From: Bacteroidota bacterium
GTDB taxonomy: Bacteria > Bacteroidota > Bacteroidia > Bacteroidales > F082
Assembly (NCBI GenBank): GCA_024279935.1
Contig: JAJRQZ010000067.1
Location: forward strand, 1-64,000
DNA length: 64,000 bases
Reading direction: 5' to 3'
This document shows positions 1 to 64,000 of the stretch, one piece after another (position 1 is the stretch's first letter; the number at the start of each line of letters is the position of its first letter). A program made the translations under genes and the position numbers. The notes beneath the pieces were generated by a model, which was not told the DNA's origin, searched no databases, and was given only the letters and a program-made list of their open reading frames with translations.

Positions 1-166
1 AGTAGAGAAAAATATTAACTCATTGGTTACCTATCCGTTTTGTCACAATTTTTGTTTGAAAAACACAAAATTTCCGCCAAAACTACTGAGATTTCAAATA
101 TATAACCCCACTGAAGCATGGGGCTATTGATAATCAACTTGTTAAACCTGCTGAGTAGTAACCTAT
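1..166. repeat. window edge with REP-like hairpin
   Basis: This is non-coding sequence at the window edge. Positions 102-126 form an imperfect hairpin: CCCCA at 106-110 pairs with TGGGG at 119-123, and flanking ATA/TAT extend the stem with one mismatch. Short hairpins of this kind resemble the REP sequences associated with Bacteroidota REP-associated transposases, but no transposase is present here. The hairpin lies about 30 bp before a truncated ATPase tail, which suggests a rearrangement joint. No other feature was seen in this stretch. Confidence 0.35.
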
Positions 167-388
167 ATGGAGTTTATTAAATTCTGGAGGACAAGCAGCG
201 GGAATGAGGTCGACTTTGTGATCGACAACCATGGATTCATTGAGAAAGAAGCATTTGAGATTAAATTCAATAGTAATTCCTTTAAAGAAAAGAAATATAA
301 AAAGTTCATGAACACTTATCCTGACATCAAGCTTGACTTTCGTGCTTTTTCGGCAAAAAACAATTCAACAGATATTATAGCACTTTAA
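155..388 (+). pseudogene. C-terminal remnant of a DUF4143 AAA ATPase
   Basis: The frame opens after a TGA at 152-154 and encodes only about 73-77 residues. The motif FWRTSSGNEVDFVI, followed by a FEIKFN segment and a short lysine-rich stretch, is typical of the C-terminal nuclease-like DUF4143 domain of bacterial AAA ATPases, which are normally about 380-450 residues long. The ATPase core (Walker A and B) is absent, so this is a relic. The ATG at 167 is internal to the family alignment and is probably not a true start. The relic belongs to a different subfamily from the intact ATPase at 25506-26726, because the residues around the VDFVI motif differ. Confidence 0.6.
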
Positions 389-480
389 TTTTAACAAACC
401 TTAAATTAACTTCCTAAACCAAAGCATCTTTTTTCTTAGTTTTACACTCTTAATAATACGACGTTTAAATAATAGGAATT

Positions 481-1869
481 ATGTTTAAAAAAGAAGTTTA
501 TACAGATAGGAGAAACCGTTTAAAGAAAGAAGTTAAATCGGGTATCGGATTGTTTTTAGGCAATGTTGACGCCGCTTTCAATTATCCGGCCAACCAATAT
601 CATTTCCGTCAGGACAGCCATTTTCTTTACTTTTTCGGACTTCAGAACCCAGGCTTTGCCGGTGTGATTGATTTCGACAATGGCAAAGATTATATTTTTG
701 GCAATGATTTCGATATAGATGACATTATCTGGATGGGCGTTCAACCCAAGGTTAAAGATTTGGCAGCAATGGCAGGAATAGAAAACAGCTCGCCATATAC
801 CGGGCTTGCCAAGTTCATCGCCGACGCAAAATACGAGGGCAGGGACATTCATTATCTACCAACTTACAGAGGGGAAACGGTAATAGAGCTCTCACAGCTT
901 TTAGGCCTGGCAAATGCCGACGTAAAACCCGGTGCTTCCGTTGAGCTGATAAAGGCTGTTGTTAAGCTTAAAGAAATAAAAAGCGAAGAGGAAATCGCCG
1001 AGATCGAAAAAGCCGTAGAGATAGCATACGAAATGCACACTACATCGATGAAGATGGCAATGCCCGGAGTTGTTGAGCAAAAAATTGCAGGAACCATTGA
1101 GGGCGTCTCCCTGGCATTGGGCGGGCCTGTCTCATTCCCAATCATCCTTAGCCAGGATGGGCAAACGCTTCACAACCACAACCATAGCAATGTTTTGGAA
1201 GTCGGGCGCATGATGGTTACCGATGCCGGTGCCGAAACCCTGGAGTGCTATGCAAGCGACATAACGCGTACTGTGCCCGTAGGAGGAAAATTCAACGAAC
1301 GTCAAGCCGAAATCTACCAAATTGTTTTGGATGCCAATATGGGAGCAATAGAGGCCATAAAACCAGGCATAAAATACAGGGACGTGCATTTTATCGCTGC
1401 CAGGATAATTATAGAAGGCCTCAAAAAAGCAGGTCTTATGAAAGGCGATACCGACGAGGCTTTAAAAGCCGAAGCACACACACTTTTCATGCCCCACGGC
1501 CTTGGCCACCAAATGGGAATGGACGTTCACGACATGGAGGGTTTCGGCGAGGATTATGTTGGCTACGACGAAAACACCAGGCGGGCAACAACTTTCGGGA
1601 CGGCCTATCTCCGTTTGGGCAAGGAATTAAAACCGGGCCTGGTCCTGACCGTTGAGCCGGGAATTTATTTTATCCCCGACCTTATCGATCAATTCCGTTC
1701 GGAAGGCAAGTTCACGGACTTCGTAAACTACGACAAACTTGAAACCTATAAAGATTTCGGCGGTATCCGGATAGAAGATGATATACTGGTAACCGAAGAA
1801 GGCAATAGAGTACTTGGAAAACCTATTCCAAAAACAATTGCCGAGATAGAGGCTCTTATGGCAGGCTAA
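481..1869 (+). CDS. pepP: Xaa-Pro aminopeptidase (aminopeptidase P, M24B)
   Basis: This cytosolic metallo-aminopeptidase releases N-terminal residues preceding proline. The 462-residue length is normal for the family. The N-terminal AMP_N domain covers roughly residues 1-140 and the creatinase-like M24 domain roughly 170-450. The dinuclear metal ligands are all visible: D in VTDAGAE, D in YASDITRT, H in HGLGHQMGMDVHD, E in TVEPGIY and E in GGIRIEDD. The ATG at 481 follows a clean AT-rich upstream region and matches the family N-terminus. The gene stands alone; the next confident gene lies downstream on the opposite strand. Such enzymes are general peptide-turnover proteins, and nothing is missing here. 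Confidence 0.93.
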   Translation: MFKKEVYTDRRNRLKKEVKSGIGLFLGNVDAAFNYPANQYHFRQDSHFLYFFGLQNPGFAGVIDFDNGKDYIFGNDFDIDDIIWMGVQPKVKDLAAMAGIENSSPYTGLAKFIADAKYEGRDIHYLPTYRGETVIELSQLLGLANADVKPGASVELIKAVVKLKEIKSEEEIAEIEKAVEIAYEMHTTSMKMAMPGVVEQKIAGTIEGVSLALGGPVSFPIILSQDGQTLHNHNHSNVLEVGRMMVTDAGAETLECYASDITRTVPVGGKFNERQAEIYQIVLDANMGAIEAIKPGIKYRDVHFIAARIIIEGLKKAGLMKGDTDEALKAEAHTLFMPHGLGHQMGMDVHDMEGFGEDYVGYDENTRRATTFGTAYLRLGKELKPGLVLTVEPGIYFIPDLIDQFRSEGKFTDFVNYDKLETYKDFGGIRIEDDILVTEEGNRVLGKPIPKTIAEIEALMAG

Positions 1870-1877
1870 GAAAACTT

Positions 1878-2057
1878 ATGTCGAGCAGCACTAAAAAACA
1901 AAGCCCTTTGCAACAGCTTGTTTTTGAAGGAGGTTTGAAGGAAAACAAAGGTATCAGAATGAGGCCCAATAAAGCCTTTTGTAATTTTTTCATGATCAAA
2001 AGTATTTTAGACCACGAAAACCCAATTAATATACCAAAACCTCAAAAGCATAAATAA
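1878..2057 (+). CDS. small hypothetical ORF (59 aa), doubtful
   Basis: An ATG-started frame begins 8 bp after the pepP stop and runs 59 codons to TAA. The product is basic and polar, with no signal peptide, membrane segment or recognisable motif. The tight spacing behind pepP is the only argument for translation. I do not recognise the protein and it may be chance. Confidence 0.2.
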   Translation: MSSSTKKQSPLQQLVFEGGLKENKGIRMRPNKAFCNFFMIKSILDHENPINIPKPQKHK

Positions 2058-2114
2058 TTTTGTTAATAATTGTTAATCTGGCACTTAAAAACCCTTTCCA
2101 TTAACCTCAACTTA

Positions 2115-2342
2115 TTAATCCATCAAATCATTCTTATTGACGATATAAGTTTTCCTTAGTCCGTATGCTGTTGCCAAAGCAAATAAGATAGCAGATCCAC
2201 TTCCAACAGGGGCGCCGCCGCCGATGGGATCCTGATCAACTTCAGGGCTTCCGCCGGGGTCGCTGGGAGCTGTCATCTGGGCTGATAATCCCAAACCGAT
2301 AAATAAAAATAATGCAAGCAAAATATATTTGAATTCTTTCAT
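2115..2342 (-). CDS. small secreted protein with PID-CTERM-like tail
   Basis: The product has 75 residues. It has a signal peptide (residues 1-21, ending SAQ), a short Pro/Gly/Asp-rich segment, then PIGGGAPVGSGSAILFALA leading into a hydrophobic helix, and a basic tail (YGLRK). This layout (signal peptide, Gly-rich linker, C-terminal membrane helix, positive residues) matches the short PID-CTERM-type sorting proteins common in Bacteroidota. It begins 18 bp downstream of the 1557-residue BNR/PKD protein on the same strand, so the two are probably co-transcribed. Its function is unknown; a role as a small anchored partner of the neighbouring T9SS cargo is inference. Confidence 0.65.
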   Translation of the reverse strand: MKEFKYILLALFLFIGLGLSAQMTAPSDPGGSPEVDQDPIGGGAPVGSGSAILFALATAYGLRKTYIVNKNDLMD

Positions 2343-2360
2343 CTGTTTTGATTTTTAAAT

Positions 2361-5300
2361 TTATCGAACAAAAACTTTTTCAACAACAGTACTATCTTCG
2401 TCAATTACTTTTACTATTAGATAGATATTGCTTAATCGAACAGGAATTTTGATCACATCCGTATCGAAACCGTTTTTATTTATTATTTCCCGCCCATAAA
2501 TATCAAACACTTTTATTTTAGTGTGTTTAAGGTCTCGGGTACCCGACGATTTAACATAAATATACTTTCCCCAGCTATAAATCCGGATCAGCCCGCTTTT
2601 CAAATCATCCTCGATTCCGGCAACTTTATACTTGAAATGCAGCAAGAACCTATCGGGATTGCCATAGGTCTGAGCCATAAAACCATAAGTATTATTTTTG
2701 TGCATATCCTGTATTATATTGAGTTTCAAGTCTTCCAACAGTATATCGACATCCTCCATAAATTTTTCATCTTTTAAAATTAAAATATACTCACCTGCTT
2801 CCCTGGCCATGAAATCCAGTGGTATTTGTTTTTCCCCGTAAGTCAATGTAGCAAAAGCAGCGATACTCAGTTCCATATCGTCGTATTTGGCATATAACTG
2901 TGGTGCGAGTCCGTCGCCGAACATTTTCCTTGCATCCCAGCCATGATCATAACCATCGCCGCATTCCTCGCAGAAGGTGAACCAAACCTCATCGTTGCCA
3001 TCATCTTTTTGAACATTGAAAACAGCATAAGGAGGACCATCATAATCCGAATTATCAGGTTTAAGATATGCTTGCGAGGACTGCACTCTTGCATATTTCG
3101 GGATTGTAAGTGATGGGGAGGCAGCGGTTGCCTGAATAAAGAACCCTTGTCCTAAAGGGATTATACCGTTTGTTAGGCTGCCTTGCCCGTTTCCGTTACG
3201 GCTAAGATAGTTACTGCCATCTTTCCATACATAAACAGTTGCATCTATATTCGTACGTGTCCATCCACCCTGATCCCAATCCAAAGCCGCTGGATAAGGG
3301 TTGGCGACCAGATTATATCCATGGGAGGCATCGGTAAACGCCAAAGCCGGTGTTGAAGAATTTGTAAGAGTTACATCTATAGCCTTTAATGTTCCTGTAA
3401 ATGTTGCGGTAACATTATTTGAGGTTTCAACCCAGGTGCTGTAACCTCCGGTCTGGGGCAAGGATGTATTAACATCGGTTATATACGTCCAGGTATCATT
3501 GCTTTCGTTATAAGATTTCAGCCAGACATCAGGTGAGCCGCCAAAATAAAGGTTATTGGCCGTGACACCACTTGTAGGCGCACCAAACAAATGCCATTTG
3601 CCGCCTGTCAGATATCTTTTAACCGTTGCACTCAAGCCGTCGGTATCCGTGATCAGCGATCCTGTGCCCGAAGCATCAGATTCAATAACAATGCCGCTAG
3701 TCCCCGCACTGTTCGTAAGCGTTCCATCAACGCTCAGATGACCGTTTATGGTAACACTGGCACCGGAGGCAATACTAAGGTCATAGCATTGGGCGTCTGT
3801 GGTCCCGGAGCCTATGCTAGGATATACTCCGCCAGAAGGGGTTGTTGGAATTGTTACACTAACAGATGATGTAGGCTCTGCACCAGCACTCCAGTTTCCG
3901 GCTGTTGCCCAGTCAGTTGAAACAGTTCCGGCCCAGGTTGTTGAAGATGCAACAATATTTACTGAGTAATCCTCAACTTCCCCGTTGGACGTAGATCCGC
4001 AACTGCTACAGGTAGAACCATAATATTTTGTTCTTATCCGCATTCTTGTCGAGCCTAATAATGCATATGTAGGCACGTTGATAGTAAACGTTCCTTCTCC
4101 GCCATTATCAGTTCCACATAAAATTTCCTCACTGCTATCTAAAAAATCGCCGTCCATGTTCCAGTCGATCCATATACCAAGATCAAGGCTGGCATCATTA
4201 TAAGGCGAAGTAACTATTATTGAATTTGATGAAGATATCGTTAAATCCGTTGATTGTGCAGTATAATCGCCATAACCTCCTGTGGAAAACCCACTTGAGT
4301 TATCTATAGTTCCAAGTTGTACACGACTAATCGATCCATAACCATTTCCAGAGGAAGCACTGCAATAGGATTGGGAAGAACCAACAGTGATATAACCAAC
4401 TTTTGTTTCGGTATCGTTGCCATTTGCATTTGTTGCATAAAGGCTTACCTGATAACTACCTGTTGCGGTGAACTCCACTTTCGGATTCTGTGATGTGGAG
4501 GAAGTTCCATCCACATAGTTCAATGTAGATGGGCTAAAACTCCATGACCATGATGTAGGATCATTGTTAGTAAGATCAGTAAAAGTAACCGTTTGATTTG
4601 TAACCGGTGAGGTGTCGTCGGCTTCAAATTCTGCTATTGGCGATGAGGAAGACGGCGCATAGAGTTCCGTTTCCCATAATCCTCTCCCGAAGGTAGCAGC
4701 CCTTAACCTGCTTAAATGGGGTGTACTTGTATTATAATAAATCTCGAGTTCAGTAACCACAACATTTGGCAGGCCTGAACTATATAGAGCCCAGTCGGCC
4801 GAACCTACTTTAACATAAACACCAACATCGGTGCCGGCATAGAGTTCGGTGACAGTGGTATTTTGTTTATTTTCAATTACGCACATTACGGGGATGCTCG
4901 GCAAACCGGTTGAAATATTAGTCCATGTAGAACCTCCGTCGGTACTTTCGTAAACTCCATGTGAGTTATATTCCCCGAAAGAAACCCAAATTGTTGATGG
5001 GTCATCGCTTTTTACTGATACATAGGTAATATATGATGAAGTTACAGGAAGCGTTCCTGTAATATTAGACCAGGATGTGCCTCCATCAGTCGTTTTATAT
5101 AGTGTTGTTTGAGTTGCCGCATAAATATAAGATGAGTTTGAAGGGGCTACCGTGAGTGACCTAAGCGTACTTCCCGCCCAACTGCTAATCTTAGTCCATG
5201 AAGTACCCTGGTTGGCCGATTTCCATACATCAGTAAAGCCGATGTACATAGTAGTGCTTGTTGTTGGATCCAATATATATGGAGTAACCCAAGCTGCACT

Positions 5301-7034
5301 TCCGGTAATTCCATTGCTAATAGATATTGAAGAAGACCAACTATCGGTAGTCCTGTAAATATCACCATTATAAAGTTCGCCATATTGCGTACTTGTTGAG
5401 GCAGGGTCGATAGCACATTCCATACCATCCCCACCCAGAGGGTCGGTCCAGCTACCTGCTGAAAGCGTTTTAGTACCGTTATCCTGCAGGCCGGCAATTA
5501 CATCACCAGAGGAAGATTGTGAAACACCCAGTCTGTATAACTGACTGATAGACATCCCGCTGCTCAGATATGACCATGAGCCCCCCCCATTGGACGTTGA
5601 ATACAAACCCCCGTCGTTACATTCATAGAGTGTAGATGACCCATTTTGAAATGCCAGAAAATGCTTATCGGCATGCGCAACCGGAGAGCCACAAGAATTA
5701 TAAGTTGAACTGCTTGTCCACATATTGGATGAAGTCCAGCTAACACCGCCGTCAGTTGATTTAAAGGTATTTACGCCTCCAAGGAAGAGTGTTGTTGCAG
5801 TATTGGGATCAGCGGCAAGACACAAATCATAATTTCCCTGTCCTCCGTCGTCAGAACCATCGCAATAATAACCAAGGATGTAATTGCCGGCAACAGTACC
5901 GTCAAAAACTTTAGCAAAAGTGGCGCCGCTATCAGTAGATTTATAAACACCTTCAAGTTTTCCTCCCGATCTAGCCACAACTGCATAAACCAATGTTGGA
6001 TCAGCAGCAGTAACTGCCAATTGAACCCTTAGACCACCGGAAACGGTAAGAACAGCAGTCCAGGTAGAGCCTGCGTCGGTTGATCTGTATATTTTCCCTC
6101 CCCTGGTTCCACCGTACATATATCCGGGATCGCTAGGTTTGAATTCCATACTCACAAATTCGGCACCCGTATAAATCGATGGCCACGTTGTTCCCCCGTC
6201 TGTTGTCTTAAAAACGCCGTCAGTTCCGGCAGCATAAATAGTACTGGAATTTGCTGGGTGAACAAGCAATCTGTTAAGGGTCTTTTTATCACTTGTTATC
6301 CATGTTAAGGCAGTAGTTGACCATGTGCTACCACCGTCGGTGGATTTCAATACGCCAATAGTGTTATTATCATGTACTTGATCACCGCTTAACGACCACA
6401 TGCTTCCACCGTCGCGATCGCCCGTAGCAATATAAACAACATCGCTCGATGTTGTGGCTCCTGCAACAACAACTACATCACTCACACCTAAAACCGAATT
6501 ATCATCTGTAAGAACAGTCCAGTTTGTTCCCCCATCGGTAGTTTTCCATAATCCTCCGGAAGGAGATCCGGTATATAATGTCGGATCGTCACCTGTCCTA
6601 AATCCAACACAATTCAACCTTCCCAATCCGGCATAACCTCCTACCGAGGAAGATGGCCCCATTGTCTGCCAGTTTCCCGCCGCATTTCTGTTATTATCAT
6701 TATTTCTGCTCTGCTTATAGATTTTATTCATATCGATATTGGGGAAATTACCTGTCCCAGGATCGATACGGTTCTCCCAAAACCATTCCCAACGCCTGAA
6801 CTGTTTCCATCCGCTTGCCTTTTTACGAATGCCGTTTTCAAGATAATAACCTCCTTTTACATTTTTAGGTGTCCAATAATCATTGAATTCCTTTTGCAGT
6901 TCAAAAAAGTTCTTTTCCTGTTTAACTTCTTGTTTCCGCAAAGTTTGGCTTTTAACTCCTGATTGCGAATTTACCCTAGATGAAATGCAAAAAATGAAGG
7001 TGGCAAGAAAGATTAGTCGTAGAAGTTTTCTCAT
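2361..7034 (-). CDS. secreted BNR/sortilin-repeat protein with PKD, GEVEDY and T9SS domains
   Basis: A 1557-residue secreted protein. A signal peptide occupies residues 1-23. A region up to about residue 840 carries roughly ten Asp-box (BNR) motifs such as STDGGSTW and TTDGGTNW, as in sortilin/sialidase-like beta-propellers. A PKD domain follows at about 850-945 and a GEVEDY-type domain at about 950-1095 (motif NGEVEDYSVNI). Next comes a long region with beta-rich features, and a T9SS type A sorting domain at the extreme C-terminus (KIKVFDIYGREI). The sialidase active-site residues cannot be assigned by eye, so an adhesin or polymer-binding role is as likely as an enzyme. It is transcribed ahead of the 75-residue small protein. 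The start follows a TTG-N23-TATATTTG promoter. Confidence 0.85.
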   Translation of the reverse strand: MRKLLRLIFLATFIFCISSRVNSQSGVKSQTLRKQEVKQEKNFFELQKEFNDYWTPKNVKGGYYLENGIRKKASGWKQFRRWEWFWENRIDPGTGNFPNIDMNKIYKQSRNNDNNRNAAGNWQTMGPSSSVGGYAGLGRLNCVGFRTGDDPTLYTGSPSGGLWKTTDGGTNWTVLTDDNSVLGVSDVVVVAGATTSSDVVYIATGDRDGGSMWSLSGDQVHDNNTIGVLKSTDGGSTWSTTALTWITSDKKTLNRLLVHPANSSTIYAAGTDGVFKTTDGGTTWPSIYTGAEFVSMEFKPSDPGYMYGGTRGGKIYRSTDAGSTWTAVLTVSGGLRVQLAVTAADPTLVYAVVARSGGKLEGVYKSTDSGATFAKVFDGTVAGNYILGYYCDGSDDGGQGNYDLCLAADPNTATTLFLGGVNTFKSTDGGVSWTSSNMWTSSSTYNSCGSPVAHADKHFLAFQNGSSTLYECNDGGLYSTSNGGGSWSYLSSGMSISQLYRLGVSQSSSGDVIAGLQDNGTKTLSAGSWTDPLGGDGMECAIDPASTSTQYGELYNGDIYRTTDSWSSSISISNGITGSAAWVTPYILDPTTSTTMYIGFTDVWKSANQGTSWTKISSWAGSTLRSLTVAPSNSSYIYAATQTTLYKTTDGGTSWSNITGTLPVTSSYITYVSVKSDDPSTIWVSFGEYNSHGVYESTDGGSTWTNISTGLPSIPVMCVIENKQNTTVTELYAGTDVGVYVKVGSADWALYSSGLPNVVVTELEIYYNTSTPHLSRLRAATFGRGLWETELYAPSSSSPIAEFEADDTSPVTNQTVTFTDLTNNDPTSWSWSFSPSTLNYVDGTSSTSQNPKVEFTATGSYQVSLYATNANGNDTETKVGYITVGSSQSYCSASSGNGYGSISRVQLGTIDNSSGFSTGGYGDYTAQSTDLTISSSNSIIVTSPYNDASLDLGIWIDWNMDGDFLDSSEEILCGTDNGGEGTFTINVPTYALLGSTRMRIRTKYYGSTCSSCGSTSNGEVEDYSVNIVASSTTWAGTVSTDWATAGNWSAGAEPTSSVSVTIPTTPSGGVYPSIGSGTTDAQCYDLSIASGASVTINGHLSVDGTLTNSAGTSGIVIESDASGTGSLITDTDGLSATVKRYLTGGKWHLFGAPTSGVTANNLYFGGSPDVWLKSYNESNDTWTYITDVNTSLPQTGGYSTWVETSNNVTATFTGTLKAIDVTLTNSSTPALAFTDASHGYNLVANPYPAALDWDQGGWTRTNIDATVYVWKDGSNYLSRNGNGQGSLTNGIIPLGQGFFIQATAASPSLTIPKYARVQSSQAYLKPDNSDYDGPPYAVFNVQKDDGNDEVWFTFCEECGDGYDHGWDARKMFGDGLAPQLYAKYDDMELSIAAFATLTYGEKQIPLDFMAREAGEYILILKDEKFMEDVDILLEDLKLNIIQDMHKNNTYGFMAQTYGNPDRFLLHFKYKVAGIEDDLKSGLIRIYSWGKYIYVKSSGTRDLKHTKIKVFDIYGREIINKNGFDTDVIKIPVRLSNIYLIVKVIDEDSTVVEKVFVR

Positions 7035-7104
7035 GTTTTAAAATTTTATTTCAAATTAAAAAGAAGTGTTTGCTCCAATAAATTTTATTTCTTGTTTCGT
7101 TTGT

Positions 7105-7138
7105 CAAATATATTATAATTCAGGCTCTTTTAACACAA
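7105..7138 (-). promoter_or_regulatory. Bacteroidota-type promoter for the BNR/PKD gene
   Basis: On the minus strand a -7 box TATATTTG (7112 to 7105) is preceded by TTG (7138 to 7136) with a 23-nt spacer. It would start transcription roughly 65 nt before the ATG at 7034. The match is to the TTG...TAnnTTTG consensus; the spacer is at the long end. Confidence 0.45.
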
Positions 7139-7469
7139 TTTAACTATTATTTCACAAATATTTAACAAATTGCCATGACTCTTTGCTAGTGTTATTTATA
7201 TATAAAAGTGCGGACGAAATTATAATTAGTCATCTACTGGCTTGTGTTATCATGACCGGAAAAGGAATGTTCTCAAAACCCTGAAATCTGGTTAATCCCA
7301 GAACAGAAATAAATACTTGGCAAGACGGATTAAATTGCGCCCGGATGAAAGGGCTCGTCCTTTACTTTATAAATCCTGATTTTGGATTATACACTTTTCA
7401 GGAATATTTCCCATCATTTTCAGGTTATCTGCATAATGAATTGGCTCGACCGTCAACTGCATAATTATC
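7139..7469. other. intergenic region, no gene seen
   Basis: About 330 bp between the BNR/PKD promoter and the end of the membrane-protein gene. No open frame of convincing composition, RNA gene or repeat was recognised. This may be the 3' untranslated region of the upstream minus-strand gene. Confidence 0.5.
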
Positions 7470-8123
7470 TTAATAAACCCACCCCAATAATCCAAGAGCA
7501 AGTATATTCATCAGGATTGGGACAAGGTAAATTATGGAAAGCGTGATGATTTTTGCTTTGTTGGTTTTTCGCGTAATTATAAACCATGCACCCAAATAAA
7601 AATGGAGATAGCCAAATAAGAATATTAATATTACTCCACCTAACGACCTGTTCCAGAAAGGGTATTCCCAAATAAGGAGACCTCCCTTATTTAAGAACCA
7701 TTCTATAAACACACTGAAAACCGAAAACGAAATTGCCCAAAAAAGAGGATTTGGAATACCTAATATTTTTTTCTTTTTATCTTCTTCCAGGGTATGATAC
7801 CATGCGATACCTGCAATCAGGAACATAAACATTATCTCGATATTCCACCCGACCATAGTCCGCAAGGCCGTATCGCCGGGGGCAGTCCATAACGCGGAAC
7901 GTTGAGTAAGGACCAGCACCCACGAATTCCATGTTTCATTGAAAAAATCGATACCAAAAACAGTAAGCCCTGCAAATACTGCGTCAAAATTACCTGACCG
8001 CCTTCCATCCTTTATCTCTTTGGCATAAATATATATAAGTATGCTAAGCAAAGGAATGGCATACCATTTTAACATACTGTAGTCCCTCAGGCTTTCAAGA
8101 GCCTTTAATGATGCATCGGTCAT
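7470..8123 (-). CDS. polytopic membrane protein, unknown function
   Basis: The product has 217 residues with about six hydrophobic segments, for example near residues 20-33, 95-108, 130-145 and 150-180, and a charged loop rich in K/E/D (EEDKKKK) near residue 115. I recognise no catalytic motif and cannot name the family. It follows the terminator of the SusCD operon upstream, so it should be transcribed independently. Confidence 0.7.
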   Translation of the reverse strand: MTDASLKALESLRDYSMLKWYAIPLLSILIYIYAKEIKDGRRSGNFDAVFAGLTVFGIDFFNETWNSWVLVLTQRSALWTAPGDTALRTMVGWNIEIMFMFLIAGIAWYHTLEEDKKKKILGIPNPLFWAISFSVFSVFIEWFLNKGGLLIWEYPFWNRSLGGVILIFLFGYLHFYLGAWFIITRKTNKAKIITLSIIYLVPILMNILALGLLGWVY

Positions 8124-8171
8124 GATAATAAATTTAAGCGAAAACTAAGAATAATTCGTAAAGATACAAAT

Positions 8172-8204
8172 AAAAAAGCCTGCTCATAAGAACAGGCTTT
8201 TTTT
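8172..8204 (-). terminator. intrinsic terminator after susD (8228-9673)
   Basis: AGCCTG and CAGGCT form a hairpin with about a 10-nt loop. It is flanked by A-runs on one side and seven T on the other, so it can act in both directions. It lies about 25 bp past the SusD stop codon. Confidence 0.75.
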
Positions 8205-8227
8205 AGAATATTTAAAACAAGCGATTC

Positions 8228-9673
8228 CTAGTTTACATCCCAGAAAACTCTTTGTCTGTGATCATCCGTACCACCCATTTTAGCAACGGCGGCGTCATAA
8301 CTAGCCTTATTCTGAAGTTTCTCGTTGAATGGATAAGGATAACGTTTTGGTATGTCGTTATACACCATTCCTTCGGGAACATTAAGAAGAGGGAAGTCAA
8401 GTCTTCTCCATTCGGCCCAAGCTTCAACACCTCTGTTATAAAGGGCTATATACTTCTGGGTACCGATTTTTTGCCTCCAAGTTCCTGGTGCAGTCGAATA
8501 AGCAACATCGGGATTAGCAAGGTAAGCATCAACATCGGCCTGAGTACCACCCCAATACAGGATGCTCTCGGTGATTCCGGCATTATAATGCGCTTCGGCA
8601 GTTCCACCAACATTATAACCTCTTTCAATTGCTTCAGCCATCAGGAAATGCATTTCAGCACCTTCCATAAGAATGGCAGGGAAAGTAGGCTCGAAGAAAG
8701 GAGCTGTGAAGTGTGAGAAATTAGTATATGTTTGAGCGCCGTCCAAACCGGCAACAGCACCAAGATAAATCATATTGCCGCTACCATCGTCAACTTGAGT
8801 GAACCATAAAGCACGGCGAGGATCATCCAGGCCGTTCATCAGGTCAACTATAGTGTTGGCAGGAGTATAGTCCTGGCGACCGCCGATTATATATGCATCA
8901 TAAATAGCATTTACATGAGGTGTAACACCTACGTAATTCAAGATTGCTCCTTCGCCATTACCAAATACACCCTTGCTCATTGCATCTTCAACAGCAGTTT
9001 GTGCCGCACTATTATTTACATCAGCCAAACGCATACCTAGACGCATCTCCAGTGAAGCGGCAAACTTTTTCCAAGAGGCAATATCACCGCCAAAGAGCAG
9101 GTCGGTACCACCATAAGAAGCACCTTCCTTAAGCATGCTTTGCGCAATGCCGAGTTCCGACATAATGGAAGTATAAATGCTTGCGGCATCATCATAAGCA
9201 GGGCGCGAGTTTTCGTCAAGCTGCAATGCTTCCGAATATGGCATATCGCCAAAAGCATCAACCACGCACTGCCATGCATATACTTCTAAAATTGTGGCTA
9301 TGGCAATTTTATTGTCGCGTTCAACAACAGCACCACCCCAGTCGGCTAGCAATTCCTTGGTTCTCTTAAGGTCCATTAATACGTCCCTATAAAACTCCCT
9401 TGCATATCCGTCAGGAATCTGACGATCTTGATATAGGTATCTAGATTCGTCGAAATACTGCATTTCTTGCCAGTACTGTACTGTAAGACGGTGTGTGTTT
9501 AGATTCACACTAACATGGTCAACCTGATTTACCAATGCCAATTCCGCATTCGTAAACAAAGTTTCTATTGGAACCTCTGTTGGGTTCTTTGGATCCACAT
9601 TATCAGGAAGTTTACACTGCGTAACCCCAATGATAAGGACCATAACAATCGAAAGATATTTTATTATTTTCAT
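8228..9673 (-). CDS. SusD/RagB-like outer-membrane lipoprotein (SusD-like_2 type)
   Basis: A 481-residue surface glycan- or peptide-binding lipoprotein. A lipoprotein signal peptide ends at Cys20 (GVTQC). The helical TPR-like SusD fold is suggested by the YWQEMQYF region, by ILEVYAWQCVVDAFGDMPYSEA and by the C-terminal NRGVEAWAEWRRLDFP motif typical of the RagB/SusD-like_2 group. It is encoded 25 bp after a SusC gene, and the two form the usual binding lid/TonB-dependent transporter complex. No degradative enzyme is adjacent and the locus lacks the CAAACGATTGC operator, so the substrate is unknown; peptides are possible, since many SusD-like_2 loci do not have glycan enzymes nearby. Confidence 0.9.
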   Translation of the reverse strand: MKIIKYLSIVMVLIIGVTQCKLPDNVDPKNPTEVPIETLFTNAELALVNQVDHVSVNLNTHRLTVQYWQEMQYFDESRYLYQDRQIPDGYAREFYRDVLMDLKRTKELLADWGGAVVERDNKIAIATILEVYAWQCVVDAFGDMPYSEALQLDENSRPAYDDAASIYTSIMSELGIAQSMLKEGASYGGTDLLFGGDIASWKKFAASLEMRLGMRLADVNNSAAQTAVEDAMSKGVFGNGEGAILNYVGVTPHVNAIYDAYIIGGRQDYTPANTIVDLMNGLDDPRRALWFTQVDDGSGNMIYLGAVAGLDGAQTYTNFSHFTAPFFEPTFPAILMEGAEMHFLMAEAIERGYNVGGTAEAHYNAGITESILYWGGTQADVDAYLANPDVAYSTAPGTWRQKIGTQKYIALYNRGVEAWAEWRRLDFPLLNVPEGMVYNDIPKRYPYPFNEKLQNKASYDAAVAKMGGTDDHRQRVFWDVN

Positions 9674-9698
9674 CTGTTTACTTTTTTAATATTAATTA

Positions 9699-12600
9699 TT
9701 AAAATCCTATTTTAACGTTAAAACCATAGGTTCTAGCTGAAGGGTAAGCACCGGTTTCGATACCTTGCTGGTTACCTGAACTCAATTGGAATTCCGGATC
9801 AAAGTGGTCAACGTTTTTAGAAATAATCCAAAGGTTACGTCCAGTAGCTGCAATGCTAAGGCTGTGGATGAAATTATTCTTGAACATTTTTGAAGGGAAG
9901 TTATATGTAAGCGCCACTTCACGGAGCTTCACATAAGATGCGTCGAGCACGTAACGTGCGGTTGGGCTGTTGTTATAGTAGAAGGCACGTCCCCAGCGAC
10001 CGGCACTAACGAGCATGTCGTTAGTTGAACCATCTTCCTTTACGCCCGGGAGTATATATCCACCTGAATTGGCAGCAGCCTCGTTAAGTGGCAAACCACC
10101 ACCAAAATGAGGTCCTAAATCACCATCGGCAGTACTAACTACGTTGTCGCGCTGAGGGTTTCCAAGTGCATTGGTCCCAACAGTTTCAGCATATAAACCC
10201 GTAGCTTGTCCGTACTTGGTGTTGATCGAATAAATATCGCCACCTTTTTGGAAATCAACAAGTACATATAACGAAAAGTTTTTCCGGCTTAAATTTGAGT
10301 TGATACCCATTCTCCAATCGGGGGTTATATCACCGATTACAGTATCATTGGCTGATTTCATATAATAACCATTGTCGCCAACAGTTTTCTCTCCATTTGT
10401 GTAAACAAAATCAGTTCCGCGGATAGTACCGTAAGATTGTCCAACAGTGGCGTTTATCGAAACGTCCCAAGCAGAATAAATAATCATATTCTCGACACCT
10501 TCGTAAAGGCTGATAACTTTATTATCATTTGTCCACCAGTTAACGCCTAAATCCCAGTTCCAGTCTTTTGAGCGTACCGGACTACCGGTAATGGCAATTT
10601 CCCAACCTTTGTTCTCGATCTCGCCACTATTAACAAAACGGCGGCTAACACCTGACATAGGGCTAACGGAAACAGGCATGATCTGGTCGTAAGAGTTTGC
10701 TTTATATTTTGTGATATCAAAACCTAAACGGTTTTGGAAGAAATTTGCTTCAACACCGAACTCCCAGCTCTTTGTGCGCTCAGGACGCAAGTTGTAGTTT
10801 TGCAATGTGCTATTAACCGAGAATAACGCATAATTTCCCCAGCTTGTGCCTTGCTGATAAGTTGAGACCAAACTATAGGCAGGGGCATCGTTACCAACCT
10901 GTGCATAGTTTCCTTTAAGCTTCAGGAATGACAACCAGCTAACATCTTTTAAGCTTCCAAGCTCGTTAAGCAATAAACTTGCTGAAACGGCCGGATAAAG
11001 ATATGAGTTATCAACGTCTTTGGCTAAAGTTGACCAATAATCATTTCTTGCACTTGCATCTATATAAAGGAAATTGTTGTATCCAATGCTTAAGCTTCCA
11101 TAAATACTGTTATATCCTTGTTTAACTAGTTGTTCAGTAACAGCAACCGGTGATACCGAATTAGAAACTGCATACAAGTCAGGAACTACCAATCCTCCGA
11201 CGGTACTTGACAAAATAGTCGAATTTTGGCGATAGTTGTTAGCAAAACCAACCATGCCGATAACAGAGAATTTACCGAATGTCTTATTGAAATTCAGCAT
11301 GATGTCTGTATTTGTCTCCAGGTAATTTTTCCTGAAGTTTGTGAAATCGGATAAATCCAAGCTACCAACTGCAATTCTTTCATTTTGCTCAGTGGCATAG
11401 CTATCCAGTCCAAATCGGGCTGTTGCATTCAAATAATCAGTGAATTCCCATTTGGCACTTGCATAACCAAACACCCTGTTGCGCTCATCGTCCTGATAGT
11501 TCTTGCGACGCACCCAATAAGGATTGTCGAAATATGCTGGCTTAAGGTGATCGACACCGTCCATTACGCGGTTGCCGTCAGAATCAAATGTGCCCCAATA
11601 GCGTGAGTTCCATGAAAGCTGGGTTCCGTCGCCGCGAAGGTAATTGTCATCGAGTTTCTTAAGGTCAACATTCCTCTCGAACCATTGTCCGAACGACTGC
11701 ATCGGGTTGCTTCCGTCATAACCGGTGCCTGCACGGCCTTGTGCCTTGGTATTGTTATATGTGATATTGGCCATTACGGAAATCTTTTTGGTAATATTAT
11801 AGCTACCGGCAAAGTTTATGATATTCTTCTTGATCCAAGAGTTCACCAACATTCCTTTTTCATCGAGGTTGGTATATGACAAACGGAAAGTTCCATTTTC
11901 ATTTGCACCGTCGATTGAAACGTTGTTAGTCCATTTAACTCCTGTGTTAAAGAAATAATCAAGTCCGTTCGCACCAGCTACCCAAGGACGCTCCTGACCG
12001 AATTCCGGACGGGTTGGGTCGATGTTTGTCCATTGGATCACTCCAAGGTCAGGATTGAATTTCTCTCCCCAGGAAGCATCTTCCGAAGAAGTTGTTATAA
12101 GGTGCATAACGCCGTCGTTATTGAAATCGCCGAAGAAGAAGTTTCCTGCTTCCACACCATGGGCAGCATTGAAATCATCGTCGAAGTTCTCATAAAAAGG
12201 ACCATAGCCGGCACCATAAGTATTCTGCCATTGAGGGGCAGTTGACATATCCGCACTGGTGAAGGTAACACCGGAGTTGATAGTAACGCCAAGCCTTTTC
12301 TGTCCTGCTTCTGTTGTTTTTCCTTTTTTTGTGGTGATTAACACAACACCATTGGCTGCGCGCGAGCCATAAAGCGCTGATGCGGCAGCACCTTTAAGGA
12401 TACTTACAGACTCGATGTCGTCAGGGTTGATATCCATGGCTGTGTTACCATAGTCATAACCGCCCCAACCATTTTGGTTTGTACTGGTATTGCTATTGTC
12501 GATAGGAACACCATCAATAACGAACAAAGCCTGGTTGTTCTGAGTCAAGGAAGCCGTACCTCTGATAAGGATGTTCGCCGAACCTCCCATCGTTGCGGCC

Positions 12601-13064
12601 TGCTTGATGTCAACACCGGCTGCTTTACCCGACAATGAGTTAACAACGTTTGTTGACCTAATGCGGTTTACAGCGTCGCCATCAAGTTCCTGAACAGCAT
12701 AACCCAGAGATTTTTTCTCGCGGGATATACCAAGTGCAGTAACAACCACTTCATCCATCAGCGTTGATTCCGTTTCCAATACGACATCGATGGAATTGCT
12801 ATTGCCGAGCTCTATCTCAACAGTAGTCATACCAACGAAAGAGAAAACCAAAACCTCTGCTGAAGGTTCTACGTTTAAGGTGTACAGCCCGTCGAGGTCG
12901 GTGGTTGTTCCTTGTGTTGTGCCTTTTACGACAACTGTTGCACCGGGAATTCCCATACCATCGTCACCACTGGTAACCTTACCACTAATTGTTCTTGTTT
13001 GTGCGTTGGCTATATTTGCTCCAACGAAAAACAAAAACGATAGTAAAATTGTAATTTTTCTCAT
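9699..13064 (-). CDS. SusC/RagA TonB-linked outer-membrane transporter
   Basis: A 1121-residue TonB-dependent transporter. A signal peptide (1-21) is followed by a carboxypeptidase-D-like regulatory domain at about 25-105. The TonB box/linker motif DEVVVTALG lies near residue 105-115, then the plug domain (NVVNSLSGKAAGV, SVSILKGAAASALYGSRA, NGVVLITTKKGK) and a 22-strand barrel ending in aromatic FNVKIGF. The length is typical of the SusC family. It is the first gene of a two-gene operon with the SusD-like gene, and a terminator follows. Import is energised through TonB-ExbBD, which is not encoded here. Confidence 0.95.
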   Translation of the reverse strand: MRKITILLSFLFFVGANIANAQTRTISGKVTSGDDGMGIPGATVVVKGTTQGTTTDLDGLYTLNVEPSAEVLVFSFVGMTTVEIELGNSNSIDVVLETESTLMDEVVVTALGISREKKSLGYAVQELDGDAVNRIRSTNVVNSLSGKAAGVDIKQAATMGGSANILIRGTASLTQNNQALFVIDGVPIDNSNTSTNQNGWGGYDYGNTAMDINPDDIESVSILKGAAASALYGSRAANGVVLITTKKGKTTEAGQKRLGVTINSGVTFTSADMSTAPQWQNTYGAGYGPFYENFDDDFNAAHGVEAGNFFFGDFNNDGVMHLITTSSEDASWGEKFNPDLGVIQWTNIDPTRPEFGQERPWVAGANGLDYFFNTGVKWTNNVSIDGANENGTFRLSYTNLDEKGMLVNSWIKKNIINFAGSYNITKKISVMANITYNNTKAQGRAGTGYDGSNPMQSFGQWFERNVDLKKLDDNYLRGDGTQLSWNSRYWGTFDSDGNRVMDGVDHLKPAYFDNPYWVRRKNYQDDERNRVFGYASAKWEFTDYLNATARFGLDSYATEQNERIAVGSLDLSDFTNFRKNYLETNTDIMLNFNKTFGKFSVIGMVGFANNYRQNSTILSSTVGGLVVPDLYAVSNSVSPVAVTEQLVKQGYNSIYGSLSIGYNNFLYIDASARNDYWSTLAKDVDNSYLYPAVSASLLLNELGSLKDVSWLSFLKLKGNYAQVGNDAPAYSLVSTYQQGTSWGNYALFSVNSTLQNYNLRPERTKSWEFGVEANFFQNRLGFDITKYKANSYDQIMPVSVSPMSGVSRRFVNSGEIENKGWEIAITGSPVRSKDWNWDLGVNWWTNDNKVISLYEGVENMIIYSAWDVSINATVGQSYGTIRGTDFVYTNGEKTVGDNGYYMKSANDTVIGDITPDWRMGINSNLSRKNFSLYVLVDFQKGGDIYSINTKYGQATGLYAETVGTNALGNPQRDNVVSTADGDLGPHFGGGLPLNEAAANSGGYILPGVKEDGSTNDMLVSAGRWGRAFYYNNSPTARYVLDASYVKLREVALTYNFPSKMFKNNFIHSLSIAATGRNLWIISKNVDHFDPEFQLSSGNQQGIETGAYPSARTYGFNVKIGF

Positions 13065-13258
13065 AATGATAATTTTTGGTTAATGAATTACTAATTTTAA
13101 TTTACATTTTAATATTATGATATTTTAAGAAATTTTTTACAAACTTAACAATAATATAATAAGTATGTCAACAAAAGTTAATTTTTAACCTTCAAACATA
13201 CTTTTTTATGACAATACGTCTTGATTTTTATGTTTAATGAATCCCAAACTTTAAATTT

Positions 13259-13720
13259 CTACCAAAAAAGGATGCAATTTATAACAAAATCCTTTGCTGG
13301 CAAGCAATTATCGCATTTTTTTGCGCTAAAACCCATTATTAACAAAATAATAAGAAAAACAACTAAGTTCAAATAGTCGAGGCGGCTGTAATAAAGATAG
13401 TTTAAACCAAGGAGCAGCGTCAGGGCAAAAACGATAATGATGGCACCAAGCTTCGACAGCTTAAGCAGCAAAACTGCGCCAGCTATTAAAAGAACAAACA
13501 ACAAATACTCAAGAATCACATAAGTGCTTATGCTTATGAATGGATTTACAACGACACTGATATTCCCGCTAAGCAAATCGTAGTTGAAAAACAGCAGGTA
13601 GGAATAAAAAACAATCGCCAATGCAGAACTTAGTATTATGAAGAACGAAGCGGCCTTTATAATATAAGGTGTGCTTTGTGAATTTTTATCAATAATAATT
13701 CCGCCTTTAGATTCTTCCAA
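13259..13720 (-). CDS. small membrane protein, unknown
   Basis: A 153-residue protein with four or five hydrophobic helices and a short cytosolic tail. No family is recognised. Its start codon overlaps the end of the next gene upstream (13707-14153) by 14 bp, so the two are very probably translationally coupled. They resemble each other only in overall hydrophobic layout. Confidence 0.6.
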   Translation of the reverse strand: MEESKGGIIIDKNSQSTPYIIKAASFFIILSSALAIVFYSYLLFFNYDLLSGNISVVVNPFISISTYVILEYLLFVLLIAGAVLLLKLSKLGAIIIVFALTLLLGLNYLYYSRLDYLNLVVFLIILLIMGFSAKKCDNCLPAKDFVINCILFW

Positions 13721-14153
13721 TCGATTTCAAATTTTTAAAGTATAAAAGTATAAAAACCAATGAAAGCAGAATGTCCATTATCGGAAAGGGAATGCCGGGA
13801 AGATAAACTTCAGGAATCAATATCAAAATAATTTGAGATATGGCGTAAATGTGAAATCCTGTCGAATTCAGCTTCCACATCAAGAGAACTCCGAAAACAG
13901 AGGTGGCATTTGCTAAGAGCTGCAATAAAAAAAAGTTGGGGCTAACATCCCTCAAAAAATCCAAAGTTACGCTGCCATCGAGGAATTGCTGACAAAACCC
14001 ACTTTCGACCAATGTAACTATCTGATCCTGAAAAGCATAAAAATAGAGGTTCCCAAGTATGGAGAAGCCACCGGCAACAAAGCTCAAGATACATAACAAC
14101 GTAAGTTGTGCCGGTCGCTGAAAATTTTCTTTTATATCGTTTTTATCGTTCAT
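13707..14153 (-). CDS. small membrane protein, unknown
   Basis: A 148-residue protein with a polar N-terminus (MNDKNDIKENFQRPAQ) followed by about four hydrophobic segments. Of these, the sequence up to residue 45, a middle pair, and the C-terminal LLSLVFILLYFKN are clearest. It is upstream of and overlaps the 153-residue membrane-protein gene by 14 bp. I recognise no domain. It starts about 85 bp after the end of the ammonia-lyase gene on the same strand, so it could be part of that transcript, but no functional link is evident. Confidence 0.6.
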   Translation of the reverse strand: MNDKNDIKENFQRPAQLTLLCILSFVAGGFSILGNLYFYAFQDQIVTLVESGFCQQFLDGSVTLDFLRDVSPNFFLLQLLANATSVFGVLLMWKLNSTGFHIYAISQIILILIPEVYLPGIPFPIMDILLSLVFILLYFKNLKSIGRI

Positions 14154-14237
14154 TATCTTTATGTTTTCGGGCTTTGGGGTTCTGTTTTATATTCTAGATG
14201 TAAAGCAATCAACATCCGGCAAGCAGCAAGCCTTTCC

Positions 14238-15761
14238 TTAACCCAAGCTTCCTATTTCTTTTTCCACTTCATTCAATATCTCGCATGATTTCACCAGTTC
14301 CTTCATAGTGTTATGATCTTTATAAAGAGGCCTGTCGATTTCCAGGAAATCAACATATTTCCTAACTATCTCATGGGCCTTATTAGTTCCTTTGCCGAAA
14401 TTATACTCCCTGAAATCAAGTGCCTGCGCCGCCGCCATGAACTCTATCCCAAGGATTCCATAGGCATTGTCCAGGATTTGGAAATTTTTAATTGCCGTAT
14501 TCATTCCCATAGAAACAAAATCCTCCTGGTCGGCAGCGGCCGGTATGGACTGTATTGATGCTGGGGCTGACAATATCCGCTGTTCGACAATCTGCATATC
14601 AGCCGTATATTGGCTTAACATCATACCGGAGAACATTCCTGCGCCCTTAGTTAAAAAAGCAGGCAAGCCAACACTCAAGGCAGGGTTGTGCAGCCTGTTC
14701 ATACGGCGCTCCGAGAGAACGCTGACCATCGTAATCGCAATCCCGGCCATATCCATCGGCAGCGACACCGGTGTTCCCTGGAAATTCGCCCCCGAAAGGG
14801 CTATGTCCTCGTCAGGGAAGAAAATGGGATTATCACCAACACCGTTCAGTTCGATCTCCACCTGAGACCTTGCATAAGCCAGTGCGTCATGTGCTGCACC
14901 AACGACTTGAGGGGTTGACCGCATGGAATATGCATCCTGGACCTTATGTGCAACTTTCCCTTCCTTTAAATCGCCGCCACTTACCAATCTAGCTATTGCC
15001 CTGGCACTTTTCACAGCACCTTTAAAGCCCCTTACCTCATGTAAACGGGAAGTGTAAGGTCCCATATTGGCCTTCAAGGCCTCCAATGACATGGCGGCGG
15101 CGATCTCGGCCTGCTTCAACCAATTGCTGGCGTCGTTTATAAAAATGGCGCTCATGGCCGTAAGGACGTTCGAGCCGTTAATGGTCCCCAGGCCATCCCT
15201 GGCCATTAAGCCCGGAACCGTAATGCCCGCTTTTTCCATGGCATGCTTTCCTTCAAGCAATTCGCCTTTAAAAAAGGCTTTCCCCTCGCCCATCAGCAAA
15301 AGTGCTATTTGCGACATGGGCGCTAAATCACCTGATGCGCCAACAGACCCTTTCCGGCATACAAATGGCGTTAAGCCCTTATTGAGCATTTCGACCAAAG
15401 TGAGAGTAATTTCAGGTCGGATTCCGGAATTCCCATGGGCGTGGACATTAACCCTGCCAAGCATGGCCCCGCGAACATATTCCTCGGGCATTGCATCGCC
15501 TATGCCTGCCGCATGATTGTATATCAGGTATTTCTGGAAATCCTTCACCTGATCATCGTTCAAAACCACTTCCGAGAACTCGCCTATCCCTGTGTTGACC
15601 CCATACATAACTTCATGAGCATCAATTTTTTTCTCCAGCATGGCCCTGCATCTCTTAATGCGTTCCAACGCTTCCGGATGAAGTTCGACCTTTTCTCTCT
15701 GGCGGGCAACTTTTACTACATCTTCAACAGTCAATCCGCTACCTTTTATAATTAATGTCAT
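14238..15761 (-). CDS. hutH: histidine ammonia-lyase (HAL/PAL family)
   Basis: A 507-residue cytosolic lyase that deaminates an aromatic amino acid, most likely histidine to urocanate. The MIO prosthetic-group triad A-S-G is at residues 142-144 inside GSVGASGDLAP. Tyr53 sits in YGVNTG and His83 in YLIYNHAAG. Ser143, Tyr53 and His83 fall at the same positions as in the well-studied bacterial HutH. The selectivity pair is N-H here (S-H in classical HutH, H-L in tyrosine ammonia-lyases), which favours histidine. No hutU, hutI or hutG lies in the window, so if this is histidine catabolism the rest of the pathway is elsewhere. A family member used for aromatic polyene or flexirubin-type synthesis is the main alternative. 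Confidence 0.85.
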   Translation of the reverse strand: MTLIIKGSGLTVEDVVKVARQREKVELHPEALERIKRCRAMLEKKIDAHEVMYGVNTGIGEFSEVVLNDDQVKDFQKYLIYNHAAGIGDAMPEEYVRGAMLGRVNVHAHGNSGIRPEITLTLVEMLNKGLTPFVCRKGSVGASGDLAPMSQIALLLMGEGKAFFKGELLEGKHAMEKAGITVPGLMARDGLGTINGSNVLTAMSAIFINDASNWLKQAEIAAAMSLEALKANMGPYTSRLHEVRGFKGAVKSARAIARLVSGGDLKEGKVAHKVQDAYSMRSTPQVVGAAHDALAYARSQVEIELNGVGDNPIFFPDEDIALSGANFQGTPVSLPMDMAGIAITMVSVLSERRMNRLHNPALSVGLPAFLTKGAGMFSGMMLSQYTADMQIVEQRILSAPASIQSIPAAADQEDFVSMGMNTAIKNFQILDNAYGILGIEFMAAAQALDFREYNFGKGTNKAHEIVRKYVDFLEIDRPLYKDHNTMKELVKSCEILNEVEKEIGSLG

Positions 15762-15853
15762 TCCGTTAAGCTTTGGTTTGTAAATTAAGCAGCGAAATTA
15801 TTAAAATCTGTTAAATAAAAAGGCTTAAAAAATTTATGTTGTTGTAAAATTCC

Positions 15854-15861
15854 TATTTTCG
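15854..15861 (+). promoter_or_regulatory. possible -7 box TATTTTCG for DUF2723 gene
   Basis: The octamer TATTTTCG differs from the Bacteroidota -7 consensus TAnnTTTG at one position and lies 33 bp before the start codon. The same octamer occurs before the starch-locus genes at 23970 (minus) and 31686. No clear TTG element is at the usual distance. Confidence 0.3.
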
Positions 15862-15894
15862 CTATTTAATTTTCTTGCAGGAAATCTCAATAAA

Positions 15895-18800
15895 ATGAAG
15901 AATTATAAAAACCTCAACAATCTCATCGGATGGATTGTGTTCGGCATTGCCACCATCACTTATTTGTTAACCTTGGAGCCAACTGCCAGCTGGTGGGATT
16001 GCGGGGAGTATATCGCCACAGCCTATAAACTCCAGGTAGGCCATCCTCCCGGAGCTCCTTTATTTCAATTGTTGGGTCGCTTTTTCTCGATGTTCGCCAT
16101 TGGCGATGCATCGAATACGGCAATGATGGTCAATGTAATGTCTGCATTATCAAGTAGCTTTACCATTTTATTCCTTTTCTGGTCCATAAGCATGCTCGCA
16201 AAAAAATTATTTGTTCATTCTGCCGACGGGGAAATTTCCATGGCTGACGGATGGGCGACATTAGGTGCCGGTATCGTTGGTTCGCTTGCTTATACATTCT
16301 CTGATTCTTTTTGGTTCTCCGCCGTTGAAGGCGAAGTATATGCCATGTCCTCATTTCTCACAGCCGTGGTTTTTTGGGCCATTCTGCGATGGGAAGAGGT
16401 TGCCGACAAACGATCGGGCTTTAGGTGGATATTGCTGATTGCCTATATAATAGGGCTGTCTATCGGGGTTCATTTATTGAATTTATTGGCTATTCCGGCT
16501 ATAGTTTATGTTTATTATTTCAAGAAATATAAATTTACTGCCAAAGGTTTTATTAGTGCGGGCATAATCTCTATAATCCTTCTTTCGATAGTAATGTTTA
16601 TCATAATCCCATGGACGGTTGCCCTATCGGGCAAAGTCGAATATTTCTTTGTGAACGGTTTAGGGCTTCCTTTTAACTCGGGAACGATATTCTTTTTTGC
16701 AGCCCTCATTGCACTGATAGTTTTTGGGTTAAGATATACGCGCAAAAAAGGAAAAGTAATCCTTAACACCTCTATTTTGGCGTTTACTTTCATTTTGATA
16801 GGTTACTCTTCCTTTGCCATTTTGGTAATACGAGCCAATGCAAACACCCCTATCAACGAAAACGACCCCAAGGATGCCCTTAGCCTTCTTTCGTATTTGA
16901 ACAGGGAACAATACGGTTCATGGCCACTGGTTTACGGACAATACTACAATGCCCCTGCCATAGATTCCAAAGATGGATCCCCAATTTATATGAAAGATAA
17001 AAAAAAGGGCAAATATGTTATAAAGGATGACCGTAAGGGGACAAAACCTGTTTACGACCCCCGCTTTATGGGTATTTTCCCCCGTATGTGGAGCAATCAA
17101 AAGCCCTCGCATATCTCGCTATATAAAAAATATGGCGGCGATAAAGGAAAACCGATAAAAGTTGACAAAGGTGATGGCACCAGCGAAATCAGGTATAAGC
17201 CTACTTTTGGAGAGAACCTGACTTTCTTCTTTACATACCAGCTCGACCATCTGTATCTCCGCTATTTTCTCTGGAATTTCGCCGGACGGCAAAACAATAT
17301 CGAGAGTCAGGGGGAAATACAACACGGGAACTGGATCAGCGGTATCAACTTTTTGGACAAAATGCGTCTCGGCGACCAGGCAAACTTGCCGCCCAGCATG
17401 AAAAACCCCGCCCACACGAAATTTTATTTCCTTCCTTTATTGCTCGGGGTCCTCGGCCTGGCATTCCATCTTAAGAAAAGCAAAAAAGACAGCTGGGTAG
17501 TATTCCTCTTGTTCTTCATGACAGGGATAGCCATCGTGATATACCTGAACCAAACGCCAATGCAGCCGCGGGAAAGGGATTACGCTTATGCCGGGTCTTT
17601 CTATGCGTTTTCAATCTGGATAGGCCTGGGAGTCCTTGCCCTGTTCGATTTTTTCAGGAAGTTTATGGGAAATACGAAAATAACCGCTATTACGGTTACT
17701 GCCTTGAGCGTTCTGCTGGTCCCTGCGATTATGGCCTCCCAAGGTTGGGAAAGCCATGACCGCTCCGGAAAATATGCCGCCCCCGACTTCGCTAAAATGT
17801 ATCTGGCCTCTTGTGCCCCTAACGCCATTCTTTTCACTAACGGCGACAACGATACTTTCCCCCTTTGGTATGTTCAGGAAGTCGAAGGTTTCAGGACTGA
17901 CGTAAGAGTTGTTAACTATATGCTTTCGTCAGGCGACTGGTATGTAAACCAAATGGGCAAAAAAGTTTATGATTCCGATAAGTTACCACTAAGCATACCT
18001 CCTGAGTTTTATTTAAAAGGAGATCAGAACTACTTGCCTGTCTTCGCAAGGGTTGAGGACAGATTCGACGTTCGAGATGCCATTGACTTTGTGAAAAATG
18101 AGGACAAGCGAACAAAAGTTCCGCTACAAAACGGCCAATGGGTGAATTATATGCCCGTAAAAAAACTGAAGCTAATAGTTGATGCCGAGCAGGCCGTAAA
18201 ATCAGGAACCGTGGCGCCCGAAGATGCGGACAAGATAGTGGACGAGATAGATTGGGACATAAAACAAAGCGGCATGTACAGAAACGACCTCATGCTCCTG
18301 GACCTTATTGCCACAAACAACTGGCAGAGGCCGATATATTTTGCTAATCCCAATTCAAACTCAAAGATTTTCGGTGTTGATAAATATATGCACCTCGAAG
18401 GTGTTGCATATCGTTTGAGACCTACGCCAGCACCATCGTATCGTAAAGGCATGGGTGGCGTTGACGCAGATAAAACATATGCTGCTCTCATGAACGAAAA
18501 TGCCAGATGGGGAAGGCTTAATCAGGAAGATGTTGTCGTTGACCGCGAAAGCGACAGGAATGTGATGATGACTAAACAAAATTATATGCGATTGGCCGAG
18601 GCCTTGGTCTCCGAGAACAAAAAGGATTCGGCTATAAGGGTTTTGGACAAAGCACAGGAGTTCTTCCCCAACGAGAAATTTCCTTATGATTATTTTATGA
18701 TTACATGGACAGATATTTATTATAGGGCAGGAGCCGTTGACAAAGGCAATGAGCTTACTCAAAAAATATTTGACCGCTATTCGGAAGACCTTTATTATTA

Positions 18801-18969
18801 TGACGGGCTGGATCAGAAATTTAAAAATGCTTACCAAAATGAAATAAAAATGGCCCTTACAGGTTTGCAGGGCATGGGGCAGATAACACGTGAGTACAAG
18901 CAGGAGGATCTAGCCAATAAAATAGATAGTGTATTCTATGAACAGATAAAGAACCTGAATATCCGGTAA
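15895..18969 (+). CDS. DUF2723 polytopic membrane protein, glycosyltransferase-like
   Basis: A 1024-residue integral membrane protein. The N-terminal half has many hydrophobic helices (about residues 10-330 and 510-620), including the family motif WWDCGEYIATAYKLQVGHPPG just after the first helix. The C-terminal 350 residues are soluble, with NGDNDTFPLWYVQE and a TPR-like tail. DUF2723 proteins are widespread in Bacteroidota and are related in layout to GT-C protein O-mannosyltransferases; they are thought to glycosylate secreted proteins. The acidic pair in the first loop (WWDCGE) fits a GT-C active site, but this is inference. The gene is monocistronic and faces lgt across a shared terminator. 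Confidence 0.88.
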   Translation: MKNYKNLNNLIGWIVFGIATITYLLTLEPTASWWDCGEYIATAYKLQVGHPPGAPLFQLLGRFFSMFAIGDASNTAMMVNVMSALSSSFTILFLFWSISMLAKKLFVHSADGEISMADGWATLGAGIVGSLAYTFSDSFWFSAVEGEVYAMSSFLTAVVFWAILRWEEVADKRSGFRWILLIAYIIGLSIGVHLLNLLAIPAIVYVYYFKKYKFTAKGFISAGIISIILLSIVMFIIIPWTVALSGKVEYFFVNGLGLPFNSGTIFFFAALIALIVFGLRYTRKKGKVILNTSILAFTFILIGYSSFAILVIRANANTPINENDPKDALSLLSYLNREQYGSWPLVYGQYYNAPAIDSKDGSPIYMKDKKKGKYVIKDDRKGTKPVYDPRFMGIFPRMWSNQKPSHISLYKKYGGDKGKPIKVDKGDGTSEIRYKPTFGENLTFFFTYQLDHLYLRYFLWNFAGRQNNIESQGEIQHGNWISGINFLDKMRLGDQANLPPSMKNPAHTKFYFLPLLLGVLGLAFHLKKSKKDSWVVFLLFFMTGIAIVIYLNQTPMQPRERDYAYAGSFYAFSIWIGLGVLALFDFFRKFMGNTKITAITVTALSVLLVPAIMASQGWESHDRSGKYAAPDFAKMYLASCAPNAILFTNGDNDTFPLWYVQEVEGFRTDVRVVNYMLSSGDWYVNQMGKKVYDSDKLPLSIPPEFYLKGDQNYLPVFARVEDRFDVRDAIDFVKNEDKRTKVPLQNGQWVNYMPVKKLKLIVDAEQAVKSGTVAPEDADKIVDEIDWDIKQSGMYRNDLMLLDLIATNNWQRPIYFANPNSNSKIFGVDKYMHLEGVAYRLRPTPAPSYRKGMGGVDADKTYAALMNENARWGRLNQEDVVVDRESDRNVMMTKQNYMRLAEALVSENKKDSAIRVLDKAQEFFPNEKFPYDYFMITWTDIYYRAGAVDKGNELTQKIFDRYSEDLYYYDGLDQKFKNAYQNEIKMALTGLQGMGQITREYKQEDLANKIDSVFYEQIKNLNIR

Positions 18970-19002
18970 TACCTGTTGTTTCAGAATTGGGTTACAGTAT
19001 TT

Positions 19003-19023
19003 AAGGGGGGCTTTGCCTCCCTT
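19003..19023. terminator. convergent terminator between DUF2723 gene and lgt
   Basis: AAGGGGGGC and GCCTCCCTT form a 9-bp stem (one G-T pair) with a TTT loop, followed on the plus strand by TATTTTAT. It sits between two convergent genes and could serve both, but the T-tract is better in the plus direction. Confidence 0.65.
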
Positions 19024-19037
19024 ATTTTATAAGGTAT

Positions 19038-19865
19038 TTACGCCTTCGATTTCCTTGCACGGTATAATAAATACAGTCCAACCAGGACAAACGGGATGCT
19101 CAATAACTGTCCCATGTTTAAAACCATGTTTTCCTCAAAACCAACTTGTGGCACTTTAATAAACTCTATCAAGAACCTAACGCTGAACAAAAGGCTCAAA
19201 AAATACCCGAAAATTTCACCGTCAGTAGTTTTACCTTTTGATTTCCAGTAGGTTCTATAAAGAAATATAAATATAAGCAAATACGACAAAGCCTCGTAAA
19301 TCTGAGTGGGGTGCCTTGGGTCGATGGCAAGTGCCTGGTCATAATATCTTGTGAATATAAAACCCCATGGCAAGCTGGTTACGTCACCAAAGATCTCTGA
19401 GTTCATCAGGTTGCCCGTACGGATAAAAAAGCCTGCCAGGGCAACCACTATAACAATACGGTCCAGCACCCATAAATAGGGCTTTTTGTTTGCCCTGGCG
19501 AAGAAAAACAGGCCGAGAAGTATTCCTACAGCCGCTCCGTGGCTTGCCAGCCCACCTTCCCAAACTTTTAGGATCTCGATGGGGTTTGATAAATAATATC
19601 CGGGCTCATAAAACAGACAATGACCTAAACGGGCTCCTATTATGGTGAATATCAACATATAAGTTGAAAGCTGATCGAGAACCTTCTCGCTTATGTTTTC
19701 GTTGTCGAATATTTTTTTCATTATGATATAACCAAAAACAAACGACATGGCAAATAATAGCCCATACCATCTTACTGATAGCCCGCCAACAAGAAACCAA
19801 TCGGCAGGAAGCGTGAATATCTCAGGAGTTACGTCCCAGGTAATAAAACTTAATATCATTATCAA
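19038..19865 (-). CDS. lgt: prolipoprotein diacylglyceryl transferase
   Basis: An inner-membrane enzyme that transfers diacylglycerol from phosphatidylglycerol to the lipobox cysteine of prolipoproteins, the first step of lipoprotein maturation. At 275 residues it has the usual length. About seven membrane helices are visible. The conserved signature appears as RTGNLMNSEIFGDVTSLPWG near residue 148-167, and the family motif RHPTQIYEAL follows near 185. SusD, SusE and other lipoproteins in this window need this enzyme. Two ATG codons lie at the start (MIMILSF); either could be used. Confidence 0.95.
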   Translation of the reverse strand: MIMILSFITWDVTPEIFTLPADWFLVGGLSVRWYGLLFAMSFVFGYIIMKKIFDNENISEKVLDQLSTYMLIFTIIGARLGHCLFYEPGYYLSNPIEILKVWEGGLASHGAAVGILLGLFFFARANKKPYLWVLDRIVIVVALAGFFIRTGNLMNSEIFGDVTSLPWGFIFTRYYDQALAIDPRHPTQIYEALSYLLIFIFLYRTYWKSKGKTTDGEIFGYFLSLLFSVRFLIEFIKVPQVGFEENMVLNMGQLLSIPFVLVGLYLLYRARKSKA

Positions 19866-19995
19866 TAAATTTTAAAAAGCAAAAGTAAGGAAATTGTGTG
19901 CATAAATTAAGAATACCGAAAAGCATTTGCAAAGGGGTTTTCTTGAATTTCAAAATGAAATCGAGATAAGGGAAGGCAAACCTCTGACGGCAACC

Positions 19996-21003
19996 TTAGC
20001 TTGAGCCCCTTACGATTAATTCCGTCTTAAGCTTCAACCTGACAGGTTCATAGTCATACGTGCCTTCCTTGATTCTTTTCAGGAGCAGCTCAGCAGACTT
20101 TTTACCAAGGTTATAACCAAATTGATCAACGCTCGTAAGTTCCGGCTCACTAATAGTCGAACTTCTGCTGTTCTCGAACCCAACTACTTTTAAGTCTTCA
20201 GGAACTCTGATTCCCAAGTGCTTGGCTACTTTCATCACACCTATGGCGGTAAGGTCGTTTACGGCAAAGATGCCATCGGGCCTATCTTGTTTCTTAAGTA
20301 CGCTTCTTGAGATTTTCATGGCCGAATCAATTGTGTCGCAAGCATAAACAAGATTTTTGTTAAACGTCAAGCCGTTTTTCTCAAGTGCATCCTTATAACC
20401 TTCAAATCTATTTTTCCCTATTAGCAAGTGCTGAGGCGACGAATATATCGCAATACGTCGGCAACCCTTTGATATTAAATGATTTACTGCGCTGAACGCT
20501 CCCGAATAGTCGTCAACGACAACACCGTCGGCATGGAAATTCTCGATTACCCTATCGAAAAAAACCATCGGGATCTCATAGTCAACCATTTGCTGGAAAT
20601 GCGAATAATCCTGCGTCTCCTTTGAAAAGGAAACCAATACGCCGTCAACACGGTTTGCTATAAGCGTTTGAGTATTGAGCACTTCGCGCATATACGACTC
20701 GTTGGATTGAACGACAAGTACATTATAATTGTTTTCGTAAGCAACTTCTTCTATACCGTTAATGATTTTGGAGAAGAAGTGATGCTCCACTTCGGGCACT
20801 ATCAAGCCGATGGTATTGGTCTTGCTGTGTTTTAAGTTAAGCGCGATCAGGTTTGGCTTATAGCCTAAAAGCTTCGCAAGCTCCTTAACCGCCTGCCTGG
20901 TTTTTAAACTGATGTCCGGATGGTCTTTAAGTGCCCTTGAAACTGTGGAAACACTTATACCAAGTTTCTCGGCTATGTCTTTTATGGTTACCTGACGCTT
21001 CAT
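19996..21003 (-). CDS. LacI-family transcriptional regulator of the starch locus
   Basis: A 335-residue DNA-binding regulator. The N-terminal LacI helix-turn-helix (VTIKDIAEKLGISVSTVSRAL, residues 4-24) is followed by the hinge region and a periplasmic-binding-protein-like sugar-sensing domain (about 60-330). It lies directly downstream of the GH13 amylase gene, in the same orientation but with its own upstream region. LacI proteins recognise palindromes with a central CG. The 11-mer CAAACGATTGC, found upstream of three transcription units of this locus (24081, 31399, 45425), has the form CAAnCGnTTG and is its likely target. The ligand is probably a maltooligosaccharide. The sites lie well upstream of the predicted promoters, so activation is as plausible as repression. 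Confidence 0.9.
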   Translation of the reverse strand: MKRQVTIKDIAEKLGISVSTVSRALKDHPDISLKTRQAVKELAKLLGYKPNLIALNLKHSKTNTIGLIVPEVEHHFFSKIINGIEEVAYENNYNVLVVQSNESYMREVLNTQTLIANRVDGVLVSFSKETQDYSHFQQMVDYEIPMVFFDRVIENFHADGVVVDDYSGAFSAVNHLISKGCRRIAIYSSPQHLLIGKNRFEGYKDALEKNGLTFNKNLVYACDTIDSAMKISRSVLKKQDRPDGIFAVNDLTAIGVMKVAKHLGIRVPEDLKVVGFENSRSSTISEPELTSVDQFGYNLGKKSAELLLKRIKEGTYDYEPVRLKLKTELIVRGSS

Positions 21004-21037
21004 TATAAATCTGAGATAAGGATGATTTTACAGTTTA

Positions 21038-21045
21038 CGAAGGTA
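21038..21045 (-). promoter_or_regulatory. possible -7 box TACCTTCG for the lacI gene
   Basis: On the minus strand TACCTTCG lies 35 bp before the ATG at 21003. It matches TAnnTTTG except for C at the seventh position, the same variant seen before several neighbouring genes. The -33 element is unclear. Confidence 0.3.
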
Positions 21046-21174
21046 CGATTTTTTGACATAAGTTTACATATGCAACGTTTTTTAAGATAATTATGTCGAT
21101 TTAACAATATCACCTTGCGCTGCAAACATTATTTCATCATTTATCAGGAGATATTTTGCCCTCCCCTCAAGGAA

Positions 21175-23970
21175 TTAGTCCACAAGAAGTTTTTTTGAGG
21201 CCATATTAGTGTCATATTTGATATTTAAAATGTAAAGTCCTTTTTTATAATACTTTGTATCGAGAGAAAAATTGTTTTCCCTGGTAAAAAACTGTTTCAA
21301 CAACTTTCCCTGCATATCATACAGCATAATTGCTGCCTCAACATTTTCGTCTTTTGCAATATCGATGTTTAAATTACCGGAAGTGGGGTTTGGATAAACA
21401 TTAATATTGTTGTCCGAATGGTCTTTGAGGTCGTTGATACCTACAAACTCCGGTATCTGAAGCCGTTTAGTCGTATAAACATGATATTCCCCTGCTTGTA
21501 GGCCGATGTTCTCACTTGTATTAGTTATGATTAACGAATCGCCGGAAAAATAATCGTACCACGTTCCTGCACTTTGAAAGCTTGGATTTACAAAGCCCTC
21601 CTTCACGTCGAAGTTTCCGATTATAGTAACATCCATATCATCATGGTTAAGATGTATGCTCTTTGCCGCCCCGTTCACTGTCAAGGTGAAATCGTTTGTT
21701 GAAAACGCCGGCTGGTTTTCTTTTAAGTCGATAAGTGCCTGATATACATAATATAAGCGTTTCCTGTTAAAGTCGTTATAATAAGTCCATTTTACCGGTT
21801 TGGGCGATAAACGGCAGTTGTCGTTAATAGTGCCGTCTTCGCATGTGTTAATTGAATAATCGTATCCCAGCTCACCGAATTGCCATATCATTTTCGGCCC
21901 GGGAACAGTGATAAAGAAGGCTGCCGCCATCTCATTTCTTCTTATAGCAGTATTGAGCTGTGTGATGTCGTAATCAACGCCATTTGAGTTCCCATACTGT
22001 AAGTTCTTATACATAAGCCTCTCCTCATCGTGGCTTTCCATATAGCCTACAAGATTTGCCTGGCTAAAGCCCCTTGATTTATAGGATATTCCCGAAAAAT
22101 TGGAATTATTGACATAGCCCATCGTGGCCTCGTTATAATTATAGTTCATATTACCCCAGAGCATAATCCCATGGTTGGCCAACACTTTTTCTTCGGCATT
22201 AACCGATAGATGCTCCATAATAACATAGGCATCCTGTTTGGTTTCCCAGATACGATCGCTCATGCGCTCCAGAATACTGATACGTGCTGCATCGTAATTC
22301 CATCCATCGCCGGGAGTGTTTGTAAATCCCTTTGTGAAGTCGAAACGGAAACCGTCAATCTTATATTCCTGCATCCAATATTTGTTCACCCTGTCAACAA
22401 AATCCTTGGTGTCCTGGCTTTCATGGTTGAAATCGTTGCCCCAGGCAAAAACCGGGTTGGGAGACACGGTATTAAACCAGGGGTTGTTCACCGCCGGACG
22501 GTTGTTTTCCGAATCCCAATACATCATTACCATCGGGTTTGTGCCATAGGCATGGTTTAAGACCATGTCCATAATAACTGCTATCCCCCTTGAGTGGGCT
22601 TCATCAATAAACTGCTTAAAAGTATTTTTCGGGCCGTAGTATTTATCAACGGCAAAATAATAATTCGGGTTATAGCCCCATGAATTATTTCCCTCGAATT
22701 CGCTGACAGGCATCAATTCAATGGCATTAATACCAAGCCTGTCGAGATAGTTGAGCGTATCGATCAAATCCTCGTAAGTCCTGCCGCTCGTGAAGTCGCG
22801 CAACAGCAATTCGTAAACCACTAGTTTTTCTTTATCGGGTGCCTGAAAATCGTTTATTTGCCAGTTATAAGGGGTTTGAGCCGTTTGAAATACCGTGGCA
22901 ATCCCGGTGGTTTTCCCTTCGGGATATGAGATTAAGCCCGGATAATTGGAAGATGGAATATATTTATCGTTCCACGGGTCGCTGACTTTATCGGCATAAG
23001 AATCGCCAACTCTTATAGTTCCGTCGATAAAATACTGATAGACATATTCTTTCCCCGCTTCAAGGTTGTTTAGCCGAACCCAATACCGGTCTCCGTCGGT
23101 TGAACGTTTCATATAGTTGTCATCGCCGACCTGCCAATCGGAGAAATCGCCTATGGCAAAAACATAATTCTTCCCCGGGGCATAAAGGCTCAGTATTACC
23201 GTATTATCGTCGATATAATTTATGCCATCAACAACTCCTTCGGGAACATCCTCTACTATTACGTCAGGGCGGGTATAATACGAAAAAGAATCGGCAACAA
23301 CAGTATTTGCAGTTTTGGCCACTGCCATGAACCAGTTTGTGCCATTATCGCTGACGCTGAAATCGTATTGGAAAATATTTCCCGTATCGGCATAAACCAG
23401 CATATCATTGTTAAACAAGAATGTGGAGTCGGCCTCGCTTGAAGAACCTTCAACATGGATGTTGTCGTTTAATTGAACAATAAGCGGGGAAACTTCGGGG
23501 AGGGTGATTTGGATTGCGGGCCCTCCCTCGGACAGATCGTAAAAGATATCGCCTCCCGATTCCGTTTTACCTGTCAGGCTTCCGTCGGAGGAGCGGAATA
23601 CAAATGCCAGCTGCAGGATAACTTCACCGGAAGGAACTCCATAATAGTCTCTTATCGACGGGCCGATGCTAAGTTCCCAAAGGTCGTTTCCAAGACTTGT
23701 CATTTTGCAGGAAGGGATGTTCTCGTTCCAGCCGGCTTTCACGTATTTCCAGTCGGTGCCTGAGATGGAGTTGTTTGTAATTACGCCGGTATGTGCATAA
23801 ACGCTACCGGAATAGCCTGCAAGACCGGCACTCCCCAAACTTGCGTCAAAAGTTACCACTACCTCGTCCTGATCGGTGGGAAATGGGGGATTAACAGTAA
23901 TTAGCTGAGCAGTTGATTGCTGTACTGCGAATGATAATATTGCGAACGATAGTAATAGATTCTTAAACAT
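21175..23970 (-). CDS. secreted GH13 alpha-amylase with N-terminal starch-binding modules and T9SS tail
   Basis: A 931-residue extracellular or cell-surface alpha-glucan hydrolase. It carries a signal peptide (1-21), then a beta-rich module resembling a carbohydrate-binding domain (about 25-150). A CBM48-like domain follows (about 245-340, motif FAIGDFSDWQ), then the GH13 barrel (about 380-800). Catalytic signatures are visible in order: DMVLNH (region I), GFRFDFTKGF with the nucleophile Asp (region II), VIMEHL with the acid/base Glu (region III) and ESHDEER (region IV). The C-terminus is a T9SS sorting domain (INVYPNPTSGNLNI). It is the only enzyme of the locus with a T9SS tail, so it probably makes the first cuts outside the cell. 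A CAAACGATTGC site lies 111 bp before its start. Confidence 0.92.
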   Translation of the reverse strand: MFKNLLLSFAILSFAVQQSTAQLITVNPPFPTDQDEVVVTFDASLGSAGLAGYSGSVYAHTGVITNNSISGTDWKYVKAGWNENIPSCKMTSLGNDLWELSIGPSIRDYYGVPSGEVILQLAFVFRSSDGSLTGKTESGGDIFYDLSEGGPAIQITLPEVSPLIVQLNDNIHVEGSSSEADSTFLFNNDMLVYADTGNIFQYDFSVSDNGTNWFMAVAKTANTVVADSFSYYTRPDVIVEDVPEGVVDGINYIDDNTVILSLYAPGKNYVFAIGDFSDWQVGDDNYMKRSTDGDRYWVRLNNLEAGKEYVYQYFIDGTIRVGDSYADKVSDPWNDKYIPSSNYPGLISYPEGKTTGIATVFQTAQTPYNWQINDFQAPDKEKLVVYELLLRDFTSGRTYEDLIDTLNYLDRLGINAIELMPVSEFEGNNSWGYNPNYYFAVDKYYGPKNTFKQFIDEAHSRGIAVIMDMVLNHAYGTNPMVMMYWDSENNRPAVNNPWFNTVSPNPVFAWGNDFNHESQDTKDFVDRVNKYWMQEYKIDGFRFDFTKGFTNTPGDGWNYDAARISILERMSDRIWETKQDAYVIMEHLSVNAEEKVLANHGIMLWGNMNYNYNEATMGYVNNSNFSGISYKSRGFSQANLVGYMESHDEERLMYKNLQYGNSNGVDYDITQLNTAIRRNEMAAAFFITVPGPKMIWQFGELGYDYSINTCEDGTINDNCRLSPKPVKWTYYNDFNRKRLYYVYQALIDLKENQPAFSTNDFTLTVNGAAKSIHLNHDDMDVTIIGNFDVKEGFVNPSFQSAGTWYDYFSGDSLIITNTSENIGLQAGEYHVYTTKRLQIPEFVGINDLKDHSDNNINVYPNPTSGNLNIDIAKDENVEAAIMLYDMQGKLLKQFFTRENNFSLDTKYYKKGLYILNIKYDTNMASKKLLVD

Positions 23971-23989
23971 AATTGAATGATATTTTTGG

Positions 23990-24022
23990 CGAAAATACCA
24001 CTAATTAGCCCTTTAGCTTCAA
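23990..24022 (-). promoter_or_regulatory. promoter of the T9SS amylase gene
   Basis: On the minus strand TTG (24022-24020), a 22-nt spacer and TATTTTCG (23997-23990) fit a Bacteroidota promoter with one mismatch in the -7 box. The ATG is 20 nt further on. Confidence 0.45.
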
Positions 24023-24080
24023 AATATTAACAAAATAACACAAATCAAGGCCAATATAAAGTGCTGTTGCAGAGTAGTAA

Positions 24081-24091
24081 CAAACGATTGC
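24081..24091. promoter_or_regulatory. candidate LacI-family operator, site 1
   Basis: CAAACGATTGC in the context TAACAAACGATTGCG; the 15-mer is identical to the reverse complement of site 2. It is a CAA/TTG palindrome with a central CG, as LacI-family proteins bind. It lies 60 bp upstream of the predicted -33 element of the amylase promoter. Confidence 0.6.
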
Positions 24092-25393
24092 GCCATTTGG
24101 TAGGCATCGCTGACCCAGAGCCCAAGGTCTTTGCAAGAGACACTTTTTTGTTCAAATCCTGAATTATTAATTAGATATTAGATTTTTTTAGGGCGACGGA
24201 AACATTATTCATGTCTTCCCAATTCTTGAAAAGCTTTTTTAGCTCGTGGTACATATCTGCCTGATACATCAAGTTTGCGGATTGCAATACAAATATCATT
24301 TGCAAAACCCCATTGCTATAGTTATAAACAGCATCTACCGCAGCAGTATTATCAGACATGATATATCTTTGGTTTTCAGGCATTTCAACAAGTTCGTACC
24401 CTTTTGGTACAACAATACTAAACCTGAAAGCCCGTTTAAACGAATAATTAAATTCGACCGGGAAATTCCTGTTTTGGCTTGTTAAAGGGTTTTCTGTGAG
24501 CATTTTAAACATAGCGGAGGGTTCTAATATCAGCAAAGAATCTAATTGAACTACCGCATTTAAAGGTTTACAGTTAAACGATGCTATGAAGCTTTTGCCC
24601 AGGTCTTCATAATTAAAAGCCTTAAAACCGCTAACTTCAAAATCAGCATTATCAACTTCAAAATAATAATCGATGAATGAGTTGTCGTAATCGGCATAAG
24701 CGTTCCTGGCCGTCAAAGAAAAATAGCCGTTAAGTTTTAAGTTTACGGTATTAATAAGCTGACCATCAACAATTTCAGAATTAATAATAATAGTTTGCGA
24801 GCTTGGCTTTTTTTCGGGCACATTTATAAGCCGGGGGTTCACCATGTCAACGGGGAATATTTTGGAGCCGATAAGGTTTACCGGGTTACGTTTGTAGTAT
24901 TGGTTTTTAATGCCGGCATGCAATACGTATTCCGCGCCTTTGTTTTCGACATAGCAAACCGTCGTATTAAATTGGGCGATAAAAGGATAATTAGGGTTTA
25001 CCCATCCATTGTCGCGCGTACTGGCAAAAGCAGGTTTTGCGTCAACACCATATTCGCGTAAAAGCCGTGTCAGGAAAAGATTTATTTCGGCCGAAGATGC
25101 CTCGTTTTCATTAAACAGCTGGTTTAGCTTTCTTTCAGGAATTCTTTTATAAAGCCCATTCCAGTTAAACTTGTTTTTTACATAGTTGAAACAAATCTTT
25201 ATTTTCTCATCCGTTGTATTTACGTCAGGCAAACTGTTTTTTATTTCCTCTAATTGTGCTGAGCACCTAAAAAGTTGCTTTCCATAGCTGGGGTCTTTTG
25301 TATATCTCTTGGCTAGTTCCCAGGTACTGATAATTGTCTTGTATTTTCCTCTGCGCTTATCGGTTTGAATATGGTGCGTGCTGCATTTTGAAA

Positions 25394-25487
25394 CGAATAT
25401 TTTTCAGGTTGTGACAATCTTTATTTTGTGTATTAACTTTCATATTTACAACTAATTGCGGCATGCACTATATTTTTTGTTAGGCGG
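25394..25487 (-). other. candidate attC-like recombination site at cassette end
   Basis: On the minus strand this begins with the R''-like box GCCTAAC right after the ATPase gene and ends at the cassette boundary G. When joined to the cassette start (TTAGGCGG) it forms outer arms CCGCCTAAC...GTTAGGCGG that are perfectly complementary over 9 bp. Inside, only short complementarity is evident, for example AGTTGT against ACAACCT with one extrahelical base. Spacing between the core boxes and candidate inner boxes is longer than in classical attC sites, so a fold prediction is needed. Confidence 0.45.
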
Positions 25488-25505
25488 TCGTCATTCTGTT
25501 CTTTT

Positions 25506-26726
25506 TTAATTATTTTTATTGTCTAATATCCAGTCGATTGCATTTAGCTGTTTCACTCCGTTATGGTTTCCTGTCTCGTAATCCATTGTAATAAGTAATC
25601 TTTCGTTAAAATCCCGGATTTTATTAAACGGAGCGAGTTCTCGTTCAAGTGTTTTTGGATCTTTTACTGTGTATGCCACTTGAATATATTGTGTATAACC
25701 ATCTTTGTTTCGAATAACGAAATCGACTTCCAGATTATCTGTTTTTCCTATCCAAATTTGATAATTACGACGAAGTAATTCAAGAAATATCACATTTTCA
25801 AGTAAATGCCCCGCATCTGCAGTAAGTTCTTTCCCAAGTAATGCATAACGCAAACCCAAATCCACAAGATAATATTTTTCTTGCGTTGCCAAATGTTGTT
25901 TTCCTTTTATATCGTATCGATTTATTTTATAAAAAAGATAAGATTCCACAAGCGTATCAATATACCTTGATACTGTTTTATTGTCAATTTTTTTCCCATT
26001 GGCAGTAAGAACTTTTGCAATATTTCTGGCAGAAACTCTTGAACCGATACTATCAATCAGAAAATTAACGACTTCGTTATAAGATGTCTCATAATATATT
26101 GTATGCCTTTTTTGTATGTCATTTTCATATATGTTTTGAAAAAGGGATTTTAGATATTCGTAAGCATAACTTTCTCCTGACTCAATAAATCCGACAGCTT
26201 CCGGAAATCCTCCTATTCGCATATAATTGGCAAAGGCTCGGTCGGGAATTGCTGTTTCGCCTGTAAATTCCAAGTATTCGGCAAACGAGAATGGTAAAAT
26301 ATTAATTTCGTATGCTCTGCCTGTAAGTATAGTTGCTAATTCACTTGATAGAAGATAAGCGTTAGAACCTGTAACATATAAATCTATATTTTGAGTAACA
26401 TATAATCCTTCAAGCAGTTTTTCAAATTCAGGGATATTTTGAACTTCGTCAATGAAAACATAGTTCATTACACTTTCTTGTAATAGAGCTTCAATATAAT
26501 CGTAAATTTCTTTCCAATTTTCTTCAGCAAGAAAGCGAAATTCGGGTAAGTCCATATTTATGGAAATAATAGAAGCATTCGGATTTTTTTCCTTTAACAG
26601 TTCTTGAAATTGTATTAGTAAAGTCGATTTTCCCGAGCGACGAACACCTGTTACAACTTTTATAAAGTTTTTGTCTTTTAGAACAAGAAGTTTGTCAAGT
26701 AATTTTTTTCTTAAAATTTTAGACAT
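25506..26726 (-). CDS. AAA ATPase with DUF4143 domain (cassette cargo)
   Basis: A 406-residue ATPase. Walker A is GVRRSGKST (residues 27-35). Walker B YVFIDEVQN is near residue 95, and the sensor segment LYVTGSNAYLLSSELATIL follows. The C-terminal half is the DUF4143 domain, with a winged-helix part (SRYIDTLVESYLFYKINRYD) and a restriction-endonuclease-like core (NLEVDFVIRNKDGYTQYIQV, where D and the following Q/E positions resemble PD-(D/E)xK residues). Such ATPases are abundant in bacteria and archaea and are often found as isolated, mobile-looking genes, but their function is unsettled. The coding sequence is intact and has its own promoter, unlike its broken host gene. A second, unrelated-subfamily relic of this family lies at 155-388. 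Confidence 0.9.
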   Translation of the reverse strand: MSKILRKKLLDKLLVLKDKNFIKVVTGVRRSGKSTLLIQFQELLKEKNPNASIISINMDLPEFRFLAEENWKEIYDYIEALLQESVMNYVFIDEVQNIPEFEKLLEGLYVTQNIDLYVTGSNAYLLSSELATILTGRAYEINILPFSFAEYLEFTGETAIPDRAFANYMRIGGFPEAVGFIESGESYAYEYLKSLFQNIYENDIQKRHTIYYETSYNEVVNFLIDSIGSRVSARNIAKVLTANGKKIDNKTVSRYIDTLVESYLFYKINRYDIKGKQHLATQEKYYLVDLGLRYALLGKELTADAGHLLENVIFLELLRRNYQIWIGKTDNLEVDFVIRNKDGYTQYIQVAYTVKDPKTLERELAPFNKIRDFNERLLITMDYETGNHNGVKQLNAIDWILDNKNN

Positions 26727-26747
26727 ATAATCATCTTTTTAATACTG

Positions 26748-26777
26748 CAAAGATAATATAATTCCTCAAAGTTCCAA
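26748..26777 (-). promoter_or_regulatory. promoter of the cassette ATPase
   Basis: On the minus strand TTG (26777-26775), a 19-nt spacer and TATCTTTG (26755-26748) give a full match to the Bacteroidota TTG-N19-TAnnTTTG promoter, 22 nt before the ATG at 26726. It lies inside the inserted segment, so the cargo does not depend on an outside promoter. Confidence 0.7.
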
Positions 26778-26799
26778 TATCTATCGTGTTTGAGGAATT
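26760..26799. promoter_or_regulatory. 11-bp perfect inverted repeat over the ATPase promoter
   Basis: AATTCCTCAAA (26760-26770) and TTTGAGGAATT (26789-26799) are perfect inverse complements separated by 18 bp. One arm falls between the -33 and -7 elements of the ATPase promoter and the other is just upstream of -33. This is a plausible operator for a dimeric regulator, or a structure formed in the extruded cassette strand. Confidence 0.5.
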
Positions 26800-27732
26800 A
26801 GTGCTCTTTGATTTGACGTTCTGTTTGATGCCGCCTAACGTAATATCTGTTCAATTGCAGCATCAATCCTATTCTGTAATTATCCATTGTTGAAACATAA
26901 GGCTGCCATTTCATGGCCGGGATGTATTCCAGCACGAATTTATTCGTTTTAGTTTTATACTTTATGAATTGCGGGCTTGTAATACTAGTTCCGATGGGCT
27001 TTAATTTCGTCTTCACCAAGCCTGTGGTTATAATTGCATAAGAATCCGTCTCTTTGAACGCAAACCTGTATTCGCTATGCAGACATGGTAGTGTATGCTG
27101 GAAATACAATTTTCTCGCAAGCAACGAAAATTCGCCGACTTCGGTGAGGGTATATTCGATTATACTCCCCGTTTTAACCCCCGGGATGGAGAAAACAAGT
27201 TTGTTTTTTTTAACGAGCTCACTGGCATCCAACAGATGGATATCCTCCTTTTGAAGATCTGTTGTTGTAATGCTGCAGTATGATTCCAGGAAATATGAAC
27301 TGGCTTTGACCCTTAAAATACCGCTTCCTTCACCCGTGACCCAAAAAGAACCATATTTTCCGCTCATGTTTTCCAGCATATCCGACGAATTTGATTTCTT
27401 CATGGAGCGGAACCAATACTCCACGTTGGCGTGTGAGAGCCCCTTTTTGTCGAGTATCAGTATTCTTCGGTGAATCACCGTTCTGGTTTGAAGATAATTC
27501 CCATAAACACCTGAGAATTCCTGTCCGTAATCACAAAGTATAACCGCCCCGGTATTTTTATCAAACTCAGGGTGATCATTGATGTCGAAAGCAAAATCGG
27601 ATGCTGTCAGCTCACCGAACTCCATCGGAGGCGGGTCTTTTTTTTGCTAGCGCATAAGTAGCAGATAATAAGATGATTACGATTGCAATAATTGTTCCTG
27701 GATTAATATGATCTTTCATAGCGAGTTTTTTT

Positions 27733-27764
27733 CAAATATATGTAAATATTCAAAATAATATCAA
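27733..27764 (-). promoter_or_regulatory. promoter of the disrupted DUF3857 gene
   Basis: On the minus strand TTG (27764-27762), a 21-nt spacer and TATATTTG (27740-27733) match the consensus. Transcription would start only a few bases before the ATG at 27719, so the leader is very short. The intact promoter supports this ATG as the original start. Confidence 0.5.
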
Positions 27765-27808
27765 GACCGTTGCAATACCAAGTTTTTTCAATGAATCAAG
27801 ACAAGCTT
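27763..27808 (+). repeat. copy of a dispersed repeat (half-element)
   Basis: These 46 bp match the left end of the MITE-like element at 47278-47323 at 40 of 46 positions, sharing AAGACCGTTGCAATA exactly. No second inverted copy of the end motif was found nearby, so this may be a truncated element. It abuts the promoter of the disrupted DUF3857 gene. Confidence 0.5.
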
Positions 27809-27897
27809 AAATGTTTATCAGGCAGAACTGGGATGCACAGGCAAGAGAACACAAGAGCAACCTGGGCAATTAAGATTGAGTTCCATACCAATAAAAA

Positions 27898-27925
27898 GGC
27901 TCTCCCGGATCAATCCTGGAGAGCC
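27898..27925 (-). terminator. terminator of the 1101-residue starch-binding protein gene
   Basis: GGCTCTCC and GGAGAGCC pair in an 8-bp stem, followed on the minus strand by TTTTTATTG. It lies about 28 bp after the stop codon at 27954. The rest of 27626-27953 holds the promoter and frameshifted leader of the DUF3857 gene and the short repeat. Confidence 0.75.
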
Positions 27926-27953
27926 TTGAATAGAGAATTATGCAATTCAAAAA

Positions 27954-30900
27954 TTACTGAACTATGAGTTTTTTAACTGCTCGTTTTCCGTCTTTGCCAA
28001 TAATGTTGACAAAGTAAATACCAGTTGTTAAATCACCAGTATTTAACTGAATGGTGCTGTTTGCACTAAAGTTTGCATTTGTCCTTGCAATCATTCTTCC
28101 GCTGATATCGGCAACATAAACTACCGCTTCAGCATTAAACACGTCACCAATTGAACGAATGCTTACATTACCGGAAGTTGGGTTAGGATAAAGAACAACA
28201 TTGGCGTTATAAAGAACGTTTTCGTCGATACCGTCAACATAATAAGGTCCGCCGGCAAGCTCCAGGTCGCCAAGAAGTGAGTTGTCGCTCCAGTTATTTC
28301 CGTTTCCGTACCATACTGTTTGATACTCACGCCCTACTCCAAAATCGGAATCGTTGTTACCAAGGCTCCATCCGATCGTTCTTCCTTTACCGGGGGCGAA
28401 ATCGAAATTTGACCATGCAAGGGAAAGTTCAATAGAATAACCGTCACTTGTTAAAGTCCAAACAGATTCCTCATCGGTAATTGCAACACCAGCGGCTTTT
28501 GCCCAAAGTGAATCACCATTAAGCGCATCCAGTATTAACTGAGTATCAAAACTCTCTGCGCTATAAGTGCCATCTTTACTGTTGTCGCCATCAATATACA
28601 TTTCAATGGCATCGTTATCCCAAGGATTGTTAGTTCCTTCAACAACTGCATCAACAACATGAGCAGCAATATAAAGGTTATCGGCATCCCACAAAACGCC
28701 CCATGTAACAGTATTGTTGTTAGGTCCGTCGCCGGCAGCAAGTATATCACTTCCGTAAGCCAGGTCGAATTCACTTAGGTCACCATCGATCACAGGAGGT
28801 GTTTCTGTATATTGGGCCATTGCTACTGCATCGCCACTAAGGGCCTCGCCAAATGAGTATTCACCTGAAATACAGTCGAAAGCAACACGGTAACGACCGG
28901 CTGTTGCAGGAACCATTGGTCCGCCAAGGGTTGCTGTTCCCGATGGGAAGGCATCAGAGCTCCAGGCAACAGTGCTTGAACCGTCTTTACGGAAAACAAG
29001 GTCGTAAGCATTATCCAATTGATAAGTACCAACATAATTTGTTGTATTTTCGAATGCCAATTGATTGTGAAGCTTAACATCACCTATGGTTGAGTTATAA
29101 ACGCTTATGCATCCACAGCTTAGCTGACCGTAGTTAAGGTCGCCGAAAGCAGAGGTTCCATCGTAATTGCCCATATTTCCATTCCATGCGTAACGGTATT
29201 CTACACCACTGCCGTTGTCGTCGCCAACAATGACGTCGATCGCGGCTTGTCCTCCTGTTTCGGGAGTAACACCCAAAGCGGCATAAGGAATTCCAACTTC
29301 TATTGTATAACCACCATCAACAGTTGCGGCTCCGCCAAGGACCACTATTCCTTCGGCTCCTTTCACAACAGTTACGGTACCATCGCTGTTAACGCTTACA
29401 TGAACGTCGGCATTGGTATAATCACCACCCGATTTGTCACCATCGAAGAAAACATCGACAATATCGCCGGCCGTTACCGTGGCATCAGTTACATTTACGC
29501 CAACATACATATAATCAGCATTCCAGGCAGCGCCAAAGAAGGCGGCTATCGGAGTATCGATAGGAGTTCCTTCGGCAAGGGCGGCAACCGGTTGTTCAAT
29601 AACCCAATCAGGTTCGGTAGTAGCACCGTCAACATCAATCGCAAACACCTGTGGGGCAACGATAGCATTTCCCAAACGTTCAAAGTTGAAGTCGTGCGAC
29701 AAGCAGTTATAAGTTATATTATATTTTCCGCCGGGAACATTAATTTGAGCGGCAGGGTCGTTAACGGCCTGGCCGGAAGGGAAAGTACCACCCCAAACAT
29801 CAGCAAATGTAGGATCGGCATCTATACGGAACAATAATAAAGTGCTGGAAGTAAAGTTATAAGTTAATGAGAACTGGCTTGGGTACATTGGGTCGCGGAT
29901 TAGATAAACATCGGTTGGCGTTCCTGAACCATCATCTCCCCATGTATTGAAATCACCTACCATCCCAACCTCGCCACATGCATCGGCATTAGGGGCAAAG
30001 TTATAGGCAAGAGTTTCGTAATCGAATGTAACATCATAAGCACCAGCCGTTAAGAAAATATTATCGCCACCTAAGACTGCAGTTCCCGAAGGGAATGAAG
30101 GGCCGCCCCAGTTAATTGTCCAGTCGGCATTCTCGCGGAATTTAACTTCAGAATCGGCAAACCATGAGCGCGTAAGCTTCCAAAGGTTAGGGTTCATTTC
30201 GTCGCGATGCAACGGAACATCACCATTCCATCCGTTGAAAGCACCGATCATGCTTATGTTTCCGGAAGTAACAGTAAACGAATAATCTCCTGTTGAACAG
30301 TTGAACGTAACAGCATAGTCAGTAGTACTGCCTTCACCGGTTAAAGGGACCTTAATATTTGGCCCGTCCTGAACTCCAACTCCTGATGGCCATCCGTCGC
30401 CACCCCAATTGGTCCCCCAGTCGGCACCTGCTCGGAATTTAAGTTCGATAGTATCGTTGGCATCTCCGTCCATATCGGCGGTAAGTGTTAAAATAACACT
30501 CCATGCATCAGGATTGTCCATGCTGCGCTGCATCCAGTAATCAGCTGCCCAGCCATTGAACTCACCTATAATTCCTATATCTGCACATGTGGATGCAAAA
30601 GCATATTCACCTGTTGAACAATTGAAAGTAACTGAATAAGTGCCGTAAGGGACAGGTATGTTATCACCATCCTGAACTGCGGTACCGGTTGGGAATTCAG
30701 CACTTCCCCAGTTGGTTCCCCAATCTTGATTAGCACGGAATTTCATATCGACGAACCCACTGGCGTCACTGTCCATGGTTGTGTCAACACTTATCATGCC
30801 CGTAAACATATCGGGATTCGTAGCATCGCGGGACATCATAATATCATCGACCCACCCGGTCATTTCACCAATAAAACTAATATCGCCACAAGTGGCAAAA

Positions 30901-31259
30901 AATGCATATTCACCTGTTGAACAATTAAAAGAAACAGTATAAGTTCCATAAGGAACAGGAATGTTATCACCATCCTGAACTGCGGTACCGCTTGGAAAGT
31001 CGGCACTGCCCCAATTGGTTCCCCAATCGTGGTTAGCCCTAAATTTCATTTCCACAAAACCACTGGCATCACCATCCATTGTAGTATCCACGGAAACCAT
31101 ACCGGTGAACATATCGGGGTTCGACATGTCGCGGGACATCATAATATCATCGGCCCATCCGGTCATTTCGCCAATAAGACCTACCTGGCCGCATTGACTC
31201 ATGGCATTGAACGACATCATTGATGCTGCCAATACCATTAAAAGTAGAATTTTTCTCAT
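27954..31259 (-). CDS. multi-module starch-binding T9SS protein (SusE/F-type repeats plus CBM9-like domains)
   Basis: A 1101-residue secreted binding protein with no catalytic domain recognised. A signal peptide (1-22) is followed by five SusE/SusF-like beta-sandwich modules beginning near residues 23, 124, 225, 332 and 428, each with an IGE(M/F)xGW-type opening and FRAxxDWGTNWG core. A CBM9/DOMON-like domain at about 531-710 has AAFFGAAWNADYMYVGVNV. A sixth, divergent SusE/F-like module follows (about 711-805), then a second CBM9-like domain (about 810-1000, PPVIDGDLSEFD) and a T9SS sorting domain (VVLYPNPTSGNVSI). Modules 1 and 2 are each 101 residues and nearly identical. It probably tethers starch at the cell surface for the adjacent amylases. 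It is divergent from the SusC gene at 31686, with an operator-like site between them. Confidence 0.88.
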   Translation of the reverse strand: MRKILLLMVLAASMMSFNAMSQCGQVGLIGEMTGWADDIMMSRDMSNPDMFTGMVSVDTTMDGDASGFVEMKFRANHDWGTNWGSADFPSGTAVQDGDNIPVPYGTYTVSFNCSTGEYAFFATCGDISFIGEMTGWVDDIMMSRDATNPDMFTGMISVDTTMDSDASGFVDMKFRANQDWGTNWGSAEFPTGTAVQDGDNIPVPYGTYSVTFNCSTGEYAFASTCADIGIIGEFNGWAADYWMQRSMDNPDAWSVILTLTADMDGDANDTIELKFRAGADWGTNWGGDGWPSGVGVQDGPNIKVPLTGEGSTTDYAVTFNCSTGDYSFTVTSGNISMIGAFNGWNGDVPLHRDEMNPNLWKLTRSWFADSEVKFRENADWTINWGGPSFPSGTAVLGGDNIFLTAGAYDVTFDYETLAYNFAPNADACGEVGMVGDFNTWGDDGSGTPTDVYLIRDPMYPSQFSLTYNFTSSTLLLFRIDADPTFADVWGGTFPSGQAVNDPAAQINVPGGKYNITYNCLSHDFNFERLGNAIVAPQVFAIDVDGATTEPDWVIEQPVAALAEGTPIDTPIAAFFGAAWNADYMYVGVNVTDATVTAGDIVDVFFDGDKSGGDYTNADVHVSVNSDGTVTVVKGAEGIVVLGGAATVDGGYTIEVGIPYAALGVTPETGGQAAIDVIVGDDNGSGVEYRYAWNGNMGNYDGTSAFGDLNYGQLSCGCISVYNSTIGDVKLHNQLAFENTTNYVGTYQLDNAYDLVFRKDGSSTVAWSSDAFPSGTATLGGPMVPATAGRYRVAFDCISGEYSFGEALSGDAVAMAQYTETPPVIDGDLSEFDLAYGSDILAAGDGPNNNTVTWGVLWDADNLYIAAHVVDAVVEGTNNPWDNDAIEMYIDGDNSKDGTYSAESFDTQLILDALNGDSLWAKAAGVAITDEESVWTLTSDGYSIELSLAWSNFDFAPGKGRTIGWSLGNNDSDFGVGREYQTVWYGNGNNWSDNSLLGDLELAGGPYYVDGIDENVLYNANVVLYPNPTSGNVSIRSIGDVFNAEAVVYVADISGRMIARTNANFSANSTIQLNTGDLTTGIYFVNIIGKDGKRAVKKLIVQ
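30588..31193 (-). repeat. tandem 303-bp duplication within the starch-binding gene
   Basis: The units are 31193 to 30891 and 30890 to 30588 on the minus strand, each 303 bp (101 codons) with no length difference. The encoded modules differ at only a small minority of positions, which points to a recent in-frame duplication; module 3 next to them has diverged much further. Confidence 0.8.
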
Positions 31260-31685
31260 TTTACTAAAGATTTAATTAAAAAACAATGATCTATTTAAAG
31301 TGCTAATATACTTGTTTTTTCGGCAATAGCCTAATTACTAAGCGTATGAAGTGTATTTTAATTTTGAAAAACCATTTTGGATGTTGCATCTGCTTATCGC
31401 AATCGTTTGTTAGAAAACAAATTCCATTTAGTATATTTTTTATTTACCATGGTTTGACAGTTTGTAGGTTAATGGCCAGGCAATTGGTCGAAGCCTACGG
31501 TATAAAGGATAATTAACTGTTTAGCAGACACTTAAGTTTTATCTAACGAATAAGGGCTTTCATGTAATTTTATACTAACTTTATAAGCTGAATTTTAGTG
31601 TTGATCAAGGCGCAATGTTAATAAACCTTAATTAGCTATTTTCGTGCTGTGAAATTAATTTACTTATACTTATATACATTAATTT
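31260..31685. promoter_or_regulatory. divergent regulatory region with LacI-type operator, site 2
   Basis: This 426-bp non-coding region separates the divergent starch-binding T9SS gene and the SusC gene. The 11-mer GCAATCGTTTG (31399-31409, reverse complement of CAAACGATTGC) sits within CGCAATCGTTTGTTA, identical in inverse to site 1. A -7-like TATTTTCG is at 31637-31644, 41 bp before the SusC start. No open frame or RNA gene was recognised. Confidence 0.55.
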
Positions 31686-34661
31686 ATGTTTACTAAATTA
31701 TTAAAAAACAAAGGTTTACTGGTTTTGTTCATCAACATTGTTTTCCTTGGCAACAGTTTTGCCCAGGAAAGGACAATTACCGGTTCGGTAACAGATAATA
31801 ATTCGGGTGAAACTCTCATCGGGGTAAATGTTACCTATGCTAACGACCCTTCGAAGGGTACCGTAACGGATATGGATGGTAAGTTTCATCTTATCATTGA
31901 TGAGAGCGTAAAAGCGCTTACCTTTTCTTATGTTGGCTATACTTCTCAAACCATTGAGTTGACGTCCGATATAATCAACGTTAAACTGGTTGCAGGCGAG
32001 CAGCTGGAGGAAGTTGTGGTTATCGGTTATGGCTCGCAGTCCTCGAAGGAGGTTACATCGGCTGTTACCAATGTTAAAGCCGAAGACTTTAACAAGGGGA
32101 ACATCAACGACCCTATTCAGCTTATTCAAGGCAAAGTTGCCGGACTTTCAATTGCAAAGCCCGGGAACGACCCCAACTCAGGTTACAATATCAGGTTGAG
32201 AGGGCTTTCTACTTTTGGTTCAAATACTGAGCCTTTAATTATTATCGATGGTGTTCAAGGAGCCGACTTAAACTCTGTTGACCCTGACGATATCGCTTCC
32301 TACGATGTATTGAAAGACGCATCGGCAACGGCCATTTATGGAACACAAGGAGCATCGGGAGTTATCATCATCACCACCAAAAAAGGCGAATATTCACCTG
32401 GCGGACAGGCCTTCAATGTCAATTTCAACGCCACTTTGACAACTGAGTCCGTTGACAGGAGATTGGACATCTTATCACATGACGATTATTTAAGCATGCC
32501 CAATGCCGTTGATTATGAAGGTAATACTGCATGGATGGATCAGCTTGTGCAGAAAAGCATATCACAACAATACAATATTTCTGTTGATGGAGCAACAAAA
32601 AATTCAAGCTATCGTGTTGCTTTTAACTATCGCAAAGCCGCCGGGGTAGTCTTGGGCACAGGTTTTGAAAGATTTAACGGAAGATTGAATTTTCAACAAA
32701 AAGCACTTAAGGACAAACTTACCCTGGACTTTAATCTTGCTACTACCAACCGCAACGAGACATATAGCCCAAATGAAGCATTTGGGGCGGCCGTAAAATA
32801 CAATCCAACAGCCACCGTAAGAGCCGATGACGATTTTTCACAAGAATGGGGAGGGTATTTCCAGCGTCAGGCATTTGCCTTTTATAACCCGCGCGCAATG
32901 ATTGACCAAAGCACCATGGATGGTAAAAAAATAGACATAATGGGAAACGTGAAAGCAACATTGGAAATCATCAGCGGCTTAAAATTAAGCACTTCGTATT
33001 CACAGAACTACAATTCGGACGTTTTCGGTTCTTATTGGAGCAAAAAAGCATATTATACTCCTTATGCAGTTGGAACTCACAAAGGATTTGCCGATAAATC
33101 GAACAACAATGCTTTCAACCATCTTTTCGAGAGCATCTTATCTTACGAGAAACAAATAGAAGGTTTAAAGTTAAAGGCTATGGCCGGATATTCGTTCCGC
33201 GAGGATAATTTCGACAACCTTTGGGTTCATGGTGAAGGTTTTTTGACAGATGAGTTCTCATATAACAATCTGGGTTCTGCATCTGTTGACAAGGCAAACG
33301 ACGAGTCATTCGGATCGTATAAAGAGAGTTCCCGCCTGATAGGCATCTTTGGCCGTGTCTCGGCCAACTGGCGCGAATTTGCTTTTATGACAGCCAACTT
33401 CCGCAGGGATGGATCATCTAAATTCGGTGCCAACAACAGATGGGGGAATTTTGGGGGGATAAGCGCAGGGCTTGATATTGCAAAGCTATTTGATATCAGC
33501 GGCATCGATCGTTTGAAGATAAGAGGTGGATATGGAACCACCGGCAACCTTCCCCAAAACTCGTATCTGTCAAAAAACAATTATAGCAAAATAAGTGATG
33601 AGTTCTTCTTTAACGGGGATTTTATCCAAGCTTATGCACCTACCCTTAACGACAACCCTGATTTAAAATGGGAAGTTAAAAAGGAACTGGATTTGGGAAT
33701 CGACTTCTTTTTCCTAAATTACAGGGTTGGAGGTTCCATCGACTATTATCGCTCGGTAAGCAGCGACCTTATCTTAAACGCACAAGTTCGCGTCCCTCCT
33801 TTCCCTTCCGACAGGATGTGGCTCAACCTGGGGGAACTTGAAAACTCCGGTTTGGAGATGGCTTTTAACATTAAGGCGATCAAGACCAAGGACTTCACAT
33901 GGAACACGGATATTAACTTCACAAAGTATTTTGACACTAAGCTCACAAAGATAACCAGCGACCTGACCACCTCCGAAGGCACTATCCGCCTAGGTTATCT
34001 TGGGGCACCTTATTTTACGGGCATCCCGACGGTTATAGCTACCGAGGGAGAAGTAATAGGCCAAATCATTGCACCGGTATATATAGGGCTTGACTCTGCT
34101 GGCGTCATGCTGTTCGAGTCGAGATGGGATTCGATAGCCAGTACGCCGAACCCTGAGCTTGAGGATTATCAAAACGTCGGCAATGGCCTTCCGAAATTCC
34201 AGTTTGGATGGAACAACTCCTTCACGTATAAAAACCTGGATGTCAGCTTCTTTATAAGAGGCGTGTTCGGACATTATCTCATCAACGTCAACAATGCGCG
34301 TTTCGGAAACCCAAACGTCATCGGAATTCAAAGCGGGATGAATCAGACCAAAGATTATATGGATGCCACCAGCGGCCCAATATATTCGAATGTTCATGTT
34401 GAAAAGGCTGATTATGTCAAACTCGACAATTTCTCAATTGGATATAACTTTAATTTCCGCGAGAGCAAATATGTTAGAAAAGCAAGGGTGTTCGTGTCAG
34501 GCCAGAACCTGTTTACGATAACTAACTACAGCGGAGTCAGCCCCGAGGTGAGATATGGCGACGCTTATGACAACAATAATCCTTTAGCGCCCGGAATCGA
34601 CAGGGAAAACACATATTTTACAACCCGTAGCTTTACGTTTGGCGTAAATGTTAACTTCTAA
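31686..34661 (+). CDS. susC: SusC/RagA TonB-linked transporter of the starch locus (plus-strand operon)
   Basis: A 991-residue TonB-dependent outer-membrane transporter, predicted to import maltooligosaccharides. A signal peptide (1-26) is followed by a carboxypeptidase-D-like regulatory domain (about 28-105). The plug carries EEVVVIGYGSQ, then LIQGKVAGLSIAKPG and YDVLKDASATAIYGTQGA, and the beta-barrel ends in FTFGVNVNF. It is the first gene of an operon with SusD (18-bp gap). It is a different lineage from the SusC at 42069-45107, so the locus has two transporters. Confidence 0.93.
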   Translation: MFTKLLKNKGLLVLFINIVFLGNSFAQERTITGSVTDNNSGETLIGVNVTYANDPSKGTVTDMDGKFHLIIDESVKALTFSYVGYTSQTIELTSDIINVKLVAGEQLEEVVVIGYGSQSSKEVTSAVTNVKAEDFNKGNINDPIQLIQGKVAGLSIAKPGNDPNSGYNIRLRGLSTFGSNTEPLIIIDGVQGADLNSVDPDDIASYDVLKDASATAIYGTQGASGVIIITTKKGEYSPGGQAFNVNFNATLTTESVDRRLDILSHDDYLSMPNAVDYEGNTAWMDQLVQKSISQQYNISVDGATKNSSYRVAFNYRKAAGVVLGTGFERFNGRLNFQQKALKDKLTLDFNLATTNRNETYSPNEAFGAAVKYNPTATVRADDDFSQEWGGYFQRQAFAFYNPRAMIDQSTMDGKKIDIMGNVKATLEIISGLKLSTSYSQNYNSDVFGSYWSKKAYYTPYAVGTHKGFADKSNNNAFNHLFESILSYEKQIEGLKLKAMAGYSFREDNFDNLWVHGEGFLTDEFSYNNLGSASVDKANDESFGSYKESSRLIGIFGRVSANWREFAFMTANFRRDGSSKFGANNRWGNFGGISAGLDIAKLFDISGIDRLKIRGGYGTTGNLPQNSYLSKNNYSKISDEFFFNGDFIQAYAPTLNDNPDLKWEVKKELDLGIDFFFLNYRVGGSIDYYRSVSSDLILNAQVRVPPFPSDRMWLNLGELENSGLEMAFNIKAIKTKDFTWNTDINFTKYFDTKLTKITSDLTTSEGTIRLGYLGAPYFTGIPTVIATEGEVIGQIIAPVYIGLDSAGVMLFESRWDSIASTPNPELEDYQNVGNGLPKFQFGWNNSFTYKNLDVSFFIRGVFGHYLINVNNARFGNPNVIGIQSGMNQTKDYMDATSGPIYSNVHVEKADYVKLDNFSIGYNFNFRESKYVRKARVFVSGQNLFTITNYSGVSPEVRYGDAYDNNNPLAPGIDRENTYFTTRSFTFGVNVNF

Positions 34662-34679
34662 TCTTAAAAGGTAAAGACG

Positions 34680-36230
34680 ATGAAAAAAATACTTATATCA
34701 ATAAAAGTCCTCATGCTTGCAATCCTTCTATTAGGAACTCAGCAATCATGTACAAAACTCGATGAGACAGTTTATTCAAACCTAAACGGCGATAAACTTT
34801 TCGATGACCCTGAAAACCTTATATATGGTTTCGGCACTGCCTATGTAAACCTCTATGCTTTAATAGGCCATAAATATGGAGTTGTCGGATCTGATGCCGG
34901 AACCGACCTTTTAGTTGTCCCCCAACGTGGTGGCGACTGGTATGACGGCGGTGAATGGATAAGATACCACCGACACGAGTGGACTCCCTCGGAGGGATAT
35001 ATTGCCAGAGAATGGAACATACTCTATTACGGGATTAACACTTGTAACAGACTGATATTCACATTTGAAGCATTGGAAGGTGTTGATACCGCACCGGCTA
35101 TTGCCGAATTAAGGGGCCTACGGGCACTTTATTATTGGTGGCTTGTCGATATTTACGGAAATGTACCTATATCAGATAAATTCGATGTTCCGGCCGACTT
35201 TAAGCCGACAACGAATTCACGTAAGGAAGTTTATGATTTTATAGAATCGGAGCTATTGGAAATCATGCCCGACTTATCGAAGAATAACAGTTTGGAATAT
35301 TTTGGACGCATCAATTATTATGTAGCCCAGACCATACTTGCCAATCTTTATATTAACGCAGAGGTTTATACAGGTACACCTCAATACGACAAGGCTGAAA
35401 TAGTTATCGATACGGTAATAGGCGGAGGATATAGCCTTGCCGGCGATTTCTTCTCCAACTTCGTTGAAGATGCCACAGGCTCGCCGGAATATATTATGGG
35501 ACTGCATTTCGATGCGATAAAAGCACGTCAGTTCGAAGTTCATTTATTTACGTTGCATTATAATCTTGCAGCAAAATACCAATTTGAGGATAATACTTGG
35601 AACGGTATTTCGGCCCAGGAAACTTTCTTTCACCTGTTTGATGCCGATACCAATGATATAAGACGGAACAGCATATTGTTCGGCTTCCAGTATATGGACG
35701 ACGGAACTGTTGTTGAAGACCCGAGCTACGAAAAATTCGACCCTACGGATCCTTCGTACCGGGATCCTGACGGTGCACCATTGAATTTGACCCCTGAAAT
35801 AAATATGCTGGAACCGAAGTGCTTGCGCCAGGCAGGTGCAAGGGTGGCTAAATATCCTTTTATTTATGGTAGCGACCGTTATACGGGAAATGACGTGCCC
35901 ATATTCAGGTTGGGGGAAATTTACCTCATGAAAGCCGAATTGTTATTGCGCAAAGGTGATGTGGGCGGAGCCCTCGAATATGTTAATCAGTTGAGGGCCA
36001 GGGCAGGCGCCACACCCTTAGCAGATCTTAACATGGAAAGCCTTTCCGATGAGTATGCACGTGAGATGTTTGCGGAAGGTAAACGCCGGACGCAACTTAT
36101 ACGCTTTGGCACCTATGGGGATGCCCGCTGGGAGAAACCTGAGGTCTCACCTTCTTACACAAGTATTTGGCCCGTTCCACAGGCACAAATAGATGTGAAT
36201 CCCAATTTGACGCAAAACCCCGGATATTAA
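34680..36230 (+). CDS. susD: SusD/RagB starch-binding lipoprotein (plus-strand operon)
   Basis: A 516-residue outer-membrane lipoprotein, with lipobox Cys24 (LLGTQQSC). It has SusD-type helical signatures (RGLRALYYWWLVDIYGNVPI, IPRLGEIYLMKAELLLRKGD-like IFRLGEIYLMKAELLLR, and the C-terminal YTSIWPVPQAQIDVNPNLTQ). It forms the lid of the SusC transporter encoded just upstream and binds alpha-glucan helices in known homologues. A terminator-like hairpin and a new promoter follow, so the next gene can be expressed separately. Confidence 0.93.
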   Translation: MKKILISIKVLMLAILLLGTQQSCTKLDETVYSNLNGDKLFDDPENLIYGFGTAYVNLYALIGHKYGVVGSDAGTDLLVVPQRGGDWYDGGEWIRYHRHEWTPSEGYIAREWNILYYGINTCNRLIFTFEALEGVDTAPAIAELRGLRALYYWWLVDIYGNVPISDKFDVPADFKPTTNSRKEVYDFIESELLEIMPDLSKNNSLEYFGRINYYVAQTILANLYINAEVYTGTPQYDKAEIVIDTVIGGGYSLAGDFFSNFVEDATGSPEYIMGLHFDAIKARQFEVHLFTLHYNLAAKYQFEDNTWNGISAQETFFHLFDADTNDIRRNSILFGFQYMDDGTVVEDPSYEKFDPTDPSYRDPDGAPLNLTPEINMLEPKCLRQAGARVAKYPFIYGSDRYTGNDVPIFRLGEIYLMKAELLLRKGDVGGALEYVNQLRARAGATPLADLNMESLSDEYAREMFAEGKRRTQLIRFGTYGDARWEKPEVSPSYTSIWPVPQAQIDVNPNLTQNPGY

Positions 36231-36249
36231 TTCAATGCTGATTTTATAA

Positions 36250-36290
36250 AACAATATCCTTAAAACACAAATTTTAGGGGTATTGTTTTT
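36250..36290 (+). terminator. terminator-like hairpin after susD
   Basis: AACAATA (36250-36256) pairs with TATTGTT (36281-36287), with further C/G pairs inside, and a T-run follows. The loop is long and AT-rich. It would separate susCD from the susE-like gene or allow partial read-through. Confidence 0.45.
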
Positions 36291-36313
36291 TACAGACAAA
36301 ATTCGTACTTTTG
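36283..36313 (+). promoter_or_regulatory. promoter of the T9SS SusE-like gene
   Basis: TTG (36283-36285), a 20-nt spacer and TACTTTTG (36306-36313) match the consensus fully. Transcription would begin near 36320, so an upstream in-frame start at 36283 is excluded and the ATG at 36376 is chosen. Confidence 0.65.
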
Positions 36314-36375
36314 TCTCCATTATTTTTATGTTTAATAAAAGATCTATTTCATTTTTACTAATTAAAAAAATTAAT

Positions 36376-37353
36376 ATGAAAAAATTTACATTTCGTTTTT
36401 TTGCAATTGCTGCCATAGTCATGATTGGCTCATTGGCATTTGCTCAAACGCAGTTTAACGCAACATTCAACGTTGACATGACCAATGCCGACTCCTTTGA
36501 CCCGGCAGTTGATGAAGTATGGATGTCAGGCAATTTTGCCGGCTGGACGGAGCCCGGTAACGACGAAGCGTACAAGATGGCGCCTACCGAGGCAGGCTCT
36601 TCCGTTTTTACGTTAACGGTCGCCATAGACTCAGGTGAAGTACAGTACAAGTTTTTCAGGACTATAGACGGCGCCACGGGATGGGCCAACGGTGAATGGG
36701 ACGGAGACCCCAACCGCAAGGTTTATCTTACAAAAGAAACAGCTTATGACAATGTTTGGGCCAACAAACCCCAGGATATTACTTTTAATGTGGACATGAC
36801 CAATGCCGATCCTTTCGACCCTGCAACCGACGCAGTATTTATCGGAGGAAGCCTTGCCAACAGCTGGGAAACACCTGGTTCCCTGAGCCCATATATGATG
36901 AGCCCGACGGAAGCTGACGAAAACATCTATACGATAACTTTATTGTTGACCCCCGGCGATTACCAGTTTAAATATTTCAGGATTATTAATGGCGAAGCCA
37001 GTTGGGATAATGGCGAGTGGGACGGGGATCCTAATCGCGACATAACAGTTGACACTCTTGCCGCTACCGTAGATGATGTATGGGCCGATATCAATGCCGG
37101 TATTTTTGACAGGCATGCTACATTTACCTATAGCATGTATCCAAACCCGGTAAACGACAATCTTAACCTAAGTAATATCTCAGGTGTTAACGAGATTGCT
37201 ATTTATGATGTTGCCGGAAAAATAGTTAAAAGAATTGATGTTCAGCTGGCTAATGATATAACTATTGGTGTTTCCGACTTAAATACCGGTATTTACATCA
37301 TAAATGTCTCTAGCCAAAAAGGCATTCAAACCAGTAAGTTTATAAAAAACTAA
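36376..37353 (+). CDS. secreted SusE-like two-module starch-binding protein with T9SS tail
   Basis: The product has 325 residues from the ATG at 36376; an in-frame extension to 36283 would overlap the promoter. A signal peptide (1-23, ending AFAQ) is followed by two repeated beta-sandwich modules, at about 25-130 and 135-240. Both open with TFNVDMTNADxFDPA and end in a GEWDGDPNR motif. These resemble starch-binding SusE/F domains and contain the aromatic/Trp residues expected of a glucan platform. A T9SS sorting domain (SMYPNPVNDNLNLSN) ends the protein, in place of the lipobox used by classical SusE. It therefore probably acts at the cell surface by a different route from the lipoprotein SusE/F at 39326. 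Confidence 0.85.
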   Translation: MKKFTFRFFAIAAIVMIGSLAFAQTQFNATFNVDMTNADSFDPAVDEVWMSGNFAGWTEPGNDEAYKMAPTEAGSSVFTLTVAIDSGEVQYKFFRTIDGATGWANGEWDGDPNRKVYLTKETAYDNVWANKPQDITFNVDMTNADPFDPATDAVFIGGSLANSWETPGSLSPYMMSPTEADENIYTITLLLTPGDYQFKYFRIINGEASWDNGEWDGDPNRDITVDTLAATVDDVWADINAGIFDRHATFTYSMYPNPVNDNLNLSNISGVNEIAIYDVAGKIVKRIDVQLANDITIGVSDLNTGIYIINVSSQKGIQTSKFIKN

Positions 37354-37376
37354 AGAAATAACATTTCAACCTTGGG

Positions 37377-37403
37377 GCCGGCAGTTTACTGCCGGCTTTT
37401 TTT
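37377..37403 (+). terminator. intrinsic terminator after the SusE-like gene
   Basis: GCCGGCAG and CTGCCGGC pair perfectly in an 8-bp stem with a TTTA loop, followed by seven T. It lies before the GH13 gene, whose expression would then need read-through or a promoter of its own. Confidence 0.85.
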
Positions 37404-37423
37404 ATAAGAATTAAATTTGCATT

Positions 37424-39259
37424 ATGGTAAAATTTAGATTTTCTATATTAATGCTATCGCTGTTCAGCATAAACGCAAGCGCACAGCATATTGCAACTGC
37501 CACCCCGCCTGCCTGGGCCTCGGAGGTGGTTTGGTATCAAATATTTGTAGAAAGATTTAATAACGGGGACAGCACAAACGATCCCACGGCTGAAAGCATA
37601 TTTGCCCGGAGCGATTATTATACTATTCCGGCAAACTGGTCGCTTACCCCCTGGACAGCTAATTGGTATAAAGAGGACAACTGGGCGGCAAACCTTGGTG
37701 GCGATTTCTATTCCAAACTTCAATTGCGGAGATATGGCGGTGATTTGCAGGGCGTTATGGACAAATTGGATTATCTCGAAGAGCTTGGGATAACAGCCGT
37801 TTATTTCAACCCCTTGAACGATGCGCCTTCGCTACATAAATTTGATGCGAGAAACTGGAGGCATATTGATATAAACTTCGGCCCCGATCCGGAAGCCGAC
37901 CTTAAAATCATCTCAAAAGAAGATCCTGCTGACCCGTCAACATGGAAATGGACTTCGGCCGACAAGCTTTTTCTCAAGCTTGTTGACCAGATGCATAAAA
38001 GAGGCATGAAAGTTATAGTCGATTATTCATGGAATCACACTGGAGTGGAATTTTGGGCCATGAGGGATATAATGGAAAACCAGCAAAATTCAAAGTTTGT
38101 TGGTTGGTACGACATAGAATCATTTGATGATCCCGGCACTCCGGAGAACGAATTTAAATATCACGGCTGGTTCGGTTTAAAAAGCCTCCCGGAGATTAAA
38201 AAAGTAAATATTACAACAACAAGACGGCCGGGCCATCCCTACGAAGGTGATATTAACATAGCTGCCAAGAAGCACATATTTGCCGTCTCGAAACGCTGGT
38301 TGTCGCCTGACGGGGATACTGGCAAAGGAATTGATGGCTATCGCCTGGATGTTGCCGACCATATTGGCCTGGGGTTTTGGCGCGACTACAGAAAATTTGT
38401 GAAATCAGTTAAGCCCGAAGCATATCTAATAGGTGAGATTTGGTGGGAATCATGGCCCGACAAACTAATGAACCCGGCTCCTTATGTGCAAGGTGATATT
38501 TTTGATGCCGTTATGTTTTATCACCTTTATCGTTCGGCACGTTATTTCTTTGCAAATACCGAACTAAAACTTAACGCACAACAACTAACTGACAGTTTGA
38601 GCTTTCAGTGGGACAGATTGCCCGAGCCTATGCGCTATTCCATGATGAACACCGCGGCCACCCATGATTCTCCCCGGCTGCTGACATCTTTTTTCAATAA
38701 CGGTCTTTATAAATATAGGGCCAAACCAAACGACGACCCTACATACAAAACAGGGAAACCCGACGAAGAAACATATAAAAGGCTTAAATTATATTTGATA
38801 CATCAGTTTACAATACCGGGTGCGCCACAAATATGGAACGGGGATGAAATGGGCATGTGGGGAGCCGACGATCCCGATTGCCGTAAGCCTTTATGGTGGG
38901 GCGATATGGATTTTGACGACGAGTTCAGGAATAATTTTCAACCGGGGGGGGAAACATTTGACAAAGTAGGGTTTAATCAGGAACTTTTCGATTTCTATAA
39001 AAAAATTATTTCCATACGGAAGCACAACAGGGTTTTGGGCACAGGGGAAATCGAATTTGTGTTTGCCAGGGATTTCAAGCTCGCATACAAGCGCTTCGAC
39101 AAAGAAAGCGAGATCCTGATCTTATTTAACATGGATATTGGAAATTTTGAATACCCGCTCGAGAAAGACAAGGTCTATACCGATTTGCTAAGCGGGAAAA
39201 AATATAAGGATGTAATTGAGATAAAAGGGCTCGGTTCTGCGGTGTTAAGGCTGGAATAA
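37424..39259 (+). CDS. GH13 neopullulanase/cyclomaltodextrinase-like alpha-glucosidase
   Basis: A 611-residue exported glycoside hydrolase of the SusA/neopullulanase type. A signal peptide (1-21) is followed by the VWYQIFVERFNNGD opening of the GH13 barrel. Catalytic signatures: VIVDYSWNHTG (region I), GYRLDVADHIG with the nucleophile Asp (region II), LIGEIWWESW with the acid/base Glu (region III) and NTAATHDSPR (region IV). IWNGDEMGMWG follows, as in periplasmic maltodextrin-degrading enzymes. There is no T9SS tail and no clear lipobox, so the enzyme is expected in the periplasm, where it would break imported maltooligosaccharides to glucose or maltose. Confidence 0.92.
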   Translation: MVKFRFSILMLSLFSINASAQHIATATPPAWASEVVWYQIFVERFNNGDSTNDPTAESIFARSDYYTIPANWSLTPWTANWYKEDNWAANLGGDFYSKLQLRRYGGDLQGVMDKLDYLEELGITAVYFNPLNDAPSLHKFDARNWRHIDINFGPDPEADLKIISKEDPADPSTWKWTSADKLFLKLVDQMHKRGMKVIVDYSWNHTGVEFWAMRDIMENQQNSKFVGWYDIESFDDPGTPENEFKYHGWFGLKSLPEIKKVNITTTRRPGHPYEGDINIAAKKHIFAVSKRWLSPDGDTGKGIDGYRLDVADHIGLGFWRDYRKFVKSVKPEAYLIGEIWWESWPDKLMNPAPYVQGDIFDAVMFYHLYRSARYFFANTELKLNAQQLTDSLSFQWDRLPEPMRYSMMNTAATHDSPRLLTSFFNNGLYKYRAKPNDDPTYKTGKPDEETYKRLKLYLIHQFTIPGAPQIWNGDEMGMWGADDPDCRKPLWWGDMDFDDEFRNNFQPGGETFDKVGFNQELFDFYKKIISIRKHNRVLGTGEIEFVFARDFKLAYKRFDKESEILILFNMDIGNFEYPLEKDKVYTDLLSGKKYKDVIEIKGLGSAVLRLE

Positions 39260-39280
39260 GCGGTTCTCCGAAAAATAAAA

Positions 39281-39307
39281 GCCCGGCATGCCTTTAGCAT
39301 GCCGGGC
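39281..39307. terminator. symmetric terminator between convergent starch operons
   Basis: GCCCGGCATGC and GCATGCCGGGC form a perfect 11-bp stem with a CTTTA loop, flanked by AAAATAAAA on the left and TTTTATTTTT on the right. It works for both strands, ending the plus-strand GH13 gene and the minus-strand SusE/F gene. Confidence 0.9.
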
Positions 39308-39325
39308 TTTTATTTTTATATAATT

Positions 39326-40441
39326 TTAATTCTTGATCAATTCATAGGTAGGGACCTCCTGGCTCATATCTAGCACGAAAGTGTAGTTTCCGGCACCATC
39401 GGGCATGGGGATGTCAGGGCCGCCGTAAGACAGCTTTTTACCGTTTTCGGGATCCATGAGGCCAAGGTTAAGGTCCCAGCCGTCGTTGGCCCTGAACTTA
39501 AACCTTAAATCGCCACCATCCTGTGACTCAGTAACATCGACAGTTGCAGAAAGAAGCCCGTTTTCGGCATCCCATTCCAGGTTGACATCTTCGCTCCAAT
39601 CGCCGTTGAGTATTCCTGAGCCTATAACGCCCCAGCTTTGAGCTTCAAACTCCCAGGATAAGTTTAAAGTATCGCATATAAGCATATAGAACCCGAAATC
39701 AGGAACGCTGAGGTTTCCTGCACCCGGATCGGTGTCAAGCAGCCCAAGGCTTGTTCCGGCACCAAAATTCGTGTGGTTCCAGTCGGGGGCCGAAGTAAAC
39801 TTAAACTCATAAGTTCCTCCTTCGGGAAAATAAACAAAGCCTGTATAAACGCCATCGTTATCAACCGACCATGCATTTGGCGCTTCACCCGGGCTCCATC
39901 CTTGATAATCGCCAGGAATCCACAAGCGCGGGGTTTCGGCAGGAGGAGGCGGTGCAGCCATGGCATAGGTTGTGAATGTAGTGGTTACCACTTTCGAAGT
40001 ATCGTTGATATAATCAGCCCCGCTTATTCCGCTGACAACCCTAACGGCAATGTTGGCCGTCGAATCGGGCTCAACACCCAACTGCAGCAATTTAGCGTTC
40101 ATGTCGTAAACAATTATGCTAAACGATGTCTCATTCGAGCTTTGCAATTCCTTGGCATGAGCAAAATTGCTGTCTGCGATATCTATTTGCAATGAATAGG
40201 TTGGCAGAGGCAGCTCGGCGCCATCTGAAATTGAATATGATGCCGCATTCCATGAATAGCTTATCAAGCTGGCCGAATCCTCCTCGCTAAGCACAAAAAC
40301 ACTTCCATCCTCCGGGCCTGTTATCGAAGCCGGAGAGGATTTGCTAATATTGAGAACAGGATCTTTCTTATCTTTCTTACATGAGCTCAGCAGGATGCCT
40401 GAGCCAATTAAAAACAAAAGCATTAAAGTTATTTTCTTCAT
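39326..40441 (-). CDS. SusE/SusF-like starch-binding lipoprotein
   Basis: A 371-residue outer-membrane lipoprotein. The lipobox Cys21 (GILLSSC) is followed by a SusE N-terminal domain (about 30-160, Ig-like). Two starch-binding modules follow, at about 170-270 (LWIPGDYQGWSPGEAP) and 275-371 (WGVIGSGILNGDWSEDV, LRFKFRANDGWDLNLG). It is the third gene of a minus-strand operon behind a second SusC-SusD pair. Such proteins hold glucan at the cell surface. It is the standard lipoprotein counterpart of the T9SS forms encoded on the other strand. Confidence 0.88.
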   Translation of the reverse strand: MKKITLMLLFLIGSGILLSSCKKDKKDPVLNISKSSPASITGPEDGSVFVLSEEDSASLISYSWNAASYSISDGAELPLPTYSLQIDIADSNFAHAKELQSSNETSFSIIVYDMNAKLLQLGVEPDSTANIAVRVVSGISGADYINDTSKVVTTTFTTYAMAAPPPPAETPRLWIPGDYQGWSPGEAPNAWSVDNDGVYTGFVYFPEGGTYEFKFTSAPDWNHTNFGAGTSLGLLDTDPGAGNLSVPDFGFYMLICDTLNLSWEFEAQSWGVIGSGILNGDWSEDVNLEWDAENGLLSATVDVTESQDGGDLRFKFRANDGWDLNLGLMDPENGKKLSYGGPDIPMPDGAGNYTFVLDMSQEVPTYELIKN

Positions 40442-40460
40442 GATATCTTATTTTATAACA

Positions 40461-42050
40461 TTAATAATTAGGATTTTGAGTAAGGTTAGGGTTGCCGTTC
40501 ACATCAGCAGCCGGAAGAGGGAACAGATTATACTTGGCATCTGTTGACCTTCCTTCTTTGGAATGTCCCTTCCACGACCAGACATAATCACCACCCGTAA
40601 ATTTATTGAAGCGGATGAGGTCGGTACGGCGATGGCCTTCCCAACAAAGCTCGCGCGCCCTTTCGTCGAGGATGAAATCAAGAGTCAGGTCGGAATCGCT
40701 GATCTGCGATGCTCCTGCCCTTGTCCGCAACATATTCACATATTCAGTGGCCGTGTTTATGCTTCCGCCCCCACCTCGAACTACGGCCTCGGCATACATC
40801 AAATAAACATCCGCAAGGCGGAACATGGGAAAGTCCGTATCAGGGAAGGTAAGGCTAAAGCCGGGAGTTCCGTTTCCTTGTTCGTCATACGACATATTAC
40901 GGAATTTCGTTACCGCATAACCATTTTGAAAATCGCTGATATTATCTATTTCTATTGATTGCCCGTCAGTAAAAAACATTTTACGGTTGTCGTTATCGGT
41001 AAATTTCTCCACAAGCTGCCTGGTAGTCCGGGTTCCGCCCCAGCCACCATCTATTCCGTAGTCGCCGGGAACCATATCGCCACCAACCGAAGCATGGATT
41101 ATAAACGTCGTGCCTCCCCATGTCTGGGTTTTCTCCCCATCGTACCTGATCGCGAAAATAATCTCCTGCATAGTTTGTGGGTCGGCATCATTGTTGGCCC
41201 AAAACAATTGCTGGAAAGTAGGTGCCAATGAATAGCCGGCATTAATTATCTTATCGCAATAATTGACACATTCCGAATATTTGTTGGCTCCGACATAGAC
41301 CTCCGAATTCAAATATAGCTTGGCCAGCAACATCCATGCTGCTGCCTTGTCGGCACGGCCATAGTCATTTTGCCGCGGCTCCATCAACAAGTTCTCGATA
41401 TGGAGAAGTTCCGATTCTATAAAAGCGTAAATCTCTTCCTTGCTTTTTTGCGGAGGGAAAAAATCCCCTATGGGATCATCTTCGGTAACAAAAGGAACAC
41501 TTCCGAACATATCAAGCGCATGCCAATAGCTCAGCGCGCGCAACCATCTGGCTTCGGCCCGATAATAAGCCACTTTGCTCTTCCATTCATCACTTACGCC
41601 GCGTTCGCTTAGTTTAGTATCGGTTGTTTGACGAAGGAATTCGTTCACAAGCGATATCTGATAATAAATGCGATAATACATTGCGGCAATAAAAGTATCC
41701 CCGTCTCCCCATTCCTGGTAGTGGAAATCTTTTATGGTAGCATCGTCCCAGCCGATAACGGCCTCGTCAGTAGTTAGTTCCTGATGATACCAATATTGGC
41801 GCAGATATTGGCTAAAACCACCATCGATACCACTTATGTCGGGCATTCCGTCTTGCCCTTGTTGTCCGCCAACTGCGAGGCCGGCATAGCATTTGGCCAT
41901 GAACTGGGTATATGATTCCGGGTTGTCGAAAACCGTAGCCGAAGTAATCTCGTCAGGGTCGATAGGTTTAGTGTCCAGAATTTTGCTACATGAGCTTAGC
42001 ACCATAAAGAGCCCTAAAGCAATCGTTGTTATATATAAAAACTTTTTCAT
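40461..42050 (-). CDS. susD: SusD/RagB starch-binding lipoprotein (minus-strand operon)
   Basis: A 529-residue lipoprotein with Cys21 in the lipobox (VLSSC). SusD motifs are clear: RAEARWLRALSYWHALDMFG, FRLADVYLMYAEAVVRGG, and RARELCWEGHRRTDLIRF near the C-terminus, ending NLTQNPNY. It lies 18 bp after SusC and 19 bp before SusE/F, so the three are one operon. It is not a recent duplicate of the SusD at 34680, because the sequences differ throughout. Confidence 0.94.
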   Translation of the reverse strand: MKKFLYITTIALGLFMVLSSCSKILDTKPIDPDEITSATVFDNPESYTQFMAKCYAGLAVGGQQGQDGMPDISGIDGGFSQYLRQYWYHQELTTDEAVIGWDDATIKDFHYQEWGDGDTFIAAMYYRIYYQISLVNEFLRQTTDTKLSERGVSDEWKSKVAYYRAEARWLRALSYWHALDMFGSVPFVTEDDPIGDFFPPQKSKEEIYAFIESELLHIENLLMEPRQNDYGRADKAAAWMLLAKLYLNSEVYVGANKYSECVNYCDKIINAGYSLAPTFQQLFWANNDADPQTMQEIIFAIRYDGEKTQTWGGTTFIIHASVGGDMVPGDYGIDGGWGGTRTTRQLVEKFTDNDNRKMFFTDGQSIEIDNISDFQNGYAVTKFRNMSYDEQGNGTPGFSLTFPDTDFPMFRLADVYLMYAEAVVRGGGGSINTATEYVNMLRTRAGASQISDSDLTLDFILDERARELCWEGHRRTDLIRFNKFTGGDYVWSWKGHSKEGRSTDAKYNLFPLPAADVNGNPNLTQNPNY

Positions 42051-42068
42051 GATTTCTTGTTTTTTAAA

Positions 42069-45000
42069 TTAGAACATTAAGTTTACGCCGAACATCCAAA
42101 CCCTCGACCTGGGATATACGCTGTTGTCGATTCCAAGGTTTACCTCAGGATCCAGGCCTTCGTAATTCGTTATTACAAACGCATTGTTCACAGATACCGA
42201 CAACACCATCTTCAGACGGTTATGCACCAGATTGTTAAAAGTATAGTTTAAGGATATCTCGTCCATTCGGAAGAAAGAAGCATTCTGGACATAGTAGTCG
42301 GAGTGGTATTGGGCTGTCTGGAAACCAGTATTTGATATTGCAGAGACAACATTGCTGATGTATGGGCCCTCTGGTCGGTACATCCTGCTATACCAGCCGT
42401 TTTCCGATTCTACGTTATTGTACATATAATTTCCGAAGTTTGCCCTTCCCGAGAAATAAAACGTCCAGCTCTTATAGCTGAGATTTGATGAAATGCCAAA
42501 ATAAAGGTCGGCATTGGGGTCGTGATAATAATATTTGTCAGCGGTGGTTATTTCACCATCTCCGTTGCGGTCAACATAAAGGCCTTCGATGGGCTTGCCG
42601 TTCTCGTCATAAACCTGTTCGTAAACATAAAAAGAGTTTCTTGCCTGGCCAACGGCTTGTTCCTGAATCAGGTTGCCCACTCCTCCTGCAATACCTCCGG
42701 TTGGAATACTGGCGCCATCATAAAGCTCGGTGATTTCGTTTTGGTTATATGTTGCGTTGAAGCCGAGTTCCCAAAACATGTCCTTTGTCGATAATATCTT
42801 GCCGTTAACAGCAAACTCCACACCTTGGTTTTGGAGTTTGCCGATATTGCGGTTCACATAGTTGCTCAGGTTGGAGCCTGCAACTGCCGGCACCCAGCTT
42901 AGCAGGTCTTTAGTGTTTCTTTGGTAAATGTCGATAGTACCATAAACCCTGTCTTTGAGGAATCCATAATCCAGGCCGATATTCCATGTCGTGGTTTCTT
43001 CCCACTTTAAATTCTGATTATATCCTTCAGGGCGAAGAGTATAATTGTAGCTGTTCCCGAACGGGTACATGGCATACTGGTTTCCATAAGTATATCTGCC
43101 CATATAATCATAATATCCACCGATGTCCTGCTGTCCGGTAATTCCCCAGCCTATCCTTAGCTTCAACAATGAAATAGCTTTGGAATCTTTCAAGAATGAT
43201 TCCTCGTTTATTTTCCAGCCCAGTGCAATAGCGGGGAAAATTCCCCAGCGGTTGTCGGAGCCGAACCTTGAAGTGCCATCGGCACGAACAGTGGCAGTCA
43301 ACAAAAACCGATTATCAAAAGTATAGTTCAGCCTTCCGAAATACGACTGCAAATAATACTCGCCTTTGTCGATAACGGTATCCCTGATATACTCCTGACC
43401 CGAACCTTCTTCCAGCTTGGGTATATTACTGTTGTTGCTTGTTGAGCTATTATAGAAATGCTGCAAGGAAGAACCGGCCATTAAGCTGAAATTGCTTTTG
43501 ATGCCATCAATATCTTTTATGTAGTTCAAGTAAAAGTCAACAAGCTCATTATCGTTACGGTTGCTATATGAGTTATCGGTGCCGCCGCCTTGGGCAGCAT
43601 TATACGACCATGAAGCGTAAGGAGGGATATAAACCGTGCCATTTCCCCTTGTCTTATCAAGGCTTAAATTTAAGTTGGCATGTAGATCAGGAAGAAAATG
43701 CACTTGATAGTCCAGTTGAAGGTTACCATAAACCCTGTTGACATTTGACTTGTCATTGGTCAAGCCAATATATGCCATCGGGTTGGTAGTCCCCTGGGTA
43801 ACAGGATCGCCATTGTTCTGCCTCCATGCCCAGTATCCTCCATAAGAACCGTCGTTGCTATAAACGGGCTTTGTAGGATCCATTTGTGTGGATGCGTTAA
43901 TGGCTCCCCTGTTCGCAAATTGATTGTTTATGAACGAGGCACTGACATTAAAATTGATTTTTAAATGATCCATGAACAAGGAAGGGTTTAATGAGGCAGC
44001 CAAGGAAGTCCTTTGGAAATTTGAGGTTTCCATTATTCCGTCCTGGCCTGTATAACCCAGCGAGAAACGATAAGGAACCTTATTGAAGGCCCCTGTTGCG
44101 CTAAGTGAATGATCCATGGCAAAAGCATTGCGATATATCTCATCCTGCCAGTTTGTGTTATAAATCGTTTGATTATAACCAGTCCTGTCATCAGGAAGGG
44201 ATGAATAAGGAACCTCATTGCCTTGCGGGTCGGTCCATATTCCCAACATGTCAACCCGCTTGGGGAAACGGGTAGTTATTTTATCAGCAAACTCCGAGGA
44301 AGACAAGATGCCTACTGTCTTGGGAACTTCGTAATACGAGAACTTGCCTGAGTAGCTAATCTTCAACGGCTGGTTTCGCTTGCCTCTTTTGGTCGTGATC
44401 AAAATAACACCGTTTGATGCCCTGGAACCATAAATAGCCGTTGCCGAAGCATCTTTTAAAATCGTGAAGGTTTCTATATCGTTCGGGTTTATGCTGTTTA
44501 ACGGATTACGGCTGCCACCGGGAACATCGTTGCTCAGCGGAACCCCATCAACAACAATAAGAGGACTGTTGGAAGCACTCAAGGAAGACCCGCCCCTAAT
44601 TAAAATATTTGATGAACTTCCGGGGGCGCCGCTCGAACTGGTAATCTGACCCCCGGCAACTTTGCCTGCGATCAGGCTCATCGGCGTTAAAACGGTACCT
44701 TTGTTAAAACTGCCTTTGTCGATAGCGGTAACAGCACCAGTAACATCCTTTTTCTTTGCCACGCCATAACCTATTACCACCACTCCTTCGAGCGATAGCG
44801 CAGACGATTGCAAGGAAACCTCAAGTTTTGTATTTGGCTGAACGATACGCTCTTGTGTCGTGTAGCCAACATAAGAGAAAACTAATACCTGATCCTTTTC
44901 AACATTAATGCTGAACTTGCCGTCCAAGTCGGTAGAAGTTCCTTGTGCGGTCCCTTTAACAACAATTGTTGCCCCGGGCAAGGGCAGGCCGTCGGCAGCA

Positions 45001-45107
45001 TCTGTTACGATACCGGTAACAGCACCTCCTTGCGCATAAGTGCTTAGAGTACCGCTTAATAATAATACAAGGAAAATCAGTGGTTTAAAAAATAATTTTT
45101 TTCCCAT
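42069..45107 (-). CDS. susC: SusC/RagA TonB-linked transporter (minus-strand operon)
   Basis: The product has 1012 residues from the ATG at 45107. An in-frame start at 45206 would give 33 extra residues without a signal peptide at the N-terminus and would lie upstream of a TATTTTTG box (45180-45173), so the downstream start is chosen. A signal peptide (ending TYAQ) is followed by a carboxypeptidase-regulatory domain (DAADGLPLPGATIVVKGT), then EGVVVIGYGVAKKKDVTGAV, a plug (FTILKDASATAIYGSRASNG) and a barrel. It is the outer-membrane porter for maltooligosaccharides with the SusD downstream. Confidence 0.93.
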   Translation of the reverse strand: MGKKLFFKPLIFLVLLLSGTLSTYAQGGAVTGIVTDAADGLPLPGATIVVKGTAQGTSTDLDGKFSINVEKDQVLVFSYVGYTTQERIVQPNTKLEVSLQSSALSLEGVVVIGYGVAKKKDVTGAVTAIDKGSFNKGTVLTPMSLIAGKVAGGQITSSSGAPGSSSNILIRGGSSLSASNSPLIVVDGVPLSNDVPGGSRNPLNSINPNDIETFTILKDASATAIYGSRASNGVILITTKRGKRNQPLKISYSGKFSYYEVPKTVGILSSSEFADKITTRFPKRVDMLGIWTDPQGNEVPYSSLPDDRTGYNQTIYNTNWQDEIYRNAFAMDHSLSATGAFNKVPYRFSLGYTGQDGIMETSNFQRTSLAASLNPSLFMDHLKINFNVSASFINNQFANRGAINASTQMDPTKPVYSNDGSYGGYWAWRQNNGDPVTQGTTNPMAYIGLTNDKSNVNRVYGNLQLDYQVHFLPDLHANLNLSLDKTRGNGTVYIPPYASWSYNAAQGGGTDNSYSNRNDNELVDFYLNYIKDIDGIKSNFSLMAGSSLQHFYNSSTSNNSNIPKLEEGSGQEYIRDTVIDKGEYYLQSYFGRLNYTFDNRFLLTATVRADGTSRFGSDNRWGIFPAIALGWKINEESFLKDSKAISLLKLRIGWGITGQQDIGGYYDYMGRYTYGNQYAMYPFGNSYNYTLRPEGYNQNLKWEETTTWNIGLDYGFLKDRVYGTIDIYQRNTKDLLSWVPAVAGSNLSNYVNRNIGKLQNQGVEFAVNGKILSTKDMFWELGFNATYNQNEITELYDGASIPTGGIAGGVGNLIQEQAVGQARNSFYVYEQVYDENGKPIEGLYVDRNGDGEITTADKYYYHDPNADLYFGISSNLSYKSWTFYFSGRANFGNYMYNNVESENGWYSRMYRPEGPYISNVVSAISNTGFQTAQYHSDYYVQNASFFRMDEISLNYTFNNLVHNRLKMVLSVSVNNAFVITNYEGLDPEVNLGIDNSVYPRSRVWMFGVNLMF

Positions 45108-45692
45108 AAGACTAATTATTTGTTGTGTGTTTACACCATGAAATTTTAAATATAAAGTGTTAATTATCAGGTCAAAAATAATATTAAAATTTAGTTTTTT
45201 TAACATTAACGTAATATTATTGAACCCGGTTGATGTCGAGGTCGTAGAATTTTTGCGGCAACGGGGCGCCTATTTATCAAATTTCTTGGCAGAGATATGT
45301 TAATTTAAACATCAAAGAAAATAATCACAAGCATATTATTCTAATTCACAGTAATTTATATGTATCTTGGTTAAGGCTTATGTTTTATCGGCACTTAGGT
45401 TATCGATGTTGAAACCTGAAATTTCAAACGATTGCATGTCTTTTGCGTTTTAATAATAATTTCATAAAAATCACGCAAGCAGAAAGAAATATCAAAAGAT
45501 TCCATAGGGCTTTATGTTTGTTATGAGGTCTGCTGAATTAAAAAACTGGAAATAAACCTCCCCGGAGAGGATTAACAATTAATAAATCTTAAAAAAACAA
45601 GTCTGGAGCAACAATATACATACATTTACGTCCGAGTTAATATATTTGGTTAATAATCCTTCTCCTCAAAAGGAGAAAACAAAGTTTGTTTT
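45108..45692. promoter_or_regulatory. divergent regulatory region with LacI-type operator, site 3
   Basis: This is a 585-bp non-coding region between a minus-strand SusC gene and the plus-strand gene at 45693. CAAACGATTGC is at 45425-45435, 318 bp before the SusC start and 258 bp before the plus-strand gene. A -7 box TATTTTTG for SusC is at 45180-45173. No open frame or RNA gene was recognised. Confidence 0.5.
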
Positions 45693-47219
45693 ATGAAAGC
45701 AATATTCGTGTTTCTTGCTCTTTTTGTTTCTTTAATTACAAATGCACAAATAAAAACCGGTATAACTCCCAAAGTGGATAATTATATTCACGGATATGTT
45801 CTCGACAACACGAGCAAGTCGGCATTGCCTTACGCAAACGTTTATATTATAAATTCGAGTGTTGGCACAATAAGCAATGAAACAGGTTATTACGCGATTG
45901 ACATAACGAATTTCGATGATGATGACTCCATCCGCTTTCAATATATCGGGTATGAAACCATAGTGCTTGGTATCAACGAATTAAAATCATCCCCAACAGT
46001 TTATTTGAATGAGGATATAACAAACCTTCACGAAATGCTCATTTTCGGCAACACGCCCGATGCCGAGTATATTGTAAAGCAAATTATCAGAAACAAAGGC
46101 TCGAACTACAGTAACACCTGCAGCAAAAAGAAATCGTTCATAAGGGAGAGATATACAAACGATATTGATGAATTGAAGTTCGATATTAAAAAGAACTCCA
46201 TAGCGGAGCTTAATGAAGATATGGCAGTGATTGCCGAAAACTCGATACCCAGGCATTCAACTTCATATACCGACTTCTTAGGTTATTATTATGCGTCGGA
46301 CAAGCAGGATGATTCCGTCAAATTCAAAACCGAGCCCATAAGGGTGGTGTCGTTAAAGGAAAAAGACATTGCCGCACTGGATGAGATGGAGAAAATATTC
46401 AACGACTTGTTTGTCGGCTCCGGCGAAAAGGAATATTGGAAAGTAAAAACCGGTATCCTTAGCCAAAAACTTGACATAGACAACGAAAACGATTCGACGG
46501 CAAGAGACTCGGTTCCCGACGGTCAAAGAAAGATGTCGTATTACAACAGGAACATATCAAACAAGCTAAAATACAGCTTGATGGACGACAAGGATGACTG
46601 GGAATTCTTATATAAAACCTCCAGATATAAATATACCATCATGGGCGGCACCACCGTAAACGGCGACGAGGTTTACATGATTGATTTCGTGCCTGACAAT
46701 AGCGGCCTCTATCAGGGCAGGATATATGTCTCAACAAGCTCGTTTGCATTGGTCAGGGCCGATTACGGGTATGCACCGAACAAGAAGGGAAAAGATTTTA
46801 ATATGTTTGGCGTTGGTTATTCGGAAAACCGTTTTTACAGATCTATTTATTTTGAAAACACAGATAACGGATATGCCTTGAGATATCTTTCCAAAAGGGA
46901 TGGCGCGTCTGTCAGCTTCAGGCGGAAGGTCTCGCTTCTTAAAAAAAGAAAACGGTTTCTGTTCGACAAAACGCTGAAAGAAATCAAAGTAGGGCTGAAT
47001 ATCTCCCTTGAATCCGAATCCTCCTTCGAGATACTGATCATGGAAGACAAGGTGATCACCCATGAGCAATTCGCCAACATAAAACAGGCCGAAAACATGG
47101 ATGTCATTTTCGTCGATCAGTTCGACGACAGTTTATGGAAGGGGTATTCAATAATAGAGCCCACGGAGCAAATGAGGAGGTATAAGAAGCATGATGTTGC
47201 CAATGATGGCAAGGAATGA
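45693..47219 (+). CDS. carboxypeptidase-regulatory-domain outer-membrane/periplasmic protein
   Basis: A 508-residue exported protein with a signal peptide (1-19). The carboxypeptidase-D-like regulatory domain (about 30-110) reads HGYVLDNTSKSALPYANVY...GYYAI. It is followed by a ~390-residue region of mixed beta structure, with no TonB box or plug motif, so this is not a transporter. Similar Bacteroidota proteins are of unknown function and probably anchor at the cell envelope. It stands alone at the edge of the starch locus. The operator-like site 3 lies between it and SusC, so co-regulation is possible but unproven. Confidence 0.7.
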   Translation: MKAIFVFLALFVSLITNAQIKTGITPKVDNYIHGYVLDNTSKSALPYANVYIINSSVGTISNETGYYAIDITNFDDDDSIRFQYIGYETIVLGINELKSSPTVYLNEDITNLHEMLIFGNTPDAEYIVKQIIRNKGSNYSNTCSKKKSFIRERYTNDIDELKFDIKKNSIAELNEDMAVIAENSIPRHSTSYTDFLGYYYASDKQDDSVKFKTEPIRVVSLKEKDIAALDEMEKIFNDLFVGSGEKEYWKVKTGILSQKLDIDNENDSTARDSVPDGQRKMSYYNRNISNKLKYSLMDDKDDWEFLYKTSRYKYTIMGGTTVNGDEVYMIDFVPDNSGLYQGRIYVSTSSFALVRADYGYAPNKKGKDFNMFGVGYSENRFYRSIYFENTDNGYALRYLSKRDGASVSFRRKVSLLKKRKRFLFDKTLKEIKVGLNISLESESSFEILIMEDKVITHEQFANIKQAENMDVIFVDQFDDSLWKGYSIIEPTEQMRRYKKHDVANDGKE

Positions 47220-47276
47220 AGCTTGTCTGTACGGCAAAGCCACAGAAACCAGTTTGCATCAATGGCCAATAGAATA

Positions 47277-47439
47277 TAAGACCGTTGCAATATCAGGTTT
47301 TTTTAATGAATTAAGCCAATCTTTTATTCACCTTCTTCGTTGTTGTATTTTTAAAGTCCTCACAGACAACAGTCTGCTGTGTTTTAAAAATATTGCCGCC
47401 TCGAATTTGAACAAAATATTGTCTTTTGCAACGGTCTTA
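47277..47439. repeat. MITE-like inverted-repeat element (about 163 bp)
   Basis: TAAGACCGTTGCAA at 47277-47290 and its exact inverse complement at 47426-47439 bound a 163-bp segment with no open frame. Inside, TTTTTAAA...TTTTAAAAA and CAGAC-AACA-GTCTG can form a central nested hairpin. The left 46 bp have a similar copy at 27763-27808. The ends are compatible with a small non-autonomous element or a structured transcript, but no transposase was identified. The segment lies between the plus-strand gene and the end of the oligopeptidase gene. Confidence 0.55.
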
Positions 47440-47491
47440 ATATTTCATCAAAGCATTTTACGCAAGTTGCATTCACAAACAACGAATCCCT

Positions 47492-49609
47492 TTATCGTCT
47501 CATCATCAACAAGAAGGCATACTCAAGGGCGGTATCCTTGTGAATCTCAAAACGGCCTGATGCGCCACCATGGCCAAAATCCATATTTGTTTTCAGCAAA
47601 AGCGGGTTTTTATCGGTTTTTAAATAGCGAAGCTTGGCAACCCACTTGGCGGGCTCCCAATACTGCACCTGGCTGTCGTGCAGCCCGGTTGTTACAAGCA
47701 TGGCCGGATAATCTCTTGCTTCAACATTATCGTATGGCGAATAACTAAGCATATAGTTATAATACTTTTCCTCGTTCGGGTTTCCCCACTCGTCGTATTC
47801 GCCGGTCGTCAGCGGAATGCTTTCATCAAGCATAGTGGTCATAACATCAACGAAAGGAACGGCGGCAATTACGGCCTTGAACAAATCGGGACGAAAATTT
47901 ATCACTGCTCCCATCAACAGCCCGCCTGCGCTTCCGCCATAGGCGAAGATGTTTTCTTTTGAGGTGTATTTTTTTTCTATCAAAAATTCAGCAACATCAA
48001 TAAAATCAAAGAAACTGTTCTTTTTATGCAACAGTTTGCCGTTTTCATACCATTCGCGGCCTAGTTCCTCGCCACCCCTGACATGCGCAATGGCAAAGGA
48101 AAACCCCCTGTCGAGCAAACTTAGCCGCGACGAACGGAAAGACGATTCGATACTGTAGCCATAGGATCCGTAACCATAGAGCAACAGTGGTTGATGTCCG
48201 TCTTTTTTAAAGCCTTTCTTATACACTACGGACACCGGAACCTCAAGCCCGTCGCGTGATTCGGCATATAGTCGTTCCGTAACATACTCATCCGCATTAT
48301 ACCCGCCCACAACCTCTTCTTCCTTAAGCAATTGCCTTTTACCGTTTTCCATGTCAAAGTCGAATATCGAGCGGGGGGTTTTTAAGGAGGTATATCCAAA
48401 ACGAAACTTATTGCTTTTATATTCCGCATTTGTTGAACCAAAAGCATAATAATCCGACTCGTTGAAGCTTATATAGTTTTCCTTATTGTTTTTTAGATCA
48501 ACTATCCGAAAGAAGATCAAGCCGTTTTTTCGCTCGCTTACAACATAAAAATCCTCGAAAACATCAATATCCTCAATAAGGACATCCTTGTCGTGTGCGC
48601 TCGGCCCCGTCCATTTATCAATGTTTGTGGCAGTCTCGGAACATTCCATTATGCGGAAATTCCTTGCTTTATAATTTGTTTTAACAAGAAAACGGTTTCC
48701 CTGATGGTAAATACTATACTCGACACCTTTTTTCCTGGGGCTGAAAATCTCGAATTCACCCTTAGGGTCATTGGCGTCGAGTATCCTGTATTCATCTGTT
48801 GTAGTGCTCTCGCAGCCTAATACAATGAATTTTTCTGATTTCGTTTTATAAACGTAGGTTGTGAATGTAGGGTCGGCTTCGTGATAAATTAATTCATCGT
48901 CTCCGACATTGTCGCCCAAAACATGTTTATATATTTTGTAAGGCCTGAGCGACTCGTCCTTAATGGTATAATAAATCGTTTTATTGTCGTTGGCCCAACA
49001 AATATTGCCCGAGGTATTCTTGATGTTATCTTTTAATATTTCCCCTGTTTCCAGGTTTTTGAAATGTATGGTATATTTTCGGCGGCTAACGCTGTCGATA
49101 CTATAGGCCAGGATATTATTGTTTTCGCTTATTTCCCACCCGCCGATATCGAAAAACGCCAGGCCCTCGGCCATTTTATTGCCGTCAAGCATAATCTGCT
49201 CGGTAGGGTTTTCATGGTTCTTCATCCGGCAATAAACCGGGTGCTCGCCACCTTTTATATAGCGATTATAATATTTGTATCCTTTCAACAAAAACGGCAC
49301 CGATTCATCGTCTTGTTTTATCCGTCCCACAATTTCATCGAAAATGGTTTTTTGCAGATTTTCGGTATCCTTCATAAACTCCTTGGCATAAGAGTTTTCC
49401 GTCTTGAGGTATTCTATTACTTCAGGGTTCTCCCTCTCGTTCAGCCAATAATAATCATCAATGCGCTGATTGCCGAATTCATTGAATATTTTAGCTTGTT
49501 TCTTTGCGATAGGTGCGCTCATGGTATTTTTATTTGTTGTTTGACAAAGCATAATGTTTCCTCCAAGCAGGGCGAGGATAAGGAATGATTTAGAGATAGT
49601 TATATGCAT
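47492..49609 (-). CDS. ptrB: S9A oligopeptidase B-like serine peptidase
   Basis: A 705-residue prolyl-oligopeptidase-family peptidase. A hydrophobic N-terminus (about 1-22) suggests export. The beta-propeller domain spans about 60-420 and the alpha/beta-hydrolase domain about 430-705. The nucleophile is Ser560 in YGGSAGG, the Asp is in VTTGLHDSQVQYWEPAKW and the His is in NMDFGHGGASGRFE. The MLDESIPLTTGEYDEWGNP segment is typical of oligopeptidase B, which prefers basic residues. It is transcribed before (11 bp) a TonB-dependent receptor, suggesting a unit for peptide uptake and digestion. Confidence 0.88.
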   Translation of the reverse strand: MHITISKSFLILALLGGNIMLCQTTNKNTMSAPIAKKQAKIFNEFGNQRIDDYYWLNERENPEVIEYLKTENSYAKEFMKDTENLQKTIFDEIVGRIKQDDESVPFLLKGYKYYNRYIKGGEHPVYCRMKNHENPTEQIMLDGNKMAEGLAFFDIGGWEISENNNILAYSIDSVSRRKYTIHFKNLETGEILKDNIKNTSGNICWANDNKTIYYTIKDESLRPYKIYKHVLGDNVGDDELIYHEADPTFTTYVYKTKSEKFIVLGCESTTTDEYRILDANDPKGEFEIFSPRKKGVEYSIYHQGNRFLVKTNYKARNFRIMECSETATNIDKWTGPSAHDKDVLIEDIDVFEDFYVVSERKNGLIFFRIVDLKNNKENYISFNESDYYAFGSTNAEYKSNKFRFGYTSLKTPRSIFDFDMENGKRQLLKEEEVVGGYNADEYVTERLYAESRDGLEVPVSVVYKKGFKKDGHQPLLLYGYGSYGYSIESSFRSSRLSLLDRGFSFAIAHVRGGEELGREWYENGKLLHKKNSFFDFIDVAEFLIEKKYTSKENIFAYGGSAGGLLMGAVINFRPDLFKAVIAAVPFVDVMTTMLDESIPLTTGEYDEWGNPNEEKYYNYMLSYSPYDNVEARDYPAMLVTTGLHDSQVQYWEPAKWVAKLRYLKTDKNPLLLKTNMDFGHGGASGRFEIHKDTALEYAFLLMMRR

Positions 49610-49620
49610 ATTATGTTCTA

Positions 49621-51960
49621 TTAGAAATAAAGGCTTATTCCCAAGCTTGGCATAAATGGCAGCTGATAAACTATTTCGCTGGTAACAAGATCAACATAAA
49701 AGATATTCTTTCTGTCGTAAACATTTGTTATACTGATATTTGTAACAAGCTTGGTATGTGCGGCGAGGAAGAAGTTCCTTTTTATATCAATATCTAGGCG
49801 GTGGTATGTCGGCAAACGTCCCTTGAAGATATCATCGTAAATTACCCCCAGCTGGCCGTTTTCGTTTATGTAATCGGCGTTTATGCCTCCCGGAAAAGTA
49901 AGGTGCTCATAAAAACCCTGAACTTGAGTAAAAGGAAAGCCGGTGCCGAAATTCCAACGGGCGCTGAACTCCCATTGTTTTTTTTCGCCTGCTATATAAG
50001 ACAAGATCATATTTATGTTATGACGGCGGTCGAAGTGGGGGTTATAGGTATGGAGCCGGCCATTCTTATCTTCGTATTGGCGTTCAACGTAGCCCAAGGA
50101 GTAAACAAACCAAAAATAAAGTCTTTTATAATCATATTTAACAACCATATCCACTCCATAAGCCTGGCCCTTTTCTATAATAAAATCCTTGGTTTCAACA
50201 TCGGAGGCTCCGTCCGGCGGCTTATTGCTCTCGTCATAGATCTTAAATCTATTGATATTGGTAAGCTGGGGGAAGTATTTATAATAACCCTCAAGGTTTA
50301 AGCTCAAGGTGCGTGTAAGGTCAATTTCGGTCCCTAAAATCAAATGCGAAGCTTTTTGAAGCTTGCTGCTAACTTCTTTTCCGTTAAATGTGGAAGGTAA
50401 GTTCGTGGGGCCAGAAAGGAAACCGGAGAACAAATTAACGACATCCCTGTCGGAAGAGGCAGAAATGAGGTTTTGTGAATACATTCCTGCGGCCAGCTTG
50501 AACCTTAGGTTTTGAGTAGCGTTATATTTTACCGCCAAACGTGGTTCCGGTGAAATTTCTGCCAAGGAGGCATACCATTGCAATCGCAGGCCCGGCTCGA
50601 TAATAAATTTTCCGAGTATTGATTTATACTTAAAATAGATACCCAGCTGTGTAGTGTTCTCAATTTGCTCGATTTTGCTGCCGACAAAGTTAGTCAACTG
50701 ATATTCTGTTTTATAACCCTCTACTTCGATACCATATTTAAATACGTCCTTACCAATAAAATAAGTAAAGTCGAGACCCCCGTTGAATCCTCCTATCGAG
50801 CTCGACCGATCGGAGAGCGTCGTAGAGTTTATTTTGCTGTCATAAACGGAATAAGCAAACCTACCTTCAAGCAACACCGGCGATTTTCCCGGGATAACAA
50901 CAAAATTCGCACCACCGCCATACGACTTCCAACCAAAGTCCGAAATGGATTTGTAATTATTCACATTATCGGTGAAGTTAAAGCCGAACAGGCTAACTTT
51001 GGATCCGTTTGCCGCGTTTATCGAAACTTTTCCGTAAACATCCATAAAGTTGAACGGAAGGCCGTCATCATCGATATAATCATAAAATATTTTTGAGCTT
51101 TGCTCGAGATAGGAGTTTTTTACCGAGAGAATCAAGGTTGAGCTTCCCTTGTCGGGCGCTGTTTGTTTAACTATGGGGACTTCGAGGACGGCTTTGGCGC
51201 CAAAAGTGGATGCGCTCACCGAGCCTGCAAACCGCTTTTTGTTGCCATCTTTGGTCGTTATGTCCATTACCGAGGAAATCCTGCCGCCATGTTCGGCATT
51301 AAAGCCACCGGTATAAATATCGGCAGTTCTTATAAGTTCGGTTTCAAAAACCGAGAACAGCCCAATTGAATGAAAGGGGTTGTAAATCATCATACCGTCC
51401 AGCATAACCTTGTTTTGTATTGGTGAGCCACCACGGATATAAAACTGCCCGCCCTGATCGCCCGTAAAAACAACCCCAGGTATAACTTGCAGATACTGAG
51501 CAATATCTGCCTGCCCTCCTATTGAGGGTATTGATTTTATCTCTTTAGGGGTGATCTTGACAACAGAGGTCCTGGTTTCCGTCCTGGCAGCAATGCGCTC
51601 GCCGCTAATGGTAACGGTCTCCAGTTGTACGCTTGATTTCTCAAGGAAAATCTTCTTGTCCATGATCTTACCTTCCTCCAGCAGAACCGGGACATTTATG
51701 GTGTCGAAACCGAGGTAGGTAACCTGAAGTATATATTTGCCGGCATTCACCTTGCTTATCAAGAAATAACCGTTAACATCGGTAGAAGCGCCAAAAGCAG
51801 TACCTTTGAGAACAACATTCGAGAACATTGCGGGCTCGCCGGATTCCTCTTCATATACAAAACCGCGAACTGTCGCATCTTGGGAAAAACCCGAAAAAGG
51901 CATGGCAACTGTTCCCAACAGTATTACTAACAATAACTTATATATATTTCTCATCTTCAC
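49621..51960 (-). CDS. TonB-dependent receptor with CarboxypepD regulatory domain
   Basis: A 779-residue outer-membrane receptor. A signal peptide (1-26) is followed by a carboxypeptidase-regulatory domain (about 30-110). The plug (about 115-220) contains IPSIGGQADIAQYLQVIPGV and QFYIRGGSPIQNKVMLDG, and the beta-barrel is about 230-779. Its size and plug are of the non-SusC type, and there is no SusD neighbour. It lies upstream of the oligopeptidase B gene in the same direction, so the cargo may be peptides; siderophore or other ligands remain possible. Confidence 0.87.
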   Translation of the reverse strand: MKMRNIYKLLLVILLGTVAMPFSGFSQDATVRGFVYEEESGEPAMFSNVVLKGTAFGASTDVNGYFLISKVNAGKYILQVTYLGFDTINVPVLLEEGKIMDKKIFLEKSSVQLETVTISGERIAARTETRTSVVKITPKEIKSIPSIGGQADIAQYLQVIPGVVFTGDQGGQFYIRGGSPIQNKVMLDGMMIYNPFHSIGLFSVFETELIRTADIYTGGFNAEHGGRISSVMDITTKDGNKKRFAGSVSASTFGAKAVLEVPIVKQTAPDKGSSTLILSVKNSYLEQSSKIFYDYIDDDGLPFNFMDVYGKVSINAANGSKVSLFGFNFTDNVNNYKSISDFGWKSYGGGANFVVIPGKSPVLLEGRFAYSVYDSKINSTTLSDRSSSIGGFNGGLDFTYFIGKDVFKYGIEVEGYKTEYQLTNFVGSKIEQIENTTQLGIYFKYKSILGKFIIEPGLRLQWYASLAEISPEPRLAVKYNATQNLRFKLAAGMYSQNLISASSDRDVVNLFSGFLSGPTNLPSTFNGKEVSSKLQKASHLILGTEIDLTRTLSLNLEGYYKYFPQLTNINRFKIYDESNKPPDGASDVETKDFIIEKGQAYGVDMVVKYDYKRLYFWFVYSLGYVERQYEDKNGRLHTYNPHFDRRHNINMILSYIAGEKKQWEFSARWNFGTGFPFTQVQGFYEHLTFPGGINADYINENGQLGVIYDDIFKGRLPTYHRLDIDIKRNFFLAAHTKLVTNISITNVYDRKNIFYVDLVTSEIVYQLPFMPSLGISLYF

Positions 51961-52030
51961 AAAGAGTTTTAGAAAGAATCGTCGAAATTAAAAAAAACCG
52001 TAACGCAAAAACTAGTATATAGATAAAAAA

Positions 52031-52056
52031 AAGAGGGCTGACGTTGCAGTCCTCTT
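52031..52056 (-). terminator. terminator of the DUF5668/PspC operon
   Basis: AAGAGGGCTG and CAGTCCTCTT form a stem with one G-T pair and a six-base loop, followed on the minus strand by a run of T. It is about 34 bp after the stop codon of the DUF5668-type gene. Confidence 0.7.
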
Positions 52057-52089
52057 CGTAAAGAATTCGGAATTTATTTAAGCAGATAC

Positions 52090-53037
52090 CTAGTACCTGA
52101 GAATAGTAAAGCTGGACACAGCCGCTTCGGCATCGATATACACTTTGTTAACGGCTTCGTCGAAGTTGGGGGTTTCATATTCGCCCCTGTCGGTCTTGTC
52201 GAATCCCTGAAGGGTCTTTCCTGACAAAACTGACTCTAGCGAAAGCTTGCAGCCCGAAGCCTCAGGAACCTTGATCACTATGGAAGATGCCCCGGCATCC
52301 AGATTAACAGTTGTATATTGATATACATCACCAAGCTTGATATTAATGGATGCCGCGCCACCTTCCACATTCAACAATTTGATTTTATATCTTGAAAGAT
52401 CAAAATCGATGGCCGCGGCGCCGGCGTCCAACGAAACCGTCCAAACAGGAAAGGTGTTCAGGCTGATGTCCACATTGTTTTTGTGCTTTCTCCCAATGTT
52501 AACGGAAGTGTTCTCCATTTCAATGTTGATTGTTGATGTGCTATCGGCAGTTTTAAGGATATAGCTATATTCCGAACTGTTGCCTCTCCTGTCGAAGGTA
52601 AGCAAGTCCATAGTCTCGTCCTCTATGGTGAACTTTCCGGCCGCGGCTTCGAGATTCAGGTCAACATATCTGGAACTATCATCGTAAGGTATGGCAAATG
52701 ACTGGGTCGAAAACCTGCGCGAATGACTGCCCGAGCTATCGTTGTCGTCCCAGTTATCCCAATCCCTATCGCTAAAGAGCTCAAAACTATGCGACCTTCC
52801 GCTGAATTCTGTCCTGTTGAGCATAAACGTCAGCGAAGCCCCAAGTATTACAAGAACCAATATCACTTTTATCCATTCGTTTACAGGAATTATTGATACG
52901 CCCCAAAGAACGAGGAAAACAGGCCACAGCCTCCATAGCGACACCCAGTCGAAACTTGCAAGCCCAAGATTTTGAAGTATGAAAAGCACACCTGCGAATA
53001 TTAACATAACTCCCCAAAAAATATTTCTGAATTTCAT
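52090..53037 (-). CDS. LiaF/DUF5668-type membrane-stress protein with C-terminal adhesin-like domain
   Basis: A 315-residue protein with four hydrophobic segments at the N-terminus (about residues 6-82, LiaI/LiaF-TM or DUF5668-like; motif LFILQNLGLASFDWVSLWRLWPV). A soluble beta-helical region (about 130-315) follows, with repeated aliphatic strands as in DUF4097/cell-wall-active antibiotic response proteins. It lies 35 bp after the PspC gene in an operon. Its role is envelope stress sensing or response by association with PspC-domain proteins; direct function is unknown. Confidence 0.8.
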   Translation of the reverse strand: MKFRNIFWGVMLIFAGVLFILQNLGLASFDWVSLWRLWPVFLVLWGVSIIPVNEWIKVILVLVILGASLTFMLNRTEFSGRSHSFELFSDRDWDNWDDNDSSGSHSRRFSTQSFAIPYDDSSRYVDLNLEAAAGKFTIEDETMDLLTFDRRGNSSEYSYILKTADSTSTINIEMENTSVNIGRKHKNNVDISLNTFPVWTVSLDAGAAAIDFDLSRYKIKLLNVEGGAASINIKLGDVYQYTTVNLDAGASSIVIKVPEASGCKLSLESVLSGKTLQGFDKTDRGEYETPNFDEAVNKVYIDAEAAVSSFTILRY

Positions 53038-53072
53038 TTTAGTAGTATTTTATGATTATTGATTTTGTTTAA

Positions 53073-53582
53073 TTACCTGGACTTTTCGTCAGTTTCCGTT
53101 TCGCTCACGATAAAACCATCGCCGGCTTTATTATCCGGGGCTGTTGATTTGAACAGCTCGGGTTTAATCAGCATGGCACCTAGCACGATTAACACTAATG
53201 GCCAAAAGTCGATTATGTCGTAAAAGGGGAAAAGCCTGTCGAATAGAATTATCAATCCGATAAATATAAGGACTATCCCGGCAATAAGGCTGGTGTTGTT
53301 CTTTTTCCTGTTGTCAGCACCGGCTTCGATATTAGAGTTTTTGTCCTTTGAATCAAAACCTTTCCCCGTATTGCCGGTTATCGTAAAATCCAATGGCTCT
53401 GAAGGTATTACTATCCATAAGATCACATAGGCCAGAAATCCGCCGCCGCCAAAAACGAGCAGCAAAACAAAGGCAATCCTTATTAAGGCTATGTCAACAT
53501 CAAAATAGTTTGCCAGACCTCCGCAAACGCCGCCGATCATTTTATCGCGCACTGATCGGTAAAGTCGTGATGAATTTTCCAT
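53073..53582 (-). CDS. PspC-domain membrane protein
   Basis: A 169-residue protein. The N-terminal PspC domain (about 3-62) has RSVRDKMIGGVCGGLANYF and the helix LIRIAFVLLLVFGGGGFLAYVILWI. Two further hydrophobic segments (about 95-145) end in a LWPLVLIVLG motif typical of DUF5668/LiaI-like regions. PspC proteins sense or respond to inner-membrane stress. It is the first gene of an operon with the LiaF-like gene, with a TTG-N23-TATATTTG promoter upstream. Confidence 0.88.
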   Translation of the reverse strand: MENSSRLYRSVRDKMIGGVCGGLANYFDVDIALIRIAFVLLLVFGGGGFLAYVILWIVIPSEPLDFTITGNTGKGFDSKDKNSNIEAGADNRKKNNTSLIAGIVLIFIGLIILFDRLFPFYDIIDFWPLVLIVLGAMLIKPELFKSTAPDNKAGDGFIVSETETDEKSR

Positions 53583-53610
53583 TTTATTATTTTTTCGTTA
53601 AAACTTTCGG

Positions 53611-53644
53611 CAAATATATGTCTGCCCCGGTGGCGGTGGAACAA
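53611..53644 (-). promoter_or_regulatory. promoter of the PspC/LiaF-like operon
   Basis: On the minus strand TTG (53644-53642), a 23-nt spacer and TATATTTG (53618-53611) match the Bacteroidota consensus. The ATG is 29 nt further on. Confidence 0.5.
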
Positions 53645-54157
53645 AAAATCGGTGAACGGTGGAATAGGGTCGGTAAAAAGCGATATAAAATATACGATTA
53701 ACAAATTTCGATATTCCGGGGAATTTAGCGCTTTTTCGCTAAAACCGCTATTTTATCCAAAATAGCATTTTTATGTCCAAATATATGAATGTTAGTTTGT
53801 TTATGTCGAAAACGGCAACAGAAAACAATTATTTGTGATTTAATTAACAGTCAGCTAAGCAAATAAACTATTTATAAGGGATTTAAATTGAGAAAAATCA
53901 ATTAAAAACATTAAACATATTGCATAAAATTTACTACTTTTACACCCCTTTAAAAAGGGGCATTTCAAGAACTGGTAAAAGGGCAAAACGACCTCCGTGC
54001 CGGTATCTGAAAGTGGGGAGTCCTGTTAAAGAGGATATATTTAATGAAATGCGGCAGCCATTGAGGCTCAAGTTCGGAATATTAATTAAATGTTTAAATT
54101 TTTCTATCAGTTTCGGGTGGCCGGAAAAAGAGGAATTAATATAAACCAAAATATACG
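53645..54157 (+). other. upstream region of citrate synthase with hairpin leader
   Basis: 513 bp without a convincing gene. A TACTTTTA box at 53935-53942 is a candidate -7 element, followed at once by a perfect hairpin, CCCCTTT/AAAGGGG (53945-53960). If that promoter is used the leader is about 200 nt. A 74-codon frame at 53920-54144 overlaps the promoter and resembles no family, so it is not called. Confidence 0.4.
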
Positions 54158-55462
54158 ATGAGTAAATTAAAAGATAAATTAAACAATAAGATAGAAGCAC
54201 ACCGTCCCCGGATAAAGAAATTGCTTAGCGATCATGGGGAGACAGTTGTTACCGACGTAACCGTTCAACAGATTATTGGCGGGATGAGGGGCATCAAAAG
54301 CCTGGTAACCGACATATCATATCTGGATCCTTATGAGGGAATCAGGTACAGGGGTTTTACGCTTGAGGAGGTTTTCGACCAGCTCCCGAAACCACCCAAT
54401 GCGAAAATGCCCTATGTTGAAGGTTTGTTTTATTTATTGCTTACAGGGGATATTCCTACTCAAGACGAAGTCAACGAACTTATTTACGATTGCGTAAACA
54501 GAAGGCAGCTCCCGAAATATGTTTATGAGGTTATCGATGCTTTTCCCAACAACAGCCATCCCATGGTTATACTTTCGGCTGCGGTTATGTCCATGCAGAG
54601 GGAGTCAATCTTCAACCTAAAGTACCAAAGAGGCCTTAACAAGCTGGATTATTGGGAATCGACCTATGAAGATGCCCTGAACTTAATCTCGAAAATGCCT
54701 GTGATCAGCGCATATATCTATAATAAGCTATATTCCAAAAGAACTGGCATATATCAGGATCCGACCTTGGATTTCGGGGGCAACTTCGCTTATATGATGG
54801 GGATGGATTCTCCTTACGATGAAGTTTCAAGGATGTATTTTATCCTTCATGCCGATCATGAGGGAGGAAACGTGAGCGCACATACGGGACATCTTATCGC
54901 CAGCTCCCTTTCGGATGTTTATTATGCCACCTCAGGCATGATCAACGGTTTGGCAGGGCCGCTTCACGGGCTTGCCAACCAGGAAGTCCTTAGATGGATT
55001 CAAGACCTGAGGTCGAAAATGGGGGATAAAGTCCCAAGTGAGGAAATAATGAGAAAATTTGTTTGGGACACCCTGGAAGGAGGACAAGTGGTCCCGGGAT
55101 TTGGTCATGCCGTACTTCGCAAGACCGACCCGCGCTACCAAATCCAAAGGGAATTTTGTCTGGAAAACTTTCCTGACGATGATTTGTTCAAATATGTTGA
55201 CATGCTGTACCGAATTGTCCCCCCGATTTTGCAGGAACAAGGAAAAGCAAAAAACCCATGGCCTAATGTCGATGCTCAATCAGGCGTGGTCCAATGGTAT
55301 TACGGCGTAACTCAATACGACTTCTACACCGTGTTGTTTTCAATCGGAAGGGCTTTGGGAGTGTTGTCGAACATTATCTGGGACAGGGCTCTGGGATTCC
55401 CTCTGGAAAGGCCCAAGTCGATTACTACTGATATGCTTGAGCAGATAGTTGGAATAAAATAA
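54158..55462 (+). CDS. gltA: citrate synthase (eukaryotic-like type)
   Basis: A 434-residue TCA-cycle enzyme condensing oxaloacetate and acetyl-CoA. The active-site regions are all present: GPLHGLANQEV with the catalytic His, VPGFGHAVLRKTDPRY with the second His and the R-rich oxaloacetate site, and NVDAQSGVVQWYYG with the catalytic Asp. The motif order and the GLAGPLHGLANQE form resemble mitochondrial citrate synthases, as is usual in Bacteroidota. The gene is monocistronic and has a terminator. It is followed by yjbQ, with no clear functional link. Confidence 0.96.
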   Translation: MSKLKDKLNNKIEAHRPRIKKLLSDHGETVVTDVTVQQIIGGMRGIKSLVTDISYLDPYEGIRYRGFTLEEVFDQLPKPPNAKMPYVEGLFYLLLTGDIPTQDEVNELIYDCVNRRQLPKYVYEVIDAFPNNSHPMVILSAAVMSMQRESIFNLKYQRGLNKLDYWESTYEDALNLISKMPVISAYIYNKLYSKRTGIYQDPTLDFGGNFAYMMGMDSPYDEVSRMYFILHADHEGGNVSAHTGHLIASSLSDVYYATSGMINGLAGPLHGLANQEVLRWIQDLRSKMGDKVPSEEIMRKFVWDTLEGGQVVPGFGHAVLRKTDPRYQIQREFCLENFPDDDLFKYVDMLYRIVPPILQEQGKAKNPWPNVDAQSGVVQWYYGVTQYDFYTVLFSIGRALGVLSNIIWDRALGFPLERPKSITTDMLEQIVGIK

Positions 55463-55483
55463 ATTGCTTTTTATATATTTGAG

Positions 55484-55511
55484 GCCCTGCCATTCAAGCG
55501 GCAGGGCTTTT
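55484..55511 (+). terminator. terminator of gltA
   Basis: GCCCTGCC (55484-55491) and GGCAGGGC (55500-55507) form an 8-bp stem followed by TTTT. It lies between gltA and yjbQ. Confidence 0.85.
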
Positions 55512-55522
55512 CTAATTGCATT

Positions 55523-55933
55523 ATGATAATTCAGAAGGAAATAGTCTTAAAGCCGATGCGCAAAGGTTTTCACAATATCGACAACCTGATTATCAATGAA
55601 TTGGGCAAATTACCGGAAATGGCTGTATTGAACATCTTCGTAAAACACACTTCTGCCGCGCTCATGATCAACGAAAACGCCGACCCAGATGTCAGATACG
55701 ATATTAATTCGTTATTGGAGATAATGGCTCCCGAGTCGGCTGGCTTTTACCACCACACCATGGAGGGCGCCGACGATATGCCCGCTCATTTCAAGACCGC
55801 CGTTTTCGGAAATTCCATTAACATCCCCATCAGCAATCACAAGCTTAATATGGGAACATGGCAGAGTCTGTTTTTTTGCGAGTTCAGGAATTATGGAGGA
55901 AGCCGCAAAATAGTCTTAAGCCTTTATTATTAA
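55523..55933 (+). CDS. yjbQ: YjbQ/UPF0047 family protein (secondary thiamine-phosphate synthase-like)
   Basis: A complete 136-residue protein of the YjbQ family. The signature KHTSAALMINENADPDVRYD (residues 47-66) and HHTMEGADDMPAHFK (about 76-90) contain the conserved His/Glu/Asp residues that form the proposed active site. The C-terminal segment LNMGTWQSLFFCEFR is also typical. Members show weak thiamine-phosphate synthase activity in vitro, but the true role is unsettled. Confidence 0.9.
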   Translation: MIIQKEIVLKPMRKGFHNIDNLIINELGKLPEMAVLNIFVKHTSAALMINENADPDVRYDINSLLEIMAPESAGFYHHTMEGADDMPAHFKTAVFGNSINIPISNHKLNMGTWQSLFFCEFRNYGGSRKIVLSLYY

Positions 55934-56576
55934 ACTGTTCCCTCCTTATTGCCCTTGTGCGGCATCAAATACATTCCCCTGCTAAATTCAATTTCCCAAG
56001 TATCAGGACAAACCTAAATACTGCTATACTCAATCCCCCCTGCTATGAAAATCTCGTTTAATTTTATATATCATCGTTTGCGAAGGTGAAAAGTAAATAA
56101 AAATGGGAATTTGCCGGAAACATAAACGACTGATGTTCAATAGAAATTCTTGACGTTAGTCGGAAGCTAAAAGAACGACAGAGCAATAACGAGACAAAAC
56201 AGCAAATATACCTGAAAACCTACCACATATTAAAACATGCTTGTTTTTTTCCAACGCTAAAAAATCCAATCAAAAAAAACAAAAGAGGCTCCATTTTTCC
56301 ATCACACACAAACTGAATGATTATATTTATACTCACTAAATGAGATAATAAAACATTCATGTTTAATTTTAAACACACAGGAAAATGATTATTATGCAAA
56401 AATACATTCATCGGATTAAGCGGATTTAACGGATGTTTTTCGCTTGCGAAAAACTAAAATCCGCTTAATCCGCTTAATCCGATGATAAATATAATATACT
56501 AGATGACAATTAATTACATAATTATAAACACATGAAAATTATTGCTACTTTAGCAAGCAATTAAGTTAAAATTAAG
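55934..56576. repeat. intergenic region with large palindromic repeat
   Basis: 643 bp without a gene. Positions 56409-56484 form a long imperfect palindrome. Outer arms of CGGATTAAGCGGAT units face ATCCGCTTAATCCG units, and the centre is a perfect hairpin (GTTTTTCGC-TT-GCGAAAAAC at 56435-56454). Repeats of the CGGATTAAGCGGAT type are scattered in Bacteroidota genomes and here mark the left edge of the decayed island. The rest is AT-rich and featureless. Confidence 0.6.
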
Positions 56577-56789
56577 ATGAACCGAATAAAAGAGGTTTTA
56601 GAACAGAAAGGAATAAAGCAAATTTGGTTGGCTAACCAATTAGGTAAGAGTTATAATATGGTAAACTCTTATGCTAAAAACAGACGACAACCAAGTTTAG
56701 AAGATTTGTACAAAATTGCAGAATTACTTGATGTTGATGTGAAAGAACTAATTATTTCAAGTAAAGAAAATAAGTATGGCAAAAAATAA
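56577..56789 (+). CDS. XRE-family helix-turn-helix protein
   Basis: A 70-residue DNA-binding protein almost entirely consisting of a Cro/C1-type HTH (residues 4-60; KQIWLANQLGKSYNMVNSY is helix 2-turn-helix 3). The reading frame is intact. Its stop overlaps the putative RhuM start by 14 bp, so it probably regulates this island's genes. Similar small XRE genes precede restriction or RhuM genes in other Bacteroidota. Confidence 0.8.
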   Translation: MNRIKEVLEQKGIKQIWLANQLGKSYNMVNSYAKNRRQPSLEDLYKIAELLDVDVKELIISSKENKYGKK

Positions 56790-57823
56790 CTCACAACTCA
56801 CAACTCACGATTAATAGAAAATCTTGTAATTTTCCAAACCGATAATGGCAAAGTAAATATTGATGTTTATTTTCAAGACGAAACACTTTGGCTTACTCAA
56901 AAGCGTATTGCAGAGCTGTTTGAGAAAGGACGTTCTACTATTACCGAACATCTGAAAAAGGTTTTTACCGATGGCGAATTAGATAAAAAACTGGTATGTC
57001 GGGATTTCCGACACACCACTCAACACGGTGCTATTGAAGGTAAAACACAAGAAAAAATAACAAAATACTATAATTTAAGAGCCATTACCGCAGTTGGTTA
57101 CCGTGTAAACTCGCACAGAGCCATTGAGTTCCGTAAATGGGCAACCGAAATTTTGAACGAATATTTTATCAAAGGCTTTGCTATGGACGATGAACGTCTA
57201 AAACAAGCAAGACACCTTGGAATAGATTATTTTGAAGAAATGCTCGAACGAATTCGTGAAATTCGTTTAAGCGAAAGAAGGTTGTATCAAAAGGTTACAG
57301 ATATATATGCTTTGTCTGCCGATTACGACAGCAAATCGGATATTACAAAACAATTCTTTGCTAGGTCCAAAATAAATTGCATTAGGCAATAACAGGTAAA
57401 ACAGCTGCCGAAATAATTTACGCCGAAGCTGACGCGAAGAAAATTTATATGGGCTTAAAAACGTGGAAACACGCACCCGATGGAAAGATTTTAAAAAGTG
57501 ATATTACAGTTGCTAAGAATTATTTGAATCAAGAGCATCTAAAAGCCTTAGAACGAATAGTTACCGCATATTTGGATTTAGCAGAAAGTAGGGCCACGAA
57601 TAGAACTGTAATGAACATGAAAGATTGGGATAAGTTATTAGTTCAGTTCTTTGAATTAGCAGATTACCCTCTGCTTACCAATAAAGGGAGAATATCTATG
57701 CTCGAAGCTAAATTAAAAGCCGAAAGCGAGTTCGAAAAATACAGAGTTATTCAAGACAAGAATTACATCTCTGATTTTGACCGGGAAATCAACAAAATGA
57801 CTGACGAAAAAAAGGGCCAATAA
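56776..57823 (+). pseudogene. broken RhuM-family gene
   Basis: The frame is RhuM (virulence RhuM family): WLTQKRIAELFEKGRSTITE, then YNLRAITAVGYRVNSHRAIE and MDDERLKQARHLGIDYFEEM. It is broken at least three times. The likely start ATG at 56776 is out of frame with the body, because the tract has three 7-bp AACTCAC units (56788-56808) and a fourth or only one copy would restore it. A base is missing near 57363 (FFA / VQNKLH), shifting the frame. A TAG replaces a sense codon at 57383-57385. The rest of the domain is readable to 57823 (AAEIIYAEADAKKIYMGLKT, TVMNMKDWDKLL). The family is associated with restriction-like or defence islands, but its role is unknown. Confidence 0.8.
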
Positions 57824-57824
57824 C

Positions 57825-58165
57825 ATGCACGGTTTAGTATATGTAGAACATCAGTAAACAGGAAAAAGTAAAACGACAAATACTTTGGGAATGGCAAAAG
57901 AAGGCTTTGTTTGGCCTTATCGTAAACACGCTTTAACAATATAGGTTTGAGAGCTTCGTTAACTGAAATCATCCAAATTATTGGGCGAGCAACAAGTGTT
58001 GGCAAGAATAAAGCTATCGCTCAATTCACTAACTTAATATAGCATGTCAGGATGCAGAAGATAAGGATGTAAAAGTGGCCGTAAATAATATGTTAAAAGC
58101 AATTATTTTGTGGCCGAAAAAAAGATTGGGTAGCAAAAATAAAATCTATAAAAGAAAAATGATTT
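57825..58165 (+). pseudogene. shredded SF2 helicase remnant
   Basis: There is no long frame, but fragments are recognisable. A Walker-A-like TGKSKTTNTLG follows an in-frame stop (from 57825). A helicase motif VI-like segment, GLRASLTEIIQIIGRATS, runs in another frame from 57944. Then comes DAEDKDVKVAVNNMLKAI in a third frame. Together they match the C-terminal end of a DEAD/DEAH-type helicase as found fused to, or beside, GIY-YIG nuclease domains. Frames differ, so it is non-functional. Confidence 0.6.
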
Positions 58166-58229
58166 AAAAATATTATTTATTGGATGGAATACTACTTTAT
58201 CTTGAAACAGCAAATTTGAAACAGTTTGG

Positions 58230-58568
58230 ATTTTTGTTTTAAAATCGAAGCCTGATAAACCTGAAATTTCAAGTATATCAGTAGATAAAAGAATGAGGAA
58301 TGCGAAAGATGAAGCTACTTATTTATACACATATTTATTCGCAAACACTTGTTTTAATGTAGATTTGGCAGATAAAAAAGGACAAAGAATAGCATCAAGG
58401 GAGTGGTTTGTAGTTCCTTTAGAAGTAACTGAAGAAGCAATTAATCTAATTTTAAATGAGAGTAATGTGAATTATGAACATGGTGTAATGAACAAAAAGA
58501 TAAAACAACATAGCAAATCGAAAGTCAGGCGTTTCAAAACGCCCAATACCTCATATACTCGCCTGTAA
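58230..58568 (+). pseudogene. degraded GIY-YIG/T5orf172-like nuclease remnant
   Basis: Fragments of a T5orf172-like (GIY-YIG) domain can be read: KSKPDKPEISSISVDKR then RMRNAKDEATYL, a gap, and YLFANTCFNVDLADKKGQ, REWFVVPLEVTEEAINLIL. The KIGFS-type segment that holds the catalytic residues is deleted. The 91-codon open frame at 58293-58568 is the tail of this gene, not a separate protein. With the helicase fragments before it, it was probably one DEAD/DEAH helicase-nuclease gene, a restriction-like function. Confidence 0.6.
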
Positions 58569-58600
58569 GCCTGCTTGTTCAACGGAACTCCTGCCTCAGC

Positions 58601-59194
58601 TTAGCCCTTGTTCAAGATTCGGACCTCACTTTCGGCATATTCCCGTAACTGAGGATAAAACTCAGTAAAATGGCTTTTAAGCTCGTCATAGTTCTCAATA
58701 AGCTGGTCAACTGCGTTTCTCATTCCCGAGATATTTGACGTCCTCCTGTCCATTCCGTGAAAAACCTTCTTTAAATCATCGGTGCTCGCATAAGCGCCCA
58801 GCCAGTCTTGTGCAATCATAAATGGCAAAATCCTCTTGCTTCGGGCAGGTAGCATTAAAAAATTCCGCTTTAAAAGCGAATAAACACCATGAACGTAACC
58901 ATCATAACTCTCAGAGCTGTAATCACTCCAGTTTGCCGCCAAAAAATGATCGTAATAAATATCGACGATAATCCCCGAGAACTTAGCATAGTCCGGGCGG
59001 ATCAAATTCATGCTTTTCCCGACAATTATATGCTTATCAGTAAAATAGTCTATCTTACGGTGCAGAATGATCCCCTTGCTTATGCCCTCCGGGAAGTTTT
59101 TATATTTTTTGCCCTTTACCGCATCAGCAATGAAATTTCCTATCATCAGGTTTTTATTGTTGCCCGAAAGGTGGGAATGTGCCAAAAAGTTCAT
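58601..59194 (-). CDS. acpH: acyl carrier protein phosphodiesterase family protein (DUF479)
   Basis: The product has 197 residues from the ATG at 59194; the upstream extension adds a hydrophobic, non-homologous 34-residue start. The family opening MNFLAHSHLSGNNKNLMIGN and GKKYKNFPEGISKGIILHRKID, with the H-R-x-I-D motif and DIYYDHFLAANW, fits DUF479 (AcpH-like phosphodiesterases). They hydrolyse the phosphopantetheine arm from ACP, and the His/Asp metal ligands are visible. The gene is convergent with the decayed island. Confidence 0.85.
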   Translation of the reverse strand: MNFLAHSHLSGNNKNLMIGNFIADAVKGKKYKNFPEGISKGIILHRKIDYFTDKHIIVGKSMNLIRPDYAKFSGIIVDIYYDHFLAANWSDYSSESYDGYVHGVYSLLKRNFLMLPARSKRILPFMIAQDWLGAYASTDDLKKVFHGMDRRTSNISGMRNAVDQLIENYDELKSHFTEFYPQLREYAESEVRILNKG

Positions 59195-59394
59195 GATGCA
59201 AATTAATAAACAATGATCGACAAAGCGAAGCACATATACGATTATTATGTGAATTAATTCATAAAAATACAGAAATAAACAAAAAAGATAATTCAATTTA
59301 TAATGATTATATATTGGTTTTGCAGGGGTTCTACAAATGGTTAATTTAATAATTTTGCAAACGATTTCGTATATTTATTAAAAAGGTAAATAAC
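59195..59394 (+). promoter_or_regulatory. upstream region of iorAB with possible promoter
   Basis: A TAATTTTG -7 box lies at 59350-59357, 37 bp before the iorA start. TTTG is found at 59319-59322, but the 27-nt spacer is longer than usual, so the match is only partial. The region also serves as the upstream region of the minus-strand acpH gene. Confidence 0.3.
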
Positions 59395-61008
59395 ATGCAA
59401 AATTTATTATTATTAGGTGACGAAGCCATTGCCCAGGGCGCAATCGATGCCGGAATTTCCGGTGTTTATGCATATCCGGGCACTCCTTCCACCGAAATTA
59501 CAGAATATATACCAGCATCGAAGGATGCTCAGCAAAGAGGGATTAAATCGATGTGGTCGGCAAATGAGAAAACCGCAATGGAAACCGCCATCGGTATGTC
59601 GTATGCCGGGAAAAAATCCTTGGTATGCATGAAACACGTAGGATTGAACGTTGCAGCAGATGCTTTTATAAACTCGGCTATCACAGGAGCCAACGGTGGC
59701 CTGGTAGTGCTTTCCGCCGACGACCCGTCCATGCACTCCTCGCAAAACGAACAGGATTCCCGCTTTTACGGCAAGTTTTCGTTGATCCCGGTAATGGAAC
59801 CATCCAATCAGCAAGAAGCCTATGATATGACAAGATATGCTTTTGAGCTCGCCGAAAAATTCGAGATACCGGTATTGTTGAGGGTTACTACACGTCTGGC
59901 CCACTCAAGGGCGGGTGTTAAAAGGCTTGGTATGGCAAGCGAAAACAAATTGCACCTGCCGTCCAACCTGCGTCAGTTCGTGTTGCTTCCGGCCATTGCC
60001 AGAGTACAATACAATCAACTTCTCGACAAACAAAATGCAATCGAAGAGGATGGGATTACTTCAGGATACAATAGATATATCGACGCTGACAACAAATCTC
60101 TGGGCATAATCGCCTGTGGCTTAGGCTATAACTATTTAATCGAGAATTTCGAGGGAGGAAAAGTCCCTTATCCGGTGCTGAAAATAAGTCAGTATCCTGC
60201 TCCCAGGGCAATGATTCAGAAACTTTATGATTCGGTGGACGAAATACTGATATTGGAAGAAGGGTATCCGATACTTGAAGAGCTGTTGAGAGGTTATTTA
60301 AACCTTGACAAAAAAGTTTTGGGCAGGATGAGCGGTGATATCCCCAGAGCAGGGGAACTTAACCCGAATTTAGTGGCAAAAGCCTTGGGAATGGAAATAG
60401 CCCGGGGATTCGATACAGCTGCCTCGGTCAAGCCGCGCCCGCCACAACTTTGCGACGGTTGTGGCCACTGGGATTCCTTTGGCGCTTTGAACGAAGCCTT
60501 GAAAACATATTCGGGAGGAAGGGTTTTAAGCGATATCGGATGCTATACATTAAGTGCCCTTCCGCCATTGCAGTCGATAAACAGCTGTGTTGACATGGGT
60601 GCTTCGATAACTATGGCAATTGGGGCTTCGGAAGCCGGTCTGGTGCCTGCCGTTGCTGCAATCGGCGATTCCACTTTTACGCATTCGGGCATGACAGGCC
60701 TTCTCGATGCGGTAAACCGCAAAGCAAAAATCACGGTTATCATCAACGACAACTCAACTACCGGCATGACAGGCGGCCAGGAATCCTCCGCCCTCGGAAA
60801 AGTGGAAGATATCTGTCGCGGCCTTGGCGTCGAGGAAGAACACCTTAAAATAATGAAGCCCTTGCGCCGCAATTTTGAGGAAAACGTAAAAATAATCAGT
60901 AAGGAACTTGAGTATGACGGGGTCTCCGTTATAGTCTCGCGCCGCGAATGCGTCCAGACATTGGCCAGGAGGATGAAGATTAAGCATCTTAAAAAAACCG
61001 GGGCCTAA
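59395..61008 (+). CDS. iorA: indolepyruvate oxidoreductase alpha subunit
   Basis: A 537-residue thiamine-diphosphate enzyme oxidatively decarboxylating aryl-pyruvates to aryl-acetyl-CoA with IorB. Domains: the pyruvate-ferredoxin-oxidoreductase Pyr domain (about 5-180, GISGVYAYPGTPSTEI), a middle transketolase-like part, and the TPP-binding domain (about 345-500). The latter has CDGCGHWDSF, AIGDSTFTHSG and VIINDNSTTGMTG, the GDS...ND motif for Mg-TPP. The C-terminal ferredoxin-type [4Fe-4S] domain of archaeal IorA is absent, as in many Bacteroidota forms. It is followed at 28 bp by iorB in an operon. Confidence 0.92.
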   Translation: MQNLLLLGDEAIAQGAIDAGISGVYAYPGTPSTEITEYIPASKDAQQRGIKSMWSANEKTAMETAIGMSYAGKKSLVCMKHVGLNVAADAFINSAITGANGGLVVLSADDPSMHSSQNEQDSRFYGKFSLIPVMEPSNQQEAYDMTRYAFELAEKFEIPVLLRVTTRLAHSRAGVKRLGMASENKLHLPSNLRQFVLLPAIARVQYNQLLDKQNAIEEDGITSGYNRYIDADNKSLGIIACGLGYNYLIENFEGGKVPYPVLKISQYPAPRAMIQKLYDSVDEILILEEGYPILEELLRGYLNLDKKVLGRMSGDIPRAGELNPNLVAKALGMEIARGFDTAASVKPRPPQLCDGCGHWDSFGALNEALKTYSGGRVLSDIGCYTLSALPPLQSINSCVDMGASITMAIGASEAGLVPAVAAIGDSTFTHSGMTGLLDAVNRKAKITVIINDNSTTGMTGGQESSALGKVEDICRGLGVEEEHLKIMKPLRRNFEENVKIISKELEYDGVSVIVSRRECVQTLARRMKIKHLKKTGA

Positions 61009-61036
61009 TATTATTATTTAAAAAAGAAATAAGAAC

Positions 61037-61627
61037 ATGAAAAAAGATATTATGCTGGCCGGTGTCGGTGGCCAGGGAATTTTAACCATAGCAACTATTA
61101 TCGGTACGGCTGCTTTATCCGAGGGTATTCAACTGAAACAAGCAGAGGTTCACGGAATGAGCCAAAGAGGTGGCGATGTGCAGTCGCATTTAAGACTTTC
61201 CTCGTCAATGATAGCCTCCGACTTAATTCCTGAAGGAAAGGCAGATATGATCATTTCCGTGGAGCCAATGGAGTCGTTGCGATATGTAAACATGCTGAAC
61301 CGCGAGAGTGGGTGGCTGGTAACAAGTATAAATCCGTTCAACAATATGGCAGACTACCCTGACCTTGAAGATATTTTAAGCGATATCTGGAAACTGCCAA
61401 ACTATGTTACCCTCGACGCAAACAGGATTGCCAAGGATTTGGGATCGGTGCGCGCGGCTAATATCGTTGTCCTCGGGGCTGCATCGCCTTATCTGGATAT
61501 TAAATATAAATCGTTTGAAGAAGCTATTGGCAATGTTTTCGGCCGCAAAGGAGAAGATATAGTGAAACTTAACCTAAAAGCATTGAAAGCCGGACGTGAT
61601 TATGCCAAAAAACACAGCAGGAATTAA
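61037..61627 (+). CDS. iorB: indolepyruvate oxidoreductase beta subunit
   Basis: A 196-residue gamma-like domain of the 2-oxoacid oxidoreductase family. It begins KDIMLAGVGGQGILTIATI (the GxGGQG signature) and has the HGMSQRGGDVQSHLR motif. It is the partner of IorA, encoded 28 bp upstream. The complex supports amino-acid fermentation or arylacetate metabolism, with a ferredoxin acceptor encoded elsewhere. Confidence 0.93.
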   Translation: MKKDIMLAGVGGQGILTIATIIGTAALSEGIQLKQAEVHGMSQRGGDVQSHLRLSSSMIASDLIPEGKADMIISVEPMESLRYVNMLNRESGWLVTSINPFNNMADYPDLEDILSDIWKLPNYVTLDANRIAKDLGSVRAANIVVLGAASPYLDIKYKSFEEAIGNVFGRKGEDIVKLNLKALKAGRDYAKKHSRN

Positions 61628-61706
61628 GGGGGGCTTCTTTAAATCTTTAACATAATCTTTTACCGACCAAAAGTTGTTTTATCTATTTTTGGCAAAATTT
61701 TTCGCT

Positions 61707-62936
61707 ATGATCAAACAGCTTGTTTTTCCATTGGTTATTGTTGTCTCTTTTTGGAATTGCACCAGATCTTCGCACAAAGAAAACAATAACAAAGGCGAAA
61801 ATGATATATATACTCCTAAAACGGAATATGGCATAATTATAGATAGCCTGTATGTTGTAAAAGATAAGGTTAAGAAAAACGAGTTTTTGGCCGATATACT
61901 CCTGAAATACGGCGTTAGTTATTCAGATATAGATTACATCGCCCGCTTTACCCGCGACACTTTTGATGTAAGGAAAATCAGGAGCGGGAATAATTACACC
62001 CTTATTTGCGATAACGACAGCTCTTTGAAGGCCTTGTATTTTGCCTATGAGATAAACCCCTACCGCTACGTGCTGTATGATTTTCATGACAGTTTAAGCG
62101 TTAATAGGGGAGCCAAGGAAATAGTTGTCAGGGCTGACACTTTGCGTGGTGAGATAACTTCCTCGCTTTGGAATTCTATCGCTGCTGCCGGGGGCGACCC
62201 GAATCTGGCAAACAAGCTCTCGGAGGTTTACGCCTGGACAATCGATTTCTTCGGACTTCAAGAAGGCGATAAATACATAGTTTATTACGAAAGGCAATAT
62301 GTTGACAATAAGTATATTGAGCTAGGCAAGATTATTGCGGCCAATTTCTATCACGGCGGAACGGATAACTATGCTTTTTATTTCCTGCAAAACGACAAGG
62401 GGGATTATTTCGACGAAAAAGGAAACAGCCTTCAACGGACTTTTTTAAAAGCACCTTTGCGATACTCGAGAATCAGTTCGGGTTTCTCGAACTCGCGCCT
62501 GCACCCCGTACTTAAAATCCGCCGGCCTCACCATGGCGTTGACTATGCCGCCCCTTCCGGAACCCCGGTGCATTCAGTCGGCGATGGCGTCGTTGTTAAG
62601 AAAGGATACCAAAAAAGAGGAGGCGGCAATTATGTGAAGATAAAACATAACGGGACCTATTCGACAACATATATGCACCTTAGAGGTTTTGCCAAAGGCA
62701 TCAAAGTGGGCAAACATGTTAATCAGGGCGACCTTATAGGTTATGTGGGCAAAACAGGACTCGCCACAGGCCCTCATCTTGATTTCCGCTTTTACAGGAA
62801 CGGCAAAGCAATAAACCCCCTAAAGGTTGAATCGCCCCCGGCAAAACCTATCGACAGTTCTTATGTCGCACTGTTCGATTCCGTTGTAAAGCGGTTTCAG
62901 CCTTTGGTAAAGTACAATACTCTTAAGCCTTTATAA
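61707..62936 (+). CDS. M23-family metallopeptidase (MepM-like), lipoprotein-like
   Basis: The product has 409 residues from the ATG at 61707; a TTG start 33 bp upstream is less likely because a TATTTTTG promoter-type box lies at 61684-61691. A signal peptide with a loose lipobox (SFWNC, near Cys18) is followed by an N-terminal OapA/LysM-like region (about 45-200) and an M23 LytM domain (about 275-395). Zinc ligands are visible: H and D in RRPHHGVDYA, and H-x-H in GPHLDF, with the family YMHLRGF. It should be a D,D-endopeptidase that cuts peptidoglycan crosslinks during growth. Confidence 0.9.
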   Translation: MIKQLVFPLVIVVSFWNCTRSSHKENNNKGENDIYTPKTEYGIIIDSLYVVKDKVKKNEFLADILLKYGVSYSDIDYIARFTRDTFDVRKIRSGNNYTLICDNDSSLKALYFAYEINPYRYVLYDFHDSLSVNRGAKEIVVRADTLRGEITSSLWNSIAAAGGDPNLANKLSEVYAWTIDFFGLQEGDKYIVYYERQYVDNKYIELGKIIAANFYHGGTDNYAFYFLQNDKGDYFDEKGNSLQRTFLKAPLRYSRISSGFSNSRLHPVLKIRRPHHGVDYAAPSGTPVHSVGDGVVVKKGYQKRGGGNYVKIKHNGTYSTTYMHLRGFAKGIKVGKHVNQGDLIGYVGKTGLATGPHLDFRFYRNGKAINPLKVESPPAKPIDSSYVALFDSVVKRFQPLVKYNTLKPL

Positions 62937-63011
62937 ATCAAGTGCTGTTAAATAATTGTTATTTAGTAATATTTATTGTTTTGAACCGTCTATGTTAAAA
63001 AACGATATAAT

Positions 63012-64000
63012 ATGAGGCTTTTAATTCTAACAATATTTGCAATAGTCCTGTTTTCTTCATGTACCAAAAATGAGTTGCTCAATACGAACAACAACAGCAA
63101 GGATTTCTGGCTTGTTGACATAAATGACATAATTCATTTCAATTCGAGCTATAATAAAATTAAATCGCTTGACACCCCATATTTTTTACCTATTACGGAT
63201 TTCAACATCGATGAAGACATCGAGGTAATAGCTTATAGTTATAAAAATGTTGTTCACGCTTACCCACTGAGCACTCTCTCGATTCACGAAATTATAAACG
63301 ACAGCATCGGGGACAACTATTTTGCGGTTTCCCATTGTCCCCTGACTTCAAGCACCCTGGTATGGAACCGGTTTTTGGATGGAAAAGTAAATAGTTTCGG
63401 GGTTTCCGGCAAACTATATAAAGAAAACCTCATACCTTATGACCGCAACACGGAAAGTCATTGGTCGCAGATGCTGTCGTTGTGCATAAACGGTGATTTT
63501 GTTGGGGAGACTTCGCAAACAAGCCAATTGGTACGCACTAAATTCTCCACTTTGAAAGCGGCGTCCCCGGATGCGTTGTTTTTATTTCATACCGAATGTG
63601 ATTCAACATCATGCACGGCCGGCTTTAAAAGTGTTGAGGACAATCCTGTTGATGACGGTAATAGCGGGATTGTTGCCTCTGAAAGATATTTTGGCATTGT
63701 TGACAGAAACAGTGCCGTTTTAATTCCGTTGTCGGGAACATCCGACAGCCTTTACCTGAACACTTTTACTGCTTACAGCAAGAACCTCATTTACATATCC
63801 GGCACCGATTACGATTTACATCTGGTTTTTGAGACTGGTGGTCGTTCGTTTATTGTGGCCCAGAACAGCTTGCCAGTAATAATGAAAGACAACTCAGGGA
63901 ACGAATATGACATTTTCGGCAACGTTATTGCCGGTCCCGATAAAGGGAAACGCCTAAGCTCACCTACCGCATACTCCGCCCATACTTTTGCCTGGGAAGA
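63012..64000 (+). CDS. DUF3179 lipoprotein (cut by window end)
   Basis: The frame is open from the ATG at 63012 to the window edge, so the gene is truncated (about 330 residues seen). A lipoprotein signal ends at Cys17 (VLFSSC). The DUF3179 hallmarks are clear: YPLSTLSIHEIIND, HCPLTSSTLVWNR, FGVSGKLYKENLIPYDR with TESHWSQ, and SPTAYSAHTFAWE at the end. The family contains a conserved Cys/His (SHCPLT) and may bind metal or heme; its function is unknown. No stop is seen, so it extends past 64000. Confidence 0.88.
   Translation, partial: MRLLILTIFAIVLFSSCTKNELLNTNNNSKDFWLVDINDIIHFNSSYNKIKSLDTPYFLPITDFNIDEDIEVIAYSYKNVVHAYPLSTLSIHEIINDSIGDNYFAVSHCPLTSSTLVWNRFLDGKVNSFGVSGKLYKENLIPYDRNTESHWSQMLSLCINGDFVGETSQTSQLVRTKFSTLKAASPDALFLFHTECDSTSCTAGFKSVEDNPVDDGNSGIVASERYFGIVDRNSAVLIPLSGTSDSLYLNTFTAYSKNLIYISGTDYDLHLVFETGGRSFIVAQNSLPVIMKDNSGNEYDIFGNVIAGPDKGKRLSSPTAYSAHTFAWE

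Follow-up and report, generated by a model that had tools for sequence, protein, structure and literature searches.

A gene cassette at a secondary site in a Bacteroidota gene and a candidate second class of integrons with HARP-domain tyrosine recombinases

The window analysed here (64,000 nucleotides, positions 1 to 64,000 of contig JAJRQZ010000067.1 from a Bacteroidota bacterium) contains an insert that is probably, at roughly 85%, an integron cassette that reached a secondary GNT site of the attG type through an integron integrase of a second kind. Judging from the sequences, the enzyme responsible is most likely the Bacteroidota-type HARP recombinase, which is found on contig C116 in the window's genome. 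The cassette ends, the empty site, the attC family with its covariation and strand asymmetry, and the arrays next to recombinase genes are observed, and the position of attI is predicted.

Results

Borders of the insert and its empty site

The insert occupies positions 25,361-26,838 on the minus strand (1478 bp) and splits a DUF3857-type host gene. When it was searched as DNA against the window's own genome, its attC-like end was matched five more times on other contigs, and the homology with these five copies continues past 25,394 to 25,361, where the repeat ends with CCATATTCAAACCG followed by TT or AT. The first-pass annotation had placed the far end at the GTT of 25,392-25,394, giving an insert of 1445 bp, but this border at 25,394 is ruled out by the other copies together with the empty site, and the true end at 25,361 lies 33 bp further out. 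The GTT sits within the conserved repeat, and the 33 bases that had been taken for host sequence (protein SKCSTHHIQT) belong to attC. The in-frame join LQLNRYY-V-SKCSTHH was thus wrong, as SKCSTHHIQT is the tail of an attC of about 126 bp.

For the empty site, the flanks were joined without 25,361-26,838 and used as a protein query. It turned out that a genome of the same genus (G010, locus L182) carries the uninterrupted host gene, an open frame of 692 codons whose DNA is 84% identical across the junction TATTAC/T-G^ATAAGCG. Because this uncut gene aligns straight through the junction, the insert measures 1478 bp, a target-site duplication is absent and the target is G^AT, not the GTT proposed earlier, with the codons in frame as Tyr-Tyr-Asp-Lys and the correct host join being ...LNRYY-D-KRRGKYK.... 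The N-terminal part of the host gene (26,839-27,625, minus strand), recognised by its ORF, a domain match and the empty-site alignment, ends ...LNRYY, and the C-terminal part (24,171-25,360, minus strand) resumes in the same alignment with (D)KRRGKYKTIISTWEL.... The interruption of a host gene by an insert starting TTAGGCGG at 26,838 is confirmed by the ORFs and the empty site.

The insertion has the features of the attG type, namely a GNT/GWT target outside an array and no duplication; GNT or GWTMW is the consensus of the secondary sites of IntI1 (PMC4618277). As in the attG insertions of integron cassettes (Loot et al. 2024, as cited in PMC12444791) and at IntI1 secondary sites, a single cassette lies at a GNT outside an array, whereas the present case is natural, comes from Bacteroidota, lies within a host gene and presumably involves a non-IntI enzyme.

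Anatomy of the cassette

The whole cassette (25,361-26,838, minus strand) reads TTAGGCGG...gene...attC...ACCG, with its ends defined by the G010 empty site and by the attC end common to the other copies. Its gene (25,506-26,726, minus strand) is intact, as had been annotated, and encodes an ATPase of 406 aa with AAA_14 and DUF4143 domains (Pfam E 1.7e-32 and 5e-21). This single gene has the orientation of array genes and stops just before attC, and CCGCCTAAC does follow its stop codon. A promoter had also been assigned to the insert; a promoter-like match is present, but it is no better than in shuffled sequence.

The attC core (25,359-25,484, minus strand), which runs from CCTAAC to CCG plus AT, the final two bases being host, was detected by the models R1 and R2, and the refined model R2 gives it 116 bits and E 2.5e-24, a value that is only roughly calibrated, as are the E-values of the model in general. 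It is the only significant attC match in the window. Once the cassette is circular, the R''-side arm TGACGACCGCCTAAC (25,479-25,493, minus strand) pairs with the bases that open the same cassette, and the R'-side arm at the cassette start (26,825-26,839, minus strand), identified from sequence and from folding of the circular form, consists of a first G from the host followed by TTAGGCGGCATCA. The cassette ends are accordingly of integron type: GTTAGGCGG and CCGCCTAAC are complementary, TT follows the G, and attC lies at the end. The R boxes GCCTAAC/GTTAGGC fit RYYYAAC/GTTRRRY, while many attCs of the family (CACAAC, GCTAAC) retain just AAC/GTT and their mutual complementarity.

In the circular form, the bottom strand of the window's cassette folds with -27.6 kcal/mol (z -6.1; 0 of 200 shuffled sequences equally stable) and the top strand with -19.3 kcal/mol (z -3.2). 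With the earlier ends, the same fold check had given z -0.4 for the flank alone and a moderate z -2.4 for the joined R arms, and the "weak inner arms" noted at that stage are an artefact of the misplaced end. After correction of the border, there is strong support for reading the insert as an integron-type cassette that ends in an attC and occupies a secondary site in a host gene.

A family of folded attC sites

A covariance model built from six attC copies of the window's own genome found about 30 sites there, 28 of these with E-values no worse than about 2e-6, and at least one site in 63 of 100 family genomes. The sites are about 126 bp long plus the outer arms. Among 111 distinct sites, 85.8% of the stem cells are paired, versus 66.9% in shuffled and 24-38% in slid alignments, with 344 versus 108 double-sided changes. 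Mismatches of the stem on the gene strand are A.C, that is, G.T pairs on the opposite strand. Together with this covariation and the z-scores, the bottom strand is more stable than the top strand in all 71 tested cassettes of the complete genome G002, which is what is seen in an imperfect hairpin favouring the bottom strand.

By ORF inspection, the own-genome cassettes on contigs C37, C63 and C82 (loci L018, L019 and L020) encode a Fic protein and toxin-antitoxin pairs of the RelE/HigA kind, similar to the contents of sedentary integrons.

A long cassette array in a relative

The complete genome of a relative, G002, contains 77 attCs from 1,944,376 to about 2,032,180 (about 88 kb), and 74 of them point one way, the other three being inverted together (at L086:9627-12629). 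In all 71 testable cassettes, the three bases that follow GTT are complementary to the three that precede AAC in the same cassette, while they complement the box of the neighbouring cassette in only 14 of 69. Such own-end complementarity, read from the sequences, would be the circle-closing signature of integron cassettes. It usually extends over at least 6 bases, and it is also found in the window's genome and at loci of other orders.

The G002 cassettes have a median length of about 0.9 kb, and of 56 longest ORFs, 50 are encoded on the array strand, most of them stopping about 15 bp before AAC. The contents include reverse transcriptases, Fic, HNH, caspase, PemK, AbiJ, SIR2 and TIR proteins. 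One array cassette encodes an AAA_14/DUF4143 ATPase, the same domain pair as in the window. A gene-less unit of 518 bp occurs about 20 times among the cassettes, at places spread over 1,949,700-2,024,400 (L082-L087). In the superintegrons of Vibrio, cassettes that carry no gene but have promoter activity are known. Besides, single attCs, all in array orientation, lie about 180 kb from the array (L088:5176, 9318 and 14645), as dispersed cassettes.

The idea that the insert is a transposon, a miniature inverted-repeat element or a structured-RNA repeat merely resembling integron ends is scarcely credible on these data. The copies are scattered through the genome and the inserted gene is unusual as cassette cargo, which would suit such an element, but the insert has neither a target duplication nor a transposase gene, the cassette ends covary with their own attC boxes (71 of 71) and the better folding strand is the bottom, non-transcribed one (71 of 71). 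The head-to-tail array contradicts it as well.

A tyrosine recombinase beside the arrays

A tyrosine recombinase of 387 aa is encoded directly before the G002 array, and the first cassette starts about 43 bp after its stop with GTTATGCCC, matching GGGCATAAC of the first attC. The same recombinase family adjoins attCs in G009, G060, G010 and G001, and an array next to the recombinase gene is seen in G002, G001, G009 and G010 and at the loci L102, L110, L118 and L144. In the window's genome, the member on contig C116 lies at the contig end and no array is attached there; a genome of the same genus shows the recombinase and attC together. In 10 of 12 cases from draft genomes, the contig breaks off no more than 950 bp from the 3' side of the recombinase gene, which would be expected with a repeat array behind it.

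A scan of named genomes with the alignment of the recombinase family gave 80 loci, at which 38 of 40 attC matches of the refined model are downstream of the recombinase and on the same strand. The combination of recombinase, adjacent attI-like site and array occurs in Flavobacteriaceae, Cyclobacteriaceae, Sphingobacteriales and Bacteroidales. In 7 of 9 loci tested, the first cassette is predicted to start 37-303 bp beyond the stop codon of the recombinase, often at ...ATATAACGA^GTT, and the site just 3' of the recombinase gene is a candidate attI. At one Flavobacteriaceae locus, the attCs (L134:88-215 and 1562-1690) are upstream of the recombinase gene and on the strand opposite to it, a classical divergent layout unlike that of the other loci. 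Another locus (L119) has two tandem HARP-type recombinase genes on a contig labelled Undinarchaeales archaeon, by contamination or transfer.

For 26 genomes searched whole, attC sites were found in 13 of 14 Bacteroidota genomes with the recombinase and in 0 of 12 controls from outside the phylum; at least one attC is present in 93 of 198 Bacteroidota genomes. Within the family and outside the attC-free genus g14, the co-occurrence of enzyme and attC is modest (p about 0.03), partly because draft assemblies break at arrays. The enzyme occurs without attC matches in three genomes (G053, G054 and G058), and attCs without a detected enzyme in three others (G034, G048 and G062).

Two other sources of the movement in the window's genome were set aside, namely a tyrosine recombinase on contig C130 (L010), which adjoins an IS91-like transposase gene, and the remaining tyrosine recombinases, which are Xer-like. 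Xer enzymes are able to mobilise dif-bearing elements, and Xer-type proteins are found in the window's genome; on this basis the housekeeping XerC/XerD might move the cassettes, with the repeats as dif-like sites. We regard this as highly improbable, as the sites are folded structures of about 126 bp with single GTT/AAC boxes and strand asymmetry, and the arrays adjoin a separate, non-Xer recombinase.

The recombinase differs from canonical IntI

At the curated cut-off for IntI (TIGR02249, 265 bits), no IntI was found in 149 family genomes. The check for an intI gene in the window's own genome likewise gave only sub-threshold tyrosine recombinases, including the member on contig C116, and the G002 enzyme reaches 206.8 bits, below 265. 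The unseen integrase that had been assumed as the mover is hence absent as an IntI above the cut-off among these 149 genomes, while the arrays adjoin a different tyrosine recombinase instead. One genome (G073, L098:1020-2072) holds a near-cut-off IntI with 258.7 of 265 bits; this genome has 6% contamination, and the gene is possibly a contaminant or part of a second integron type.

That IntI also bears on another explanation, in which the insert is an ordinary cassette, a canonical IntI acted in trans from another replicon or a past host, and the recombinase beside the arrays is a bystander. The cassette anatomy is that of a classical integron and IntI1 is known to use secondary GNT sites (PMC4618277), both of which agree with an action in trans. 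Nevertheless, 63 of 100 family genomes have such attCs, yet none of the 149 reaches the IntI cut-off, and the HARP-type recombinase repeatedly abuts an array and a cassette-start site, so that we consider a trans-acting IntI improbable and continue with the recombinase beside the arrays as the preferred candidate.

The IntI-specific domain near patch III is absent from this recombinase, as indicated by alignment to IntI4 and by motif spacing. The alignment of the G002 enzyme to IntI4 breaks at IntI4 residues 183-247, a segment corresponding to the IntI-specific domain, so that enzymes of the G002 type lack it, and the spacing from GKG to HxLRH is 64-66 residues in the new enzymes versus 106 in IntI. 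In the tree, the IntI sequences form their own clade (100/99) with the new enzymes outside, and a sister relation to IntI is not settled by it. In sequence and fold, the nearest catalytic domains are those of XerA/XerC-like recombinases (PDB 5hxy and 4a8e; NCBIfam NF040815, "site-specific tyrosine recombinase/integron integrase"), whose matched solved chains are without a HARP-like domain.

The recombinase combines one to three copies of a DUF5710/HARP-like domain with a SAM-like core-binding domain and a catalytic domain that has no IntI-specific insertion. Pfam DUF5710 matches the extra N-terminal domain in 7 of 12 members, and the HARP match is weak. Since matches to the catalytic domain prevail in a fold search with the whole enzyme, the N-terminal domain was modelled alone (pLDDT 88), and its best PDB neighbours are the HARP domain of SMARCAL1 and XPB. 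The top Foldseek match, the SMARCAL1 HARP substrate-recognition domain (4o66), has a probability of 0.87 and E 0.04, above 0.001, a distant similarity of the predicted fold. This weak likeness hints at the kind of domain that recognises branched or damaged DNA.

Discussion

Putting these data together, we propose that the cassette would be excised as a circle, and that the bottom strand of attC would fold into a long hairpin with the AAC/GTT boxes, an inner stem and a conserved apical part of about 70 nt, the outer arms of the hairpin being the cassette's own two ends. The tyrosine recombinase would then join the folded single strand to a double-stranded target, usually attI just downstream of its own gene and here the secondary G^AT site in the DUF3857 gene, which the cassette splits. 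We infer that a HARP-type enzyme catalyses this reaction and that its substrate is single-stranded, namely the folded bottom strand. The HARP-like domain may help to recognise the hairpin or its junction of single and double strand.

The system resembles the sedentary chromosomal integrons of the Vibrio type (VCR-type attC) in many respects, such as a long array in one orientation next to a tyrosine recombinase, cassettes with one gene each, a folded attC of about 126 bp with bottom-strand bias, G^TT junctions, AAC/GTT boxes with complementarity within each cassette, gene-less cassettes, and toxin-antitoxin and defence genes. It differs from IntI integrons (IntI4, PDB 2a3v) in its recombinase, which is without the IntI-specific domain, bears an N-terminal domain of the DUF5710/HARP-like kind and branches outside the IntI clade; the recombinase gene is also read in the direction of the array.

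In the IntegronFinder 2.0 survey, Bacteroidetes had only In0 elements plus one complete integron, in Salinibacter ruber (PMC9024848). Integron searches rely on the IntI-specific domain, which makes Bacteroidota look almost devoid of complete integrons; the present cassette system of superintegron size, with sites in about half of the sampled Bacteroidota genomes, lies beside a recombinase that escapes this criterion. A large integron family across Bacteroidota has apparently been undescribed so far: the open-access papers searched contained no earlier description of such a system, the priority being uncertain as preprints and most subscription journals lie outside this scope.

We think it rather likely that Bacteroidota hold a phylum-wide second class of integrons, with HARP-domain tyrosine recombinases lacking the IntI-specific domain, in which a HARP-like module took over, or evolved in parallel, the capture of folded single-stranded attC. 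The additional domain has been described as unique to IntI and necessary (Messier and Roy 2001, as quoted in PMC9668308). If the present reading is true, the domain called necessary for integron activity would not be the sole way to recombine a folded attC, and the recombinase would offer a tool with possibly new specificity. It would also bring to light a large stock of cassettes with defence and toxin-antitoxin genes, and the way in which a structure-specific recombinase reads the hairpin would become testable.
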